In this document: positions 1 through 64,000 of the stretch, in pieces
Numbering within the stretch: the first letter of the stretch is position 1
Layout: each line of letters starts with the position of its first letter
Assembly: GCA_014360645.1 (NCBI GenBank)
Contig: JACIXD010000006.1
Coordinates: 143,940-207,939, forward strand
Direction: 5' to 3'
Source: Actinomycetota bacterium
Lineage (GTDB): Bacteria > Actinomycetota > Geothermincolia > Geothermincolales > RBG-13-55-18
Length of the DNA: 64,000 nt
Program-made: the position numbers and the translations under genes
The notes under the pieces: model-generated
What the model was told of the DNA's origin: nothing
Database searches by the model: none
Seen by the model: only the letters and a program-made list of their open reading frames with translations

Positions 1-1362
1 GGGCCGGGACTCCAGCATCCCCTTCATGCGGCGGCTGTTCCAGGAGGGTATCCACACCACCTCTTCCATGGCCGCCAGGCAGCGCTCGCGCAGGGTAGCT
101 CCTTGGTAGGGTATGTCCACCCCCACGAACCACTGCGGGGTCGCCCGGAAGATGACCGGTCCCTTGCAGCGCCAGCAGTGGGGATAGGAATGGGGCAGCT
201 CTCCCCTGCCCAGCAGGAGGCCTCGGGCGGCGAGGTCGTCCATGATGCGCGGGTTGGCGTCTTCTATGAACAGGCCCTCGAACTCCGGGGCCTCGGAGGT
301 GAACCTCCCCAGGTCGTCCACGGGCATGACCATGGGCAGGTCGTATTCCAGGCCCACGTGGTAATCCTCCTCGCCGTGGCCGGGGGCGATATGCACCGCT
401 CCCGTCCCCTGCTCGGTGGTGACGTATTGCGAGGTGACCAGCCTGGAGCGGCGCTCCCGCCAGGGATGGCGCGCCTCCAGCCCCGCCAGATCCCCGCCGC
501 GGTAGCGCGCCACCTCCACGTGTTCACCGATCCCCATCTCCTCCATGGCGCGGTCCAGGAGGGGGGCGCCCACCAGGATGCAGCCCACCGCGGTATCGGC
601 CAGCACGTACTCCATGTCCGGGTGCAGGGCGATGGCCACGTTGGCCGGGAGGGTCCACGGGGTGGTGGTCCATATCACCACCGACGCCTCTCCCCCGTCC
701 CCGGGCAGCCCGTCCACGAGGGGAAAGCGCACGTAGATGGAGGGGGAGACCTTATCCCGGTATTCCAGCTCCGCCTCCGCGAGGGCGGTTACGCAGCGCG
801 GGCACCAGTGGATGGGCTTGCGGCTGCGGTAGACCAGCCCCTTCTCCAGCAGGTCCGCCAGCACGCCGATGTTCACCGCCTCGTAGGAGGGCTTCAGGGT
901 CAGGTAGGGGTTGTCGAAATCGCCGCGCACTCCCAGACGCTGGAACTGCTCCGACTGGCGCCCCACGTAATGCAGGGCGTAGTCGCGGCAGCGCTTCCGG
1001 ACCTCCATCACGTCGAGCTTGCCCTTTTCCTCTCCCAACAGGCGCTCCACGTTGTACTCGATGGGCTGGCCGTGGCAGTCCCATCCCGGCACATAGGGGC
1101 AGAAATGCCCGCTCATGCTCTTGTAACGGATGATGATGTCCTTGAGTATCTTGTTCAGGGCGGTGCCCAGGTGAAGGTCGCCGTTGGCGTAAGGAGGTCC
1201 GTCGTGCAGGATGAAGGGAGGCAAGCCCCTGGTCTTGTCCAACATCTTGCGGTATATGTCCCTCTCCCTCCACGCCCGCTGGATCTCGGGTTCGCGCCGC
1301 GGCAGGTCGGCCTTCATAGGGAAATCAGTGCGCGGAAGGTTAAGGGTCTTGCGGTAATCCAT
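1..1362 (-). CDS. ileS: Isoleucyl-tRNA synthetase, N-terminal part (runs off the window)
   Basis: Charges tRNA-Ile with isoleucine and edits misacylated valine. The reverse strand stays open from the ATG at 1362 to the window edge, so about 454 residues of roughly 900-1050 are visible. The start reads MDYRKTLNLPRTDFPM, followed by HDGPPYANGDLHLGTALNK, which is the class I HIGH-type signature (here HLGT) in the exact IleS context. WDCHGQPIE and the CP1 editing-domain motif WTTTPWTLPAN follow. The KMSKS loop and C-terminal zinc domain lie outside the window. The start is preceded by GAGAGG. It is transcribed away from the DUF167 gene at 1684. Confidence 0.95.
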   Translation of the reverse strand, partial: MDYRKTLNLPRTDFPMKADLPRREPEIQRAWRERDIYRKMLDKTRGLPPFILHDGPPYANGDLHLGTALNKILKDIIIRYKSMSGHFCPYVPGWDCHGQPIEYNVERLLGEEKGKLDVMEVRKRCRDYALHYVGRQSEQFQRLGVRGDFDNPYLTLKPSYEAVNIGVLADLLEKGLVYRSRKPIHWCPRCVTALAEAELEYRDKVSPSIYVRFPLVDGLPGDGGEASVVIWTTTPWTLPANVAIALHPDMEYVLADTAVGCILVGAPLLDRAMEEMGIGEHVEVARYRGGDLAGLEARHPWRERRSRLVTSQYVTTEQGTGAVHIAPGHGEEDYHVGLEYDLPMVMPVDDLGRFTSEAPEFEGLFIEDANPRIMDDLAARGLLLGRGELPHSYPHCWRCKGPVIFRATPQWFVGVDIPYQGATLRERCLAAMEEVVWIPSWNSRRMKGMLESRP

Positions 1363-1683
1363 CCTCTCTCATCTCCGTTTTACTTGGGATTTTGCTCCAT
1401 TATTAGCACGCGCGTAATCATAGCGCAACCGCGGGGGGCAAGGCCTCGGGGGTTTTTTCGCTGAAGCGAAGCGTCCGCGGGACCGACCGCAGCCGCGTCC
1501 TTGATGCGAGGACGGCGCCGCCCGCATGACCCTTCGTGGATGTTGCCTTTGCCACGCGGATTAAAGGATGACCGGCGCCGCAGGTACCTCCCGTGGATGC
1601 ACAAGAAACCGCTCTCCCGATATGTAAACGCGCTTTCAGGGTATATCATTATCCCGTGGAGAAGCCCCTCCGCGTTATCACGG
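1363..1683. other. Divergent intergenic region between ileS and the DUF167 gene
   Basis: About 320 bases without a convincing gene. It contains the possible ileS promoter, the short inverted repeat TTCGCTGAAGCGAA near 1457-1470 preceded by a run of T on the plus strand, and an AT-rich patch TATATCATTAT near 1642-1652 that could serve the DUF167 gene. I looked for an ileS T-box leader and could not support one. Confidence 0.6.
1399..1428 (-). promoter_or_regulatory. Possible ileS promoter
   Basis: On the minus strand TTGCGC (1423-1428) is followed after 18 bases by AATAAT (1399-1404), which would give a leader of about 30 nt before the ileS ATG. Both boxes are imperfect matches to the sigma-70 consensus. 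A similar TTGCGG/AATAAT pair lies upstream of divIVA. Confidence 0.35.
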
Positions 1684-2019
1684 ATGGTGGAAGAGATGCC
1701 CGTTTTCGAGGAACCCGCGGTCAGGGAGCATCCCGTAGGGTGCGTTTGCGAGGTGCGGGTGAGGCCTGGGTCCTCCCGCAGCCGCGTGGACGGCCTGGTG
1801 GGAGGCCGGGTGGCGGTAGCGGTTCACTCCCCACCCCAAAAAGGCCGGGCCAACCGCGAGGCGCTGCGCGTCCTCGCCTCGTTCCTGGGAGTTCCTACCT
1901 CGAGCCTCGCCGTGCTTAAGGGTGAGACCTCCCGCGACAAGACCGTCCTCGTGCGCGGCCTGCCATGCGGAGAGGCATTGCGCATCCTGGCATCGCTTCC
2001 CCAAAGCGAATCGCGCTAA
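1684..2019 (+). CDS. DUF167 (YggU-type) family protein
   Basis: Small protein of about 111 residues of the DUF167/YggU family, whose function is not established. Visible signatures are VRVRPGSSRSRVDGL near the N-terminus, then SPPQKGRANREALRVLASFLG and ETSRDKTVLVRG, matching the family pattern PGSSR...PPxxGKAN...LA..LGV...G..SR.K. The start is uncertain: the ATG at 1684 is used here and an in-frame ATG lies at 1696; neither has a strong Shine-Dalgarno. Family members often sit beside yggT and proC. Here the gene is 1.5 kb from yggT but on the opposite strand, which suggests a local inversion or insertion. Confidence 0.85.
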   Translation: MVEEMPVFEEPAVREHPVGCVCEVRVRPGSSRSRVDGLVGGRVAVAVHSPPQKGRANREALRVLASFLGVPTSSLAVLKGETSRDKTVLVRGLPCGEALRILASLPQSESR

Positions 2020-2332
2020 GCCCCTTCTCTCCTCGGGGGTATTGTCTCTTATTCTCCGATGATGCAGCGTCGCTTCAGCTAATCCCCGCAGTCGCAAAGG
2101 CGCCCGTTCTCCCTTGCCTACGACCACTGACCGGCGGCCCAGGCCGGAAGAAATATGAAAAAGCAACCCCACCCGGGAACCGGGGGTCGGCACGAAGCGA
2201 CATCCGCGAGCGGCACACCCGAGGGAAAGGATTTCCTTGCGGACATGCAGCACGCCAACGCGGAGCGAGGGCCGTTACCCGCGGGCCCGGGCCGGAAGAT
2301 GTCCCATGTCCGGGGCTGACCCCACTCTTCTT
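2020..2332. repeat. Intergenic region with a degenerate dispersed repeat
   Basis: This region separates the DUF167 gene from the 3' end of divIVA and holds no convincing gene. From 2172 to about 2323 it resembles 32418-32540 plus 32960-32984. Both places carry CCCGGGAACCGGGGGTCGGC followed by ACGA(A/G)GCGACAT and GCGGCA, then a GCACG...GCGA.GGCCGT...CGGGCC...CGGAA stretch. The region ends with the 25-base motif at 2299-2323, which begins ATGTCCCATGTCCGGGGC and ends TGACCCC. The motif lies just downstream of the divIVA stop codon. Nothing like a transposase is present. Confidence 0.7.
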
Positions 2333-3403
2333 TTATTCCCAGAAGAAGTGTTTTTCGCTCCCACCCGGTTCCTCCGGCGGGGGAGGCGGCGGCGGGGCGG
2401 GTGGCGCCTCCTGCTCCATGCTGCGCCGCATGAGCTCCATCTCTTCCTCGGGAGTGAGGAGCGGGCGCCTCGCCTGCGGAGCCGGTCCGGCGTCGGGTCT
2501 GGGCTCGCCGGGAGAGGGCACCCTGGAGGGAGCGAACTCATCGGGCAGGACGGACGGCTCCGCCGGCGTGAAGGCTGGCGCGGGACCGCTCTCCACGGAA
2601 GGCGCGCCGGCGGGCTCGGCCGCCGGGGGCGCCTGTTCGTATGCGGGAGCTGCAGGTCCGGGCGCCGACGCCAACGGCTCGGCAGCCGGCGCCATGGTCA
2701 GCGGGGGAGGCGAATAGGGCGGGGTCTCCACCTCCGCCGGCGCCCTATAACGGCCAAAGTCCGGCTCGGGGATGGAAGGAGCTGCCATCTCCTCGGCCGC
2801 GGCCGGTGGTGCGAGGGGCTCGGCGGGGGCAGGGGCCACCTCCAGCGAGGGCTCCGCCGGCGGTGGCGCGGGCTCGGGTGCCACCCGGGCCTCAGCTGCG
2901 GGAGCAGGCGCGGCGGCGGCCACGGGTTCCTCACGCAGCTCGGCGGCCGCAAGCCTCCCCTCGTAGTCCTTCATCAACGCCCGGTTCTTATCCAGGAGTT
3001 CGTTGATGGTCGCAATGTAGTTCATCACCTGGTCCCTGATGCCCGCGAAGGCCTGGGAGATGCGGCTGCGCTCCGCCCTTGCCTCCTCGAGCATACGCAG
3101 GCTCTGCTCCTGGGCCTCCTTGAGCATGGCATCCGCCTGGTTGCGTGCCTCCATCACGATGTTGTCGGCGCTTTTCTGGGCATTGATGATGGCGTTCTGC
3201 AACGTCTGCTGCATGGAGTCGAACTGGCTCGCCTTCTGCCGCATGGATTCCACCAGCTCGGCCTGCTCCTGGTTGCGGTGCAGCAGTCTTTCGAGCTCAT
3301 CCGCGACCATGTCCAGGAAGGCGTCCACCTCCTCCTTGTTATAACCTCCCACGCGTACGGTGCTGAACTCCTTGTGATGGATATCCATGGGGCCAATAGC
3401 CAA
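2333..3403 (-). CDS. divIVA: DivIVA-family cell division / polar growth protein
   Basis: Coiled-coil scaffold that binds curved membrane at poles and septa. The N-terminus has MDIHHKEFSTVRVGGYNKEE and VDAFLDMVADELERLLHRN, the DivIVA lipid-binding and first coiled-coil motifs. A second heptad-rich segment follows at about residues 60-140. The last 190 or so residues are a low-complexity Pro/Ala/Glu-rich tail ending in polyproline and GGSEKHFFWE. I place the start at TTG 3403 because AAGGAGG (3412-3418) lies 8 bases upstream; the ATG at 3388 has no such site, and a GTG at 3433 is also possible. It is the last gene of the yggT-proC-sepF-yggS series, and the tail is longer than in most family members. 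Confidence 0.9.
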   Translation of the reverse strand: MAIGPMDIHHKEFSTVRVGGYNKEEVDAFLDMVADELERLLHRNQEQAELVESMRQKASQFDSMQQTLQNAIINAQKSADNIVMEARNQADAMLKEAQEQSLRMLEEARAERSRISQAFAGIRDQVMNYIATINELLDKNRALMKDYEGRLAAAELREEPVAAAAPAPAAEARVAPEPAPPPAEPSLEVAPAPAEPLAPPAAAEEMAAPSIPEPDFGRYRAPAEVETPPYSPPPLTMAPAAEPLASAPGPAAPAYEQAPPAAEPAGAPSVESGPAPAFTPAEPSVLPDEFAPSRVPSPGEPRPDAGPAPQARRPLLTPEEEMELMRRSMEQEAPPAPPPPPPPEEPGGSEKHFFWE

Positions 3404-3510
3404 CTCAACCGCCTCCTTCGGGACACGCCACACCCACTGCCAACCTGAACCTATAAGAACGGCATCCTCCCACCGGGTTGCCGCGCGGCACCTCTTAAGC
3501 CTCGCCCCCT

Positions 3511-3539
3511 ATTATTCTATCGGGGCTTCCGCGCCGCAA
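3511..3539 (-). promoter_or_regulatory. Possible divIVA promoter
   Basis: TTGCGG (3534-3539) and AATAAT (3511-3516) on the minus strand are separated by 17 bases; TAGAAT overlaps the -10 box as an alternative. It lies in the 160-base gap between yggT and divIVA, so divIVA may be transcribed separately from the genes upstream. Confidence 0.4.
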
Positions 3540-3565
3540 GTTAATCCCCTTCCCCCTGCATCCGA

Positions 3566-3844
3566 CTATCCGAAGAGCCGGCGCACCAGCCACTGCAGGA
3601 AAAAGATCAGCAAGATGAGCACGGTGGGGGAGAGATCCAAGGCCACGCCCTCTCCCACCGGGATGGTGGGGAGAAAACGACGCAACGGCGAGAGCACCGG
3701 TTCGGTGACATCGTAGATGAACACCACCACCGACCTCACCCCCCGCGGCCACCGCACCGGAAGCCATCCTATGATCACCCTCGCGAAGACCACCAGGAGA
3801 TAGGCCAGCAATATCCACCACAGGATATCGCCGACGGTCTCCAC
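3566..3844 (-). CDS. yggT: YggT family integral membrane protein
   Basis: Protein of 92 residues with two hydrophobic helices (about residues 5-28 and 70-90) separated by a loop with the YggT signature VTEPVLSPLRRFLP. The family is linked by gene neighbourhood to cell division and osmotic tolerance, with no firm biochemical role. It starts one base after the proC stop codon (3846), and lies between proC and divIVA as in many Gram-positive genomes. Confidence 0.9.
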   Translation of the reverse strand: METVGDILWWILLAYLLVVFARVIIGWLPVRWPRGVRSVVVFIYDVTEPVLSPLRRFLPTIPVGEGVALDLSPTVLILLIFFLQWLVRRLFG

Positions 3845-3845
3845 C

Positions 3846-4643
3846 TCATACCTCCTGGGCCCGCCTCCAGGCCGCCGTCAGGGCCTTGAAGAAGGCGTTT
3901 CGCAGGCCGGCCTCCTCCAAGGCCTCCAGCGCCACGATGGTCGACCCCCCGGGAGAGGTCACCATGTCCTTGAGCTGGCCGGGGTGCATGCCCGTCTCCC
4001 GGAGCATCCTGCCCGCCCCGACCATGGTCCCCGCCGCGAGCCGCAGGCTGAGCTCACGGTCCAGGCCCAGCTTTACCCCCGCATCGCTCATGGCCTCCGC
4101 GATGACGTAAAAATAGGCGGGTCCGCAACCGGAAAGGGCCATGGCCGCGTCCTGCAGCCTCTCCTCGACCTCGTAAACCTGTCCCAGGGAGGAGAAGATG
4201 GCCCTCGCCGTCTGCCGGGCTCTCTCCCCCGCTGCGGCGCCGTAGCTGAGCACGGATACCGCCTCTCCCACCATGGCGGGGTTGTTGGGCATCACCCGCA
4301 CCACCTCCGTCCCGGGCGGAAGCAGGCTTTCGATGAACTCCGTCTTCTTCCCCATGGCGATGGAGACCACCGCCTGTCCCGGCTTCAGCGCGCCCGCTAA
4401 CTCCCGCAGCACCTCCTCCATCTTCTGCGGCTTCACCGCCAGCAGCACCACCTCCGCGTCCGCGGCCGCCTCGGGGTTGGAGGTCGAGACCCGCACGCCG
4501 TATGCGTCCGCCAGGTAGCGCAGGCGTTCCTCGAGCACGTCGCTGACCATCACTTCATGGGGAGCTGCCCATCCGCTCCGCAGCAGCTCTTTGAGTATGG
4601 CCTCCGCCATCTTTCCGCCGCCGATAAAGGCGATCCTGGTCAT
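3846..4643 (-). CDS. proC: Pyrroline-5-carboxylate reductase
   Basis: NAD(P)H-dependent last step of proline synthesis. The Rossmann motif FIGGGKMAEAI is at the N-terminus, VVRVMPNNPAMVGEA is mid-protein, and the C-terminal signature HPGQLKDMVTSPGGSTI carries the catalytic-region residues. The length of 265 residues is normal. Start ATG 4643 is preceded by AGGAGAGG; a longer open frame reaches 4718 but overlaps sepF and lacks similarity. It lies 38 bases after sepF. Confidence 0.96.
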   Translation of the reverse strand: MTRIAFIGGGKMAEAILKELLRSGWAAPHEVMVSDVLEERLRYLADAYGVRVSTSNPEAAADAEVVLLAVKPQKMEEVLRELAGALKPGQAVVSIAMGKKTEFIESLLPPGTEVVRVMPNNPAMVGEAVSVLSYGAAAGERARQTARAIFSSLGQVYEVEERLQDAAMALSGCGPAYFYVIAEAMSDAGVKLGLDRELSLRLAAGTMVGAGRMLRETGMHPGQLKDMVTSPGGSTIVALEALEEAGLRNAFFKALTAAWRRAQEV

Positions 4644-4681
4644 TCCGCCTCTCCTCTTCCCTTCCGGCCCTCCGCCGTGGT

Positions 4682-5134
4682 TCAGAACTGGTTGAAAAAC
4701 CCTTTTTCGCGCAGCCACCGCTTGTCCTCGGCGGACACCTCCACGTTATGGGGAGTGAGGAGGAATACCCTCTCCGCCACGCGCTGGATGCCGCCATCCA
4801 GTCCGTAGGTAAGGCCGCTGGCGAAATCGATGAGCCGCTTCGAGAGCTCCGCGTCGGCCTGTTGCAGGTTGATGATCACCGGGATGTCGGCCTTGAACTT
4901 CTGCCCGATCTGCTCGGCGTCGTTGAAGGACTTGGGCTCCACCATGTGCACGCGCACCTGCCTGCTGGGAACCGGCTGCACGGTAGCGAGGCGCGCCTCC
5001 TCGCGCTGGGCGCGCCGCGATACCACCGGCTCCACGGCAGCCGGCTGCACCTCGTCGTATTCCAGCATCTCCTCGAACTCGTCATCCTCCACCAGGCCTA
5101 AGTAGATCAGCGCCCTGCGAAAGAATCCAGCCAT
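4682..5134 (-). CDS. sepF: Cell division protein SepF
   Basis: FtsZ-associated membrane-binding division protein. It begins with an amphipathic MAGFFRRALIYLGLV, the membrane anchor, followed by an acidic linker. The SepF core starts at HMVEPKSFNDAEQIGQKFK and includes IPVIINLQQADAELSKRLID and FASGLTYGLDGGIQRVAERV. Length is 150 residues. It lies 15 bases after yggS, as in Actinobacteria and Firmicutes. ftsA is not seen, which fits SepF being the main FtsZ tether in such lineages (inference). Confidence 0.95.
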   Translation of the reverse strand: MAGFFRRALIYLGLVEDDEFEEMLEYDEVQPAAVEPVVSRRAQREEARLATVQPVPSRQVRVHMVEPKSFNDAEQIGQKFKADIPVIINLQQADAELSKRLIDFASGLTYGLDGGIQRVAERVFLLTPHNVEVSAEDKRWLREKGFFNQF

Positions 5135-5149
5135 GCCTGCACCTCCCCG

Positions 5150-5839
5150 TCACCTCGCGAATATGGCCGTGCCCACGCGCAGCATGTTCGCTCCCTCCTC
5201 CACGGCCACCTCGAAATCCTGCGTCATCCCCATGCTGAGGATCTCCAGGCCCGCTCCTTCGCCCTCTCCTTCCAGCATCTCGCGCAGCTCCCGCAGCCTG
5301 CGGAAGCAGGGCCGGGCCTCTTCCGGGTCCTCGGCGAACGCCGCCATGGTCATCAAGCCCCGCACCCGCACGTTGGGAAGCGAACGGGCCTTCTCCAACA
5401 GTCCGGCCACCTCCTCCTCCGCGAGGCCGAACTTGCTGGCCTCCCCGGTCACGTTCACCTGCAGGAGGACGTCCTGTACCACGTCGATCCCTCGTGCCCG
5501 CTCGTGTATCGCCTCCAACAGGCGCTCGCTGTCCACGCTGTGTATGAGGGCTACCCTGCCCACCACCATATTAACCTTATTCCTCTGCAGATGGCCAATG
5601 AAATGCCACTCGAGGCCGGCCCCGAGACGCTTCAGCCTGCCGGTCAGCTCCTGGGCGCGGTTCTCTCCGAACACCCGCTGCCCTGCCTCCGCCGCCTCCA
5701 TAACCAGGTCGTCGGGCACGTTCTTGCTTACGGCGACCAGGACGATACCGCCGGGATCGCGGCCGCTGCGCTCGGCCGCCGCCGCGATGCGTTCCCTCAC
5801 CAAAGCAAGGTTTTCCGGCACCCTCGTCACCTCGTTCAC
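5150..5839 (-). CDS. yggS: YggS/PROSC family pyridoxal-5'-phosphate homeostasis protein
   Basis: PLP-binding alanine-racemase-fold protein that buffers pyridoxal phosphate. Visible family motifs are LVAVSKNVPDD with the PLP-binding lysine, VFGENRAQEL, WHFIGHLQRNK, IHSVDS, QVNVTGEASKFG and SMGMTQDFEVAVEEGANMLR(V)G. Start is the GTG at 5839, giving 229 residues, the usual size. It is 8 bases after the MgtC-like gene and 15 bases before sepF. Confidence 0.94.
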   Translation of the reverse strand: MNEVTRVPENLALVRERIAAAAERSGRDPGGIVLVAVSKNVPDDLVMEAAEAGQRVFGENRAQELTGRLKRLGAGLEWHFIGHLQRNKVNMVVGRVALIHSVDSERLLEAIHERARGIDVVQDVLLQVNVTGEASKFGLAEEEVAGLLEKARSLPNVRVRGLMTMAAFAEDPEEARPCFRRLRELREMLEGEGEGAGLEILSMGMTQDFEVAVEEGANMLRVGTAIFAR

Positions 5840-5847
5840 CTCCGCGC

Positions 5848-6507
5848 CTATTCCTCGAAGCTCACCATGGTCACCCCGTGCAGCTGGCGCAGAGCCTCCA
5901 TGACCTCCAGGAGGTCCACCTTCGCCGTAACGTTCGCCCGCAGGAGGAGGCTGCATTCCGCCTGGGGCGCCAGGCACTGCTCGAAGCGCAGCAGTACCGC
6001 CTTCACCCGGTACTGCGCCAGGGTGGCGGTCACCTCCTCCACCAGGTCGGGCCGGGCGACGCTCCTCACCGTGAAATATAGCCTGCGGCGCAGGAAGCGC
6101 GCGATCACCCTCTCCTCCACCCAGGGCAGGGCCACCAGCACCACCAGCATGATGCCCGTGGTGTAGAGGCAGGTCAGGAAATAACCCGCGCCGGCGGCCA
6201 TGCCCACCGCCGCCGTGGCCCACATGGTGGCCGCGGTGGTGATCCCCACCACGTGCGTCCCCGCATAGACCACGATGACGCCGGCTCCCAGGAAACCGAT
6301 GCCCACCACCACCTGGGCGGCGATCCTCGCGGGGTCCGACCCCGGGAAGGCGACTAGGGACATCACGGTGAAGAGAGCCGCCCCGATGGAGATCATGATG
6401 TAGGTGCGGAAGCCCGCGGGCCGGTCCCCCCTCTCCCGCTCCACGCCGATGAGGCCGCCGCAAGCGGCGGCCATGAGCAACCTGAGGATGATCTCTCCTC
6501 CGCTCAC
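5848..6507 (-). CDS. MgtC/SapB family membrane protein
   Basis: Protein of 219 residues. The hydrophobic N-terminal half has four or five helices and the MgtC signatures GGLIGVERERGDRPAGFRT and GIGFLGAGVIV. The C-terminal half, from about residue 140, is a soluble ACT-like domain. MgtC relatives modulate magnesium homeostasis and ATP synthase; this gene's role is not shown by the sequence. Start GTG 6507 is 6 bases after the acylphosphatase stop. Confidence 0.88.
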   Translation of the reverse strand: MSGGEIILRLLMAAACGGLIGVERERGDRPAGFRTYIMISIGAALFTVMSLVAFPGSDPARIAAQVVVGIGFLGAGVIVVYAGTHVVGITTAATMWATAAVGMAAGAGYFLTCLYTTGIMLVVLVALPWVEERVIARFLRRRLYFTVRSVARPDLVEEVTATLAQYRVKAVLLRFEQCLAPQAECSLLLRANVTAKVDLLEVMEALRQLHGVTMVSFEE

Positions 6508-6513
6508 CGCCGC

Positions 6514-6795
6514 CTACTCCCCTCTCACGATCCTGAAATCGCCGAACTCCCCCGTGGCCTCTTCCCAGGACACCTCCACCCTCGCGACACGCGCGGAGGG
6601 AGAGCCCTCGTGGCACCACTCCACCATCTTCCTCACCGCTTCTTCCTCGCCCTCGAATACCGCCTCCACGCGCCCGTCGTAGCGGTTGCGCACCCACCCC
6701 GTCAGGCCGAGCTCCCTGGCCATGTCCACGGCGTATGAGCGGTAATACACCCCCTGCACCCGTCCCGATACCAGCACGTGCGCCCTCGCCATCAT
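6514..6795 (-). CDS. acyP: Acylphosphatase
   Basis: Small (93-residue) enzyme that hydrolyses carboxyl-phosphate bonds. The catalytic signature is intact: HVLVSGRVQGVYYRSYAVD carries the active-site Arg in GRVQGVYYR, and GWVRNRYDGRVEAVFEG carries the catalytic Asn. The C-terminus ends in the usual FRIV. ATG at 6795, with another ATG directly after it. It lies 7 bases after yfiH. Confidence 0.94.
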   Translation of the reverse strand: MMARAHVLVSGRVQGVYYRSYAVDMARELGLTGWVRNRYDGRVEAVFEGEEEAVRKMVEWCHEGSPSARVARVEVSWEEATGEFGDFRIVRGE

Positions 6796-6802
6796 GGCCG
6801 CA

Positions 6803-7645
6803 TCACCCGTCCTCCCGCTCTCTCCAGATCAACGCTCCCTGTCTGCCCGTCACCCCTTCCCGCCGGAAGGAGAAATACCGGGGCTCGCAGCAGGTACAGC
6901 CCCCCGCGCAGTGGATGTTCCTCTCCTCCATCCCGCACCTCACCAGGTTTACGATGTTGGCGCGACGCAGGTCCAAGCTCCATGCCTCTCCCCTGCGCAC
7001 CACCACCCCTTCCCCGGGATATTCTTCGACAAAGAGCTCCGCCCTGCCTTCGTCCACCCGGTAGCAGCAGGGCCCTATGCAGGGGCCGATGACCGCCCTC
7101 GCCCGGGAGGGCCCGATGCCCATCCTCTCCTCCACCAGGCGGCAGGCGATCCCCGCGATGTCGCCCAGGGTTCCGCGCCACCCCGCGTGCAGCATGGCTA
7201 TGATGCCGTGCTCCGGGTAGGCCATGGCCAGGGGAACGCAGTCCGCTGTGAGTACGCAGAGGGCCAGGCCTTCTCTCGTGGCCAGAAGGCCGTCGGTCTC
7301 CCGCAGGGCCTCTACGCGGATGCCCTCGCTCCTCCCGGCGAGGTCGTCCGCCCAGGCCACGCGCAGGCCATGCACCTGTTCCGGGTAGGCGATGCGCCTT
7401 CCGTCGATGCCCAGCGCCCCTGCCAGGATAGCGCGGTTATCGGATACCCTCCGCGGGTCGTCTCCGGTGTGGAAGGCCAGGTTCAGGCTCCGATAGGGGG
7501 GCTCGCTCACCCCTCCGCGGCGGTCGGTGAAGACAAGGCGGAAGCCGGGGCCGAGGAGGTGTCCCGCCTCCAGCCATCCCGGGCCGGGGCCCCCGTCCCC
7601 GCCGTTCCTCGCACCTCCCTCATCCCCCGACGGACTGCTCCCCAT
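6803..7645 (-). CDS. YfiH/LACC1-family purine nucleoside phosphorylase-like protein
   Basis: Family formerly called polyphenol oxidase or laccase-domain protein; characterised members cleave purine nucleosides. Motifs seen are FTDRRGGVSEPPYRSLNLAFHTGDD, CVLTADCVPLAM, HAGWRGTLGDIA and GPCIGPCCYRV, giving the Cys/His metal-site residues. A late CAGGCTCCEPRYFSFRRE segment is also typical. The first 30 residues are Gly-rich and poorly conserved, so the true start may be internal. The start overlaps the end of the CNNM/CBS gene by 26 bases. Confidence 0.9.
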   Translation of the reverse strand: MGSSPSGDEGGARNGGDGGPGPGWLEAGHLLGPGFRLVFTDRRGGVSEPPYRSLNLAFHTGDDPRRVSDNRAILAGALGIDGRRIAYPEQVHGLRVAWADDLAGRSEGIRVEALRETDGLLATREGLALCVLTADCVPLAMAYPEHGIIAMLHAGWRGTLGDIAGIACRLVEERMGIGPSRARAVIGPCIGPCCYRVDEGRAELFVEEYPGEGVVVRRGEAWSLDLRRANIVNLVRCGMEERNIHCAGGCTCCEPRYFSFRREGVTGRQGALIWREREDG

Positions 7646-8939
7646 CCAGCACCTCCAGGAGCACCTTGTAGATGCGCCTGCCCACCACCTTTTGGGCGGT
7701 GAGCCGCATGCCCTCGAAGGTCACCGACTCCCCCTGCTTGGGGATCTTTCCCATGAGGTTGTAGATCAGTCCGCCCAGGGTGTCCCACTGGTGCGCCGGC
7801 AGGCAGGTTCCCAGCAGCTCGTTGATGTCGTCGATGGGGATACGTGCATCGAAGATGTACCTGCCGTCGCCGAGGCTCTCGTAGAGCTCCATGGCGCTGT
7901 CGTACTCGTCGAAGATCTCCCCCACGATCTCCTCCAGCAGGTCCTCGATGGTCACCAGCCCCGAGGTGCCTCCGTACTCGTCCAGCACGATGGCCATGTG
8001 TATGGTGAGGGTGCGCAGCTCGGTGAGGAGCTCGCTCACGCGCTTGGTCTCGGGCACGAAATACGCCTCCCGCAGTAGGTCCCTGGGCTTGACGTCGCTC
8101 TCTCCGCGCTTGAGGTAGGGGAGCAGGTCCTTGGCGTAAAGCACCCCGGTTATATGGTCGAAATCACGGTGATAGACGGGTATGCGCGAGAATCCCGTGC
8201 GCATGATCACCTCCAGGGCTTCTTCCAGGTTGGCGTCGTCTTCCAGCATCACCATGTCCGTGCGCGGGATCATCACCTCGCGGACCAGGGTGTCGCCGAA
8301 ATCGAAGATGGAATGGATGAGCTTCTTCTCCTCTTCCTCGATGACGTCCTGCTCCTCCGCCGCGGAGACCAGGGCCTTGATGTCCCCCTCGGTCACGAAG
8401 GGCCCTTCTTTTATGGTCTTGCCCCCGAACATGCGAATGACCCCGTTGGAGAGCATGATCAGCAGTCGCACCAGGGGATAGAAGAGCCCGGAAAGGGCTT
8501 TGATCACGGGCGCCACCGCCAGGGCCACCCTCTCGGGGTGGTTGGTGGCGTAGGTCTTGGGCGCCATCTCCGAGAAGATGAAGATGAAAAAGGTCATGGC
8601 GCCGGTGGCGATGGCGGCGGCCAGCGGGAGCTCGAAGGCCAGGGCCAGGCCGGTGGCGATGGCCGACGCGCCCACCTGCACCAGCAGGGTGAGCATGAGG
8701 ATGGTGGAGAGGAAGCGGTTCGGCTGCTCCAGCAGACCTTCCAGGACCTGCGCCCTCCGGCTTCCCTCCTCGGCCAGGGAACGGACGCGGAATCGGTTCA
8801 CGCTCACCAGCGAGATCTCGGAGGCCGCCAGGAAGGCGGACGCACCGAGCAATCCGACCAGAGCCGTCAGCCTCCAGGCGATCTCGCCGCCGCTCACCGC
8901 CGCAGCCGCCGCGGGTCCGCCCGTCATCATCCCCGTCAT
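7620..8939 (-). CDS. CNNM/CorC-type membrane transporter with CBS pair (hemolysin family)
   Basis: Protein of 439 residues. The N-terminal CNNM (DUF21) domain has about four membrane helices and the signature [19 protein letters not shown] and [17 protein letters not shown]. It is followed by two CBS domains ([15 protein letters not shown]...; [25 protein letters not shown]) and a C-terminal CorC_HlyC domain from about residue 355. Family members are linked to Mg2+ or Co2+ efflux; substrate is inferred only. The start overlaps the ybeY stop by 4 bases (ATGA), so translation is probably coupled. Confidence 0.92.
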
Positions 8940-9370
8940 CCTGCCCCTCCGGCGAGGCGCAGGATCTCCCGCTGCCTCCTGTCCATGCGTCCGGCACCCT
9001 CCTCGTCTCCGTCCTCGTATCCCAGCAGATGAAGCACACCGTGCACCGCCACGAAGGCCAGCGCCTCCCCGCTCTCCACGCCGTATTCCTCTCGCCAGGC
9101 GTCCACCGCCGCGGGGCAGATGGCGATGTCGCCCAGGATGAACCCCTCCCCGCTCTCCTCGCGCATGGGGAAGGCGAGCACGTCGGTGGCGCCCTCCCTG
9201 CCTGTGTAGCGGCGGTTGAGCGCCGCCATCTCCTCCTCGGCCAGCAGGGCGATGGAGAGCACGGCGTCGCGCCGGGCTCCCTCCGCCCGCAGCGCCCTGC
9301 GGCAGGCTCTCCTCAACTCCTCGACCGCCCTCTCCCCCAGCCCGGCCTCGTCCCTGACCTCGATCCTCAA
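8936..9370 (-). CDS. ybeY: Endoribonuclease YbeY, with an altered zinc-binding motif
   Basis: Zinc-dependent rRNA maturation and quality-control endoribonuclease. Family features present are LNRRYTGREGATDVLAFP, GFILGDIAIC and AFVAVHGVLHLLGYEDGDEE. The expected metal motif is H-x3-H-x5-H. Here H110 and H114 are present, but the third position (120) is Asp, within GYEDGD instead of GYDH. Length (144) is normal. The gene overlaps its upstream and downstream neighbours by 4 bases each. Whether Asp can complete the site is unknown. Confidence 0.88.
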   Translation of the reverse strand: MRIEVRDEAGLGERAVEELRRACRRALRAEGARRDAVLSIALLAEEEMAALNRRYTGREGATDVLAFPMREESGEGFILGDIAICPAAVDAWREEYGVESGEALAFVAVHGVLHLLGYEDGDEEGAGRMDRRQREILRLAGGAG

Positions 9371-11463
9371 AAAGCGCCCTCCCTCTTTACGAGCACCGGG
9401 TATTCCACGCGCTCATGGTACATTCCGGAAAGGATGCGGGTGAAGGCCAGGGCTATCCGCTCCAGGTCGCCCAGGGTGAGGTTGGATTCCGCCAGCTGCC
9501 CGTCCCGCAGCCTCTCCTCTATGATGTCCCTGGCGGCCTGTTCCAGCTTGACGGCGCTCGGCTTGCCCAGCGCCTTGGCCGAAGCCTCAACCGCGTCCGC
9601 GAGCATCACCAGCGCCGCCTCCTTGCTGCGCGGCCGCTCACCGGGATAGCGGAACCTGCTCTCGCTCACCCCCTCCGTCCCCTCCTCAAGGGCCCGCGCA
9701 TAGAAATAACGGATGAGGGTGGTGCCGTGATGCTGCCTGATGATGTCGATTATCTCGCGGGGAAGCCTGTGCTTCCTGGCCAGCTCCACCCCTTCCCGGA
9801 CGTGAGAGGAGATGACCAGGGCGCTGAGGTTGGGTTTGATGCGATCATGGCCGTTGAAGCCGCGGGGCTGGTTTTCGACGAAGAAGGCGGAGCGCTTTAT
9901 CTTTCCGATGTCGTGATAATAAGCACCCACCCTCGCGAGCAGGGCATCGGCTCCGATCTCCTGGGCCGCCGCCGCCGCCAGGTTGCCCACCACCACGCTG
10001 TGGCTGTAGGTTCCCGGCGCCTTGGAGATGAGCTCCTTCATGAGGGGCTGGTCCGGTGAGGCCAGCTCCAGGAGGTGCATGGGGGTGACCATCCCCGATA
10101 ACCGCTCCAGCACCGGGATGGATCCCAGGACCAAGAGCCCGGAGAGCACCCCGTTCCCCAATCCCGCCAGCCCTGCCAGGGGCAGCACGCGCAGCTCCCT
10201 GGTCATGGCGGAGGTGATCATGGCCGCCGCGGCCGTCGCCAGCGAGACCTCCGCCGCGGCGCGCATGAGGTCCTCACGCGTGCGCACCCCGCGCACCAGC
10301 ATCATCCCCGCCATCCCCCCTAGCATGGCCGCCACGGTGAGGTTCAGGTTTCCCTTCAGCACCAGGGCGGTGACCACGCTCCCCACTCCGACCAGGAAGA
10401 GGGAAGTGAGGCGGTCGAAGAGGATGGCCGACAGCATGCCCACCAGGGCCAGGGGGACGAGGTAGCCCCATATCTGGTTCTCGTCCGCGAACACGGCGAA
10501 GATGCGCGCCAGCGCGAAGAAGACCAGAAAGACCAGGCATACGGTGGCGGCGAGGCGCCAGTCGGCGGCGATATCCCGCTGGAACACCGCGAAGAAGTAC
10601 AACGACATGGCATAGAGAAAGAGGACCATCAGGGTCATTCCCAGCACCTGCTGATAGGTGCCCACGGGCGAAAGCGCTCCCACCTCGTTGAGGGCCTCGA
10701 GGATGAGGGGGGTGATGATGTCTCCCTTGCCCACGATGCGCTGGCCGGTCTCGAAACGCACCGTCACCGGGGGCACGCCGTTCGCCGCCGCCTCCATGTC
10801 CCTTTCTATCACCGCGCGGGAATACGGGGTGTTGGTCCTCAGCAGCGCCGCGGCCAGCTCCGCCGCCGCCTGTGAGGCAACCCCGCCAAGATGGGTGGAC
10901 TCCTTTCCCGACCGTATCTCCTCACGCGCTTCCTGCAGCGCATCGGGGGCCACGGGCTTCTCCATGGCCGAGGCGAGCTGGTTGGCCACCGCGGTGTAGA
11001 ATGATGCCGCCTCCTCCTCGTCAAGGGAGAGGATGGTCCTCAGGGTGTCCTCGCCCAGGTCTTTGCCTCCCCGCTGGCGCAGGGTTTCCACCTGCGCGGA
11101 GATGGCTCCCCCCTCCCGGGCCACGCTCCGCGAGAGATCGAGAAATCCCTCCAGCTCCTCCAATGCCTGCGCCTGTGCCTGGGGGTTGATGAAGAGGTCC
11201 GCTATCCTTCGCCTCTCGTTCTCGCGCGCACGTTCCGTCTCCGCTGCGTCCTCCACCTCGAAGCTGCGCGGGGAGATGACCGTCTCCGTGCTCGGCTTCC
11301 CCACCTCGAAGCGGAAGGAGCGCGGCACATATTCCAGAACGAGCACGGAAACGACCACGCACAGGAGGAGCAGGGAGATGAGGAGGGGCTGCCTCTTCCC
11401 GACCCGCCGCCACAGGGCCCCCAACCGGGACCCTTTTCGTATTGGTCCTTCTTTATCGTCCAT
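9367..11463 (-). CDS. pgpH: PgpH-type seven-transmembrane HD phosphohydrolase (likely c-di-AMP phosphodiesterase)
   Basis: Protein of 698 residues: an N-terminal helix (about 28-47), a long extracytoplasmic 7TMR-HDED domain (about 50-265), a seven-helix membrane block (about 270-450), and a cytoplasmic HD domain. The HD domain has TYSHSVVVGNLAAAAA, YYHDIGKIKRSAFFVENQ and ISSHVREGVELA, with RQHHGTTLIRYFY further on. This architecture matches PgpH, which degrades c-di-AMP. A perfect TATAAT (11478-11483, minus) stands just upstream without a clear -35. No c-di-AMP cyclase is in the window. Confidence 0.92.
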   Translation of the reverse strand: MDDKEGPIRKGSRLGALWRRVGKRQPLLISLLLLCVVVSVLVLEYVPRSFRFEVGKPSTETVISPRSFEVEDAAETERARENERRRIADLFINPQAQAQALEELEGFLDLSRSVAREGGAISAQVETLRQRGGKDLGEDTLRTILSLDEEEAASFYTAVANQLASAMEKPVAPDALQEAREEIRSGKESTHLGGVASQAAAELAAALLRTNTPYSRAVIERDMEAAANGVPPVTVRFETGQRIVGKGDIITPLILEALNEVGALSPVGTYQQVLGMTLMVLFLYAMSLYFFAVFQRDIAADWRLAATVCLVFLVFFALARIFAVFADENQIWGYLVPLALVGMLSAILFDRLTSLFLVGVGSVVTALVLKGNLNLTVAAMLGGMAGMMLVRGVRTREDLMRAAAEVSLATAAAAMITSAMTRELRVLPLAGLAGLGNGVLSGLLVLGSIPVLERLSGMVTPMHLLELASPDQPLMKELISKAPGTYSHSVVVGNLAAAAAQEIGADALLARVGAYYHDIGKIKRSAFFVENQPRGFNGHDRIKPNLSALVISSHVREGVELARKHRLPREIIDIIRQHHGTTLIRYFYARALEEGTEGVSESRFRYPGERPRSKEAALVMLADAVEASAKALGKPSAVKLEQAARDIIEERLRDGQLAESNLTLGDLERIALAFTRILSGMYHERVEYPVLVKREGAF

Positions 11464-11509
11464 CTTCTCTATACCGGATTATACAGGGTTTCAGCGCCGG
11501 CGGGCGCGC

Positions 11510-12472
<963 letters not shown>

Positions 12473-12539
12473 CAGTATCTTGAGCTCGCTCTGCCTGCTC
12501 TCCTCCGTCTCCTTTCCTCCTTTCCCTGCCCGTGCCCGC

Positions 12540-12884
12540 CTAGCCCGGAGGCCAGGACATCATCCTCCCGCCCAGAAGATGGAAATGCAGGTGGGGGACC
12601 TCCTGCCCCGCCGCCTTTCCGGCGTTGGTGACCACGCGTACCCCGCTGGAGTCGATATCCTCGTCCTCGGAGAGGCGCGCCACCGCCTCGAAGACGCTCG
12701 CCAGCAGCTTGCCGTCTCGCGCCGCGGGCTCCAGCGCCGAGGAGATGTGCTTCCGCGAGACCACCAGGAGGTGCACGGGCGCCTGGGGATTGATATCGCG
12801 GAAGGCGACCACCTCCTCGTCCTCGTACAGGATCTCCGCGGGCATCTCGCCTGCCACTATCCTGCAGAATACGCATTCCTCCAT
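12540..12884 (-). CDS. HIT family (HINT-type) purine nucleoside phosphoramidase
   Basis: Protein of 114 residues with ECVFCRIVAGEMPAEILYEDEEVVAF at the start and the histidine triad HLHFHLLGG near the end (QEVPHLHFHLLGGRMM). Length and sequence match the bacterial HinT branch, which hydrolyses AMP-linked phosphoramidates. It lies 25 bases after mtaB and 31 bases before the probable phoH start. A second, larger HIT gene is at 60166-60717. Confidence 0.94.
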   Translation of the reverse strand: MEECVFCRIVAGEMPAEILYEDEEVVAFRDINPQAPVHLLVVSRKHISSALEPAARDGKLLASVFEAVARLSEDEDIDSSGVRVVTNAGKAAGQEVPHLHFHLLGGRMMSWPPG

Positions 12885-12909
12885 GGCTCCCCCTCTCCTG
12901 TTCCCCCGC

Positions 12910-14196
12910 CTACACCGACCCGTCTTCCCGCGGCAGCGGCCTCATGAGGGCCACCCCCTTCCACAGGCCGGCGATCTCCACCGGGATTATTTTACCAGCC
13001 TCCGCCTCCGGGGGCGGCTCCCGCAGGGCGCCCTTGATGTAGTCCTCGGTGGTTCCCCAGGCGGTCCTCCCGTCCCTTCCGCAGGTTATCCTCTCCACCA
13101 GCAGGCCTCGCCCCTGCCCGCGACGTTCCTCGACGTAGGAGCAACGCCATCTCTCCGCCAGCGCGCGCAGGGCGGCGGACCGCCTCTCTGCCTCCGCCGG
13201 CTCCACGGCGTCACCCCGGTCCCAGGCCTTGGTGCCGGGACGGGGCGAGAAGCGGAAGACGTGCACGCGGGCCGGCCGCAGCCTCTCCAGGGTCCTCACC
13301 GTGTTTTCGAAAGCGGCCTCCCCCTCGCCCGGATAGCCCACCATCACCTCGGTGGTGATGGCCAGCGCGGGCCAGGCGCGGCGCATCTCTCCCGCCGCCT
13401 CCAGGAAATCCTCAGGGGTATATCCCCTGCCCATGTCGCGCAGTATGCCCTCGTCTCCGCTCTGCAGCGGCAGGTGCAGGTGCGGGCACAGGCGGGGCAT
13501 GGCCGACCATTCCCGCACCCACCGCGGTCGCAGGTCCTCGAGCTCCAGGGAGCTCAAGCGCAGCCGGAAGCCCTCGCCGGATCCCAGCACCTCCCGCACC
13601 AGCGAGGCCAGGTCGTAGCCCGGGCCGTGGCCGTACCGCCCCAGGTTTACCCCGCAGAGGACCACCTCCTCGCAGCCCCTGACCCTCCAGCGCGCCACCA
13701 TCTCCACGACCGACCGGGGGGGAACCGATACCTCCTCCCCACGGGCGCGGGGGACGATGCAGTAGGAGCATCCGCGCTCGCAGCCGTCCTGCACCTTGAC
13801 GAAGCCGCGGGTGCGTCGCGTGGGCCTTGTCCGCCCCACGCCCGCGTCCCCGGCGGGAGGGAGCAGGGCGATGATCTCCTCCGCCCAGCCCCGCTTGCGC
13901 GCGTTGGGGAGCACCGCCACCACCCCCGGCGACCTCCCGACGGTCTCGGGCTCTATCTCCGCGTAACAGCCCGCCGCCACTATCCTCTCCGCGCCCTCCC
14001 TCCACAGGCGGCGCAGCAACTTCCTGCTCTTGCGGTCGCTCTCCGCCGTCACCGTGCAGGTGTTCACCACGCAAAGGTCCGCCAGCGCGGGGTCCTCCAC
14101 CACTTCGTGCCCCGCCTCCGCCAGCAGCAGCCTCAGCTCCTCGCTCTCCGCCTGGTTGACCTTGCAGCCCAGGGTGAACACCGCCACCTTGGCCAT
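12910..14196 (-). CDS. mtaB: tRNA t6A37 methylthiotransferase MtaB
   Basis: Radical-SAM methylthiotransferase that converts t6A to ms2t6A at position 37 of tRNA. It begins MAKVAVFTLGCKVNQAESEE, which is typical of MtaB. The N-terminal UPF0004 cysteines are C11, C47 (NTCTVT) and C77 (GCYAE); the radical-SAM CxxxCxxC is at C139, C143 and C146 in DGCERGCSYCIVPRARG. A TRAM-like C-terminus follows. Start ATG 14196 is preceded by GAGGTGGG; the longer frame to 14622 overlaps rsmE and is not real. Confidence 0.93.
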   Translation of the reverse strand: MAKVAVFTLGCKVNQAESEELRLLLAEAGHEVVEDPALADLCVVNTCTVTAESDRKSRKLLRRLWREGAERIVAAGCYAEIEPETVGRSPGVVAVLPNARKRGWAEEIIALLPPAGDAGVGRTRPTRRTRGFVKVQDGCERGCSYCIVPRARGEEVSVPPRSVVEMVARWRVRGCEEVVLCGVNLGRYGHGPGYDLASLVREVLGSGEGFRLRLSSLELEDLRPRWVREWSAMPRLCPHLHLPLQSGDEGILRDMGRGYTPEDFLEAAGEMRRAWPALAITTEVMVGYPGEGEAAFENTVRTLERLRPARVHVFRFSPRPGTKAWDRGDAVEPAEAERRSAALRALAERWRCSYVEERRGQGRGLLVERITCGRDGRTAWGTTEDYIKGALREPPPEAEAGKIIPVEIAGLWKGVALMRPLPREDGSV

Positions 14197-14204
14197 ATCC
14201 CACC

Positions 14205-14933
14205 TCACAGCAGCCCGCACGCGCACCTCGCCGCCGCCACCAGGACCATCCCCGCGTACTCGGCGCGCAGTACGTACGGCCCCAGGCTGACCGGCCGCGC
14301 GCCGCGCGCGCGCAGCTCGTCCCTCTCCGTGTCCTCGAATCCCCCCTCGGGACCCACGACCAGCGCCACCTCCCCCCATCCCGTCCCTTCCAACGCCTCC
14401 GCCGGCCTCTCCCCTCCCTGCTCGTCGGCGAAGAGGACGCGGTCGAAAGACGACAGGGACCCCAGCATCTCCTCCCACGGCAGGGGATGGAAGACCTCCG
14501 GCAGGTAGAGCCTTCCCGCCACCCGTGACGACTGCAGGCATATGGCGCGCCAGCGCTCGACCCTGCGTTCCGTCTCCTCGCTCAGGGCGCGGGAACGCCG
14601 GCAGGCAAAGGGAGCGACGCACGAGACCCCCAGCTCAGCCGCCGCTTCCACGACCAGGTCCATCCTGGCTCCCTTGAGCAGTGCCTGGAAGAGATGGAGG
14701 CGCGGCCGCTCCTCCTCCTCTCGCCACCTCTCCGTGACCTCGAGGTCGGTCGCCTCGCGCCCGATGCCGACGATCAAGGCCCTCGCCGTGCCGCCGCATC
14801 CGTCTTGGATGCGCACCTCGTCCCCCACCTTCGCCCTCAGCACACGGCTCAGGTGATGGTGATCCGCGCCGGAGAGGACCACGCGCTCCCGGGTCAGGTC
14901 CCGCGCGGTCACGAAGAACCTCGGGATGGTCAA
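14205..14933 (-). CDS. rsmE: 16S rRNA (uracil1498-N3)-methyltransferase RsmE
   Basis: SPOUT methyltransferase of 242 residues. N-terminal PUA-like part: PRFFVTARDL and DHHHLSRVLRAKVGDEV. SPOUT part: LFQALLKGARMDLVVEAAAELG, FACRRSRAL, LVVGPEGGFEDTE, and SLGPYVLRAEYAG at the knot. Start TTG 14933 overlaps the dnaJ stop codon (TTGA), which is the translational-coupling arrangement seen repeatedly in this cluster. Confidence 0.93.
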   Translation of the reverse strand: MTIPRFFVTARDLTRERVVLSGADHHHLSRVLRAKVGDEVRIQDGCGGTARALIVGIGREATDLEVTERWREEEERPRLHLFQALLKGARMDLVVEAAAELGVSCVAPFACRRSRALSEETERRVERWRAICLQSSRVAGRLYLPEVFHPLPWEEMLGSLSSFDRVLFADEQGGERPAEALEGTGWGEVALVVGPEGGFEDTERDELRARGARPVSLGPYVLRAEYAGMVLVAAARCACGLL

Positions 14934-16042
14934 GCCTTCTGCCTCACTGCCTTGCGGAGGCGCTCCATGACCCCGGGCGCCTCCTCGTCGCGTGAGCGCT
15001 GGCGCTGGAACTCGCGCAGGAGGCGCTTCTGTTCCGCCGTCAGCCTCCGTGGGATCCTCACCTCCAGGGTCAGATAGAGGTCGCCGCGGGCGCGGGAATG
15101 CACCTCGGGCATCCCCCTCCCGCGCAGCCGGAAGGAGTCGCCGGGCTGGCTGCCGGGGGGCACGTGCAGCTTTTCCTCGCCGTCCAGGGTGGGGATATCC
15201 ACCTCCGCCCCCAGGGCCGCCTCCACCATGTCCACGCTCACCACCGCGTGCAGGTCGCGCCCGTGGCGCGTGAAGACGGGGTGCTCCCTCGTCCTCACCT
15301 CCACGAAGAGGTCTCCGGGAGGCCCGCCCAGCTGCCCCGCCTCGCCCCTTCCGCTCATGCGGATACGGTCGCCATCCTCCACGCCCGCCGGGATCTCCAC
15401 CTCCACCCGGTCGAGTATCTCCCTTATCCCTCTTCCCGCACAGCCGCCGCAGGGATGGGTGTTGATCTCCCCGCTGCCCCCGCAGCGCCGGCAGGTGGTG
15501 GTGGAGGTGAAGGTGCCGAAGGCGCTGCGCCGGGTGCGGGTGAAGCGCCCCTCTCCCCCGCAGTCCGGGCAGAGGTCGTGCCCGAATCCCTTTTCCAGCC
15601 CCGAGCCCCCGCACTCCGGGCAGCTCTCGTGCCGGGGCACCTCTATCTCGCGTCGCGCTCCGCTGTAAGCCTCTTCCAGCTCTATCTCCACCACCGCCAG
15701 GAGGTCGCTGCCCCGACGGGGTGAGGCGGTGCGGGCACGCCCCTGGCCGCCTCCGAAGAAGAGGTTGAAGATATCCCCGAAGGGACTGCCGAATCCCTCG
15801 AAGCCCCGTTCGAAGGGGGACGCGGCGATCCCCGTCTCCCCGAAGAGGTCGTAGCGGTGCCTTTTCTCCGGGTCGCCCAGCACCTCGTAGGCCTCGTTTA
15901 TCTCCTTGAAGCGCTCCTCGCTCTCGCGGTCGCCTCCCGCCACGTCGGGATGGTAGCGACGCGCCAGCCGTCGGTACGCCCTTTTTATCTGTTCCTGGTC
16001 GGCATCCCTGGCGACACCGAGTATGGCGTAGTAATCCTTCAT
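14930..16042 (-). CDS. dnaJ: Chaperone protein DnaJ
   Basis: Hsp40 co-chaperone of DnaK. The J domain has HPD at 31-33. A Gly/Phe-rich segment (ERGFEGFGSPFGDIFNLFFGG) follows. Four zinc-finger motifs are present: CPECGGSG, CPDCGGEG, CRRCGGSG and CGGCAGRG. The C-terminal substrate-binding domain completes a 370-residue protein. It lies 18 bases after hrcA and so falls under the same CIRCE control. dnaK and grpE are not in the window, so this is an hrcA-dnaJ operon rather than the full hrcA-grpE-dnaK-dnaJ set. Confidence 0.96.
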   Translation of the reverse strand: MKDYYAILGVARDADQEQIKRAYRRLARRYHPDVAGGDRESEERFKEINEAYEVLGDPEKRHRYDLFGETGIAASPFERGFEGFGSPFGDIFNLFFGGGQGRARTASPRRGSDLLAVVEIELEEAYSGARREIEVPRHESCPECGGSGLEKGFGHDLCPDCGGEGRFTRTRRSAFGTFTSTTTCRRCGGSGEINTHPCGGCAGRGIREILDRVEVEIPAGVEDGDRIRMSGRGEAGQLGGPPGDLFVEVRTREHPVFTRHGRDLHAVVSVDMVEAALGAEVDIPTLDGEEKLHVPPGSQPGDSFRLRGRGMPEVHSRARGDLYLTLEVRIPRRLTAEQKRLLREFQRQRSRDEEAPGVMERLRKAVRQKA

Positions 16043-16060
16043 CGTAGGGTCATCGTCCTC

Positions 16061-17095
16061 CTAGCCCCTGAGCATCTCCAGGGTGCGGCTCAGCGACTTC
16101 GCGATGAACTCCACCGTGGGTATGACGCGCGCGTAATCCATGCGCGTGGGTCCGAGCACGCTCACCGTGCCCATCATCTCGTCTCCGATGGCGTAGGGGG
16201 TGGCCACCAGGCTGAAGGACTGCAGTTCCTTGAAGGCGTTCTCGTCGCCGATGCGCACCGTGAGCTCACGCGCACGCAGGGCCTCGCTGAGGAGGTTGAA
16301 GAGGAAATACTGCTCTTCGAAATGCTTGAGCAGCGACTCGATGCGCCGCACGCCCTCCTCGTCCAGGTAGCGGAGGAGGTTCACGGTGCCTCCGACGTAG
16401 ACCTTCTCGTAGTCGTCGCGGGAGAGCATGTCCCGTATCGCCTCCAGGGCCCTGCGGGTGAGCCCGGAGAGGGGGCGTCCGCCGCCCTTCTTTTCGCCTC
16501 CGCTCTCCTCCGCGTATATCTCCTCCAGTCCCTTGCCCTGCAGTCGCCGGTTCAGGTAAGACTGCACCGCCTCCAGGTCCTCGTCCAGCTCCTCGCCGGT
16601 CACCTCTATGGCCTTCTTCTCCACCCTTCCGGTATCGGTGATGATCACCAGCAGCACCACCTCTCCCGCCAGCTTCACCACGTCGATGTGCTTGATGGTG
16701 TTGCGCCTCAGACGCGGCGCGATGATGAGGGCGGCGGTGCTGGTGAGCCGGGAGAGCAGGGAGCTGGTCTCCTGCAGCAGGCCCTCCAGCTCACGCGTCT
16801 TGTAGGAGAAGAGGGTGAGGATGGCCTGCTTCTCCTCCTCGCGCAGGCGCGTCCTCCCGCTCAGGCTGTCGACGTAGAAGCGGTATCCGAGGTGGGTGGG
16901 CACGCGTCCCGCGGAGGTGTGGGGCTGGTAGAGGTATCCCATGCCCTCCAGCTTGCTCAACTCGTTGCGGATGGTGGCCGGGCTCACCCCAAGGTTAAGG
17001 CTCTCGGCCAGGGCCTTGGAGCCGATGGGCGACCCGGTCATGATATAGCGGTGCACCACCGCCTTGAGTATCTTCTGCTGCCTTTTGTCCAGCAT
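16061..17095 (-). CDS. hrcA: Heat-inducible transcription repressor HrcA
   Basis: Represses heat-shock operons through CIRCE operators and requires GroEL for folding. Residues 1-70 form a winged helix (LDKRQQKILKAVVHRYIMTG, LGVSPATIRNELSKLEGMGY and PHTSAGRVPTHLGYRFYVD are all family hallmarks). The rest is the GAF-like dimer domain, ending in RTLEMLRG. Length is 344. ATG at 17095 directly abuts its own CIRCE element, so it is probably autoregulated. Confidence 0.95.
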   Translation of the reverse strand: MLDKRQQKILKAVVHRYIMTGSPIGSKALAESLNLGVSPATIRNELSKLEGMGYLYQPHTSAGRVPTHLGYRFYVDSLSGRTRLREEEKQAILTLFSYKTRELEGLLQETSSLLSRLTSTAALIIAPRLRRNTIKHIDVVKLAGEVVLLVIITDTGRVEKKAIEVTGEELDEDLEAVQSYLNRRLQGKGLEEIYAEESGGEKKGGGRPLSGLTRRALEAIRDMLSRDDYEKVYVGGTVNLLRYLDEEGVRRIESLLKHFEEQYFLFNLLSEALRARELTVRIGDENAFKELQSFSLVATPYAIGDEMMGTVSVLGPTRMDYARVIPTVEFIAKSLSRTLEMLRG

Positions 17096-17122
17096 TTAGC
17101 ACTCTCCTCCCTCGAGTGCTAC
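17096..17122 (-). promoter_or_regulatory. CIRCE operator of the hrcA-dnaJ operon
   Basis: TTAGCACTC (17096-17104), nine bases, then GAGTGCTAC (17114-17122): the HrcA inverted repeat with one mismatch at the outermost base. The spacer read on the minus strand (GAGGGAGGA) contains the hrcA Shine-Dalgarno, and the operator ends directly at the hrcA ATG. Bound HrcA, or the hairpin in the mRNA, could block both transcription and ribosome access. Confidence 0.95.
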
Positions 17123-17134
17123 CTACATAATCAA

Positions 17135-17162
17135 ATTATCTTTCCCCGACGCCGCCCGTCAA
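17135..17162 (-). promoter_or_regulatory. hrcA promoter
   Basis: TTGACG (17157-17162) and GATAAT (17135-17140) on the minus strand with a 16-base spacer, a good vegetative-type promoter. The -35 box overlaps the hemW stop codon. The predicted start near 17128 places CIRCE just downstream of the transcription start, as expected for HrcA repression. Confidence 0.75.
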
Positions 17163-18313
17163 GTGATGCCGGCGGAGCACCGGGTGGCGCGGGCGGCGTC
17201 CTCCCCTCCCCAGGCCAGTTCGGAGATGATCGCGTTGGACACCAGCATGCCGCGCGGCGTGAGCCTAACTCTCCCTCCCTCGAGGGCGAGCAGGCCTGCC
17301 CGCGCCAGCTCGCGCAGCCTCTCCCGCGACCGGCGGAGGGTCCTCTCGGGCACCCCTCTCGCCGTGCGCAAGCCCAGCATGACCATCTCCTCGCGCGCCT
17401 CCTCGCCCGCAACCCGCTCCGCGCCGGCCACCGGCAGCCTCCCCTCCTCCAGGACTCTCAGGTATCGCAGCACCGAGCGCTGGTTCCAGAAACGCACGCC
17501 CCCCAGCATGGAGTGCGCACCCGCCCCCAGCCCAAGGTAGTCCTCCCTGCGCCAGTAGGACAGGTTGTGGCGGCAGCGATGGCCAGGGAGGCAGAAATTG
17601 GATATCTCGTAGTGCTCGTAACCCCGCCGGTCCAGGGCCTCGCAGGCCTCCAGGTATTCATCCGCCACCGCGTCCTCGGACGGCAGCGCCACCTCGCCGC
17701 TTTCCGCCCTGCGCGCCAGAGGCGCCTCCTCGGACAGAGTGAGGGCATAGATGCTGAGGTGCGGGATCCCGAGGGCGGCGACCTCCTCCAGGCTGTTCCG
17801 GAAGGCGCGGCCGCCCGGGTCCGGAAGCCCGTAGAGGAGATCGGCGCCCACGGAGCGCGCCCCGGAGGACAGGGCCGTGCGCAGAGCCCGTCTCGCCTCC
17901 GCCGCTCCGTGCGGGCGCCCGAGGAGGCGCAGCACCCCGTCTTCCAGGGACTGCACGCCGATGCTCAGGCGATCGACTCCCCCTTCCACGGCATCCCGGA
18001 AGTCCTTCTCGCTCCAGGTCGCGGGGTTCACCTCCACCGTCACCTCGGCCTCCTCGTGCAGGCCGAAGGCGCCGGTAACCGCGGCCAGGAGGCCCGCCAC
18101 CTCCGCCCCCGACAGGCACGACGGCGTCCCTCCCCCCAGGTAGACGGAGCGCAAGCAGCCGCCGCGCCCTTCCAGGAGGTATGCCCACATCTCCAACTCC
18201 TTCCGCAACGCCCGGCGGTAAGCATCCACCACGCGCCCGGGGGCCACGCGGGAGTTGAAATCGCAGTAGGAACAGCGGGAGCGGCAGAAGGGCCAGTGGA
18301 TGTACAGCCTCAT
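17159..18313 (-). CDS. hemW: HemW-type radical SAM heme chaperone
   Basis: Related to oxygen-independent coproporphyrinogen oxidase HemN, but the short N-terminus and neighbourhood (lepA-hemW-hrcA) match HemW, which transfers heme. MRLYIHWPFCRSRCSYCDFN has the HemW cluster motif CxxxCxxC. Further hallmarks are YLGGGTPS, RLSIGVQSLEDGVLRLLGR, DLLYGLP, GYEHYEISNF and GLGAGAHSM. The length of 384 is normal. The start is 76 bases after lepA. Confidence 0.92.
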   Translation of the reverse strand: MRLYIHWPFCRSRCSYCDFNSRVAPGRVVDAYRRALRKELEMWAYLLEGRGGCLRSVYLGGGTPSCLSGAEVAGLLAAVTGAFGLHEEAEVTVEVNPATWSEKDFRDAVEGGVDRLSIGVQSLEDGVLRLLGRPHGAAEARRALRTALSSGARSVGADLLYGLPDPGGRAFRNSLEEVAALGIPHLSIYALTLSEEAPLARRAESGEVALPSEDAVADEYLEACEALDRRGYEHYEISNFCLPGHRCRHNLSYWRREDYLGLGAGAHSMLGGVRFWNQRSVLRYLRVLEEGRLPVAGAERVAGEEAREEMVMLGLRTARGVPERTLRRSRERLRELARAGLLALEGGRVRLTPRGMLVSNAIISELAWGGEDAARATRCSAGIT

Positions 18314-18389
18314 GGGCTCCGCCTCCCCGGCGGCAGGCGCACCGTCCCGTCCCCGGCGGGACCGCCGCCGGGACCCTTCCCCGCCTCCC

Positions 18390-20204
18390 TCACTTCCCCC
18401 TCTCCTCCCCGCCCGTCCTCAGCGCGGAGATGAAGGCCTCCTGGGGGATCTCCACCTTGCCCACCATCTTCATGCGCTTCTTGCCCTCTTTCTGTTTCTG
18501 CAGCAGCTTCTTCTTCCTGGTCACGTCGCCGCCGTAGCACTTGGCCAGTACGTCCTTGCGCCTGGCCTTGATGGTCTCCCGGGCCACCACCCTTCCGCCC
18601 ACCGCCGCCTGCACCGGGACGTCGAAGAGCTGGCGCGGGATGAGCTCGCGCAGCCTCTGGGTGATGCGCTTTCCGTGCTCGTGCGCCCTGCTCCTCTCCA
18701 CGATGACTGAGAAGGCGTCCACCGGCTCTCCGTTGATGAGCACGTCCAGCCGCACCAGGTCTCCGGGGAGGAACCCGATGTGCTCGTAGTCCAGCGACGC
18801 ATACCCCCGGCTGCGCGATTTGAGCTGGTCGTAGAAATCCATGACCATCTCCGCCAGGGGGATGCGGCAGCGCAGCTCCACCCGCCGACCCGAGAGGTAG
18901 CTCACATCCTGGTAGATGCCCCTACGCTCCTTGACCAGCTCCATCACTCCCCCGAGAAAATCAGGGGGCACCAGGATGGTGGCCTGCACGTAGGGCTCCC
19001 TGATCTCCTTCAGGGCCCCCATGTCCGGCATCTCGGAGGGATTGCGCACATAGGACACCCTTCCCGCCCGGTCCTCCACCTCGTAGACCACGTTGGGTGA
19101 GGTCACCACGAGGTCCAGCCCGTACTCCCTCTCCAAGCGCTCCTGCACGATCTCCATGTGCAGGAGCCCGAGAAACCCGCAGCGGTAACCGAAGCCCAGC
19201 GCCTTGGAGTTCTCTCGCACGAAGCTCAGGGCGGCGTCGTTGAGCTTCAGCTTCTCCAGGGCCTCGCCGAGGGCGGTGAAATCGTCCGCATCCACGGGAT
19301 AGATGCCCGCGAAGACCATGGGCTTGGGGTCGCGGTAGCCGGGGAGCGGTTCTGCGGCGGGAGCCTCCCTTCCCGTCACCGTGTCCCCCACTTTGATGCG
19401 GGTGACGTCCTTGATGCCGGTGATGATGTAGCCCACCTCCCCCGCCTCCAGGCCCGGGCTGGAGATCATGTCCGGGGAGAAATAACCCACCTCATCAACG
19501 GCGGCGGTTACCCCGGTGGCCATGAAGCGGATCTTCATCCCCTGCCTGACCTCTCCCTCCATAACGCGCACGAAGGCGATCACCCCGCGGTAGGAATCGT
19601 AGGTGGAGTCGAAGACCAGGGCGCGCAGCGGCGCATCCGACTCCCCCGCGGGGGGCGGCACGCGCTCCACCACCGCCTCCAGGAGCTCCTCCGCCCCCTC
19701 GCCGGTCTTGGCGGAGACCGCCAGCACCTCCCCGGGATCGATGCCCATAAGGTCCGCGATCTCCATGGCCGTGCCCTCGGCGTCGGATGCGGGAAGGTCG
19801 ATCTTGTTCACGGCGGGGATGATCTCCAGGCCCGACTCCACCGCCAGGTAGGCGTTGCCCACCGTCTGCGCCTCCACTCCCTGGGAGGCGTCAACCAGCA
19901 GTATGGCTCCCTCGCAGGCCGCCAGGCTGCGTGAAACCTCGTACGAGAAGTCCACGTGTCCCGGGGTGTCGATGAGATTGAGGCGGTATTCGCGTCCGTC
20001 GCGGGCACGGTACCGCATGCGCACCGCCTGGGCCTTGATGGTGATCCCCCGCTCCCTCTCCAGCTCCATGCGGTCGAGATACTGCTCCGCCATCTTCTGG
20101 CGCGGCACGGTGTCGGTCAGCTCCAGGAAGCGGTCGGCCAGGGTGGATTTCCCGTGGTCTATATGAGCTATGATGCAAAAGTTCCTTATCCCGCTCTTGT
20201 CCAT
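18390..20204 (-). CDS. lepA: Elongation factor 4 (LepA)
   Basis: Translational GTPase acting in ribosome back-translocation and biogenesis. G1 AHIDHGKS is at residues 13-20, then [11 protein letters not shown] (switch I), DTPGHVDFS (G3) and NKIDLP (G4). Domains II-V follow, with the LepA-specific C-terminal domain ([26 protein letters not shown]). Length 604. A TATAAT at 20222-20227 lies 17 bases upstream of the ATG. Confidence 0.97.
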
Positions 20205-20556
20205 GTCTCAACTCCCAGGTAATTATAGCCCCTGCGCGTCCGGGGCGCCCCCGGAACCTCGCGAGCTCGGCCGGAGCATACCGGCCCTCCTCCGCACGCA
20301 TCCCGCCTCGCCCGTGTCCGCCACCCGCGGGATGATGGAGGGACCGTATGCGGTTTTCCCCTCCTGGGGCTTCCTCTCCCGCTTTCCGCCGGGCGGAGTG
20401 CCCGTATATCTTTCTCGCAGGGAGTCTCTGGCAGAACGGATCGAGGGCGGCAGGGACGGGGTGCATGTGCCCACGAGGCAGTGAACCGGCACAGGGGATT
20501 TACCCCTTCCCCACCTTGTGTTACAATCTCCTCTGTTTGACGAAAGGAGTGTAGCG
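20205..20556. other. Divergent promoter region between lepA and rpsT
   Basis: About 350 bases with no gene I can support; an open frame on the minus strand here is GC-driven. It contains a TATAAT for lepA (20222-20227, minus) and the rpsT promoter (20499-20527, plus). No strong hairpin or riboswitch pattern was recognised in the middle. Confidence 0.6.
20499..20527 (+). promoter_or_regulatory. rpsT promoter
   Basis: TTTACC (20499-20504), 17-base spacer, TACAAT (20522-20527). Predicted start is near 20534, leaving a leader of about 23 nt with AAAGGAG (20543-20549) before the TTG start. Confidence 0.65.
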
Positions 20557-20820
20557 TTGCCCAACATAAAGCAGCAGGAAAAGCGCATGCGGCAGGCGGA
20601 GAAGAGGCGCATGCGCAACCGCTCGCGCAAATCGGAGATCAAGACCTATATCCGCCGCTTCGAGGCGGCCCGGCAGCGGGGCGACCGCGAAGAGTGCCAG
20701 CTCTACCTGACCAAGGCCATAAAGGCCCTGGACAAGGCGGCCGGCGACGGCATCATCCACAAGAACAACGCCGCCAACCGCAAGTCGCGCCTCATGCGCA
20801 AGTTCAACGCCCTCTCCTGA
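20557..20820 (+). CDS. rpsT: Small ribosomal subunit protein bS20
   Basis: Highly basic helical protein of 87 residues: LPNIKQQEKRMRQAEKRRM, then RNRSRKSEIKTYIRRFEAA, and at the end DGIIHKNNAANRKSRLMRKFN, the S20 signature. The start is TTG 20557, with AAAGGAG 7 bases upstream; a longer frame from 20518 overlaps the promoter. It is a single-gene plus-strand unit between two minus-strand operons. Confidence 0.95.
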   Translation: MPNIKQQEKRMRQAEKRRMRNRSRKSEIKTYIRRFEAARQRGDREECQLYLTKAIKALDKAAGDGIIHKNNAANRKSRLMRKFNALS

Positions 20821-20901
20821 ACCCGGAGGGGTTATAGGGCGCGCGGACCCACGGACCACCAAGAGGGCATACTTCCGTTCCCCGATCCCTGTGGGGGGTC
20901 G

Positions 20902-23316
20902 CTATGCGCGCAGTCGCGCGCCATACCCTCTCTCCAGCGCGAAGACGATGTCCTCGAGTACGGAGCGCGCCTCCTCGTCCCGCAGGGTACGGTCCATGGC
21001 GCAGAAGACCAGGTTGAAGGCCAGGCTCTTCTTCCCCTCTCCCAGTTGTTCGCCGCGGTAGAGGTCGAACAACCTCACCTCGTAGAGCAGCTCTCCCCCC
21101 GCCTCCCTGATAGCCGTCTCGAGGTCGCGGGCCTCCACCTCCTCGTCCACCACCACCGCCAGGTCCATCTGGAGGGTGGGAAAGCGCGGGATCTCGCGGA
21201 AGTGCGGTTCCGCCCGGCTCTCCTCGAGGCGGGAGAACTCCAGCTCCATGACCGCGGTGTTGCGGGGCAGGTCCACCTCGTCGCAGACGCGCGGGTGCAG
21301 CAGTCCCAGGAACCCCGCCCTCGACCCTTCGACAAGCACCGCGCAGGACTGGGCGGGGTGGAGGAAGGGAAGTTCCTCCCTCTCCAACTCCAATCCGGGC
21401 ACGTGCAGCGAGGAGGCCAGCCTCTCAAGTATCCCCTTGGCGGTGAAGAAGTCCACCGCCTGGGCGGCGCCGTCCCACTGCTTGGGCATCCAGTCTCCCG
21501 TGAGCAGGCACGCCAGGTGCAGGGGTTCCCGCGGCTGGGCCTCTCCCGCCGCGGGGAGGAAGACCCTCCCCATCTCGAAGAGGTGGACGTCGGTGATGCG
21601 GCGGTTGACGTTGAAGCGCGCCGCCTCCAGCAGCCCGGGGAGGAGGCTGGGCCGCAGCACCGCGGTCTCCTCGCTCAGGGGGTTCCTCAGGCGCACGGCG
21701 CGTCGCGGAAAGAGTACGCGCGGGGGGTCCAGGAGCTCCAGCCAGCGCTCGGAGATGAAGGAGACCGTCACCGCCTCGTGCAGGCCCAGGCCGGCCATGG
21801 TCCGCGCCGCCTCCCTCCTGCATCTCTGCTGCATCGAGAGCATGCCCATGCTCGCCGAGCTGGCGGGGAGGGTGGAGGGGACGCGGTGGTAACCGTATAT
21901 CCTGGCGATCTCCTCCACCAGGTCGATCTCCCGCTCCAGGTCGGGCCGGAAGGTGGGGACCTCCAGGTCCAGCACCGCCTCTCCCTTCTCCTCCCGCCTC
22001 CCCTTCACCTCCAGCTCCAGGGAGACCAGGATATCGCGGGCCCTCTCCTCGTGGAGATCGATGCCGATGAGGCGGGCGGCGCGTCCCACCCTGAGGTCCA
22101 GCCGCAGGGGGGCGGTCTCCCGCGCGCGGGCATCGACCGCCCCTCTTCTGACCTTCCCTCCCGCCAGTTCCTGCATCAGGTAGGCGGCGCGGTCGGCGGC
22201 GCGCACGCATCCCGAGGGGTCCACGCCGCGCTCGAAGCGATAAGAGGCCTCGGAGGACAGGCCCTGGGTGCGGGAGGTGCGCATGATGCCGGCGGGATGG
22301 AAGTGGGCCGATTCCAGCAGCACCCGGGTGGTGCCCTCTCCGATCTCGGTGTTTTCGCCCCCCATGACCCCCGCCAAGGCCACCGGCCCGCTCGCATCGC
22401 ATATGAGGAGGTCGTCGGGGGTCAGCCTGCGCTCCACCCCGTCCAGGGTGACCATGCTCTCGCCCGCGGAAGCCCGGCGCACCACGATCCTTCCCTCCGC
22501 TATGAGCTCGAAGTCGAAGGCATGCAGGGGCTGCCCCGCCTCCAGCATGACGTAGTTGGTTATATCCACCACGTTGCTGATGGGCCTGACCCCGGCGGCG
22601 CGCAGTCGCCTTCTCATCCACCACGGCGAGGCCCCTATGCTCAACCCCTCGATGAGGCGGGCCGCGTAGCGGGAGCAGAGATCGGGGTCTCGTATCTCCA
22701 CTTCCACTTCCTCGCCGGTTGGAGGATCGCACTCCCGCAACTCGAAGGAAGGTCGTACCAGCCTTCCCCCCGTGAGGGCCGCCACCTCCCGCGCCACCCC
22801 GAGCATGCAGAGACAGTCGGGACGGTTGGGAGTGACTTCCAGGACCAGCACGGTATCCTCCTCGCCCAGCGCCACTTTCAACGGCGTGCCGGGCTCCGGC
22901 GCCCCTTCCAGCTCCATGATCCCCGCCGCGTCATCGGAAAGGCCGAGCTCGCGTTCCGAGAGCAGCATCCCGCAGGAGGTCACGCCGCGGATCACCACCT
23001 CGCCGATGTCGCTTCCGTCCGGCAGCCTGACCCCCGGGGGAGCCACCGGCGCCAGCATACCCTCCCTCACGTTCGGCGCCCCGCATACTATCTCCGCCTG
23101 ACGGCCCCCCAGGTCCACCCGGCAGACCGAGAGGCGGTCGGCATCGGGGTGGGGCCTCACCTCCATCACGCGTCCCACCAGCAGTCCTTCCAGCCCCGCG
23201 CCGAGCCGCTCCACCGCATCCACCGCCGTCCCCGCCATGGTGAGCAACTCGGCGAGCTCGTGGGGGTCGAGGTCGAAATGCACGTATTCCCTGAGCCACT
23301 CCAAAGAGACCCGCAA
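20902..23316 (-). CDS. pheT: Phenylalanyl-tRNA synthetase beta subunit
   Basis: Large subunit of the heterotetrameric PheRS. It carries the N-terminal EMAP/tRNA-binding domain (VMEVRPHPDADRLSVCRVD), B3/B4 editing domain, B5 and the C-terminal ferredoxin-like anticodon-binding domain. Length is about 804. I prefer the TTG at 23316 (product RVSLEWLREYVHFDL, the common PheT N-terminus), spaced 8 bases from GGAGG; ATG 23322 lies only 2 bases after the same Shine-Dalgarno. It is the last gene of the infC operon, 13 bases after pheS. Confidence 0.95.
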   Translation of the reverse strand: MRVSLEWLREYVHFDLDPHELAELLTMAGTAVDAVERLGAGLEGLLVGRVMEVRPHPDADRLSVCRVDLGGRQAEIVCGAPNVREGMLAPVAPPGVRLPDGSDIGEVVIRGVTSCGMLLSERELGLSDDAAGIMELEGAPEPGTPLKVALGEEDTVLVLEVTPNRPDCLCMLGVAREVAALTGGRLVRPSFELRECDPPTGEEVEVEIRDPDLCSRYAARLIEGLSIGASPWWMRRRLRAAGVRPISNVVDITNYVMLEAGQPLHAFDFELIAEGRIVVRRASAGESMVTLDGVERRLTPDDLLICDASGPVALAGVMGGENTEIGEGTTRVLLESAHFHPAGIMRTSRTQGLSSEASYRFERGVDPSGCVRAADRAAYLMQELAGGKVRRGAVDARARETAPLRLDLRVGRAARLIGIDLHEERARDILVSLELEVKGRREEKGEAVLDLEVPTFRPDLEREIDLVEEIARIYGYHRVPSTLPASSASMGMLSMQQRCRREAARTMAGLGLHEAVTVSFISERWLELLDPPRVLFPRRAVRLRNPLSEETAVLRPSLLPGLLEAARFNVNRRITDVHLFEMGRVFLPAAGEAQPREPLHLACLLTGDWMPKQWDGAAQAVDFFTAKGILERLASSLHVPGLELEREELPFLHPAQSCAVLVEGSRAGFLGLLHPRVCDEVDLPRNTAVMELEFSRLEESRAEPHFREIPRFPTLQMDLAVVVDEEVEARDLETAIREAGGELLYEVRLFDLYRGEQLGEGKKSLAFNLVFCAMDRTLRDEEARSVLEDIVFALERGYGARLRA

Positions 23317-23329
23317 TTCCATCTCCTCC

Positions 23330-24406
23330 CTAGAACTGCGCCAGCAGGCGCATGTCGTTGTCGAAAAGGTACCTGATGTCCGGGACACCGTACTTGAGCA
23401 TGGCGATACGCTCCACCCCCATCCCGAAGGCGAAACCGCTGAAACGTTCCGCGTCGTAACCCACGTAGGCGAAGACGTTGGGGTCGACCATGCCGGCGCC
23501 CAGGATCTCCAGCCACCCCGTTCCCTTGCAGACCCGGCATCCACCGCCCCCGCAGATGATGCAGGAGACGTCCACCTCGGCGCTGGGCTCGGTGAAGGGG
23601 AAGAAATGGGGGCGGAAACGCACTGCGCGTTCCTCGCCGAACATGCGTCTGGCAAAATGTTCCAAGGTACCCTTGAGGTCACCCAGGGTGAGGCCCTCGT
23701 CCACGGCCAGCCCCTCCACCTGGTGGAACATGGGCGAGTGGGTGGCGTCGGGAACGTCGTGGCGGTAGGCCTTCCCGGGAGCGATGACGTAAAGGGGAGG
23801 GGCGGTCGCCTCCATGACCCTTATCTGGACCGGCGAGGTATGGGTACGGAGGAGCACGTCCTCTCTCCCCGCCTCCGAGGCGTCCACGTAAAAGGTGTCC
23901 TGCAGGGACTTCGAGGGATGCCACTGCGGCGTGTTGAGCGCCTCGAAGTTGTAGTAGTCCAGCTCCACCTCCGGGCCCTCCGCCACGCGGTATCCCATGC
24001 CCGTGAAGATATCCTCGATCTCCTCGATGATCCTGGAGATGAGGTGGCGCGTGCCCAAGGCCACGTGGCGTCCCGGAAGGGTCACGTCCACCTTTTCTCC
24101 GCGCAGCTCGACATCGAATTCCCGCCTGCGCAGCTCCTCCTCGCGCTCCCCCAGGGCCTGCTCCAGCCATGCCTTGAGGCGGTTCAACTGCATGCCGGCG
24201 TTTCGTCTCTCCTCCGTGGGCAGGTCCTTTATCCCCTGCAGCAGCGCGGTCACCCTGCCCCTGCGTCCCAGGAAGGCCACCCTCGCTTCCTCGAGCTGCG
24301 CGAGGTCGCCGGCCTGCATCACCGCGGCACGCGCCTCCTCCCGCAGGGACCTGATCTCCTGGCTCTCCGCGTCCTCGCCCGTCATCTCCTCGGCGGACAT
24401 GCTCAC
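23330..24406 (-). CDS. pheS: Phenylalanyl-tRNA synthetase alpha subunit
   Basis: Catalytic class II subunit, 358 residues. Coiled-coil N-terminus (about 1-100), then TRHLISRIIEEIEDIFTGMGY, RTHTSPVQIRVM (motif 2 region), FHQVEGLAVDEGL, PFTEPSAEVDVSC, and FGMGVERIAMLKYG (motif 3). A Cys-rich insert CIICGGGGCRVCKG stands in the usual place. The genome order infC-rpmI-rplT-(trmH)-pheS-pheT resembles the E. coli operon. Confidence 0.97.
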   Translation of the reverse strand: MSMSAEEMTGEDAESQEIRSLREEARAAVMQAGDLAQLEEARVAFLGRRGRVTALLQGIKDLPTEERRNAGMQLNRLKAWLEQALGEREEELRRREFDVELRGEKVDVTLPGRHVALGTRHLISRIIEEIEDIFTGMGYRVAEGPEVELDYYNFEALNTPQWHPSKSLQDTFYVDASEAGREDVLLRTHTSPVQIRVMEATAPPLYVIAPGKAYRHDVPDATHSPMFHQVEGLAVDEGLTLGDLKGTLEHFARRMFGEERAVRFRPHFFPFTEPSAEVDVSCIICGGGGCRVCKGTGWLEILGAGMVDPNVFAYVGYDAERFSGFAFGMGVERIAMLKYGVPDIRYLFDNDMRLLAQF

Positions 24407-24419
24407 CTCCCGGCGTCCG

Positions 24420-25253
24420 TCAATCAGTACTTCTTCGCCCCATCCTGCGTACGCGCTCCACCTCGTAGAGCAGTACCGCCGCGGCGGCGGCCACGTTGAG
24501 CGACTCCGCCCTGCCGAGGATGGGAACCCTCACCAGGTCATCGAGCAGCTCCTCGTCCTCCCGCGGAATGCCCCAGGCCTCGTTGCCCAACACCAGGGCC
24601 ATACGTTCAGGCCAGGTGAAATCCCAGTGTTCCGTTCCCGCATGCGGGTGGGCCGCGATGATCGTGAATCCGCGTTCCCTGAGGGCGGTCACCGCATCGC
24701 GCATGTCGTGCCCCACGCTGTGCGGGAGGTGGAATATGGAACCGGCCGTGCCGCGCACCGTCTTTGGGTTGTAGGGGTCGGCGCTCTCCGCGCACACCAC
24801 CATCCCCCCCGCGCCCGCCGCGTCGGCGGCCCGCATCATGGAGCCCAGGTTGCCCGGATCCCTGACGCGGTCGGCGATCACCAGCGTGGAAGCGGCGGAT
24901 TCCAGTAAGGCCGCCAGGTCCACGTCGAGCATGGGCATCACCGCCAGTACTCCCTGGGGCGTCACCGCGGTGGTCAGGCAGGCCATCACCGCTGGCTGCG
25001 CCTGGAAAACGGGGATGCCGCGGTCCGCGACGATATCCGAATACGCCTCCAGTGCGTTGAGGCCTTTCTCGTCGCAGATCAGGCATTCGGGTCTTGAGGG
25101 ATGTACCAGGGCCTCGGAGACGCACTGCAGCCCCTCTACCAGGAACTTCCTCTCCCGGTAGCGGAAATTCCTCTTCAGCAGCCTGCGGTAACGCCTAATG
25201 CGCTCGTTGCGCGGGCTTTCGATCACCCCCGACAGGCGAACCCCATCAGGCAC
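24420..25253 (-). CDS. TrmH/SpoU family RNA 2'-O-ribose methyltransferase
   Basis: SPOUT-class methyltransferase of 277 residues with an N-terminal substrate-binding domain ([27 protein letters not shown]). The catalytic part has [21 protein letters not shown] (motif 1), [14 protein letters not shown] (motif 2) and [24 protein letters not shown] (motif 3). The target, 23S rRNA or tRNA, cannot be told. The start GTG 25253 overlaps the rplT end by 8 bases. Insertion of such a gene between rplT and pheS is common in Gram-positives. Confidence 0.93.
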
Positions 25254-25632
25254 TCGCCTCCTTCACCTCGGGCTCTTTCTCCAGATGCTCCCTGGCGCTT
25301 TCCACCAGCGCGGCAAAGGAGGCGGGGTCGTTCACCGCCATGTCCGCGAGGATCTTTCTGTTGACCTCTATCCCCGCCAGCTTCAGGCCCCGGATGAAAC
25401 GGCTGTATGTGAGGCCGTGCTGTCTGGCGCCGGCGTTGATACGCGCGATCCACAGCTTCCTGAAATCCCTCTTCCGCGTGCGGCGGTCCCGGTACGCGTA
25501 CTGGAGAGAGTGCATCACCTGCTCGTTGGCGCTGCGGAAGGTCCTGCTGCGGGCCCCCCGGTAGCCCTTGGCCATGCGCAGCACCTTCTTTTTCCTCTTC
25601 TTCCTGGCCACGGAATGTCTTGTCCTGGACAC
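25246..25632 (-). CDS. rplT: Large ribosomal subunit protein bL20
   Basis: Basic protein of 128 residues. [22 protein letters not shown] and [20 protein letters not shown] are the L20 signatures, followed by the [20 protein letters not shown] globular part. The C-terminus is 10 or so residues longer than in E. coli and acidic. Translated after rpmI with a 60-base gap. L20 is an autorepressor of this operon in other bacteria. Confidence 0.96.
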
Positions 25633-25801
25633 TCTGATCAGTCCTTTCCAGCTTCTTATCTGCGGCTGTGCCGTTGCGACGGCGCCTTACCCCTACCCCC
25701 TGCCGAGCATCTTCCTCACGCCCGAGAGGTCATGGGGCGAAACCTCGTTCTTGACGCGGTAGCCGCGCTTGCGCCGCGCGCTCTTCTTGGTGAGGAGGTG
25801 G

Positions 25802-26422
<621 letters not shown>

Positions 26423-26560
26423 CTGGCATCCCTCCTTAAAATCAAAAAGGATAGCGGTCCTCCTCGCTATCCGCGGGTCCCTCGACCCCGTAACCCCGCT
26501 GGCTTTGCGCCGCGGGGTGAGAAGCGGTACCGCCTCTTCTTGTCGTTATTCGTTTTTACG
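26423..26560 (-). promoter_or_regulatory. infC operon leader with attenuator structure
   Basis: Leader of about 138 nt between the promoter and infC. Reading on the minus strand it contains the palindrome GCGGTACCGC (26524-26533), a long hairpin of CCCCGC/GCGGGG plus GGC/GCC around GCAAA (26494-26517), a small hairpin GGGTC/GACCC (26475-26488 region) and an intrinsic terminator. This arrangement resembles leaders of infC-rpmI-rplT operons controlled by L20 or other factors in Firmicutes. The effector is not shown by the sequence. Confidence 0.65.
26444..26472 (-). terminator. Intrinsic terminator (attenuator) upstream of infC
   Basis: On the minus strand GGATAGCG, an 8-base loop, CGCTATCC, then TTTTTGATTTT: a perfect 8-bp stem with a U tract. 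It lies between the promoter and the infC Shine-Dalgarno (26431-26437), so it must be bypassed for the operon to be expressed. Confidence 0.8.
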
Positions 26561-26566
26561 GGGTGA

Positions 26567-26595
26567 AGTATAGTTTATGGCGGCCCCGCAGGCAA
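26567..26595 (-). promoter_or_regulatory. infC operon promoter
   Basis: TTGCCT (26590-26595) and TATACT (26567-26572) on the minus strand with a 17-base spacer; predicted start near 26560. The rimP promoter (57613-57642) uses the same TTGCCT -35. Confidence 0.65.
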
Positions 26596-26835
26596 TCCCC
26601 GTTCCCGGTCCCTCACTCCCGCATCGACAGGAGATCGCTTGCCGGGGCGACGCGGCATCCCCGGGGACGGCGTTTCCGCTCATGCCGCCGCAGAAGTCCC
26701 CCGCTCCGGGATGGCCATGGGGCTCTCCCGCGCGGCAACCTCGGAGCTGCTCCCGCGGCCCGCGTCCGGCCTTTCCGCCGCGGTGCGCACGCCCCGCGTT
26801 GTCCGGTGTAGGCCTCGCGAACCCCCCGTCGCCTC
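26596..26835. other. Intergenic region downstream of the histidine kinase gene
   Basis: About 240 bases between the histidine kinase stop and the infC promoter. GC-rich, open in several frames, with no gene-like protein similarity and no clear terminator. Confidence 0.5.
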
Positions 26836-29058
26836 TCAGCCCGCCGCCGCCTTCGCCTCCCTTTCCCTTCCGGCTTTTTCTTCCGCCGGGATGCGGACGG
26901 GGAGGGAGACGGTGAAGGTGGAGCCCTTCCCGAGCTCGCTCTCCACGTGGATCTCCCCTCCGTGTGCCTCCACCAGCTGGCGGCTGATGCAGAGACCGAG
27001 GCCGGTCCCGCTCTGCTGCCGCGTGGAGGAGGAGTCCACCTGATAGAACTTGTCGAAGATCTTTTCCAGGTCCTGGGGAGGTATGCCCATGCCGCTGTCC
27101 CTCACCCTCACCAGACACCGCTCGCCGTCCCCCTCCCCTTCGACGCGCACCTCGCCTCCCGGAGGGGTGAACTTTATGGCGTTGTGGATGAGGTTGGTAA
27201 AGACCTGCGCCAGGCGGTAGGCGTCCCCGCACACCGCGGGCATCCCGGCCGGGACCTCCTCCACCAGGACGACCTCTTTCTCGCGCGCCAGGTTCTCCAG
27301 TCCCTGCAGGACCTCCTCGATCACCTCGCGCAGCTGTACCGGCTCCCGCCTCACCTCGATGATCCCCGATTCGATCCGCGAGAGGTCTAGGAGGTCGTTT
27401 ATGAGCTCGGTGAGGGACTCCGTCTGCTGCATCACTATATCCAGGTAATGGAGCTGCTTTTCGTTCACCTCTCCCACCCTGCCGGCGGCCAGCAGGCGGA
27501 CGAAGCCCTTGATGGAGGTAAGGGGGGTCTTCAGCTCGTGGGAGACGATGGAGATGAAGTCGGACTTCATGCGGTCGAGCTCGATGAAATCGGTGACGTC
27601 GTGGAGCAGGACGATGGCGCCGCCCACCTTCCCCTCCTCGTCATGGAGGGGAACCCAGAGCACCTGGAATACGATGGGCGGCTCGGTCCTCACGCACACC
27701 TCCCCCTTCACCGACCGGCCGTGCGCGAACACCTCTTCCATGGCTTGCCGCAGGGACGTCTCGCCGAAATCCACCTTTTCTCCGTCGCGTTGCAGGATCT
27801 CCCCCAACTCTCGGCCTCGGTCATCCTCCCCCATGTCCAGAAGCCGCGCCACGAAGGGGTTGGCCAGCACCAGCCTCCCCTCCCGGTCAAGGACCATGAT
27901 GCCGTCGGTCAGGCTGTTGATGATGGCCTCTATCTTCCTCTTGTCCTCCAGGGTGGTGCGGTAGAGGCTCGCCTTCTCGAGGGCCAGCGCCGCCTCGCTG
28001 GAAAGGGTGAGCAGGATGCGAGCGGCGTCGTCGTCGAAGGCGTTGGCCCGCTTGGAATAGCAGCTCAACACCCCGATGACGCTGGAGCTCGCGAAGAGGG
28101 GCACGGCGATCATGGACCGGTAGCCGGTGCGCTCCAGGAATGCGGTGAAGAGAGGGTCCTCGTCCCTTTCGCCTATGCTCACCGGCAGCACCGCGGAGGC
28201 GGAGAGCATGATGGGGTTTCCATCTTCTTCCTCCAACACCTCCACCATCCCCTGCCCCATGCCCCTTACTCCCCTCACCTCCAGGGCTCCCGTCTCCTGA
28301 TAGAGAGAAACGGCCATGGCGTCACAGGCGACGAGGTTTCCGGCGTTGTCGAGGAGCACGTTCAGGAGCTGCTCGGTGTCCAGGGTGGACGCGAACTTGA
28401 GGGAGGCGGCGTAGAGGGACGACAGCTCCCTGCGCTTGGTGTCCGCCTGGTCGTAGAGGTTGGAGAGGGCTTGTTTCTCCCTCTCCTGCTCGCGCGACAT
28501 GTTGATGACGAAAGAGCCGCAGAGGGCGATGAGAAAATACACGGGTACGGCCATGGCCATGCCCTTGATGGTCTCCCCGTCAACGGTCTCGTAGGTGAGG
28601 GGGGCGAAGAAGAAGGCGCAGGTCACCGCGGTGATGAGCATGGTCTCCAGCAGCTCGAAATAGGCGGAGGAGAAGATGATCACCACCAGGAAGAGCAGAG
28701 ACAGCCCGCTCGCCTTCCCCCCGCTGAGATAAACCATGACCGCGATGAGGGCATCGGTGGCCGCCTGCAGGAGGAAGAAGGCCACGGGATGATAGCCCTC
28801 GAAGGGAAAGAAGCGGTGAGCGAGGTAGACGAGTATGGACAGGGCGATGAAGACGTAGAACACCGGCGAACCCGTACGCTGCGAATAGGGCAGCACGAAC
28901 AGCAGGGTAGCCACCGCGATGGTCAGCCAGAAAAGGGAGGCTATGAAGCGCGTGGAGCTGAGCAGCAGCCTCACGCTGGCCCGCTGGCCCGAGGCCGCCT
29001 CCTCCCGCCCCGCGGCTCTCCTCCCGTCTGCCTGCATGCTCCTCGCCGCCATATCCAC
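26836..29058 (-). CDS. Membrane sensor histidine kinase (GAF-PAS-HisKA-HATPase)
   Basis: Protein of 740 residues: about six membrane helices (35-190), a short coiled coil, a GAF domain (about 220-365), a PAS domain (about 372-490) and HisKA with the phospho-acceptor H507 in SHELKTPL. The HATPase domain (about 610-725) has HNAIKF (N box), DSGMGIP (G1), FDKFYQ (F box) and GTGLGL (G2). Overall it resembles PAS-GAF hybrid-type sensors. It is the last gene of a three-gene signalling unit, 8 bases after the receiver-GGDEF gene, its likely partner. The signal is unknown; the GAF and PAS domains suggest a small ligand or redox input. Confidence 0.93.
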   Translation of the reverse strand: MDMAARSMQADGRRAAGREEAASGQRASVRLLLSSTRFIASLFWLTIAVATLLFVLPYSQRTGSPVFYVFIALSILVYLAHRFFPFEGYHPVAFFLLQAATDALIAVMVYLSGGKASGLSLLFLVVIIFSSAYFELLETMLITAVTCAFFFAPLTYETVDGETIKGMAMAVPVYFLIALCGSFVINMSREQEREKQALSNLYDQADTKRRELSSLYAASLKFASTLDTEQLLNVLLDNAGNLVACDAMAVSLYQETGALEVRGVRGMGQGMVEVLEEEDGNPIMLSASAVLPVSIGERDEDPLFTAFLERTGYRSMIAVPLFASSSVIGVLSCYSKRANAFDDDAARILLTLSSEAALALEKASLYRTTLEDKRKIEAIINSLTDGIMVLDREGRLVLANPFVARLLDMGEDDRGRELGEILQRDGEKVDFGETSLRQAMEEVFAHGRSVKGEVCVRTEPPIVFQVLWVPLHDEEGKVGGAIVLLHDVTDFIELDRMKSDFISIVSHELKTPLTSIKGFVRLLAAGRVGEVNEKQLHYLDIVMQQTESLTELINDLLDLSRIESGIIEVRREPVQLREVIEEVLQGLENLAREKEVVLVEEVPAGMPAVCGDAYRLAQVFTNLIHNAIKFTPPGGEVRVEGEGDGERCLVRVRDSGMGIPPQDLEKIFDKFYQVDSSSTRQQSGTGLGLCISRQLVEAHGGEIHVESELGKGSTFTVSLPVRIPAEEKAGREREAKAAAG

Positions 29059-29066
29059 CGGTCCCG

Positions 29067-30047
29067 TCAGTCGCTGCGCCTGCGGTCGAACACGTAGTTG
29101 CTCCCGGGCATGGTCTTGGCGTATTTCTTCAGCTCCGCCGCTATCTGTGCCACCTTGCCCGGATGGTCCAGGTGGCGGTAGGTGTTGTGGACGATGGCCA
29201 CGCTTATGCTCATGATGGGGAACCTGTTGACCCTGCCCTGCCTGTCCGTGCTCACGATATATCCCCTGGCCACGTCCTCGGGGTCATAGTGCTCCTGGAT
29301 GCCCGCGTCGAAGAGGCGGATGATCTCCTCCGCAAGCAGCGCCGCCCTCTCCATGTCGGTGACGATGATGAAGTCGTCACCCCCGATGTGCCCCACGAAA
29401 TCCCCCTCCCCGCCGTGCTTTTCCAAGGCCTCCAGGATCACGCGGGAGGTCAGCTTGATGACCTCGCTCCCGGCATGGAAACCGTAGCGGTCGTTGTAGG
29501 CCTTGAAGTCGTCGAGGTCCACGTAGCACACCGCGAACTTCGCTCCCGATCGTATGCGGGCTTCGATGTTCTCCTCTATGGCGCGGTTCCCAGGAAGCCC
29601 GGTGAGGGGGCTGGCCTCTCCGTCGCGGATGGAACGCCGCAGGTGCATGTTTATCCTCGCCTCCAGTTCCAGGGGATCGAAGGGCTTGGTGAGGTAGTCG
29701 TCGGCCCCCGTCTCCATGCCCCTGATCTTGTCCTCCAGCATCCCCTTTGCGGTGAGCATGATGATGGGTATATGGCTGGTGAGCGCCTCTCCGCGCAGCC
29801 GCAGGCATACCTCCAGGCCGTCGAGGTCCGGCATCATCACGTCGAGGACGATGATGTCCGGGCGCTCCCTCTCGCAGATACGCAGCGCCTCCTTGCCGTC
29901 CCTGGCCTCGATGGGCACGAACCTGTCCGCGCTCAGGGTGTCGACGATCAGCTCCCTGATGTTGGGGTCGTCGTCCACCACCAGGATCTTGAACTTGCCC
30001 CGCTCTCCGCCGTTCTGCGATTCGCCTCTCAGTATCTCGTCGAACAA
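29067..30047 (-). CDS. Response regulator with GGDEF (diguanylate cyclase-like) output
   Basis: 326 residues. Receiver domain about 19-135 with acidic pocket DDD25-27, phosphorylatable D69 (VLDVMMPD), T99 and K121. GGDEF domain from about 146: SPLTGLPGNRAIE, VDLDDFKAYNDRYG, and the active-site loop GGDDF at 222-226 instead of GGDEF. No RxxD inhibitory site precedes it. The substitution keeps the acidic metal ligand, so activity is uncertain. It lies between the HD-GYP gene and the histidine kinase. Confidence 0.92.
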   Translation of the reverse strand: MFDEILRGESQNGGERGKFKILVVDDDPNIRELIVDTLSADRFVPIEARDGKEALRICERERPDIIVLDVMMPDLDGLEVCLRLRGEALTSHIPIIMLTAKGMLEDKIRGMETGADDYLTKPFDPLELEARINMHLRRSIRDGEASPLTGLPGNRAIEENIEARIRSGAKFAVCYVDLDDFKAYNDRYGFHAGSEVIKLTSRVILEALEKHGGEGDFVGHIGGDDFIIVTDMERAALLAEEIIRLFDAGIQEHYDPEDVARGYIVSTDRQGRVNRFPIMSISVAIVHNTYRHLDHPGKVAQIAAELKKYAKTMPGSNYVFDRRRSD

Positions 30048-30145
30048 CTCCTACCTCCGCGGTCCGGAAGCACCGCCCCTCGCGGGCGGCGGGCCTCCCC
30101 CATCCGCCGGCATCCGCGACGCAGGCGCCGCGGGCCCGCCGGTCT

Positions 30146-32104
30146 CTACCTGTTCACCGGATCGCCACCGTAATGCTCCAGGACGTCAAGGAACACCTCC
30201 ACCACCTCCGGGTCGAACTGGGTCCCGGCGTTACGCCTCAACTCCTCCACCGCCTCCTCAAGGGGAAGGGCGCGCCGGTAGGGACGGTCGGAACGCATGG
30301 CCTCGAATGCATCGGCCACCGAGAGGATTCGCGCGCACAGGGGGATGTCCTCTCCCTTGAGTCCGCCGGGATATCCGTTGCCGTCATAACGCTCGTGGTG
30401 GTGGAGGATGATGGGCCGGGGCTCCTGGAGGAACTCCACCGGTTCGATGATGCTGTCCCCCAGCAGGGGATGCGTCTTGACGTGCGAATACTCCTCCTCC
30501 GTCAGCGCTCCCGGCTTGTTGAGCACCCTTCCTGCGATGCCTATCTTCCCGATGTCGTGCAGGGTGGCGGCGTATTTGAGCTTCTGTTTATCCCGCTCAT
30601 CCAGGCGCATGGCGTCCGCGATGATAAGGGCGTACTCCGTGACCCTCTCCGAGTGACCGTGGGTGTAGGGGTCCTTTACCTCTATGGCCTTCGCCAGGGC
30701 CTTGATGGTCGAAAAATAACTCTTCTCGATATCCTCGTAGAGGGAGGCGTTCTCGATGGCCATGGAGGCCTGCGCCGCTATGGCCGCAATGAGGCCTCTT
30801 TCCTCCCTGCCGGGCGCGCCTGACCCGAGCCGGGCATAGAAAAGGGCCAGGATGCCCGTGAGGCGCTCCCTGGAAATCAGGGGGTGGAGGAGGACCCTCT
30901 CCACCCCGTGCTCGCACAGGGGCTGGCGAGGATAGAGCGCCGTGGATCCGTCGATGCCCAGCAGCACCGGTTCCCCTTCTTCCAGTGAGCGCAGACAACC
31001 CCGGTCCATCTCCCGGGCACGGAAGGAGCGCGGAAGGCCCTCGCCCTCGCCTTCGCCCAGGAACCCGTAGCGCGCTCCGGGATGGAAATGTCCGTCTTCC
31101 GGGTCCCGCAGATAGACCACGCATTCCGTCACCCCGCAGAGGTCCACGCTCATGCGCGCCACCCTTTCCAGGATCTCCTCCAGGTCCAGGGTGGAATTTA
31201 TGGCTCTGGTCAGCTCCAGCAGGGCGACCGTCTCCCTTATCTTCCTCTGTTCGCGGGCATGCAGCTCCGCGTTCTCCAACGCCACCGCCATACGGTTCGT
31301 GAAACGGCGCGCCAGGCTCAAGGCCTCCCCGTCCAGGCGGCCTCCGTCCGGGTCGCGCTCCAGCATCACCAGTCCCGTGGTGCGACCCCTGACCACCAGG
31401 GGCAGAAACAGCCTGCCGGGAAGGTCCGCCCTCACGCCGTCGAGGAAGATGCAGGGCTCGGGGCTTCCCCCGCATTCATATGCCCCTTTTTCCCGCACCA
31501 GGACCTCTTCCGCCCGCCCTTCCACCACCATCTTGCTTCCCGGCGCCTCCGTTCCTGCCGTACCGTCGCAGGCGTAGATGCCCCTCTCCTGGTAGCGGAA
31601 GAGGGATGCGCGTGCCGCTCCGGTCATGGCCCTGAGTTTCTCCATCCCCATCCTGGCCAAGGTGGGCGGATCAAGGGTCGCCGCGATGGTGTCAGGAAAA
31701 CCGTCTATCTCGCCGAGGCGCCTTTCCAGCTCCTCCCTCTTCTCTCGTTCCACGCGTTCCAGCGCCCGCGTTATCGCGACCTGGGCATGCAGGAGGCCTA
31801 GGTAGCGAGCATAGCCTTCCCCCTGCGGCGCGGAGACGTCCTCCGCCGCCTCCGCGATCGCCGCCGCGATACCGTGTCCGTCCGCGCCAGACCTGATCAG
31901 GACGCACGCCCTTTCCTCCAGGCGCTCCATCCATTCCCCTACCCCCTCTCCGCACCTTGCGTAAACGGCACGCGACAGGATCTCGCAGAAGGATCGCAGG
32001 GCCGCCGGATCTCCGTGCCCTTTCTCTTTCAGCGCTGTTTCAAGGGCGCCGCGGAGGCATCGCGCCAGGGTATCGTTCTCTCCGAGGGTCACCTCGCCTC
32101 TCAT
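30146..32104 (-). CDS. GAF-GAF-HD-GYP domain protein (likely c-di-GMP phosphodiesterase)
   Basis: About 652 residues. Two GAF domains (about residues 140-290 and 300-455) precede a C-terminal HD-GYP domain. Conserved residues present are HGHSERV, HDIGKIG, KTHPLLGD, HHHERYDGNGYPGGLKGEDIP and SVADAFEAM, which include the GYP signature and metal ligands. Start ATG 32104 has GAGGA at proper spacing; the frame also allows ATG 32119 and GTG 32161. Together with the downstream GGDDF regulator and sensor kinase this forms a c-di-GMP-type module. The repeat cluster lies directly upstream. Confidence 0.9.
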   Translation of the reverse strand: MRGEVTLGENDTLARCLRGALETALKEKGHGDPAALRSFCEILSRAVYARCGEGVGEWMERLEERACVLIRSGADGHGIAAAIAEAAEDVSAPQGEGYARYLGLLHAQVAITRALERVEREKREELERRLGEIDGFPDTIAATLDPPTLARMGMEKLRAMTGAARASLFRYQERGIYACDGTAGTEAPGSKMVVEGRAEEVLVREKGAYECGGSPEPCIFLDGVRADLPGRLFLPLVVRGRTTGLVMLERDPDGGRLDGEALSLARRFTNRMAVALENAELHAREQRKIRETVALLELTRAINSTLDLEEILERVARMSVDLCGVTECVVYLRDPEDGHFHPGARYGFLGEGEGEGLPRSFRAREMDRGCLRSLEEGEPVLLGIDGSTALYPRQPLCEHGVERVLLHPLISRERLTGILALFYARLGSGAPGREERGLIAAIAAQASMAIENASLYEDIEKSYFSTIKALAKAIEVKDPYTHGHSERVTEYALIIADAMRLDERDKQKLKYAATLHDIGKIGIAGRVLNKPGALTEEEYSHVKTHPLLGDSIIEPVEFLQEPRPIILHHHERYDGNGYPGGLKGEDIPLCARILSVADAFEAMRSDRPYRRALPLEEAVEELRRNAGTQFDPEVVEVFLDVLEHYGGDPVNR

Positions 32105-32161
32105 CCCGTCCTCGCCCATGCTCACCAGGTCTTTCGCATCTCCAAGTCTATTTATCGGCAC

Positions 32162-32935
32162 GCCTGTAGCGCTCTCTTAACGCGACCTTCATGCCCGCGG
32201 CACCCTCACCGAGCCACCCGGCAGGCGTATCCCGGCCTTCATCCGTCTCCATCATCCATCGTTCCGCGGGTCCCGCCAGGCGGGATCAGCCGGCCGGTCG
32301 TCATCTCGAGGGCGATGAAGACCGGGCACCTCTTCCACATGCCATGCCCGTGATGAGCTGCCGGCAAGGCGATATCGCGAGCGGAAGCGGGATCAACACC
32401 GTTCCTCTGGCGCTCTGCCCGGGAACCGGGGGTCGGCACGAGGCGACATACGATAGCGGCATGCCCGTGAGGAAGGGTGCCTCTGGGTTATGCGGCACGG
32501 GAGCGCGGGGCGAAGGCCGTCACCTCCGGGCCATGGACGGAAAAACCACGCTCAAGAAACCGGGCCGGCTGACCTCCCGGGCAACCCGCGCCTTGCCGCC
32601 GGGTCCGGGACGGAAGAAGGCAGGACGGGCTACTCCATCGGCCGGGGCCTGATATGTCCCATGTCCGGGGCAGGCCTCCCGGACAACCCGCGCCTTGCCG
32701 CCGGGTTCGGGACGGAAGAAGGCAGGACGGGCTACTCCATCGGCCGGGGCCTGATATGTCCCATGTCCGGGGCAGGCCTCCCGGACAACCCGCGCCTTGC
32801 CGCCGGGTTCGGGACGGAAGAAGGCAGGACGGGCTACTCCATCGGCCGGGGCCTGATATGTCCCATGTCCGGGGCAGGCCTCCCGGACAACCCGCGCCTT
32901 GCCGCCGGGTTCGGGACGGAAGAAGGCAGGACGGG
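32162..32935. repeat. Repeat-rich intergenic region
   Basis: About 770 bases between ribH and the HD-GYP gene. From 32344 it holds several related degenerate blocks: GGCATGCCCGTGA-type strings at 32343 and 32459, a GCAAGGCGATATCGCGAGCGG block at 32365-32388 and a longer relative at 32418-32476. The latter two resemble 2172-2230. They are followed by the 102-bp tandem array. No protein-coding gene is supported. Confidence 0.8.
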
Positions 32936-32984
32936 CTACTCCATCGGCCGGGGCGTGTTATGTCCCATGTCCGGGGCTGACCCC
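32567..32984 (+). repeat. 102-bp tandem repeat array ending at the ribH 3' end
   Basis: Three identical 102-bp units begin at 32641, 32743 and 32845, each starting GCCGGGGCCTGATATGTCCC. A degenerate partial copy (32567-32640) precedes them and a partial fourth copy (32947-32984) closes the array, ending in the full 25-base motif at 32960-32984. Each unit carries 18 bases of the motif (from 32654, 32756, 32858). The period is a multiple of three and all frames stay open, so long false ORFs appear. The last part overlaps the ribH 3' coding end. Confidence 0.97.
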
Positions 32985-33442
32985 ATGGATTTGAGGAGGT
33001 TTCCCATCTCCACCGCCGTGAGCGCCGCCTGCCAGCCCTTGTTGCCCTGCTTGGCGCCGGCGCGCTCCACCGCCTGTTCTATGGTGTCCGCGGTGATGAC
33101 CCCGAAGACCGTCGGCACGCCGGAGTCCAGGTTGACGCGGGCGATGCCCTTGGAGACCTCGGCGGCCACGTACTCGAAATGGGGCGTGGATCCCCTGATC
33201 ACCGCCCCCAGGCAGATGACCGCGTCGTACTTCCCGGTCCGCGCCAGTCTCGACGCCGCCAGCGGTATCTCGAAGGAGCCGGGGACCCAGACCACGTCGA
33301 CTCCGTCCATGTCCGCGTCGTGCCTCTTCAAGGCATCCAGCGCCCCGTCCAGCAGGCGCGTGCTGATGAACTCGTTGAACCTGCTCACCACCACCGCGAA
33401 CCTCAGCCCGGTGGCTACCAGGTGCCCTTCGTATACGGCCAT
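32936..33442 (-). CDS. ribH: 6,7-dimethyl-8-ribityllumazine synthase
   Basis: Penultimate enzyme of riboflavin synthesis. [59 protein letters not shown] with the catalytic His, and [17 protein letters not shown] are all present. Start ATG 33442 follows AAAGGAG. The natural C-terminus would be near EMGNLLKSM; the last 15 or so residues ([15 protein letters not shown]) are encoded by the dispersed motif and repeat array, so the stop codon lies inside the repeat. 168 residues in total. Confidence 0.95.
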
Positions 33443-33459
33443 GGATATCTCCTTTCCTC

Positions 33460-34716
<1,257 letters not shown>

Positions 34717-34782
34717 GAACCTCCCTCGAACAGTTTTCCATAAAATACCGGTTTTCCGTATGGAGGCGGCATCTCCGGAGCA

Positions 34783-35451
34783 TCACAGGAAACCTCCCTC
34801 GGACAGCTTTTCGTACAGGGTGTCCTCCTTTTCCCAGCGGGCGTTCCCGGGAAGGCCGCGCTCCAGGTAATTCCTTACATATTTAGCGATAATATCCACC
34901 TCCAGGTTGACCCTGTCGCCCGCCTTCAGCGTCCCGAGGTTGGTGACCGCCACGGTATGGGGTATGGCCGCGACGCTGAAGCCGTTCTCGCTCAGCCCGC
35001 TGATGGTGAGGCTTATGCCGTCCACGGCTATGGAGCCCTTCTCCACCAGGTAGGACCTGATCTCCGCCGGGCAGGAGAATACGTAGTCCCTGCCCCCGCC
35101 CACCTGCCTTATGTCCTCGACCCGGCCGACGCCGTCCACGTGCCCCTGCACGATATGGCCTCCCAGGCGGGAGCTCGGCGAGAGCGCCCGCTCGAGGTTC
35201 ACCGCCGTGCCCCGCACCGCCGTCCCCAGGGTGGTGCGCGACAGGCTCTCCTCGGAGACGTCGGCGGCTAAATACCCCTCGCCCACGGCGGTGACCGTCA
35301 GGCACACGCCGTTCACAGCCACCGAGTCCCCTATATCCAGCCCTCTCCATATCTCACGGCAGGACACGCCTATGGAGGCCTCCCTGCCCAGGCGCCTCAG
35401 CTCCCGCACCCTTCCCACTTCCTCGATGATCCCCGTGAACACCTCTCTCAA
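34783..35451 (-). CDS. ribE: Riboflavin synthase alpha chain
   Basis: Dismutates two lumazine molecules into riboflavin. Two lumazine-binding repeats: FTGIIEEVGRV...GDSVAVNGVCLTV and GHIVQGHVDGVG...GSIAVDGISLTIS. 222 residues. Start ATG 35451 overlaps the ribD stop by 4 bases. Called ribC in some species. Confidence 0.96.
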   Translation of the reverse strand: MREVFTGIIEEVGRVRELRRLGREASIGVSCREIWRGLDIGDSVAVNGVCLTVTAVGEGYLAADVSEESLSRTTLGTAVRGTAVNLERALSPSSRLGGHIVQGHVDGVGRVEDIRQVGGGRDYVFSCPAEIRSYLVEKGSIAVDGISLTISGLSENGFSVAAIPHTVAVTNLGTLKAGDRVNLEVDIIAKYVRNYLERGLPGNARWEKEDTLYEKLSEGGFL

Positions 35452-36560
35452 CGCCCTCCTATCTCCGCCTCCAGGAGCAGGTCCCCGCCCAGCCTCCGCA
35501 CCCGTTCCCAGCGCAGGGGGATGCCCTCCCGCGGGTCGAGGACCGTCCTCCCCTCCGCCCAGGCCCTGGCCTCCCCGTCGCCGAACACCCGGGGGGCAAG
35601 GAAAAGGGCCAGCCTGTCGGCGAGCCCCTCCTGGAGCAGGGCCCCCACCAGGGTGGGGCCTCCCTCCACCAGGAGACGCGCCACTCCCATGGCCCCCAGG
35701 GCCCTCACCAGCTCCGCCAGGTCCACGCGGCCGCCCTTCTCAGCGATCTCCAGCACCTCCACCCCCCTCGCGCGCAGGAGCTCGCGCTTTTCGGGGTCGT
35801 GCTCACGCGTCGCGGCCACCAGCACCCTCGGGCCCTCACCCCTCGCCAGCCTGCTGCTCTCGGGGATGAAGAGATGGGAGTCCACCACCACCCTGAGCGG
35901 CGGTCGCGCGCGCCCCAGGGGTACCATGCGCACGGTGAGCTCCGGGTCGTCGGCCTCCACCGTGCCCCGCCCCACCATCACCGCGTCGCTTTCCCTCCGC
36001 ATGCGGTGCACCTCTTTCCTCGCCTCCTCGCCGGTTATCCACCGCGATGCGCCGGTCCTCGTGGCCGTCCTCCCGTCAGCGGTGGCCGCCATCTTCACCA
36101 CCACCAGCGGTCTGCCGCTCAGGACCAGCTTCTCGTAGGCCTCGTTCAGGCGCCGGGACTCCTCTTCCAAGACGCCTGTCCTCACCTCGACCCCGCATTC
36201 CTCAAGCCTCTCCACCCCTCCTCCCCGGACGTGGGGATTAGGGTCTCTCGCTGCGACTATCACCCGCCTTATGCCCGCCCCGACGATCGCTTCCGTGCAC
36301 GGAGGCGTCCTTCCGTGGTGGTTACAGGGCTCCAGGGTGACGTAGAGGTCCGCTCCCCCCGCCGCCGGACCCGCCTCCTCGATGGCCTCCGCCTCGGCAT
36401 GCGGGTTGGGGGGTCCCTTATGGTAGCCTCTGCCAACCACCACCCCGTCCTTCACCAGCACCGCTCCCACCATGGGGTTGGGATGGGTCATCCCCCTGCC
36501 CCTGGCCGCCAGGGACAGCGCCATCCTCATGTACCTCTCTTCCCGGGCCTCCTCGTCCAA
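35448..36560 (-). CDS. ribD: Bifunctional diaminohydroxyphosphoribosylaminopyrimidine deaminase / uracil reductase
   Basis: Deaminates and reduces the pyrimidine intermediate of riboflavin synthesis. The N-terminal deaminase has HAEAEAIEEAG and LEPCNHHGRTPPC (zinc site); the C-terminal reductase has KMAATADGRTATRTG, SRWITGEEAR and LLVEGGPTLVGALL. I choose TTG 36560 as start because AGGAG (36568-36572) lies 7 bases upstream and the product begins LDEEAREERYMRMAL, like other RibD. A TTG at 36578 is also in frame. It is the first gene of the operon after the FMN riboswitch. Confidence 0.96.
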   Translation of the reverse strand: MDEEAREERYMRMALSLAARGRGMTHPNPMVGAVLVKDGVVVGRGYHKGPPNPHAEAEAIEEAGPAAGGADLYVTLEPCNHHGRTPPCTEAIVGAGIRRVIVAARDPNPHVRGGGVERLEECGVEVRTGVLEEESRRLNEAYEKLVLSGRPLVVVKMAATADGRTATRTGASRWITGEEARKEVHRMRRESDAVMVGRGTVEADDPELTVRMVPLGRARPPLRVVVDSHLFIPESSRLARGEGPRVLVAATREHDPEKRELLRARGVEVLEIAEKGGRVDLAELVRALGAMGVARLLVEGGPTLVGALLQEGLADRLALFLAPRVFGDGEARAWAEGRTVLDPREGIPLRWERVRRLGGDLLLEAEIGGR

Positions 36561-36578
36561 AGCGTTACTCCTACGCAA

Positions 36579-36610
36579 ACAAGAGGGCGCCGGGAGAAAA
36601 CCCGGCGCCC
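36579..36610 (-). terminator. Riboswitch-controlled terminator before ribD
   Basis: Minus strand GGGCGCCGGG, a 6-base loop, CCCGGCGCCC (36585-36610), then TCTTGTTTG. A 10-bp GC stem directly after the FMN aptamer and before the ribD start. It overlaps nothing else and is the natural expression platform. Confidence 0.75.
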
Positions 36611-36628
36611 GCGTGAGGCCGCCTGGAG

Positions 36629-36736
36629 GTCTTCTCCCATCCGGACTTTCACCGTCGGTACCGGGATTCCACCGGTTCTGCCAAAGGCTCGCGGACTTTC
36701 ACCGCCGGTCGGGGTTTTCACCCTGCCCCGAAGACC
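36629..36736 (-). promoter_or_regulatory. FMN riboswitch (RFN element)
   Basis: The minus strand from 36736 reads GTCTTCGGGGCAGGGTGAAA and continues with CCCCGACCGGCGGT, GAAAGTCCGCGAGC, ACCGGTGGAATCCCGGTACC, GACGGTGAAAGTCCGGATGG and GAGAAGAC. These are the conserved FMN aptamer blocks, in order, with closing P1 strands. It precedes ribD-ribE-ribBA-ribH, so FMN should switch off the whole operon through the downstream terminator. Confidence 0.97.
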
Positions 36737-36753
36737 TGATGATCTCAGTTCGC

Positions 36754-36783
36754 ATTATAAGGGACGGCGTTTCCCCTTGTCCA
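36754..36783 (-). promoter_or_regulatory. rib operon promoter
   Basis: TGGACA (36778-36783) and TATAAT (36754-36759) on the minus strand with an 18-base spacer. Transcription would start near 36747, just before the FMN riboswitch. Confidence 0.75.
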
Positions 36784-36930
36784 TGCGGGGCCGTGCGCCT
36801 TCGCCGCGACAGGCGCGAATCGCGGTCGCTGGCGAGGGCATCGTACGGGAGGCCGCGACGGTCGCGGAAAGCGGCGGGGCGGCCGGGGTTCAACGCGCCT
36901 TTTTCCTCGCGCGCGTCCCGCGGGCACGGG

Positions 36931-37608
36931 TCACCGGCGCCGCTCGGAAAAATCATCCAGCGCGCGCCTTATGTCCTCCGCCGCCGCGCGGGGATCGGGA
37001 GCGGCGTAGATGGAGGACCCCACCACCACGATATCCGTGCCCGCCTCGGCGACGGTCGCCAGGTTCCCGGTCTTCACGCCCCCGTCCACCTCCACCTCCA
37101 GGCTCACTCCCTGACGCCGCGCCTCTCTCTTTATCTCCTCCACCTTGACCAGCGCCTCGGGGATGATCTCCTGTCCCCCGAAACCGGGCATGACCGTCAT
37201 CACCAGAACGTAATCGATCAATTCGAGGTGGTCGAAGATGCGCTCCGCCGGCGTCTGGGGGTTGAGCACGATGCCCGCGCGTTTTCCCAGGTTGTGGAGT
37301 AGTCCCAGGATCTCTCCGGGGTGCCTGGTCACCTCGGCATGGAAGGAGATCCAGTCCGCCCCCGCCCGCGCGAAATCCTCCACGAACTCCCCCGGGTGGG
37401 CGATCATGAGATGCACGTCCAGCGGCATCTCCGTGAGCTCCCTCACCGCCCTCACCACCAGGGGGCCGAAGCTGATGTTGGGCACGAAGTTGCCGTCCAT
37501 GACGTCCAGGTGCACGGCATCCGCCAGACCTTCGATATAGGATATGGCGCGGCGGAGATCCCTGAAATCCGCGTTCAGGATGGAGGGCGCGAGCTTAATC
37601 CTCCCCAC
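36931..37608 (-). CDS. rpe: Ribulose-phosphate 3-epimerase
   Basis: TIM-barrel enzyme of the pentose phosphate pathway that interconverts ribulose-5-P and xylulose-5-P. KLAPSILNADFRDLRRAI, VHLDVMDGNFVPNISFGP, DVHLMIAHPGEFVEDFARAG, VMTVMPGFGGQEIIPEAL and VDGGVKTGN show the metal and phosphate sites. Start GTG 37608 (product begins GRIKLAPSIL) follows GGGAGGTGAGG and overlaps the thpR end by 14 bases. 225 residues. Confidence 0.96.
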   Translation of the reverse strand: MGRIKLAPSILNADFRDLRRAISYIEGLADAVHLDVMDGNFVPNISFGPLVVRAVRELTEMPLDVHLMIAHPGEFVEDFARAGADWISFHAEVTRHPGEILGLLHNLGKRAGIVLNPQTPAERIFDHLELIDYVLVMTVMPGFGGQEIIPEALVKVEEIKREARRQGVSLEVEVDGGVKTGNLATVAEAGTDIVVVGSSIYAAPDPRAAAEDIRRALDDFSERRR

Positions 37609-38191
37609 GTCCCTCACCTCCCAACGCGAAACGGCGCAGCGCCACATAGGTGGGACCGGACGGCGACAGGATGCTGCGGTAAAGGGTCAGTTTCTCCACC
37701 TCGAAGGCCAGCCCGCCTGCCTCCTTCATCCTCGCCGCCAGCTCCTCCAGGAACGCGCCGCAGTCCGCCGGGGTCTTGAGCCTGGCCACCGTGAGGTGAC
37801 CCCGGTAGCCTCTGCCCTCCCGTCTCACCCCCGCTCTCTCCAGCCTCGCGTCCAGTCTCCTGGCGACTACGGCAGCCTCCTCCTCTCCCCGCTCCATGCC
37901 CACCCACAGCACCCGCGCCTTTCCCGGGGAGGGAAAGGCCCCGCACCGCCCGAGGCAAGCCACGAAGGGGGCGCACCTGCCCGCGGCGGCCTCTATCTCG
38001 TTCGACAGGCGCTCCAGCCCGTCCTCCCCGTATTCCCCGATGAATTTCACCGTCAGGTGAAGGTTGTCGGGCTTCACCCACCTCGCGCCCGGGACCTTCT
38101 CCTTCAGGGGCTCCAGCGCGCAGGCGATGGAATCCCTGTGCTCGCGCGGGATGTCCGCCGCCACGAAAAGCCGCAGCCTCTCAGCGCACAT
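37595..38191 (-). CDS. thpR: RNA 2',3'-cyclic phosphodiesterase (2'-5' RNA ligase family)
   Basis: 2H phosphoesterase of about 198 residues with both His motifs: NLHLTVKFIGEY and YRGHLTVARLKTP. RLRLFVAADIPREHRD at the start is typical of ThpR. Start ATG 38191 overlaps the cinA stop; ATG 38209 is also in frame. ThpR next to cinA is a frequent arrangement in Actinobacteria and Firmicutes. Its physiological substrate is unknown. Confidence 0.92.
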   Translation of the reverse strand: MCAERLRLFVAADIPREHRDSIACALEPLKEKVPGARWVKPDNLHLTVKFIGEYGEDGLERLSNEIEAAAGRCAPFVACLGRCGAFPSPGKARVLWVGMERGEEEAAVVARRLDARLERAGVRREGRGYRGHLTVARLKTPADCGAFLEELAARMKEAGGLAFEVEKLTLYRSILSPSGPTYVALRRFALGGEGRGED

Positions 38192-39434
38192 GCCCCACGT
38201 CCCCGTCACGCACGTACAAGAGGACCACGGTGAGGGCCACGGTCACCGCGAAGCGCCTCACCCTCTCGCGGTCTCCCGGCAGCCGGTATTTCCAGGTGAA
38301 CTCCCTCTCCCCGTCGCAAAGCCCGAAGGCCACCGTGCCCGGCGGCTCGCTCTCCACCCCCTGCCCCGGTCCCGCCACCCCGCTCACGGCGACCCCCAGG
38401 TCGGTTCCCAGGCGCTCCCTGGCCCCGCGGGCCATGGCCGCAACCACCTCTTCGTTCACCGCGCCCCGGGAGCGCAGAAGATCGGGATCCACCCCCAGCA
38501 GCTCTTCCTTGGCCCGGTAATCGTAGGCGATGATGCCTCCCCTAAAATAGTCCGAACTGCCGGGTACCGAGGTGATCCTCTCCCCCAGCATGCCCCCGGT
38601 CAGGGACTCCGCCACCGCGAGGGTGAGCCCGCGCGCGCGCAACTCCCTGCCCAGGTTGCCCTCCAGGGTCTCCTCGCCCTGGGCCAGCACCCAGCCTCCC
38701 AGCCTCTCCCGGACGCGTCTCTCCGCCTCCGCCAGGAGGGAGAGGTCTTCCCGCGAGGTGAGCTTCACCTCTATCCTGCCGTCCGCCACGCGGAATGATG
38801 CCCCCACGCCCTCGATGCCGGAGAGGGCTTCCTTCACCTCTTCCCCCAGTTCGGACTCGGGCCGGGCGGCCACCAGCAATGACACGCTTCCCCCCCTCTC
38901 TCCCGGGGCGCGGGCGGAGACGCGCCCCACGAGCTCGTTCTCCACCATGTCCCGCATCTCGTGCGGCACGCCGGGCAGGAGCACCACCACTTTTCCCGCG
39001 TGTTCTATCCACTGCCCCGGCGCGGTGCCCAGCCTGGCTTCCAGGACCTCCGCTCCCTCCACCAGGTCGGCCTGTTTCAGGTTGCTGGGCGACATCTCCC
39101 TCCCCATGGCGCGGAAGAACCCCCTTAACCTCTCCTCGATGGAAGGGTCCCGTCGCAGGGCCAGCCCGAGGGCCTCGGCCACCGCTTCCCTGGTGAGGTC
39201 GTCGTCCGTGGGCCCCAGCCCGCCCGTCACCACCAGGAGGTCCGAGACGGCCAGCGCGTTCTCCAGGGCACTCTTGATGCTGCGCGCGTCGTCTCCCACC
39301 ACCGCGCGCAGCACCACCTCCACGCCCAGGGAACGCAGCTTCTCGCCGATGAAGGTGGAGTTGTTTTCCTCGACCCTGCCGTCCAGGAGCTCGTCTCCCA
39401 CCGCCAGGAGCGAACACGTCTTAATCTCGCGCAT
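38181..39434 (-). CDS. cinA: CinA family protein (competence/damage-inducible; NMN deamidase type)
   Basis: 417 residues. N-terminal MoCF-like domain: LLAVGDELLDGRVEENNSTF, VVTGGLGPTDDDLTREAVAE and LLPGVPHEMRDMVEN. C-terminal CinA domain: TLAVAESLTGGMLGERITSV, PGSSDYFRGGIIAYDY and GVAVSGVAGPG, which in other species deamidates NMN. Both domains look complete. The start overlaps pgsA by 14 bases, so translation is likely coupled. Confidence 0.95.
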   Translation of the reverse strand: MREIKTCSLLAVGDELLDGRVEENNSTFIGEKLRSLGVEVVLRAVVGDDARSIKSALENALAVSDLLVVTGGLGPTDDDLTREAVAEALGLALRRDPSIEERLRGFFRAMGREMSPSNLKQADLVEGAEVLEARLGTAPGQWIEHAGKVVVLLPGVPHEMRDMVENELVGRVSARAPGERGGSVSLLVAARPESELGEEVKEALSGIEGVGASFRVADGRIEVKLTSREDLSLLAEAERRVRERLGGWVLAQGEETLEGNLGRELRARGLTLAVAESLTGGMLGERITSVPGSSDYFRGGIIAYDYRAKEELLGVDPDLLRSRGAVNEEVVAAMARGARERLGTDLGVAVSGVAGPGQGVESEPPGTVAFGLCDGEREFTWKYRLPGDRERVRRFAVTVALTVVLLYVRDGDVGHVR

Positions 39435-40023
39435 CTCCCGGTTCCGCCAGGTACCTGCTCGCCTTGCGCATATAATCGAGACCCGAGTACAGGGTGAGCG
39501 CCACCGCCAGCGCCACCGCCGCCTTCTCCAGCGTGGCGTACGGCTCCTCCTCCCTTTCCATGATCACCATGAGCAGCGCCAGGAGCTGAGAGTTGGTCTT
39601 CAGCTTTCCCCAGATGCTCGCCGGCACCGACGATCCCCTGCTCCCCGCATAGACGCGGAAGAGGGTCATCAGGGCCTCCCTGCCGATGATCAGGCCGGGG
39701 ATCCATGCCGCCAGCCTCCCGCGCACCGCCAGCATCACGAAGGCGGTGGACAGGCAGACCTTGTCCGCCAGGGGATCGAGGAACTGGCCGAGCCTCGTCT
39801 CCTTGCCCTGCTTCCGGGCCAGGTGGCCGTCGAGGTAGTCGGTGGCCGCCGCCGCCAGTACCGCCGCCGCCGCCATGGCGTTCCTCCTGCGGTCGTCGTC
39901 TCTCAGGTAGACGGCGATCACCGGGGCGAGCAGCATGCGCGACACGCTGAGAGCGTTGGGGAGGTTCAAGTTGCTCGCCCGCCGCGGGACGTTCTCATCC
40001 CTTTTCTCCTGCGACCACGCCAT
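39421..40023 (-). CDS. pgsA: CDP-diacylglycerol-glycerol-3-phosphate 3-phosphatidyltransferase-like protein
   Basis: Integral membrane CDP-alcohol phosphotransferase, 200 residues. The signature D-G-x2-A-R-x8-G-x3-D-x3-D is complete in DGHLARKQGKETRLGQFLDP followed by LAD. NLPNALSVSRMLLAPVIAVY is the usual N-terminus of PgsA. Phosphatidylglycerol phosphate synthesis is the best guess from the rimO-pgsA-cinA order; related enzymes use other head groups. The ATG at 40023 overlaps rimO by 29 bases. Confidence 0.9.
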   Translation of the reverse strand: MAWSQEKRDENVPRRASNLNLPNALSVSRMLLAPVIAVYLRDDDRRRNAMAAAAVLAAAATDYLDGHLARKQGKETRLGQFLDPLADKVCLSTAFVMLAVRGRLAAWIPGLIIGREALMTLFRVYAGSRGSSVPASIWGKLKTNSQLLALLMVIMEREEEPYATLEKAAVALAVALTLYSGLDYMRKASRYLAEPGDARD

Positions 40024-41437
40024 GCAGGTCTATCCCTTCCGTGGAGACTATCCTCACCTTCCGGCAGGTCCCGGGCTGCACTCCCGGCGCATCGCGGATG
40101 AAGATGACCCCGTCGACCTCCGGCGCCTCCCTCCAGGACCTTCCCTCCCAGAAACCGGGAGCCTCGGGGCTCTTCCCCTCCACGAGGACGTCGAGTTCCC
40201 TGCCTACCAGCCCCGACGCCTTCTCCCGCATGATCTCCTCCTGGATCTCGGTGAGCTCCGCGATCCTGGAGCGGACGGTTTCCTTTCTCACCGAGACGGG
40301 CAGGGAAAACGCCGGCGTGCCTTCCTCACGAGAATACCCGAAGAGGGCAAGCCAGTCAAAACGCGCCTCACGCACGAAACGGCGCAGCCGCGCGTATGCC
40401 TCTCGACTCTCTCCCGGAAAACCCACCATGAGCGTGGCCCGCACCGCCACCTCGCCTAACCGCTCGCGGGCCCTCTCCAGGAGCTCCAGGTAGGAGCGCG
40501 CGTCGCCCCGCCTCCCCATGGCCCGCAGGACGCCTGCGTCCGCGTGCTGGAAGGGCAGGTCCAGGTAGCTGCACACGCGGGGGTCACGCATGGCCCTCAT
40601 GACCTGGCCGTCCAACCCCTCGGGATGCATGTACATGACGCGGATGCGGAAGTCCCCCTCCAGGGCTGCCAGCTCCTCCAGGAGCCGGTGGAGCCGCGGC
40701 TTGCCGTAGATATCCCGGCCGTACCCGGTGGTGTCCTGGGCCACCAGCACCATCTCCCGCGCCCCGCGCGACGTGAAGAAAAGCGCCTCGTCGCGGATGT
40801 CCTCCACGGTCCTGGATCTCAACCGCCCCCTTATGGCGGGGATGGTACAGAAGGTACAGCGCCTCGAGCATCCCTCGGCGATCTTGATGTACACGAAGCC
40901 TCTTTCCAGGGTGCTCGAAATCCTCCGGTATGGGGTCAGCCCCGGACATGGGACATCCTCCCTCTCTCCCGCGCGCGCGGGAACACCCCTCCCGCCCGCC
41001 GCCTCCCACTCCGGAAGGGCGTCCTCCATTTCCCCGCCGAGATCCCCGGCCACGCATCTCTGCAGTATCTCCGCCACTTTCCGGTATCCCTCGAAGGGGA
41101 GGAAGACGTCCACCTCCGGCAACAGCTCCTCGAGGACCGCCACGCCGTAGCGCGCCACCATGCAGCCCGCCACCACCAGCCTGGCGCCGGTCTCCGCCTT
41201 CAGGTCCGCCAGCTCCAGCACCTCCTCCACCGTCTCCTCGAGTGCGGAAGCGATGAAGGAGCAGGTGTTCACCATGAGCACGCTGGCCTCGCGCGGATGC
41301 GACGCCCTCCTCCAGCCTGCCGCCGCCAGGCGCGTCTCCAAAAGGTCGGAATCCACCTCGTTCTTGGGACACCCCAGCGTAAGAAGGTGGTAACTGAGTC
41401 CGTGGACGTCCGAAAAAGGAGGGTTCTGCCGGTTCAT
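39995..41437 (-). CDS. rimO: Ribosomal protein uS12 methylthiotransferase RimO, carrying a repeat-derived insert
   Basis: Radical-SAM enzyme that methylthiolates an aspartate of S12. HLLTLGCPKNEVDSDLLE and NTCSFI (N-domain), the CxxxCxxC cluster C190/C194/C197 in IAEGCSRRCTFCTIPAIRGR, and the C-terminal TRAM (VDGVIFIRDAPGVQPG) identify it. Residues about 145-178, between the UPF0004 domain and the radical-SAM core, hold an unusual extension. DVPCPGLTP (161-169) is encoded by the same 25-base motif found at 2299 and 32960. The frame stays open. 480 residues versus about 430-450 usual. Confidence 0.95.
   Translation of the reverse strand: MNRQNPPFSDVHGLSYHLLTLGCPKNEVDSDLLETRLAAAGWRRASHPREASVLMVNTCSFIASALEETVEEVLELADLKAETGARLVVAGCMVARYGVAVLEELLPEVDVFLPFEGYRKVAEILQRCVAGDLGGEMEDALPEWEAAGGRGVPARAGEREDVPCPGLTPYRRISSTLERGFVYIKIAEGCSRRCTFCTIPAIRGRLRSRTVEDIRDEALFFTSRGAREMVLVAQDTTGYGRDIYGKPRLHRLLEELAALEGDFRIRVMYMHPEGLDGQVMRAMRDPRVCSYLDLPFQHADAGVLRAMGRRGDARSYLELLERARERLGEVAVRATLMVGFPGESREAYARLRRFVREARFDWLALFGYSREEGTPAFSLPVSVRKETVRSRIAELTEIQEEIMREKASGLVGRELDVLVEGKSPEAPGFWEGRSWREAPEVDGVIFIRDAPGVQPGTCRKVRIVSTEGIDLHGVVAGEKG
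40932..40956 (-). repeat. Copy of the 25-base dispersed motif inside rimO
   Basis: Identical over 25 bases to 2299-2323 and 32960-32984. On the minus strand it begins ATGTCCCATGTCCGGGG and ends CTGACCCC. It is in frame and adds DVPCPGLTP or nearby residues to RimO. Confidence 0.95.
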
Positions 41438-41490
41438 CCCCGCTCCCCGTCGCGTGGAGCGTAGGCGCTGCCTATGTATCTCGCCTCGCG

Positions 41491-41724
41491 TCAGATCTTG
41501 ATGGTCTTTATCTTCTCGGCCACGCCGCTCCCCACGTCCTTGCCCGAGAAGAAGGACACCGATTTCTCTATCTTCTCCGCCAGGGCGGGCAGTTGGTCCG
41601 CGGTGAGGTCGTCTGGGGTCGTCCCGATCAACTCGCAGTTTTTCTTCACCGTGGCCTTGGCGATGAAATCGCCCACTGCCGCCGAAAGGATCTTCTCCAC
41701 CTCTTGCGCCAGCCTGTTAGCCAC
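41491..41724 (-). CDS. Unknown small protein, 77 residues
   Basis: Begins VANRLAQEVEKILSAAVGDF and contains AKATVKKNCELIGTTPDD and LPALAEKIEKSVSFFSGKD; mainly helical by composition, with one Cys and no membrane segment. Start GTG 41724 follows AGGAGG at suitable spacing. I do not recognise a family. It has its own likely promoter and precedes rimO by 53 bases. It probably is a real gene because of the promoter, Shine-Dalgarno and protein-like composition. Confidence 0.72.
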   Translation of the reverse strand: MANRLAQEVEKILSAAVGDFIAKATVKKNCELIGTTPDDLTADQLPALAEKIEKSVSFFSGKDVGSGVAEKIKTIKI

Positions 41725-41757
41725 CGACACCTCCTGCCCCGATAGCCTTCCGGGTAG

Positions 41758-41787
41758 ATTATAGCAGAGTATGCACATTCTGGTTAA
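41758..41787 (-). promoter_or_regulatory. Promoter upstream of the unknown gene and rimO
   Basis: TTAACC (41782-41787) and TATAAT (41758-41763) on the minus strand, 18-base spacer. Likely start of the transcript for the unknown gene, rimO, pgsA, cinA, thpR and rpe. Confidence 0.6.
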
Positions 41788-41957
41788 CAGCCGTTTTCGC
41801 CTCGGCCTCTCCCCGCCGTGACGGCACCGCGGCGGATGCGCATCGTCCTCTCCCCCGCATATCGGGACCATGCGCCATGGGGCCACATTCCCCGGTGCGT
41901 GCGCCCGCCCTCCGCGCCGCGTGCAGGGGCCGCCTCATGGTGATGCACTTCCGCGCC

Positions 41958-44309
41958 CTACGCCCCTCCCTCCCCATCCCCCTGCCGCCGTTTCCTCTCC
42001 TCCAGTTCCTCGACGGTCATGAGTACCGCCCTGGGCTTGCTCCCCTCGTAACCCCCTACCACGCCGATCTCCTCCATGAGGTCCACGAGCCTCGCCGCGC
42101 GCGCGTATCCCACGCGCAGCTTCCTCTGCAGCAGCGAAGCCGAGGCCACGCCCGACCTCACCACGATCTCGATGGCCTCCTCCAGGAGCTCGTCCTCGCG
42201 GGCCTGTTCCTTTCTCTCGCCCGTCGCCTCCTCCATGATCTCCTCGCGGTACTCCGCCTGCTTCTGGCGTTTCACGTAAGCGACCACGGCGGTTATCTCT
42301 CTCTCCGAGACATAGGAACCCTGCACCCTCATGGGTTTGGAGCTCCCCGCGGGCAGGAAGAGCATGTCGCCGTGCCCCACCAGTTTCTCCGCCCCGCCGG
42401 TGTCCAGGATCACCCGCGAGTCCGCCTGGCTGGCCACGGTGAAGGCGATGCGGGAGGGCATGTTCGCCTTGATGAGCCCGGTCACCACGTCCACGGACGG
42501 CCTCTGCGTGGCCACCACCAGGTGTATGCCCACCGCGCGAGCCATCTGGGCGATCCTGGCGATGGAGTCCTCCACCTCTGAGGGGGCCACCATCATGAGG
42601 TCCGCGAGCTCGTCGATGACCACCAGGATGTAATAGAGGTCCGGAAAGGCCCTCTCCCCGCGCTCGTCCTTCTCCTTCTCCAGCCCCTCCTTGAGGGCCG
42701 AACGGTAGGCCTGGATGTTCTTCACCCCGGCCCGGGAGAGCACCTGGTAGCGCAGCTCCATCTCCCGCACCACCCAGGCCAGGGCCGCCGACGCCTTCTT
42801 GGGATCGGTGATGACCGGCGCCAGCAGGTGAGGTATGCCGTTGAAATGCGAGAGTTCCACGTACTTGGGGTCTATCATCATCATGCGCACCTCGCTCGGC
42901 GGCGACGCCATGAGCACGGAGGCGATCATGGCGTTGATGCAACAGCTCTTGCCCGTGCCCGTGGCCCCGGCGAGCAGGAGGTGCGGCATATCACGCAGGT
43001 CGACGACGACGGGCTGGCCGGAGACGTCCATGCCCAGCCCCACCTTTAGGGGGGACCGGGAGCGGCGGGCCTGCGGCGTGCTCAGGATGTCTCCCAGGGT
43101 GACCAGGTCCCTCTCGCGATTGGGGATCTCGATGCCGATGGCCGACTTGCCGGGAATGGGGGTTATGATCCTGATGTCCGGGGAGGCCAGGGCGTAGGCG
43201 ATGTCGTCGCTCAGGCTGAGCACGCGGTTCACCTTCACGCCGGAACCCAGCTCCACCTCGAACCTGGAGACGGTGGGACCCCGCGTCACCGTGGTCACCG
43301 CGGCGTCCACTCCGAAATCTCGCAGCGTCTTCTCCAGCACTGCGATGCTCTCGTTCACGCTGCGGCGGGAAAGGGAGCTGCGTTCCCCCGACCTCGCCAG
43401 CAGCTCCAGGGGCGGGAGGCGGTAGGACCTGGAGGCCTCCACGGGGACCTCGATGGCCATCTGGCCCCCTTCCTCCACCGTTACTGCGGCGGCGGAATCA
43501 TCGGTGGCTGCCTCCGGGGGCCTTGGCGGTATGGGGGTCAACGCCGGTACCGCCTCCCTCTCCCCGGCCGCCGCCGTTTCCACGCCCTTCGTCTTCGGCC
43601 TCGCCTTCCTCTCCCTCTCCTCTCCGCTCCTCGTCCCGGCCGCGGCGGCACCGGCGGCCCTCCGCTGCGCGCGCTCCCTCTTCCTCTTCTCCACCCTCTC
43701 CTGGAAATACTTGGATATGGTCAGGCCGGTGAGCAGCAGGAAACCTACCAGGAACATCGCCGTCAGCAGCACGTAGGCTCCCGCCCTGCTGAAGAGCTTC
43801 ACCAGCGGCCACGCCACCACCGCCCCCATGAGGCCGCCTCCCTTCTCCAGGCTCTCGCGGGTGAACATGGCCTCCACGCTTCCCGCTCGCAGGTGCAGCA
43901 GGGCGCATGCCGCCATCACCATGATGACCATGCCCGCAAGCTCCACCCAGGTGATGCGCCAGCGGCCTTCCTCGGCCATCTCCCCTATCCTCCCCAGCAG
44001 CAGCGCCAGTCCCAGTACCGGGGAAACGAAGGGGAGCACGAAACGCACTCTACCCATGAGGTAGGAGAAGAAGAGGTCCAGCCCGCGTCCCACCGGCCCC
44101 AGCGCCTCGAGGAAAAAGGCGAGGAAGAAAAGGACGCCGAGGGTGATGATGGCGACGCCGTAGATCTCCCTGAGGTTTCTCGGAAGCCCCTTCTCGCCGG
44201 AACGGCCCCGTTTGCCGCCCGAGCCCTTCGCGGCCCCAGAGGCCTTCTTCCCCGCTCCGCCGCTCTTTCCCGACGGTCTACTTCTCTTTACGCCGCCTTT
44301 CGCGGTCAT
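41958..44309 (-). CDS. ftsK: DNA translocase FtsK/SpoIIIE
   Basis: Septal DNA pump that clears chromosome termini. 783 residues: four or five membrane helices (about 50-200), a charged linker (200-320), the motor with Walker A GATGTGKS at 448-455 and Walker B VVIDELADLMM, and the winged-helix gamma domain at the end (SGVASASLLQRKLRVGYARAARLVDLME, typical KOPS/SRS reader). The N-terminus is Lys/Gly-rich. Follows dapB after a 310-base gap. Confidence 0.96.
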   Translation of the reverse strand: MTAKGGVKRSRPSGKSGGAGKKASGAAKGSGGKRGRSGEKGLPRNLREIYGVAIITLGVLFFLAFFLEALGPVGRGLDLFFSYLMGRVRFVLPFVSPVLGLALLLGRIGEMAEEGRWRITWVELAGMVIMVMAACALLHLRAGSVEAMFTRESLEKGGGLMGAVVAWPLVKLFSRAGAYVLLTAMFLVGFLLLTGLTISKYFQERVEKRKRERAQRRAAGAAAAGTRSGEERERKARPKTKGVETAAAGEREAVPALTPIPPRPPEAATDDSAAAVTVEEGGQMAIEVPVEASRSYRLPPLELLARSGERSSLSRRSVNESIAVLEKTLRDFGVDAAVTTVTRGPTVSRFEVELGSGVKVNRVLSLSDDIAYALASPDIRIITPIPGKSAIGIEIPNRERDLVTLGDILSTPQARRSRSPLKVGLGMDVSGQPVVVDLRDMPHLLLAGATGTGKSCCINAMIASVLMASPPSEVRMMMIDPKYVELSHFNGIPHLLAPVITDPKKASAALAWVVREMELRYQVLSRAGVKNIQAYRSALKEGLEKEKDERGERAFPDLYYILVVIDELADLMMVAPSEVEDSIARIAQMARAVGIHLVVATQRPSVDVVTGLIKANMPSRIAFTVASQADSRVILDTGGAEKLVGHGDMLFLPAGSSKPMRVQGSYVSEREITAVVAYVKRQKQAEYREEIMEEATGERKEQAREDELLEEAIEIVVRSGVASASLLQRKLRVGYARAARLVDLMEEIGVVGGYEGSKPRAVLMTVEELEERKRRQGDGEGGA

Positions 44310-44619
44310 CGCCTGGCGCCGTCCTTTCCCCTGTAGTTATTCCATCCGTCCTCGTCCTCGTCTCGCCCGCGCGACCTCCCAGGGATCCGCACCGCGTTAT
44401 GACGCATCTCGTGCCGGCCCCGCCGCGTACGGGGCCGGCTCCCCTTCCTCGCTCCGCGCGGACGCGTCCCGGTTTCCTACCACGATAACTTCAACGCCGC
44501 GGCGATCTTCACCTTCGTATGGAGGTGCGTGCAGTGCGACCGCGGCGGCCGCCGCGGACCTCCGTGCAGGGGTTGCCGCGGCCTGGAGGAGCACGATGTG
44601 CACGTCGGAGCGGTAGCTG
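44310..44619. other. Intergenic region between ftsK and dapB
   Basis: About 310 bases with no gene I can support. It contains a strong inverted repeat GCCGGCCCC/GGGGCCGGC (44413-44421 and 44431-44439, 9-base loop) without a following T tract on either strand. It could be a terminator or processing site downstream of dapB. GGCCGCCGCGG-type palindromes near 44545-44555 may also be structural. Confidence 0.55.
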
Positions 44620-45396
44620 TCACAGGCCCATGAGCCTGTCGAGTCCCAGCACCAGGCCCCGGAACTCACGGATGCGGCGCAGGGCCAGTATCACCCCGGG
44701 CATGAAAGAGGAGCGGTCGTACGAGTCGTGGCGTATGGTCAGGGTCTGCCCCTGGCTCCCGAAGATCACTTCCTGGTGCGCAACCAGTCCCGGGAGGCGC
44801 ACGGAATGCACGCGTATTCCGTTGATCTCCAGGCCACGCGCGCCCCCGTCGGCGACCGCACGGGTCTCCGCATCCCCGCCTTCGCCCACCAGGCGCGCGG
44901 TCAGGCGTGCCGTTCCCGAGGGGGCGTCCAGCTTCGCGGCATGGTGGAGCTCGACGATCTCGCACGCCTCCATGAAACGGCTGGCCCGGCGGGCGAGATC
45001 CATCATCAGCACCGCCCCCACGGCGAAGTTCGGGGCCACCAGGCACGCGACCCCCTTTCCCTCCGCCTCCCTTGCGAACCCCTCCAGGTCCTCCTCGGAC
45101 AAGCCCGTCGTTCCCACCACGCAATGGATCCCCTGCGAGAGGGCGTAGGCCACATTCTCCCTGGCCGCCTCGGCGAGGGAGAAATCCACCACCGCCTCCA
45201 CGCCGTTCTTCACCAGCTCCCTTGGATCCGCGGTTACCATCAATTCCCCCGGGAGGCCGGGCACCATCTCCGCTAGTCGCCTCCCCTCCCACGCCGGGTC
45301 AACGGCGCATACGAGCTCCAGGTCCGGCTCCGCGGACACCGCCCGGCAGACCTCCCTGCCCATACGTCCGCCAGCTCCGCAAACGCCTACCCTCAT
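44620..45396 (-). CDS. dapB: 4-hydroxy-tetrahydrodipicolinate reductase
   Basis: Lysine/diaminopimelate pathway. N-terminal Rossmann motif MRVGVCGAGGRMGREVCRAV; CVVGTTGLSEEDLEG; PNFAVGAVLMM; and the catalytic ELHHAAKLDAPSGTA are all present. 258 residues from ATG 45396. The longer frame to 45519 is an artefact of high GC. Transcribed after the M16 peptidase gene with a 267-base gap. Confidence 0.96.
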   Translation of the reverse strand: MRVGVCGAGGRMGREVCRAVSAEPDLELVCAVDPAWEGRRLAEMVPGLPGELMVTADPRELVKNGVEAVVDFSLAEAARENVAYALSQGIHCVVGTTGLSEEDLEGFAREAEGKGVACLVAPNFAVGAVLMMDLARRASRFMEACEIVELHHAAKLDAPSGTARLTARLVGEGGDAETRAVADGGARGLEINGIRVHSVRLPGLVAHQEVIFGSQGQTLTIRHDSYDRSSFMPGVILALRRIREFRGLVLGLDRLMGL

Positions 45397-45663
45397 CGCG
45401 GTCCCCCTTCCATCTCGTCTCACCCGCCGGCCGCCTCTGCCCCTCGACGCCGCCCCGCTGCCGCGCGGCGCCTGCGACCCCGGCACGGTCGTGGGCCTCC
45501 CGGGGTTTCGCGCCCTCACGGCCCGCCGGGGTGCCTCACAGCTGCGGGGCCATGGATATCATCACCACGGGGCGGCGCCGGATTGAAGAGTACGTTTTTC
45601 GCCTGTCCGCCGTCTCGCACCGGCCCCGGTCCGGACGGCGGGGAACGAGCGCCTCCCTGACCT
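45397..45663. other. Intergenic region between dapB and the M16 peptidase gene
   Basis: 267 bases, GC-rich, with no recognised gene or clear promoter. It may carry a promoter for dapB, but none stands out. Confidence 0.45.
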
Positions 45664-46962
45664 TCAGAAAAGGTGTCCTTGCAACTCCCTGTCGCCCAGG
45701 GGGCCGATGACCGTGGCCACCATCTTCCTGGATCCGAAGAGCTCCCTGGCCAGTCTCAAGACGTCGTCGCCGGTGACGGCGTCGATGCGAGCCAGGAGGT
45801 CGTCCAGGCCCAGGATCTCTCCGCCGCATACCTCGGCCTTGCCGATCCTGGTCATGCGGCTGCCGCTGTCCTCCAGGCTGAGCACTAGGTTGCCCTTGAT
45901 ATGGTCCTTGGAGCGGTTCAGCTCCTCCTCGCTCACGCCCTTCTCGGTGAGGTGGGCTATCTCCTCTTTTATCAGCTCCAGTACCGCGGACACGTTTTCG
46001 GGGCTGGTCCCGGCATATACCGCCACCAGGCCCGTCTCCACGTACATGGAATGATAGGAGAAGATGGAGTAGACGAGGGCCCTTTCCTCCCTGATCTTCT
46101 GGAAGAGCCGGGAGCTCATCCCCCCTCCGAGGATGTTGTCCAGCACCGCGAGAGCGAAGCGGGAGGGGTGCTGACGGGGAAGCCCCTGGGTGCCGATGAC
46201 GATGTGCGCCTGCTCGGTGGGACGGTCGTAGACCACGGTGTGAGGACGTATCTCGGGCACGAAGGGGTGGCGGGAGGGACAGCCGTCGCCGCCCTCGCAG
46301 TCCACCAGTCGGTCCACCAACTCCACCACCCTCTCATGTTCCACGTTGCCCGCCGCCGCCACCACGATATTGCAGGGAAGGTAGTGAGCGCGGTAATACT
46401 CCGTTATCTCCTCGCTCCCCAGGGTGCGGATCACGTTCTGGCTGCCGAGCACGCTCTGCCCCAGGGGATGGGACTCCCAGAGGGCGGAGACGAAGAGGTC
46501 GTGGATGATGTCGTCCGGGGAGTCCTCGTGCATGGCGATCTCCTCCAGGATGACCCGCCTCTCCGCGTCGACGTCCTGGGGGCGCATGAGGGAACGGAGG
46601 AGCATGTCCGTCATCACCTCGAAGGCGTGGTCGAGCTTCTCGTCCAGCACCTTGGAATAGAAGCAGGTGTATTCCTTGGCGGAGAAGGCGTTGAGCTCCC
46701 CGCCCATGGCGTCGAACTCCTCTGCGATCCGCCGCGCGGTGCGGCGCGCCGTGCCCTTGAAGAGAAGGTGTTCTATGAAGTGGCTGATGCCCGAGAGCTC
46801 GCGCGGTTCGTCGCGGGATCCCACCCCTACCCAGAAACCCGTGGTCACGCTGCGCAGGCTGGGCATCCTTTCCGTGAGGATGCGGATGCCGTTCTCGTTC
46901 CGCGTGATCCGTAAGTCCTTCTCGCGCATCTGAGGCGGGCCCGCTCCCGATCGCTCAGTCAC
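45664..46962 (-). CDS. M16 family (pitrilysin-like) zinc peptidase
   Basis: 432 residues. The inverted zinc motif HFIEHLLFKGT supplies HxxEH, and MHEDSPDDIIHDLFVSALW continues the M16 pattern with the distal Glu. Two M16 domains are present; the C-terminal one is inactive, as is usual. Near-N-terminal SVTTGFWVGVGSRDEP is conserved. The likely role is processing of peptides or signal remnants. ATG 46962 overlaps the pnp stop by 8 bases; a downstream ATG gives MREKDLRITR. Confidence 0.93.
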   Translation of the reverse strand: MTERSGAGPPQMREKDLRITRNENGIRILTERMPSLRSVTTGFWVGVGSRDEPRELSGISHFIEHLLFKGTARRTARRIAEEFDAMGGELNAFSAKEYTCFYSKVLDEKLDHAFEVMTDMLLRSLMRPQDVDAERRVILEEIAMHEDSPDDIIHDLFVSALWESHPLGQSVLGSQNVIRTLGSEEITEYYRAHYLPCNIVVAAAGNVEHERVVELVDRLVDCEGGDGCPSRHPFVPEIRPHTVVYDRPTEQAHIVIGTQGLPRQHPSRFALAVLDNILGGGMSSRLFQKIREERALVYSIFSYHSMYVETGLVAVYAGTSPENVSAVLELIKEEIAHLTEKGVSEEELNRSKDHIKGNLVLSLEDSGSRMTRIGKAEVCGGEILGLDDLLARIDAVTGDDVLRLARELFGSRKMVATVIGPLGDRELQGHLF

Positions 46963-49252
46963 GCCGCTGGCGCATCTGGTCGCCCCGGCCCCGGTCCCTT
47001 TCGCCCTGCCTGCCCTGCTGGCCCGAGGAGTTCCTCGGCTGCTGCCTGGAGTTCCGGCGCTGCTCGCCGCCGCGCGCTTCGCCCCTACGCTCCTCGCGCG
47101 GTGGGGCCGCCTCCGCGATATGCTCGGGAACCTCGATATCCAGAGCCTTCAGGTTCACCCTTCCCAGTTTGTCTATCTCCGTCACCTCCACCTTCACGCG
47201 GTCTCCCACGTTGATCACGTCCTCGACCCGCGGTATGTGGCGGTCGGATAGTCTGGAAATATGTACCAGACCCTCCTTCCCCGGCAGGTATTCCACGAAG
47301 GCGCCGAAGCTGGTGGTACGGGTGACCGTGCCCTCGAACTGCTCCCCAGGACGCGCCTCCCGGATGATCTGCTCCACCATGAGTCGCGCGCCCTGAGCGC
47401 TCGCCAGGTCCTTGGCGGTGATGAACACCCTTCCGTCGTCCTCGATGTCCAGCTCCACGTCGTGCTCGGCGACGATGCGGTGGATGACCTTGCCGCCCGG
47501 GCCGATGACCTCGCGTATCTTGTCCACCGGCACCTCGAAGGTCACCACGCGCGGCGCGTAGGGAGAGAGCTCCTTACGCGGCTCGGGGATGGCCTCACGT
47601 ATCTTGCGCAGGACGTACAGCCGCGCCTCGCGCGCCTGTTCGAGGGCACGCTGCATGGTCTCCACGGTGATGCCGCGGATCTTCATGTCCATCTGCAGGG
47701 CGGTGACCCCCTCGTCGGTGCCCGCCACCTTGAAGTCCATGTCGCCGTACTTGTCCTCGAAGCCCTGGATGTCGGTGAGGACCGCCACGCGGTCGTCCTC
47801 CTTGATCAGCCCCATGGCGATGCCCGCTACCGCCTTGTTCTCCTTCAGCGGCACCCCGGCATCCATGAGGGCCAGGCTCGAGGCGCACACCGAGGCCATG
47901 GAGGTGGACCCGTTGGAGGAGAGCACCTCCGACACCAGGCGTATGGTATAAGGAAAACGGTCCTCGTCCGGTATCAGGGTGACCAGCGCCCTCTCCGCCA
48001 GAGCCCCATGCCCGATCTCCCGGCGGCGCGGCCCACGCAGGATGCCCGTCTCCCCCACGGAGAAGGGCGGGAAGTTATAGTGATGGAGAAACCTCTTGCT
48101 CTCCTCGGGAGAGAGGTCATCGATCCTCTGCATGTCGCTTATGGGCCCCAGGGTCAGCAGGGTGAGCACCTGGGTCAGTCCGCGCTTGAAGAGGCCGGAG
48201 CCGTGGGTGCGGGAGACCAGCCCCACCTCGCAGGTTATGGGGCGGATGTCCTCGGGACGCCGGCCGTCGATGCGCGTCTCCTCCTCCACCACCAGGCGCC
48301 GCATGGACCTGCCCACCAGCTCGTCGAAATAGGCCTTGGCGCCCTCCAGCAGCTCCTCCGGCACCCCCTCCATCTCCGCGGGGAGGAGTATCTCGTTGAG
48401 GAGGTTCTCCAGGGTGCGGTCCCTCTCCGTCTTCTCGAGCTGGTTGCCGGCGATCTCGCGCACCGTCTGCTCCACCCGCCTCTGCATGTCGGGGAAGCGT
48501 GCGACCACCGCCTCGAAGTCGTGGGTCTTCAGGCTCACGCTGCGCTTGGGCTTGCCGATCTCGCCGGCCATCTGCTGCTGGATGCGGATCATCTCCCTTA
48601 TGCCCTGTCTGGAGTACTCCAGGGCGTCGACGATCTCCTCCTCGGGGACCTGGGAGGCGCCCGCCTCCACCATGATCACGTCCACCTCGTTGCTCTCGGG
48701 GTTGAGGACCCCCGCCACCACCAGGTCGAGCCTGCTGTCCTCGAGCTCCTGCAGGGTGGGGTTGATCACCAGCCCGCTTGGGAGGAGCCCCACCCTCACG
48801 GCGCCGATGGGGCCGTTGAAGGGTATGTCGGATATGCACAGGGCGGCGGAGGCCCCGTTGATGGCCAGCACGTCGGGGGGGTTGGTCTGGTCCACGGAGA
48901 GGATGGTCGCTATCACCTGCACCTCTATGCGCATCCCCTCGGGAAAACTGGGCCGGAGGGGACGGTCGATCAGCCTTGCGGTGAGGATAGACTTCTCGGA
49001 CGGCCTTCCCTCGCGGCGGAAGAAACCGCCGGGGATCTTGCCCGCCGCGTACATCCTCTCCTCCACGTCCACCACCAGGGGGAAGAAGTCGCGGTCCACC
49101 TCGTGCTTGGAGCCCATGGCCGTGACCAGGATGTCGGTGCCGCCGCAGGATATCAACACCGCCCCGTCAGCCAGCAGGGCAAGCTTTCCTATCTCGAATT
49201 CTATGGTCTTGCCGAATACGTCGACCGAGTATTTTTTCGTCTCTTCGGTCAT
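46955..49252 (-). CDS. pnp: Polyribonucleotide nucleotidyltransferase
   Basis: 3'-5' phosphorolytic exoribonuclease. Two RNase PH domains (FRREGRPSEKSILTARLIDR, LRPSFPEGMRIEVQVIATIL; and the second from about residue 320 with DVRPITCEVGLVSRTHG-like and RREIGHGALAERALVTLIPD), a KH domain (VIGPGGKVIHRIVAEHDVEL) and S1 (EGTVTRTTSFGAFVEYLPGK). The last 50 residues are an Arg/Gln/Gly-rich tail. 765 residues. Sixty bases after rpsO, the usual order. Confidence 0.97.
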   Translation of the reverse strand: MTEETKKYSVDVFGKTIEFEIGKLALLADGAVLISCGGTDILVTAMGSKHEVDRDFFPLVVDVEERMYAAGKIPGGFFRREGRPSEKSILTARLIDRPLRPSFPEGMRIEVQVIATILSVDQTNPPDVLAINGASAALCISDIPFNGPIGAVRVGLLPSGLVINPTLQELEDSRLDLVVAGVLNPESNEVDVIMVEAGASQVPEEEIVDALEYSRQGIREMIRIQQQMAGEIGKPKRSVSLKTHDFEAVVARFPDMQRRVEQTVREIAGNQLEKTERDRTLENLLNEILLPAEMEGVPEELLEGAKAYFDELVGRSMRRLVVEEETRIDGRRPEDIRPITCEVGLVSRTHGSGLFKRGLTQVLTLLTLGPISDMQRIDDLSPEESKRFLHHYNFPPFSVGETGILRGPRRREIGHGALAERALVTLIPDEDRFPYTIRLVSEVLSSNGSTSMASVCASSLALMDAGVPLKENKAVAGIAMGLIKEDDRVAVLTDIQGFEDKYGDMDFKVAGTDEGVTALQMDMKIRGITVETMQRALEQAREARLYVLRKIREAIPEPRKELSPYAPRVVTFEVPVDKIREVIGPGGKVIHRIVAEHDVELDIEDDGRVFITAKDLASAQGARLMVEQIIREARPGEQFEGTVTRTTSFGAFVEYLPGKEGLVHISRLSDRHIPRVEDVINVGDRVKVEVTEIDKLGRVNLKALDIEVPEHIAEAAPPREERRGEARGGEQRRNSRQQPRNSSGQQGRQGERDRGRGDQMRQRRD

Positions 49253-49312
49253 CTCCTATCTCATCTCCATTCTCGTTCATATGCGCCGGGCTCTCCGGCT
49301 CCAGGTCTTTAC

Positions 49313-49582
49313 TCAGCGCCGCAGTCCCAGCCTCTCGATGAGCTCGCGGTAGCGCTCCACGTCCTTTTCCTTAAGATAGTTGAGGAGCCTTCTTCTCTTG
49401 CCCACCATCTTCAGGAGTCCGCGTCGCGAATGGTGGTCCTTCTTGTGCACCTTGAGGTGCTCGGTGAGGTCCTCGATGCGTTTGGTGAGGATGGCTATCT
49501 GGACTTCCGCGGATCCGGTATCCTTCTCGTGGGCCCGGTATTCCTCGATGATCTCGAGCTTGCGCTCACTGCTAAGGGGCAT
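49313..49582 (-). CDS. rpsO: Small ribosomal subunit protein uS15
   Basis: Protein of 89 residues: [20 protein letters not shown], then [40 protein letters not shown] and [20 protein letters not shown]. Complete S15. Start ATG 49582 has GGAGGTGA just before it. Precedes pnp. Confidence 0.97.
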
Positions 49583-49700
49583 GCCTTTTCACCTCCTTCA
49601 TCCCCTTAAGCCCAAGAAAGGAGACGGCACCCTCCTATCCTAGGCCTAGGTTAAGGCGGCCTCGACCGCCATTCGTCGCCCGCGCCGCATCTGCGGGCTC
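49583..49700 (-). promoter_or_regulatory. rpsO leader with candidate S15-responsive structure
   Basis: Leader of about 118 nt from the predicted start. It contains the palindrome CCTAGGCCTAGG (49639-49650) and the hairpin GGCGG-tcgagg-CCGCC (49655-49670). S15 represses its own mRNA in E. coli and other bacteria; structures here are compatible but not a recognised match. Confidence 0.45.
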
Positions 49701-49707
49701 GGTGAAG

Positions 49708-49737
49708 ATGATAACACATGAAACCCCTGGGGGTAAA
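49708..49737 (-). promoter_or_regulatory. rpsO promoter
   Basis: TTTACC (49732-49737) and TATCAT (49708-49713) on the minus strand, 18-base spacer. The -35 is identical to that of rpsT. Confidence 0.55.
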
Positions 49738-49812
49738 ATGGCCGCCGCCACGGGGAAGCGGCAGCCGGGGCGAGGCTCCGGCGAGGGGCGCGGCGCGCGC
49801 CCTCTCCTCACC

Positions 49813-50736
49813 TCACTCCAGGGCGGCCCTGACGTCGCGGGCGATCTGCTCCGCGAGGGCTCCCGCATCCGGGAAGACCATGTCTCCCCGCAGGCGGCGC
49901 TTGAAGGACACCCCCAGGTAGCGGTCGTAGAGGTCCTCCTCCCAGCCGGGGATATGTACCTCGATACGCCTTTTCACCAACCCCCCGTGCACGAAGGTCC
50001 TGGCCTCGCCCACGTAGGTGACCGCAGGATAGGAACGGTGCTCGAGGTGCGCCTCTCCGGCGTACACGCCGTTCGCGGGAATGCAGCGATTGTCGTGCAC
50101 CTCTAGGTTCGCGGTGGGAAAACCCAGCTCCCGCCCTCGGGAATCGCCGTGTATCACCACTCCTTCGATCATGTAATCCCACCCTAGGCGGCGGTTCGCG
50201 CCCTCGACGTCCCCTCTCTCCACCATCCCCCTGATCACGGTGCTGGAGATCACCTCGCCGTTGCCCCGCAGGAGAGGCACCGCGACCACCGCCATCCCGT
50301 GCCGGGAACCGGCCTCCGCCATGAAGCGCGTATCGCCCTCTCCCCCGCGGCCGAAGCGGAAGTTCTCGCCCAGCACCACCTCCACCGCCCTCAGGCGGCC
50401 CACCAGGTAATCCTCCACGAAGGTCCTGGCGGATATGCGCGAGAAAGCCTCGTCGAAATGGACCATCAGCACCACGTCCACGTCCATCTCCTCCAGCAGG
50501 CGAAGCTTCTGGGCGCTGGAGGAGAGCAGCCTGGGGTGCTCGCCCGGCCTGAGCACCTCCAGGGGATGGCGGTCGAAGGTGAACACCACGCACCGCAGGC
50601 CGAGCCGGCGGGCTTTCTGGTGCGCTATGGAGATGATGCGCCGGTGACCGAGGTGGACGCCGTCGAACATCCCCACCGTCACCACCGTCTCGCCGAGGTC
50701 GTCGGGCAGGGCTTCGAGCCCCGGGATTACCTCCAT
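49813..50736 (-). CDS. ribF: Bifunctional riboflavin kinase / FAD synthetase
   Basis: Makes FMN and FAD. N-terminal nucleotidylyltransferase: VGMFDGVHLGHRRIISIAHQ and SSTVIRGMVERGDVEGANR. C-terminal kinase: GDSRGRELGFPTANLEV, NGVYAG and the GxxYDRYLGVSFKRRLRGD-type end. 307 residues, start ATG 50736. Cotranscribed with truB, 120 bases away. With the rib operon at 33-36 kb, the window has the whole riboflavin-to-FAD pathway. Confidence 0.96.
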   Translation of the reverse strand: MEVIPGLEALPDDLGETVVTVGMFDGVHLGHRRIISIAHQKARRLGLRCVVFTFDRHPLEVLRPGEHPRLLSSSAQKLRLLEEMDVDVVLMVHFDEAFSRISARTFVEDYLVGRLRAVEVVLGENFRFGRGGEGDTRFMAEAGSRHGMAVVAVPLLRGNGEVISSTVIRGMVERGDVEGANRRLGWDYMIEGVVIHGDSRGRELGFPTANLEVHDNRCIPANGVYAGEAHLEHRSYPAVTYVGEARTFVHGGLVKRRIEVHIPGWEEDLYDRYLGVSFKRRLRGDMVFPDAGALAEQIARDVRAALE

Positions 50737-50856
50737 GCGCCATTCACCTCGCGACCTTATCGTCCCTCGCCGGAAAGGGCTCTGGGGCGGCGCCCCCGGA
50801 CCCCGCCGCGGAAAGCGCGGAACGTCCTTATTTTGTACAGGTCGGGGAGCGGTATT

Positions 50857-51801
50857 TCAACCCGCTCCATCCCCACGCCTCCTCTCTCCCACCACGCGGC
50901 GAGGGAGTGACAGGAAGGGCCTCGGGCGCGAGACCTCGTGCACCGCCAGCAGGGCACCCCCTCCCATTACCGCCACCAGGTCTCCTCCACCCAGACCCTC
51001 GTCCCGGCGCAGCAGTATGTCCTCGTCGACGGCGGAGCCGTTGAGCACCGGTTCAACACCGGAGGGCGTCACCTCCACCATCCCCATGCCCTCCAGGGCC
51101 CTGTGCATGGGCATGATGAGGGCCTCGCCCGCCTCGCTGCGCCTCCTGACCTCCTCCAGGGTAAGAGCCTCCTCCACCCTGAAAGGTCCCGATGCCTCGC
51201 GGCGCAGCCGCGACAGGGTGCCGCCGCAGGAGAGCATGGCCCCTATCCTGGCCGCCAGCTCCCGCACGTAGGTACCCGGCGAGCACTCCACCACGAAATC
51301 CGCCTCCGCCTTGTCTCCGACGCGGCGGAATTCGGTCATCTCCATGCGGTATACCCTCACCCTACGGCTCTCCAGGTTCACCGCCTCTCCCCTGCGCGCG
51401 TAGCGGTAGGCGGGTTTGCCGCGGTGCTTCACCGCAGAGTAGATGGGAGGTGTCTGCTCCAGGTCTCCCACCAGCGCCGACATCGCCTCCGCCACCTCCT
51501 CCGCGCTTCCCGTGAAACCCCTTTCGCTGACCGTTTTTCCCTCCAGGTCCATGGTCTCCGTCTCCATCCCCAGAAGGACGCGGGCCGAATAGACCTTCGG
51601 ATCCCCGGGAACATAGGGTGCCAGCCGTGTGGCCCGGCCCACGAGCATGACCAGCAGGCCGGTGGCCATGGGATCCAGGGTTCCCGCATGCCCCACCCTG
51701 ACACCGCCGAGGATGCCCCGCAGCGCGCTCACCACGTCGTGGGAAGTGGGACCCTGCGGTTTGTCGACGAGCAGGACGCCGTGAGGGGAGAGGTCACGCA
51801 T
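50857..51801 (-). CDS. truB: tRNA pseudouridine(55) synthase
   Basis: Forms pseudouridine 55 in the T loop. GVLLVDKPQGPTSHDVV and GHAGTLDPMATGLLVMLVG with catalytic D43; PPIYSAVKHRGKPAYRYAR; VVECSPGTYVRELAARIG. C-terminal PUA-like region is present, 314 residues. The start overlaps the nrnA stop by 8 bases. Confidence 0.96.
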   Translation of the reverse strand: MRDLSPHGVLLVDKPQGPTSHDVVSALRGILGGVRVGHAGTLDPMATGLLVMLVGRATRLAPYVPGDPKVYSARVLLGMETETMDLEGKTVSERGFTGSAEEVAEAMSALVGDLEQTPPIYSAVKHRGKPAYRYARRGEAVNLESRRVRVYRMEMTEFRRVGDKAEADFVVECSPGTYVRELAARIGAMLSCGGTLSRLRREASGPFRVEEALTLEEVRRRSEAGEALIMPMHRALEGMGMVEVTPSGVEPVLNGSAVDEDILLRRDEGLGGGDLVAVMGGGALLAVHEVSRPRPFLSLPRRVVGERRRGDGAG

Positions 51802-52762
51802 GGCGGCTCCGCAACGCCTCCACGAGCTCGTCGATGCTGCTCTCCAAGTCCCCGTGAAAGGTGTACCCCGCGGCCATGGCGTGCCCTCCCCCTCCCATGT
51901 CCCTGGCGATGGGGCCGACCTCGAACCCGTCTCCGGAACGCAGGCTCACCCGCACCGACCCGTCGGCCAGCTCCTTGAAGAGGGCCACCACCCCCGCCCC
52001 CCTGACACGCCGCAGGTGGTCGATGAGGTCCTCCGTCTCCGCGAGCGTCGCGCCCGTCTCCTCCAGGTCCGCCTGGGTGATGTAGCTGAAGACCAGGGCG
52101 AGGTCCTCGAGCCTCCGGGCGCGGTGCAGCGCGATGCCCAGCAGGCGCGCATACTGTAGGGACTGTGACTCGTAGATCTCCCTCGCCACCTTGTGTATAT
52201 CCGCACCCGCCTCCGCCATCCTCGCCGCTAGGCGGAATGCCTCCGGGGTAGTGTTGCGGTGCTGGAACCTCCCGGTGTCCGTCACCAGGCCCGCGTATAG
52301 GCAGGTCGCCGAGGATGCGTCGAGGGGCCAGGATGCCGCCTCCGCCACCCTGTACACCAGCTCCGCGGTGGAGGATGCCGCAGGGTCCACGTAGTTCACG
52401 TCGGCGAAAAGGGAGTTGTCCTCGTGGTGGTCGACGTTCACCGTGAGGGAGGCGTTGCGGAAGGCCCTCTCAAGGGGCTCCAGGCGCGAGAGGTTGCTGC
52501 AGTCCAGGGCGAGGAAGAGGTCGCAGCTCTCCGGGAGCTGCTCCGGTGACACCAAGTCCTCCCGCCCGGGCAGGAAAGCGTACTGTGGAGGATATTTCCA
52601 GGGCTCCGGCAGGCAGGAGTACACCCTCTTCCCCTCGCCCGTGAGGAAGATGGTCACCGCCAGCAGGGAGCCCACCCCGTCGCCGTCGGGGTTGACGTGG
52701 GAGGTGGCGATCACCGTTCCGGCCCGGCGCAGGGCCGCCGCCACTTCTTGCGCCCCGCTCAT
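51794..52762 (-). CDS. nrnA: DHH-family bifunctional oligoribonuclease / PAP phosphatase NrnA-type
   Basis: Degrades nanoRNA and 3'-phosphoadenosine phosphate. Motifs: SHVNPDGDGVGSLLAV, LALDCSN, NVDHHEDNSLFAD (the DHH triad), TGRFQHRNT, and C-terminal DHHA1 with MGGGGHAMAAGYTFHG. 322 residues from ATG 52762, overlapping the rbfA stop by 4 bases. The frame is open farther upstream, but overlap with rbfA makes that unlikely. Confidence 0.94.
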   Translation of the reverse strand: MSGAQEVAAALRRAGTVIATSHVNPDGDGVGSLLAVTIFLTGEGKRVYSCLPEPWKYPPQYAFLPGREDLVSPEQLPESCDLFLALDCSNLSRLEPLERAFRNASLTVNVDHHEDNSLFADVNYVDPAASSTAELVYRVAEAASWPLDASSATCLYAGLVTDTGRFQHRNTTPEAFRLAARMAEAGADIHKVAREIYESQSLQYARLLGIALHRARRLEDLALVFSYITQADLEETGATLAETEDLIDHLRRVRGAGVVALFKELADGSVRVSLRSGDGFEVGPIARDMGGGGHAMAAGYTFHGDLESSIDELVEALRSRHA

Positions 52763-53106
52763 CCCTCGTCCTCCAGGCGGTTGAGGATACCCTGTACCCT
52801 TTCGCTCACCTCCGCCCCGCGGTCCAGCAGGATCCTCAGCTCCGGGGTGTAGCGCATGCGCACCCTGCGCCCCAGCTCGCGGCGCATGAACCCCTTCGCC
52901 CTCTTCATGGCCTGCATGCATTCCTCGACCTCTTCCTCCGTCCCCAGCACGCTGAGCCACACCTTCGCCTGCCGGAGGTCGGGGCTCACCTCCACCCTGG
53001 TAACGGTGACGAAGCCGACGCGCGGGTCCTTCATCTTCTCCTGCAGGACCTCGCCGAGGGCCTCTCTGCAGGCCTCGTTGACCCTCTTCAGGCGGTCGGG
53101 AATCAT
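52759..53106 (-). CDS. rbfA: 30S ribosome-binding factor A
   Basis: KH-like 16S maturation factor of 115 residues. Typical RLKRVNEACREALGEVLQEK, MKDPRVGFVTVTRVEVSPDL, AKVWLSVLG and LGRRVRMRYTPELRILLDRG are present. Start ATG 53106, 31 bases after the DUF503 gene. Confidence 0.95.
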   Translation of the reverse strand: MIPDRLKRVNEACREALGEVLQEKMKDPRVGFVTVTRVEVSPDLRQAKVWLSVLGTEEEVEECMQAMKRAKGFMRRELGRRVRMRYTPELRILLDRGAEVSERVQGILNRLEDEG

Positions 53107-53137
53107 CTCTCGTCCCTCGCTCGCGGTCGCCGTGGCC

Positions 53138-53425
53138 TCAGGGCTTGAATATGAAGAGGGGGGACTCCAGGACCTCCGCCTTGTCCATGGCCCTCACGCT
53201 GCGTTCTACGTGGCCGAGCGTCTCGCGCACCGCGCTCTCGCTGTTGCTCACGCAGGCAACCCCTATGGTACAGACCTGCCAGAGGTCCTGCTTGTCCACC
53301 TCCGCCACGCAGACGTTGAAGCGGTGGCGGGTGCGGTCGATTATGGACTTGATCACCTGCCGCTTTTCCTTGAGCGTCCTGCACTGGGGCATGTAGAGCT
53401 CCATCCTGAGCGCGCCGACGAACAT
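53138..53425 (-). CDS. ylxP: DUF503 family protein (YlxP-like)
   Basis: 95 residues: MFVGALRMELYMPQCRTLKE, KRQVIKSIIDRTRHRFNVCV, AEVDKQDLWQVCTIGVACVS. Conserved in Gram-positives between infB and rbfA, and probably ribosome-linked, but function unknown. ATG 53425 is 10 bases after infB. Confidence 0.92.
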   Translation of the reverse strand: MFVGALRMELYMPQCRTLKEKRQVIKSIIDRTRHRFNVCVAEVDKQDLWQVCTIGVACVSNSESAVRETLGHVERSVRAMDKAEVLESPLFIFKP

Positions 53426-53435
53426 GGCGACCCCC

Positions 53436-55787
53436 TCAGGATTCGGCCCCCGTCTCGCCTCTGGGGACCTCCCGCATCTCCACCACCTCGATGACGTCTC
53501 CTTCCTTGATGTCCTGGAAGTTCTCCAGGCCAACGCCGCATTCGTAACCCGCGGAGACGGAGCGCACGTCGTCCTTGAAGCGGCGCAGGGAGGCGATGCC
53601 TCCCTCGTAGATTATGGAGCCGTCCCTCACCAGCCTCACGCGCGAGTTCCTGGTGATCTCCCCCTGCTTTACGTAGGCTCCGGCGATGGCTCCCTGGCGC
53701 GGTACGCGGAAGACCGCCCTCACCTCCAGCTCGCCCACCTTCTCTTCCTCGTAAACGGGCTTGAGCATTCCCACCAGGGCCGCCTCCAGGTCTTCCAGGA
53801 GCTGGTAGATCACGCGGTAGGTCCTTATCTCCACCTTTTCCCGCGCCGCCAGCTCCTGGGCCTTGGAATCCGGCCTCACGTTGAAACCTATCACCACCGC
53901 CTCGGAGGCCCTGGCCAGCATGACGTCGTTCTCGGTTATGGCCCCCACCCCAGCGTGGATGACGTTCACCGCGATATCGCCCACCTTTATCTTGGCTATG
54001 GAGTCGCGCACCGCCTCCACCGAGCCCTGGGTATCGCCGCGGATGATGAGGTTGAACTCCTGCGTCTCGCCCTCCTGGATGCGCTGGAAGAGCTCCTCGA
54101 GGGAGAAACTGCGTACCACCTTGCGGTCCTCCTCCGCCCTCTCCCTGGCCGTCCTCGCCTCCACCAGGGCGCGCGCCCTCTTCTCGTCCTCCACCACCGC
54201 GAATTCCTCGCCTGCCTCGGGCACGGCGTTGAGGCCCATGACCTCGGCGGGGATGGACGGTCCGGCGGCCTCGATGCTCCTCCCCCTGTCGTCCATGAGG
54301 GCCCGGGCCTTCCCGTATGCCTTGCCCGCCACCAGCACGTCTCCGCGCCTCAGAGTCCCCCTCTTCACCAGTACCGTGGCCACCGGGCCCCTGCCCTTGT
54401 CCAGCCTCGCCTCGATGACCACCCCGCTGGCCGGGGCGTCTGGGTTGGCGCGCAGGTCGTTTATCTCCGCCAGGAGGAGGATCATCTCCAGCAGTTGGTC
54501 AAGGTTGGTGCCCTCTCTGGCGGAAACGTCCACGAAGACGGTGTCCCCTCCCCATTCCTCCGGGAGGAGGTTGAACTCGGTGAGCTGTTGCCTGACCCGG
54601 GTGGGGTTGGCGTCGGGCTTGTCTATCTTGTTCACGGCCACCAGGATCGGTACCTCCGCCGCTTTGGCGTGGTCTATGGCCTCCACGGTCTGGGGCATCA
54701 CCCCGTCATCGGCCGCCACCACCAGCACCGCTATGTCGGTGACCTGCGCTCCCCGAGCGCGCATGGCGGTGAAGGACTCGTGTCCTGGGGTATCGATGAA
54801 GGTGATGGTGCCCCCGGCGTGTTCCACCACCGAGGCCCCGATGTGCTGGGTGATTCCTCCCATCTCCTGCTCGGTGACCCTGGTGTTCCTGATGGCGTCG
54901 AGCAGCGAGGTCTTGCCGTGGTCCACGTGCCCCATGACCGTGACCACGGGAGGCCTGGGGAGCAGGGATTCCGGCGCGTCCTCGACCTCCGGCAGCCCCT
55001 CAGGAGCGCGGGACTTTATGTCCAGCTCTATGCCCAGCTCCTCGGCCAGGAGCGCGAGGGCGTCATCGGAGATGGGCTGGTCGATACCGGCCGGCTCCCC
55101 CAGCCCCAGGAGCATGGACATCACCTGGGAGGGCTTTCTCCCCACTCTCTGGGCGAAATCGCGCACCGTGATCCCCGAGGGCACGCGCAGCTTCTTCTTC
55201 ATGGGCTTGGTGCCGGGTTCCCGCGGCGCCGCCTGCCTCCCGGCGCCCTTTACGGGATGCTCCCTCTTCTCCACGGCACGACGTTCCGGCGGCCTTGCCG
55301 GCCTGGCGTGCGGCCTGGGCCGCGTCTCCGGCTGCGGCCGGGCTTCCTTTTCGCGGGGCGAGGGCTTCTCCCCGGTCCGACCCGTCCCGGCTGCCGGCCG
55401 CGGGGCCGCCCTCTCGACAGCCGACGCCGCCGCCGGGCCGGCCTTCTTGCCCGTCTCATGCTTCCCGGGCTCCTCGGCCTTTTTCTCCCCTGCCGGCGCG
55501 CCGCCCCGCTCCTTCTCGGCTCCACGGGCCTTCGTCTCCTCCGCGGGTCTCTCCTTCGCCGGCCTCGAGGGCCTGGCCGCAGCCTTCTTCTCCATGCCCT
55601 TCACGGCGTCCGCCTTCTTCTCCTCCCCGCCTGCCCGCAGCTTCTTCCTGAGCTTCTCCTCCGTCGCCTCGTCCACGGCAGCAAGGGCGTTCTGGATGTT
55701 CGCGCCCATGGCGTGCAGGGCTTCCAGCAGCTGCTTGCTGGTCATGCCCAGTTCCTTGGCCAGTTGATGAACCCTCTTTCCCGCCAT
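53436..55787 (-). CDS. infB: Translation initiation factor IF-2
   Basis: 783 residues. N-terminal IF2-N domain (about 1-50), then a Lys/Ala/Pro/Glu-rich linker (about 50-195), a second IF2-N-like domain (about 199-260), and the GTPase with G1 GHVDHGKT at 286-293, [11 protein letters not shown] (G3) and [10 protein letters not shown] (G4). Domains II-IV follow, ending with [20 protein letters not shown]. Starts 74 bases after nusA. The ylxR and L7Ae-like genes often found in between are absent. Confidence 0.97.
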
Positions 55788-55861
55788 TACTTCTCCCCGC
55801 GCTCGATCCGCCTCGCTCCTACAGGCTACATCAGATCATATTCCCGTTACCTGCCGGCGCA

Positions 55862-57031
55862 TCATGCCTCTTCTCCACGGTCCTCCTCCGCCTCCGGCGC
55901 CGTTTCCTCTCCCTCGAGGGCGGGCGTTGAACGGTCCGCCCCCTCCTCTTCCGCGCGCCCTGTCGCGGAGTCCGCTTCCGCGCCCTCCTCCATCTCTCCG
56001 TATTCATCCCCGAGGAAGGCCTCTCCTTCCTCTCCCGCCTCGGCGGTAAAGCCCTCGTGCTCCTCCCGCAGCTGCGACTCGCTGCGGATGTCGATCCTCA
56101 ATCCCGTGAGCTTGGCGGCCAGCCTGGCGTTTTGCCCCTCCTTGCCGATGGCCAGGGAGAGCTGGCTGTCCGGCACCACCACCTCCGCCAGCTCCTCCTC
56201 GGGGTAGACCCTTACCTCCTTCACCTTCGCGGGGCTGAGGGAGTTGGACACGAACTCCGCCGGGTCCTCCTTCCAGGGGACGATATCCACCTTCTCTCCC
56301 CGCAGCTCGTTCACCACCATGCGCACCCTGGAACCTCGCGCGCCCACGCAGGCCCCCACGGGATCCACGTTGCGGTCGTGGGACACTACCGCGATCTTGG
56401 AGCGGTGTCCCGGCTCCCTGGCCACCGCCTTAATCTCCACGTATCCCTCCGCGATCTCCGGCACCTCCAGCTCGAAGAGCCTCTTCAGCAGGCCGGGATG
56501 GGTGCGGGAGACCACGATCTGCGGGCCCTTGCTGGACTTGCGAACCTCCACGATATAGACCTTGATGCGCGTGCCGTGCCGGTACCGCTCGCCCGGCATC
56601 TGCTCCGATACGGGGAGGATGGCCTCCACCTTCCCCAGGTCCACCAGGGTATAGCGGGAATCGGACTGCTGCACGATGCCGGTGACGATGTCCCCCGCCT
56701 TCTCGTGGTATTCGTCGAACATGAGGTCCCGCTCCGCCTCGCGTATGCGCTGCAGGATCACCTGCTTGGCGGTCTGGGCGGCTATGCGCCCGAAGTTGCG
56801 CGGCGTGACCTCCTCCTCCCTGACCTCTCCCGTCTCCGCGTCGGCCACCTCGGCGTAGACGTGGATGGAGCCGGTCTCGCGGTTGACCTCCACCCTGGCC
56901 TCTTCCTCGGTGGTGTAGTTCTTCTTATAGGCGGAGAGCAGGGCGGCCTCCAGGGCTTGGATGATGGTCTCGGCATCGATGCCCTTCTCGCGCTCTATCT
57001 GTCTCAGTGCCTCAAGCCAGTCCAGGTTCAA
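55862..57031 (-). CDS. nusA: Transcription termination/antitermination protein NusA
   Basis: 389 residues. N-terminal RNA-polymerase-binding domain (MNLDWLEALRQIEREKGI, DAETIIQALEAALLSAYKKN), S1 (ERDLMFDEYHEKAGDIVTGI), KH1 (VGACVGARGSRVRMVVNELR) and KH2 (SQLSLAIGKEGQNARLAAKL). The last 50 residues are strongly acidic, a likely disordered tail. 33 bases after rimP. NusA itself might act on the leader terminator of this operon. Confidence 0.97.
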   Translation of the reverse strand: MNLDWLEALRQIEREKGIDAETIIQALEAALLSAYKKNYTTEEEARVEVNRETGSIHVYAEVADAETGEVREEEVTPRNFGRIAAQTAKQVILQRIREAERDLMFDEYHEKAGDIVTGIVQQSDSRYTLVDLGKVEAILPVSEQMPGERYRHGTRIKVYIVEVRKSSKGPQIVVSRTHPGLLKRLFELEVPEIAEGYVEIKAVAREPGHRSKIAVVSHDRNVDPVGACVGARGSRVRMVVNELRGEKVDIVPWKEDPAEFVSNSLSPAKVKEVRVYPEEELAEVVVPDSQLSLAIGKEGQNARLAAKLTGLRIDIRSESQLREEHEGFTAEAGEEGEAFLGDEYGEMEEGAEADSATGRAEEEGADRSTPALEGEETAPEAEEDRGEEA

Positions 57032-57064
57032 GGACCCATCCTCCTCGTGATCGCCCGCCCACCT

Positions 57065-57541
57065 CTACCACGGAGACTCGAAATAGAGGCTGGTCTTCTT
57101 CAGGGCCTGGTAGGGAAAGGAGATCTCCTCTCCGTCCACCACCACCGCGATTCCCTCCTCGTCGGCGTGCTTGAGGAGACCCCTTATCTTCTGCCTTCCC
57201 TCGAAGGCCTGGCGCAGCACGATCTCCACCTCGCGTCCGGTAAAGCAGCGGAATTCCCGCGGCTTGCGCAGGACGCGCTGTAGCCCCGGCGACTCCACCT
57301 CGAGCAGATAGCTCTCGCTGATCACGTCCTCGACATCGAGGTGCCGGCTTATCTCCTCGCTTATCTCCGCACAGGTGTCCACGTCGATGCCCCCCTCTCG
57401 GTCGAGGCATACCGTGACCACCAGCTTCCTTCCCCGGCGCTCCACGTCCACGGACACCAGGGAGAGGCCGGCATCGTCGGTGATGGGCTCGATGAGCGCC
57501 TCCAGCCTCTGCTCCACGTCCCTGAGCGCGCCGCCGTGCAT
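57065..57541 (-). CDS. rimP: Ribosome maturation factor RimP
   Basis: 158 residues. Family hallmarks are EQRLEALIEPITDDAGLSLV, VVTVCLDREGGIDVDTCAEI, SEEISRHLD and LEVESPGLQRVLRKPREFRC. Start ATG 57541 is used; ATG 57556 and TTG 57559 are also in frame but crowd the leader terminator. First gene of the nusA-infB operon. Confidence 0.93.
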   Translation of the reverse strand: MHGGALRDVEQRLEALIEPITDDAGLSLVSVDVERRGRKLVVTVCLDREGGIDVDTCAEISEEISRHLDVEDVISESYLLEVESPGLQRVLRKPREFRCFTGREVEIVLRQAFEGRQKIRGLLKHADEEGIAVVVDGEEISFPYQALKKTSLYFESPW

Positions 57542-57560
57542 ATGATCACCCCGCATCAAA

Positions 57561-57582
57561 TAAAAAGTGGGCGCTCGCCCAC
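57561..57582 (-). terminator. Intrinsic terminator in the rimP-nusA leader
   Basis: Minus strand GTGGGC-gagc-GCCCAC (57567-57582) followed by TTTTTA. It lies between the promoter (57613-57642) and the rimP start (57541), so it attenuates the whole operon. NusA acts on such terminators in B. subtilis, where it controls its own operon. Confidence 0.82.
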
Positions 57583-57612
57583 TCGGCTCCCGGATTACGT
57601 ACTTATAGAGGG

Positions 57613-57642
57613 ATTATAGCACAGCCGTTTTCCGGCAGGCAA
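57613..57642 (-). promoter_or_regulatory. rimP-nusA-infB promoter
   Basis: TTGCCT (57637-57642) and TATAAT (57613-57618) on the minus strand, 18-base spacer; predicted start near 57606 gives a leader of about 65 nt. Confidence 0.78.
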
Positions 57643-57888
57643 ATATGCGCCGGACCCACAAAACCCGTCCTATCAGGCTTTTTCCTCTCTTTCCCCGCCC
57701 GCCCGATCCCCCTTCCTCCTCGCCGCCGAGACGCCTTCCCTCCCTTCCGCGGACTCCGCCTCCCCCCCTTTTCCGCGCGCCCCGCGCCGCGAGTCTCCGC
57801 GCCTTTAGGCCCAACTACCACACCGGACCCCGCGCGCATATAATATATAAGCGTTATCGCCGGGACGAGGAAAGGAACGGGATTCCGC
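57643..57888. other. Divergent intergenic region between the rimP promoter and fusA-like
   Basis: The rimP-to-fusA-like gap is 347 bases in all. This part holds a TATAAT (57839-57844, plus) about 50 bases before the EF-G-like start, followed by ATATAAG, but no good -35. GGAAAGGAA lies close to the start codon. The rest is GC-rich and no RNA gene is recognised. Confidence 0.55.
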
Positions 57889-59967
57889 ATGGACAAGTAC
57901 GAGATAGGAAAGATACGCAACGTGGCCCTTTTCGGTCATGGTGACGCGGGCAAGACATCCGTCGCCGAGGCGATGCTCTTCAACGCGGGCGCCGTCAAGC
58001 GCCTGGGACGCGTGGACGAGAGGAACACCGCCAGCGACTTCGACCCCGACGAGCAGAAGCGGGGCATCTCGGTGAAGGCCACCCCTCTCGCCTTCGAGTG
58101 GAAGGGCCACAAGATAAACCTTATCGACACCCCGGGCTTCGCGGACTTCATCGGCGAGGTCATCTCCGTGCTGCGGGTCATCGACGGCGCCGTCTTCGTC
58201 ATCTCCGCCGTGGCCGGGGTGGAGGTGCAGACGGAGATCATCTGGAAGATGGCCGACGACTACGGCTATCCGCGCATCGTCTTCGTGAACAAGATGGACC
58301 GCGAGAACGCGAGCTTCCAGCGCTGCCTGGACCAGCTGACGCAGATCTACGGTTCGCGCATCGTGCCCTTCCAGCTACCCATCGGCGAGGAACACTCCTT
58401 CCGGGGGGTGGTGGACCTCATCTCCTCCAAGGCCTACCTCTACGAAGAGGGGGGCAAGGCCTCGGAGACGGAGATCCCATCCGAGATGGAATCCCTGGTC
58501 ATGGAGGCGAGGGAGAAGATCATCGAGGGGGCGGCGGAGGCCAGCGACGAGCTCATGGAGCGTTACCTCGAGGGGGAGGAGCTCGAGGAATCCGAGGTGC
58601 TCTCGGCCCTGCTCAAGGGGGTCTCAGAGGGAGCCATCGTCCCGGTGCTCTGCGGGAGCGCCACCCAGAACATCGGCGTGGACCTGCTCTCCAACGCGGT
58701 GATCAACTCCCTTCCCTCCCCGGAGAGGCTGCTCGAGGTGCGCGGCACGAAGAAGGGCTCCGGGGAAGAGGTGGTCTTCAAGGCGGGCCCGGACTCCCCC
58801 TTGGCGGCCCTGGTCTTCAGCACCATCTCCGACCCCTACGTGGGTAAGCTCACCTACTTCAGGGTCTTCTCAGGTTCCGTGAGCTCCGATTCCTCGGTGT
58901 ACAATCCAGTGCGCGACAGGGAAGAGCGGGTGGGACAGGTGTTCTTTATCTGCGGCAAGAACCAGATCCCCGCCCGCGAGGTGACGGCGGGGGACATCGG
59001 AGGGGTGGCGAAGCTCTCCGAGACCTCCACGGGCGACACCCTCTGCCAGAAGGAAAACCCCATCATCCTCCCGCCCATCGAATTCCCGGAGCCCATCATG
59101 TCCCTGGCGGTGGAGCCCAAGACCAAGGGAGACGAGGACAAGCTCTCCACGGCCCTGGCCCGCCTGGCGGACGAGGACCCCACCTTCAGCGTACGCCGCG
59201 ACACGGAGGTCAAGCAGACCATCATCTCGGGCATGGGGGAGACCCACCTGGACATCACGATGGAGCGCATGTCCCGCAAGTTCGGGGTCAACGTGAACAC
59301 CGAACTCCCCCGGGTGCCCTACAAGGAGACCATCCGCAAGAGCGCCAGGGCGGAGGGCAAGCACAAGAAGCAGACGGGCGGCCACGGCCAGTTCGGCATC
59401 GCCTGGGTGGAGGTGGAGCCGCTGGAGAGGGGCGGCGGCTTCGAGTTCGTGGACAAGATCGTGGGCGGCGTCATCCCCAAGCAGTTCATCCCCTCGGTGG
59501 AAAAGGGCATCCGTAAGGCCATGGAGGAGGGACACCTGGCGGGATATCCCATGGTGGACCTGCGGGCCACCGTCTATGACGGAAAATACCACCCCGTGGA
59601 CTCCTCGGACATCTCCTTCCAGATCGCCGGGTCCCTCGCCCTGCGCAACGCCGTTTCCGACGCCGACCCCTACCTCCTTGAGCCCATCATGAACGTGGAG
59701 ATACTGGTCCCCGAGGCGTATATGGGGGACATCATGGGGGACCTCAACGCCAAGCGCGGCCGCATCCTGGGCATGGAAGCCGAGGGAGGGCTGCAGCTTG
59801 TGCGCGCCCAGGTGCCCATGGCCGAGATGCTCAGGTATTCCATCGACCTGCGCTCCATCACCGGCGGGCGCGGCACCTTCCGCATGTCCCTCTCCCACTA
59901 CGAGGAGGTCCCCTCGCACATCGCCGCCAAGATCATCGAGGCGGCCAAAGAGGAGAAAAAGGACTGA
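57889..59967 (+). CDS. Elongation factor G-like translational GTPase (EF-G paralogue)
   Basis: 692 residues, same five-domain layout as EF-G. G1 is GHGDAGKT (16-23) rather than the canonical AHIDAGKT, and the switch I region has FDPDEQKRGISVKA, which marks the second EF-G branch (EF-G2 / FusA2-like) in Actinobacteria and Thermus. DTPGFADFIGEV (G3) and NKMDRENASF (G4) are intact. Domain IV HGQFGIAWVEVEP and domain V are present. It stands alone without rpsL, rpsG or tuf. It is probably not the main translocase; ribosome rescue or recycling is inferred. Confidence 0.9.
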   Translation: MDKYEIGKIRNVALFGHGDAGKTSVAEAMLFNAGAVKRLGRVDERNTASDFDPDEQKRGISVKATPLAFEWKGHKINLIDTPGFADFIGEVISVLRVIDGAVFVISAVAGVEVQTEIIWKMADDYGYPRIVFVNKMDRENASFQRCLDQLTQIYGSRIVPFQLPIGEEHSFRGVVDLISSKAYLYEEGGKASETEIPSEMESLVMEAREKIIEGAAEASDELMERYLEGEELEESEVLSALLKGVSEGAIVPVLCGSATQNIGVDLLSNAVINSLPSPERLLEVRGTKKGSGEEVVFKAGPDSPLAALVFSTISDPYVGKLTYFRVFSGSVSSDSSVYNPVRDREERVGQVFFICGKNQIPAREVTAGDIGGVAKLSETSTGDTLCQKENPIILPPIEFPEPIMSLAVEPKTKGDEDKLSTALARLADEDPTFSVRRDTEVKQTIISGMGETHLDITMERMSRKFGVNVNTELPRVPYKETIRKSARAEGKHKKQTGGHGQFGIAWVEVEPLERGGGFEFVDKIVGGVIPKQFIPSVEKGIRKAMEEGHLAGYPMVDLRATVYDGKYHPVDSSDISFQIAGSLALRNAVSDADPYLLEPIMNVEILVPEAYMGDIMGDLNAKRGRILGMEAEGGLQLVRAQVPMAEMLRYSIDLRSITGGRGTFRMSLSHYEEVPSHIAAKIIEAAKEEKKD

Positions 59968-60165
59968 GAGCCGCCTCCTCCACCCGACGCCGACCTTGCC
60001 GAAGGCCCGCCAGAAACGGCCGGACGCAAAGGAAGGCGGCCCGCTCTTCAGGGGAGGTCGAGGCAGGCTTTGCAGCATCGCGCCGGAAGGGGAGCTGCGG
60101 GTGTAGCGACGCCGGGCCGGGAAAGGAGGGCGGCTTCCGGCGGTTCGTGGACGCACCCCTCTCTC

Positions 60166-60717
60166 TTATCGACCAGGATTTTCCATCCCCGAGGAGCTCG
60201 GACCGCCGGGCTTACCCCCCTCGCCCAGCACCGCTTCCAGCCCGCGCCGCAGCCTCGCGTAGTTGTCCTCCACGCTCTCGGGCATCACCTTGCACTCCCC
60301 CAGCACGGGCATGAAGTTGGTGTCCCCCTCCCAGCGCGGCACCACGTGGAGGTGCAGGTGCTCGTCGAAACCGGCCCCCGCCACCTTGCCCAGGTTCATC
60401 CCCAGGTTGAAGCCCTGGGGCTGCATCTCCCGGCGGATGGCGCGGATGGCCAGGGCGGCCAGGCGCATGATCTCCCCCGCCTCCTTCTCCTGCAGCTCCT
60501 CCAGCTTGCCCACGTGACGGTAGGGGGCCACCATGACGTGTCCCGTGTTGTAGGGATAGAGGTTCATGATGATGAAGCACGTCTCCCCGCGGTGGAGGAT
60601 GAGGGACGCCGCATCGTCTCCGGCCCGCGGCTTGGAACAAAAGATGCAGGCCTCGTCCCTGCGGTTCTCTATGTCCCTCAGGTAGGCCATCCTCCAGGGG
60701 CGCCACATCCTCTCCAT
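60166..60717 (-). CDS. HIT family protein, Ap4A phosphorylase-like
   Basis: 183 residues. MERMWRPWRMAYLRDIENRR, ACIFCSKPRAGDDAASLILH, MNLYPYNTGHVMVAPYRHVG and the triad HLHLHVVPRW match the actinobacterial branch that phosphorolyses Ap4A (Rv2613c type, next to thrS in mycobacteria). Convergent with the EF-G-like gene; 40 bases after thrS. Confidence 0.92.
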   Translation of the reverse strand: MERMWRPWRMAYLRDIENRRDEACIFCSKPRAGDDAASLILHRGETCFIIMNLYPYNTGHVMVAPYRHVGKLEELQEKEAGEIMRLAALAIRAIRREMQPQGFNLGMNLGKVAGAGFDEHLHLHVVPRWEGDTNFMPVLGECKVMPESVEDNYARLRRGLEAVLGEGGKPGGPSSSGMENPGR

Positions 60718-60757
60718 GCGCCCTCCCGCTACGTGCAGGACCCGGTCACGGCGCGCG

Positions 60758-62680
60758 TCATTCCCATGCCGCTTCCTTTTTCCTCTCCCGAGCCATGGCC
60801 GCGAGCCTGGCCACCGCCTCGTGCAGCGGCACGCCCCGCACGTCCCTTCCGGAACGGTCGCGCACCGCGACCGTTCCCGCCTCCGCCTCCCGGTCCCCGA
60901 CCACCAGAGTGAAGGGCACCTTCTGCATCTGGGCGCGGCGGATCTTCATGTTCACCGTCTGGCGGTCGTCGTCCACCTCCGGCCGCAGGCCCTCCGCGCA
61001 GAGGCGTTGCTCGACCTCTCGCGCGTAGGGAAGGTGCCGGTCGGCCACCGGGACGATGACCGCCTGCACCGGCGCCAGCCAGAGGGGGAACTCCCCAGCG
61101 TAATGCTCCAGGAGCACGCCGTAGAACCTCTCGATGCCCGCCAGGACCACGCGGTGGATCATCACCGGGCGGTGAGGACGGTTGTCCGGCCCCGTGTAGG
61201 TGAGGTCGAAGCGCTCGGGGAGGTTGAAGTCGGCCTGCACCGTGGGCCCCTGCCACGAGCGGCCGATGGCGTCCTTGAGCTTCACGTCTATCTTGGGGCC
61301 GTAGAAGACCCCCTCTCCGGGATCGATGGAATAGGCCATCCCCATGTCCTCGAGGGCGTCCCGCAGGGCTCCGGTGGCCCTCTCCCACAGCTCGTCGCTC
61401 CCCACCGCCTTCTCGGGACGGGTGCTCAGGAAGACGTCGAATTCCTCGAACCCAAAGGTGCGCAGGGAAAAGAAGGCGAACTCCAGACACTCCCTCACCT
61501 GCTCCTCGAGTTGGTCCTCGGCGCAGATGATATGCGCGTCGTCCTGGGTGAATCCCCGTACGCGCATCAGCCCGTGCAACACCCCGGACCTCTCGTAGCG
61601 GTACACCGTGCCCAACTCGAAATACTTCAGCGGCAGGTCGCGGTAGCTGCGCGGCCTGGTCTTGTAGATGAGGAGATGGCCCGGACAGTTCATGGGCTTG
61701 ACCACGTATTCCATGCCCTCCTTCTCGAAGAAGTACATGTTCTCGCGGTAATAATCCATGTGACCGGAGGTATGCCAGAGCTGTCCTCGGAAGAGGTGGG
61801 GGGTGATGACCATGCGGTAGCCGCGCCTGCGGTGTTCCTCCTTGAGGAAATCCTCGATGACCCCGCGCAGCACCGCGCCGCGGGGATGATAGAAGACCAC
61901 CCCCGGACCCGCCTCCTCGTGGAAGCTGAAGAGGTCCAGCTCCCGTCCCAGCCTGCGGTGGTCCCGCCTCTCCGCTTCCTCCCGGAAAAGGAGGTAGCTC
62001 TCCAGCTCATCCCGCCGGTCGAAGGCGGTTCCGTAGATGCGCTGCAGCATGGGACGTTTCTCGTCTCCCCTCCAGTAGGCCCCGGCCAAGCTGAGCAGCC
62101 GGAAATAGCGCAGCCTGCCGGTGGAGGGCAGGTGGGGACCGCGGCAGAGGTCCACGAAATCCCCCTGGCGGTACAGGGAGACCTCCGCGTCCTCCATCTC
62201 CTCCAGCATCTCCACCTTGTAGGGCTGGTCGAGCTCCCGGAAGAGCTCCAGCGCCGCCCCCCTCTCCATGACCTCTCTGCGCAGGGGCATGTCGGCGTCC
62301 ACGATCGCCTGCATGCGCTCCTCGATGCGCGGCAGGTCCTCGGGGGAGAGCGTCTGCATGAGGTCGAAGTCGTAGTAGAAGCCGTCCGCCACCGCGGGCC
62401 CTATGGCCAGCTTCGCTCCCGGAAAGAGCTCCAGCACCGCCTGGGCCATGACGTGGGAGGCGGTATGCCGGTAGACCTCCTCCGCCCCCTCGTCACCCCA
62501 GTAGACCGGCTCCAGCTCGTCTCCCTCCGCGAGGGATATGGTAAGGTCTGCCAGGTCACCGTTTATGCGGGCCGCCACCGCCTCGCCCGCTTTCTCCGGC
62601 GACGCCTCGCGCAGCACCGATTCCGCGGTCGCTCCCTCGGGGACCTCCAGCTCGCCGGCTCCCGCCAGCCTAATCCTCAC
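60758..62680 (-). CDS. thrS: Threonyl-tRNA synthetase
   Basis: 640 residues. TGS domain (LEVPEGATAESVLREASPE), editing domain with HTASHVMAQAVLELFPGAKL, and the class II core: MNCPGHLLIYKTRPRSYRDL (zinc Cys), FELGTVYRYERSGVLHGLMR (motif 2), HRVVLAGIERFYGVLLEHYA (motif 3). Anticodon domain at the end. Start GTG 62680 overlaps the zinc-ribbon gene by 11 bases. No T-box or other leader was seen because the gene is coupled to its neighbour. Confidence 0.97.
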   Translation of the reverse strand: MRIRLAGAGELEVPEGATAESVLREASPEKAGEAVAARINGDLADLTISLAEGDELEPVYWGDEGAEEVYRHTASHVMAQAVLELFPGAKLAIGPAVADGFYYDFDLMQTLSPEDLPRIEERMQAIVDADMPLRREVMERGAALELFRELDQPYKVEMLEEMEDAEVSLYRQGDFVDLCRGPHLPSTGRLRYFRLLSLAGAYWRGDEKRPMLQRIYGTAFDRRDELESYLLFREEAERRDHRRLGRELDLFSFHEEAGPGVVFYHPRGAVLRGVIEDFLKEEHRRRGYRMVITPHLFRGQLWHTSGHMDYYRENMYFFEKEGMEYVVKPMNCPGHLLIYKTRPRSYRDLPLKYFELGTVYRYERSGVLHGLMRVRGFTQDDAHIICAEDQLEEQVRECLEFAFFSLRTFGFEEFDVFLSTRPEKAVGSDELWERATGALRDALEDMGMAYSIDPGEGVFYGPKIDVKLKDAIGRSWQGPTVQADFNLPERFDLTYTGPDNRPHRPVMIHRVVLAGIERFYGVLLEHYAGEFPLWLAPVQAVIVPVADRHLPYAREVEQRLCAEGLRPEVDDDRQTVNMKIRRAQMQKVPFTLVVGDREAEAGTVAVRDRSGRDVRGVPLHEAVARLAAMARERKKEAAWE

Positions 62681-63263
62681 CCGCTCCCTCCTCGGTCTTC
62701 AACCTCAGCTCCAGCTCCACGTCGTCCAGATGTACGGTGGACCTCTCTCCCATCAGGCCCGGCGACACCAGCAACTCTCTTCCCCTGGGACGCATATCGT
62801 CCGCCAGCAGAGCGAGCATCTTCATGGCGTGGGTGACGCCGTCCCTTCCCCTCGCCTGCAAGCGCGGTCTCTGGCCTCGCTCCAGGGCCGCCTCCAACTC
62901 GCGCATCAGCGAGCCTCCATCCGTCCCCAGAGCCACCACGAAGGGCGGGAGTTCCCTCTCCGCGCTCTCCTCCCGCTTTGCCTCGACCCGCCGTCGCTCG
63001 AGCTCCCGCGCCTCCTCTCCGCTGACCATGAGCGAGGCGGGATCCTCGAAGACGAAACCGCACCGCAGGCAGAACTGCGCGTCGAGTGGGCTCAGATCGC
63101 CGCAGCTCGGACAGCGCAGCCTCGCGTCCCTGTTCTCCTCCTTGAGCCGGCGCGCCGCCTCCTCCATCTCCGTCGAACGGAGCCCGGCCTTGAACCTCGC
63201 GAAGCACAGGGAACAGAACTCGGCGTCGTCGGCGTTCTCGGCCTGGCACTCCGGACACCTCAT
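62670..63263 (-). CDS. Zinc-ribbon protein of unknown function
   Basis: 197 residues. Two zinc ribbons: C3/C6/C17/C20 and C51/C54/C65/C68 (CPSCGDLSPLDAQFCLRC). A charged helical middle and a soluble C-terminal part (LPPFVVALGTDGGSLMRELE, RELLVSPGLMGERSTVHLDD) follow. No membrane segment or signal. Function unrecognised. ATG 63263; coupled to thrS by overlap, so it may be transcribed with it. Confidence 0.8.
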   Translation of the reverse strand: MRCPECQAENADDAEFCSLCFARFKAGLRSTEMEEAARRLKEENRDARLRCPSCGDLSPLDAQFCLRCGFVFEDPASLMVSGEEARELERRRVEAKREESAERELPPFVVALGTDGGSLMRELEAALERGQRPRLQARGRDGVTHAMKMLALLADDMRPRGRELLVSPGLMGERSTVHLDDVELELRLKTEEGAGED

Positions 63264-63433
63264 CGCCGCCACCTCCATCGGTCTTTTTTTGCCCGGCCCA
63301 TAGCGGATCAGCCCGGTGGTCCGGGACCTCCACGACGATACGCCGGGGCTGATCCGCCCCGGCGCCCGAAGGTCATCCATTCACCGGGACCTACAGTACG
63401 TCCCGCATCCAGCCAGCCTCAGCAGATATATGA

Positions 63434-63508
63434 TGGTGGGCGCGGAGGGGATTGAACCCACGACCTCTTCCGCGTCAAGGAAGCGCTCTCCCACTGAGCT
63501 ACGCGCCC
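63434..63508 (-). tRNA. tRNA-Val (anticodon GAC)
   Basis: Reads on the minus strand GGGCGCG-TA-GCTC-AGTGGGA-GAGC-G-CTTCC-TTGACGC-GGAAG, short variable region, T arm GTGGG-TTCAATC-CCCTC, CGCGCCC, then A and an encoded CCA. The 7-bp acceptor stem is perfect, the anticodon loop TTGACGC places GAC at the anticodon, and the T stem has one T-T mismatch. Coupled to no other tRNA in the window. Confidence 0.93.
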
Positions 63509-63678
63509 ACGTCGCTAATATTTTGGTTGATTTCAACGGGTTTGGCAACCGAATCGTCGCCGGTTTCGTGGCCGGCGGGCCGCTTCAGCCCCGGTTTGAT
63601 GGCCCCGCCTCGCGTATGGCCGCGGGGGCGACGCCCCCGGAGGTTTTACCATCCCGCGGACGCTGCCGAGACATAAGC
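63509..63678. other. Divergent region between tRNA-Val and the final gene
   Basis: 170 bases. The AT-rich part next to the tRNA (63510-63550) probably holds the tRNA promoter. GGGGGC/GCCCCC forms a stable hairpin at 63626-63640 followed by GGAGGTTTT on the plus strand. GGGGCGGCGCCCC at 50785-50797 is similar. Confidence 0.5.
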
Positions 63679-64000
63679 ATGGCCAGAAGGGATACGGACG
63701 ACCTCTACGCGCAACTGCGCCGCAACCGCATGCGTCTCGCGGAGGCGGTGACACTGCATTCCCTGCTCGCCATGGGGCTCTCAGCGCTCACCCTTCATTT
63801 CGCCCTGCAGGCCGCCGCGGTCGGTCCCGGCTTCTGGTTCTGGCTCGTCCTGCTCTGGCTCCTTTTCCTCCTCTATGCCCTGCTGCGCTATGCCCTCGGC
63901 GGCCGCTGGATCTTCCGCAGCCTCGTCGTCCTCTCCCCGTGGCAGACCGATGTCCGTCTCACGAACGCCCTCGACGCGGCCGCACTCGCATCCGGGATGC
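63679..64000 (+). CDS. Membrane protein, N-terminal part; possibly M48 family peptidase
   Basis: Begins MARRDTDDLYAQLRRNRMRL and has two predicted membrane segments (SLLAMGLSALTLHFALQAAA and WFWLVLLWLLFLLYALLRYA). DVRLTNALDAAALASG at the edge resembles the segment that precedes the HExxH domain in HtpX-like M48 peptidases. The rest lies outside the window, so the assignment is tentative. Start ATG 63679 lacks a clear Shine-Dalgarno. Confidence 0.6.
   Translation, partial: MARRDTDDLYAQLRRNRMRLAEAVTLHSLLAMGLSALTLHFALQAAAVGPGFWFWLVLLWLLFLLYALLRYALGGRWIFRSLVVLSPWQTDVRLTNALDAAALASGM

Follow-up and report, generated by a model that had tools for sequence, protein, structure and literature searches.

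A dispersed repeat at gene 3' ends of an uncultured actinomycete, the probable terminal inverted repeat of elements served by a resident Y1 transposase

The window, a stretch of 64,000 nucleotides from the draft genome (3.38 Mb in 34 contigs; G000) of an uncultured actinomycete, carries three identical copies of a 25-mer, GGGGTCAGCCCCGGACATGGGACAT, at 2299-2323, 32960-32984 and 40932-40956. The initial annotation had placed these copies at divIVA, ribH and rimO, and the positions are borne out; the strands are corrected here, GGGGTCAG being read on the minus strand at 2299 and 32960 and on the plus strand at 40932. The repeat is referred to as F1. Opposite F1 in the window stand, at 2183 and 32429, ends of a third family, F3 (GGGGTCGGCACGARGCGACAT), of which a variant is found near C23:5384. 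The features are as follows.

2183..2203, plus strand: F3-type end GGGGTCGGCACGAAGCGACAT, bounding element 1 on the side away from F1
2183..2323: element 1, about 141 bp, mixed-end F3...F1
2299..2324, minus strand: F1 end (putative terminal inverted repeat, TIR) at divIVA, with GGGGTCAG at 2323-2316 and the preceding T at 2324
2333..3388, minus strand: divIVA-like gene, its stop abutting the F1 end
32429..32449, plus strand: F3-type end GGGGTCGGCACGAGGCGACAT, bounding element 2 on the side away from F1
32429..32984: element 2, of mixed ends (F3...F1) and grown to about 556 bp through the 102-bp array
32573..32977: 102-bp tandem array, four units, 98% matches
32936..33442, minus strand: ribH, whose own protein runs on (21-letter continuation) past the stop point of its relatives
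32960..32986, minus strand: F1 end (putative TIR) within the ribH 3' end
39995..41437, minus strand: rimO, its frame open through the insertion
40930..40956, plus strand: F1 end within rimO, translated in frame as DVPCPGLTP; it falls in the variable linker that precedes the radical-SAM domain

At divIVA the outer end of F1 lies 9 nt from the stop codon, and the interior of element 1 matches element 2 (77% over 126 bp). Each unit of the array in element 2 holds F1, namely the 18-base partial copies ATGTCCCATGTCCGGGGC already noticed in the 102-bp units and found again at 32654, 32756 and 32858, and the full end at 32960. In ribH, eleven relatives stop within a few residues of NLLK; here F1 begins at that point, the native stop having been replaced by the F1 insertion, and the protein gains 15 residues. 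An FMN riboswitch (Rfam RF00050, 113.9 bits) is located at 36625-36739 on the minus strand, ahead of the riboflavin genes including ribH. The third copy, listed at rimO, proved to sit in frame within that gene and not next to it. Because the linker is hypervariable among relatives, rimO does not provide a clean empty site. Elsewhere in the genome a sub-family of F1 elements has interiors of about 85-bp tandem units in varying number (C1:255318, C2:7065, C2:205140, C5:179774 and C14:93524; L010, L011, L012, L027, L049). Internal tandem growth seems to be common in F1 elements, the 102-bp array of the window included.

A genome-wide count of the 25-mer, suggested initially as a check, gave 56 exact copies and 94 at up to three mismatches, so that the motif is far from being absent outside the window. 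The reversed pattern had 0 matches genome-wide, as did the 25-mer in shuffles of the window. Alignment of 86 copies defines an invariant unit, AT/GGGGTCAGCCCCGGACATGGGACA followed by T or A (the slash marks the boundary), of which 24 core positions are nearly invariant, with information content dropping sharply to background on both sides. The 26-nt consensus, ATGGGGTCAGCCCCGGACATGGGACA, has no 5' GTAG/GTGG tetranucleotide. The stem proposed for the motif, GGGG-TCAG-CCCC, is present in the sequence but weak (4 bp, -3.9 kcal/mol, z -0.17), a single F1 unit folding no better than shuffles. An Rfam search at the motif gave no match.

Two Y1_Tnp genes are present in the genome, on contigs C1 and C16. 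The search for a Y1 transposase flanked by the motif, likewise proposed at the outset, led to the first of these (about 131353-132336 on C1, outside the window; 327 aa), which is bounded on both sides by exact inverted F1 copies (CCAATGGGGTCAG...), CCAAT preceding GGGG on each. The flanks form a 31-nt exact inverted repeat, CCAATGGGGTCAGCCCCGGACATGGGACATT, with one copy 264 nt upstream of the start and the other running over the stop, and the right (downstream) copy encodes the last six codons and stop of the transposase, MSHVRG-TGA. Matching inverted ends on a Y1 gene that takes its stop codon from the right copy therefore mark F1 as the likely terminal inverted repeat of a RAYT. The C1 protein matches PF01797 (34.5 bits, cut-off 23) with intact HYH and YxxxNP (YIHLNP) motifs, and its C-terminal region is DnaA_C-like (Bac_DnaA_C, E 8.6e-5; 22.9 bits, below the cut-off of 31.5). 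Its best NCBIfam family, below cut-off, is REP_Tyr_transpos; NCBIfam transpos_IS200 did not match it and a PDB sequence search gave no match. An IS200/IS605 identity was rejected: a TnpA of about 150 aa without TIRs would be expected, and the C1 gene encodes 327 aa between perfect TIRs. The C16 transposase carries a C-terminal HTH_23 (E 4e-5) and its gene lies between copies of a different repeat, F2 (GGGGTCAGATCTTCGATCTTCGA and variants), which occurs 109 times in this genome and in neither congener. F2 copies cluster around C16:15266-25337 (C16 gene region: G000:C16:12000-20000, L068) and in the first 17 kb of C4.

Comparison with the congener G016 provides insertion evidence. At C10:51617-53077, between two convergent genes, 1.46 kb are bounded by F1 ends, from CTCTGAT/GGGG to CCCC/ATCAGGAG; at the counterpart in G016 the stops overlap as CTCTAGGAG with no insert. 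This is a clean empty site in the sister. Similarly, a 268-bp F1...F1 element at C9:25673 corresponds to a compact junction in G016. In the second congener, G017, a gene 3' end is duplicated at the convergent junction of the 1.46 kb element (G017:C14:39830-40080; L176).

Of 81 inner spacers, 27 contained an inverted end core, where 3.7 were expected. A 229-bp F1...F1 element, shared by C1:109038 and C16:32153 (95% identical over 266 bp), is MITE-like, and the interior at C12:33042 resembles the 5' region of the transposase (84% over 116 bp). Apparently single F1 ends often face an inverted end of another family; seven F1-F2 pairs were identified (C4:6935, C4:205984, C4:275240, C8:19679, C10:127915, C17:36333, C20:4771). 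The whole F1...F2 element is common to C17:36333 and C4:205984 (88% over 142 bp), so a mixed element may be mobilised as a single unit. For many F1 copies a partner end could not be recognised. Eight paralogous pairs combine identical F1 24-mers with interiors that are about 5-23% different; similarity to F1 was the criterion by which copies were found, and this creates a bias towards identity, but most of them have zero mismatches. Interiors more diverged than their ends are not predicted by simple whole-element transposition.

Eighteen genomes of the order were compared, G016 and G017 being the only congeners. Among them F1 is held by this genome and by genus g4 only (42 copies in G008, 13 in G009, one weak match in G010); neither F1 nor F2 was found in the congeners. 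G016 and G017 have end families of their own, GGGGTCACGCCTCATTTCATGTC (51 copies) and GGGGTCAAGGCTGGCCATCGGCCT (64 copies), respectively, whose zero-mismatch copies include those flanking each one's own transposase. Within the genus, each end family is thus limited to genomes having its transposase, and about 20 Y1 genes across the order are bounded by inverted repeats starting GGGGTC with a gene-specific tail. Abundance of repeats together with the cognate gene holds for F1, F2 and the families of G016 and G017; the exception is G008/G009, where despite the 42 and 13 copies no F1 ends were seen on any transposase found, these being perhaps incompletely sampled. In G008 the copies (e.g. C1:178062, C90:10918, C67:22035) form tight inverted dimers, spaced 60-70 bp and carrying more mismatches, and look like an ageing REPIN population for which no transposase was found.

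Conservation of repeat positions between species was tested and dropped, as F1 sites of this genome are matched by only 1 of 22 loci in G016 and 0 of 22 in G017. At C9:19447 and at the transposase locus the sisters carry foreign end families. Behind one and the same stop codon the three congeners show three end families (L069:9090 region, C1:131093, syntenic in G016:C101 and G017:C1), a coincidence that may be due to chance because only 1 of the 22 G016 sites coincides. An exact F1 scan of 84,980 species genomes returned only actinomycete MAGs (SURF_21, Zod_Metabat.1188) and two Thermodesulfovibrionia (Nitrospirota) MAGs. The Nitrospirota 24-mer flanks a transposase that is 35% identical to that of C1, also ends in MSHVRG and groups elsewhere in the tree; the loci (L128:4870-5966, L129:1995-3090, L118:4440-4502) include a 63-bp F1 inverted dimer. 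Horizontal spread of the ends and of the enzyme are both possible. We tentatively consider, as a minor possibility, that the resident transposase overwrites or homogenises GGGGTC-type ends in place, so that 24-nt ends spread independently of elements. This would account for identical ends on diverged interiors and for mixed F1/F2/F3 elements, for the differing end families of the sisters behind the same stop, and for one end sequence on unrelated transposases in two phyla.

For positions relative to genes, tandem F1 copies were merged into 85 clusters. With gene calls from a home-made 3-periodic Markov model over about 330 kb around all copies, not a curated annotation, the GGGG end was within 60 nt of a same-strand stop in 48 of the 85 clusters, compared with 4% for random placement, and the other (ACA) end in 2. 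In 34 clusters the GGGG end is within 15 nt of the stop, and in 16 the stop ends exactly one base before GGGG. The orientation noticed first at divIVA and ribH, with the GGGG side facing the gene 3' end, hence generalises. GGGG ends face gene starts in 11 cases, ACA ends in none. The congeners' own families have the same polarity (11/22 versus 0/22, in G016 and in G017), and the inner non-coding interior has a median of 344 nt. Given this stop polarity, GGGG is the outer side, next to genes, and ACA the inner side, towards the non-coding interior. Such strong polarity, with 34 of 85 clusters so close to a stop, might also be expected of a host-selected RNA element kept for its function behind stops, be it a terminator, an mRNA stabiliser or a translation regulator. 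Identity of the 24-mers although the interiors have diverged would fit, and E. coli REPs at most 15 nt from a stop have been reported to lower translation, according to a citation in PMC12306157. We regard an RNA element as unlikely: F1 is absent from both sister species, whose ends are unrelated sequences, its hairpin is weak, copies also lie at gene starts, within rimO and, where paired, in both orientations, and exact copies bound a transposase gene in two phyla.

F1 very probably represents the terminal inverted repeat of a family of small mobile elements that rely on a resident Y1/HUH transposase (RAYT; TIRYT, subclass 2.1.2). Matching ends, dispersal, the confinement of each end family within the genus to genomes with its transposase, the empty site, the sharp AT/GGGG boundaries and the concentration at 3' ends support this. 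The C1 transposase would recognise F1 on single-stranded DNA, is predicted to cut at AT/GGGG, and would move any DNA enclosed by two inverted GGGGTC-type ends, presumably also where the interior is short and non-coding or where the two ends form a mixed F1/F2 or F1/F3 pair. With genes densely packed in the genome, insertions would survive chiefly just behind stops, so that the GGGG end comes to abut genes and the ACA end points inward. The window would then hold one element downstream of divIVA, another, with an internal 102-bp amplification, downstream of ribH, and a solitary end read in frame within the rimO linker. An unexplained repeat of an uncultured lineage is thereby paired with its transposase. 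Such insertions also change the genes they meet, rewriting their ends (the RibH C-terminus) or placing extra codons within them (RimO), and three congeners with different transposase/end pairs constitute a natural experiment on the joint change of enzyme and ends and on settling behind stops.

The initial annotation had likened the motif to REP-type elements mobilised by RAYTs. The link between transposase and ends holds, whereas a GTAG-tagged palindromic REP does not, F1 being a GGGGWSAS TIR of the TIRYT branch. That F1 belongs to the canonical GTAG-tagged palindromic REP/REPIN family of the gammaproteobacterial RAYT groups is highly improbable. Such systems (Nunvar 2010, PMC2817692; Bertels and Rainey 2011, PMC3116915) do have in common with F1 the transposase superfamily, a gene between two inverted repeats, high copy number, cognate repeats found mostly where the gene is and many of them near gene 3' ends, and G008 even has tight inverted dimers. 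Yet both defining features fail, F1 having neither the GTAG/GTGG tag nor a conserved palindrome (unit fold z -0.17), and its copies are here mostly single or mixed-end as opposed to the tight REPINs of RAYT systems. Moreover, proteins of subclass 2.1 typically have such a DnaA_C-like C-terminus, and the survey of that subclass found no REPs (PMC6006769). F1 works like a REP/RAYT system, and membership among GTAG REPs fails on tag and hairpin. A chromosomal DNA signal (uptake sequence, recombination or partition site) would be a short, conserved, dispersed, non-coding word as well, and is hardly credible for a species-specific repeat that bounds a transposase gene and flanks insertions as inverted pairs, one sister having the site empty.

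The F1 system fits the TIRYT/TIRtron class, subclass 2.1 (2.1.2). A literature search with the literal 8-mer GGGGTCAG returned only unrelated papers, and the class was reached via the name TIRYT. TIRtrons, as presented in the passages of PMC3733652 drawn on here (Di Nocera, De Gregorio and Rocco 2013), have a Y1 transposase and long TIRs sharing GGGGWSAS; as with F1, the TIR sometimes overlaps the 3' end of the transposase gene and dispersed TIR families are moderately abundant. The preference for gene 3' ends was, in the same passages, already known for GTAG and CGTC REPs. The 2018 survey of TnpA_Y1 defined subclass 2.1 by a Y1 core with a Bac_DnaA_C- or HTH_23-like C-terminus and GGGG[AT][CG]A[CG] flanking repeats, placed most TIRYTs there and found no REP-like repeats near those genes (PMC6006769). 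Y1 domain, GGGGWSAS flanks, C-terminal HTH and dispersed TIRs (94 F1, 109 F2) all occur here. Since GGGGTCAG fits GGGGWSAS and the tail is the DnaA_C/HTH type of subclass 2.1, the system appears as a well-populated new member of the TIRYT class. In contrast to that survey, both resident genes have large dispersed end families; DnaA_C-tailed transposases, reported in 2018 without nearby REPs, can thus keep such families. Set against TIRtrons as described in those passages of PMC3733652, differences are the two co-resident families (about 94 and 109 copies), mixed-end elements, a measured stop polarity, the same ends on distant transposases of two phyla, and the uncultured actinomycete lineage. 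The kind of system is known; new details are its hybrid-ended elements, interiors that have diverged between identical ends, and a distant Nitrospirota transposase bounded by these same ends.
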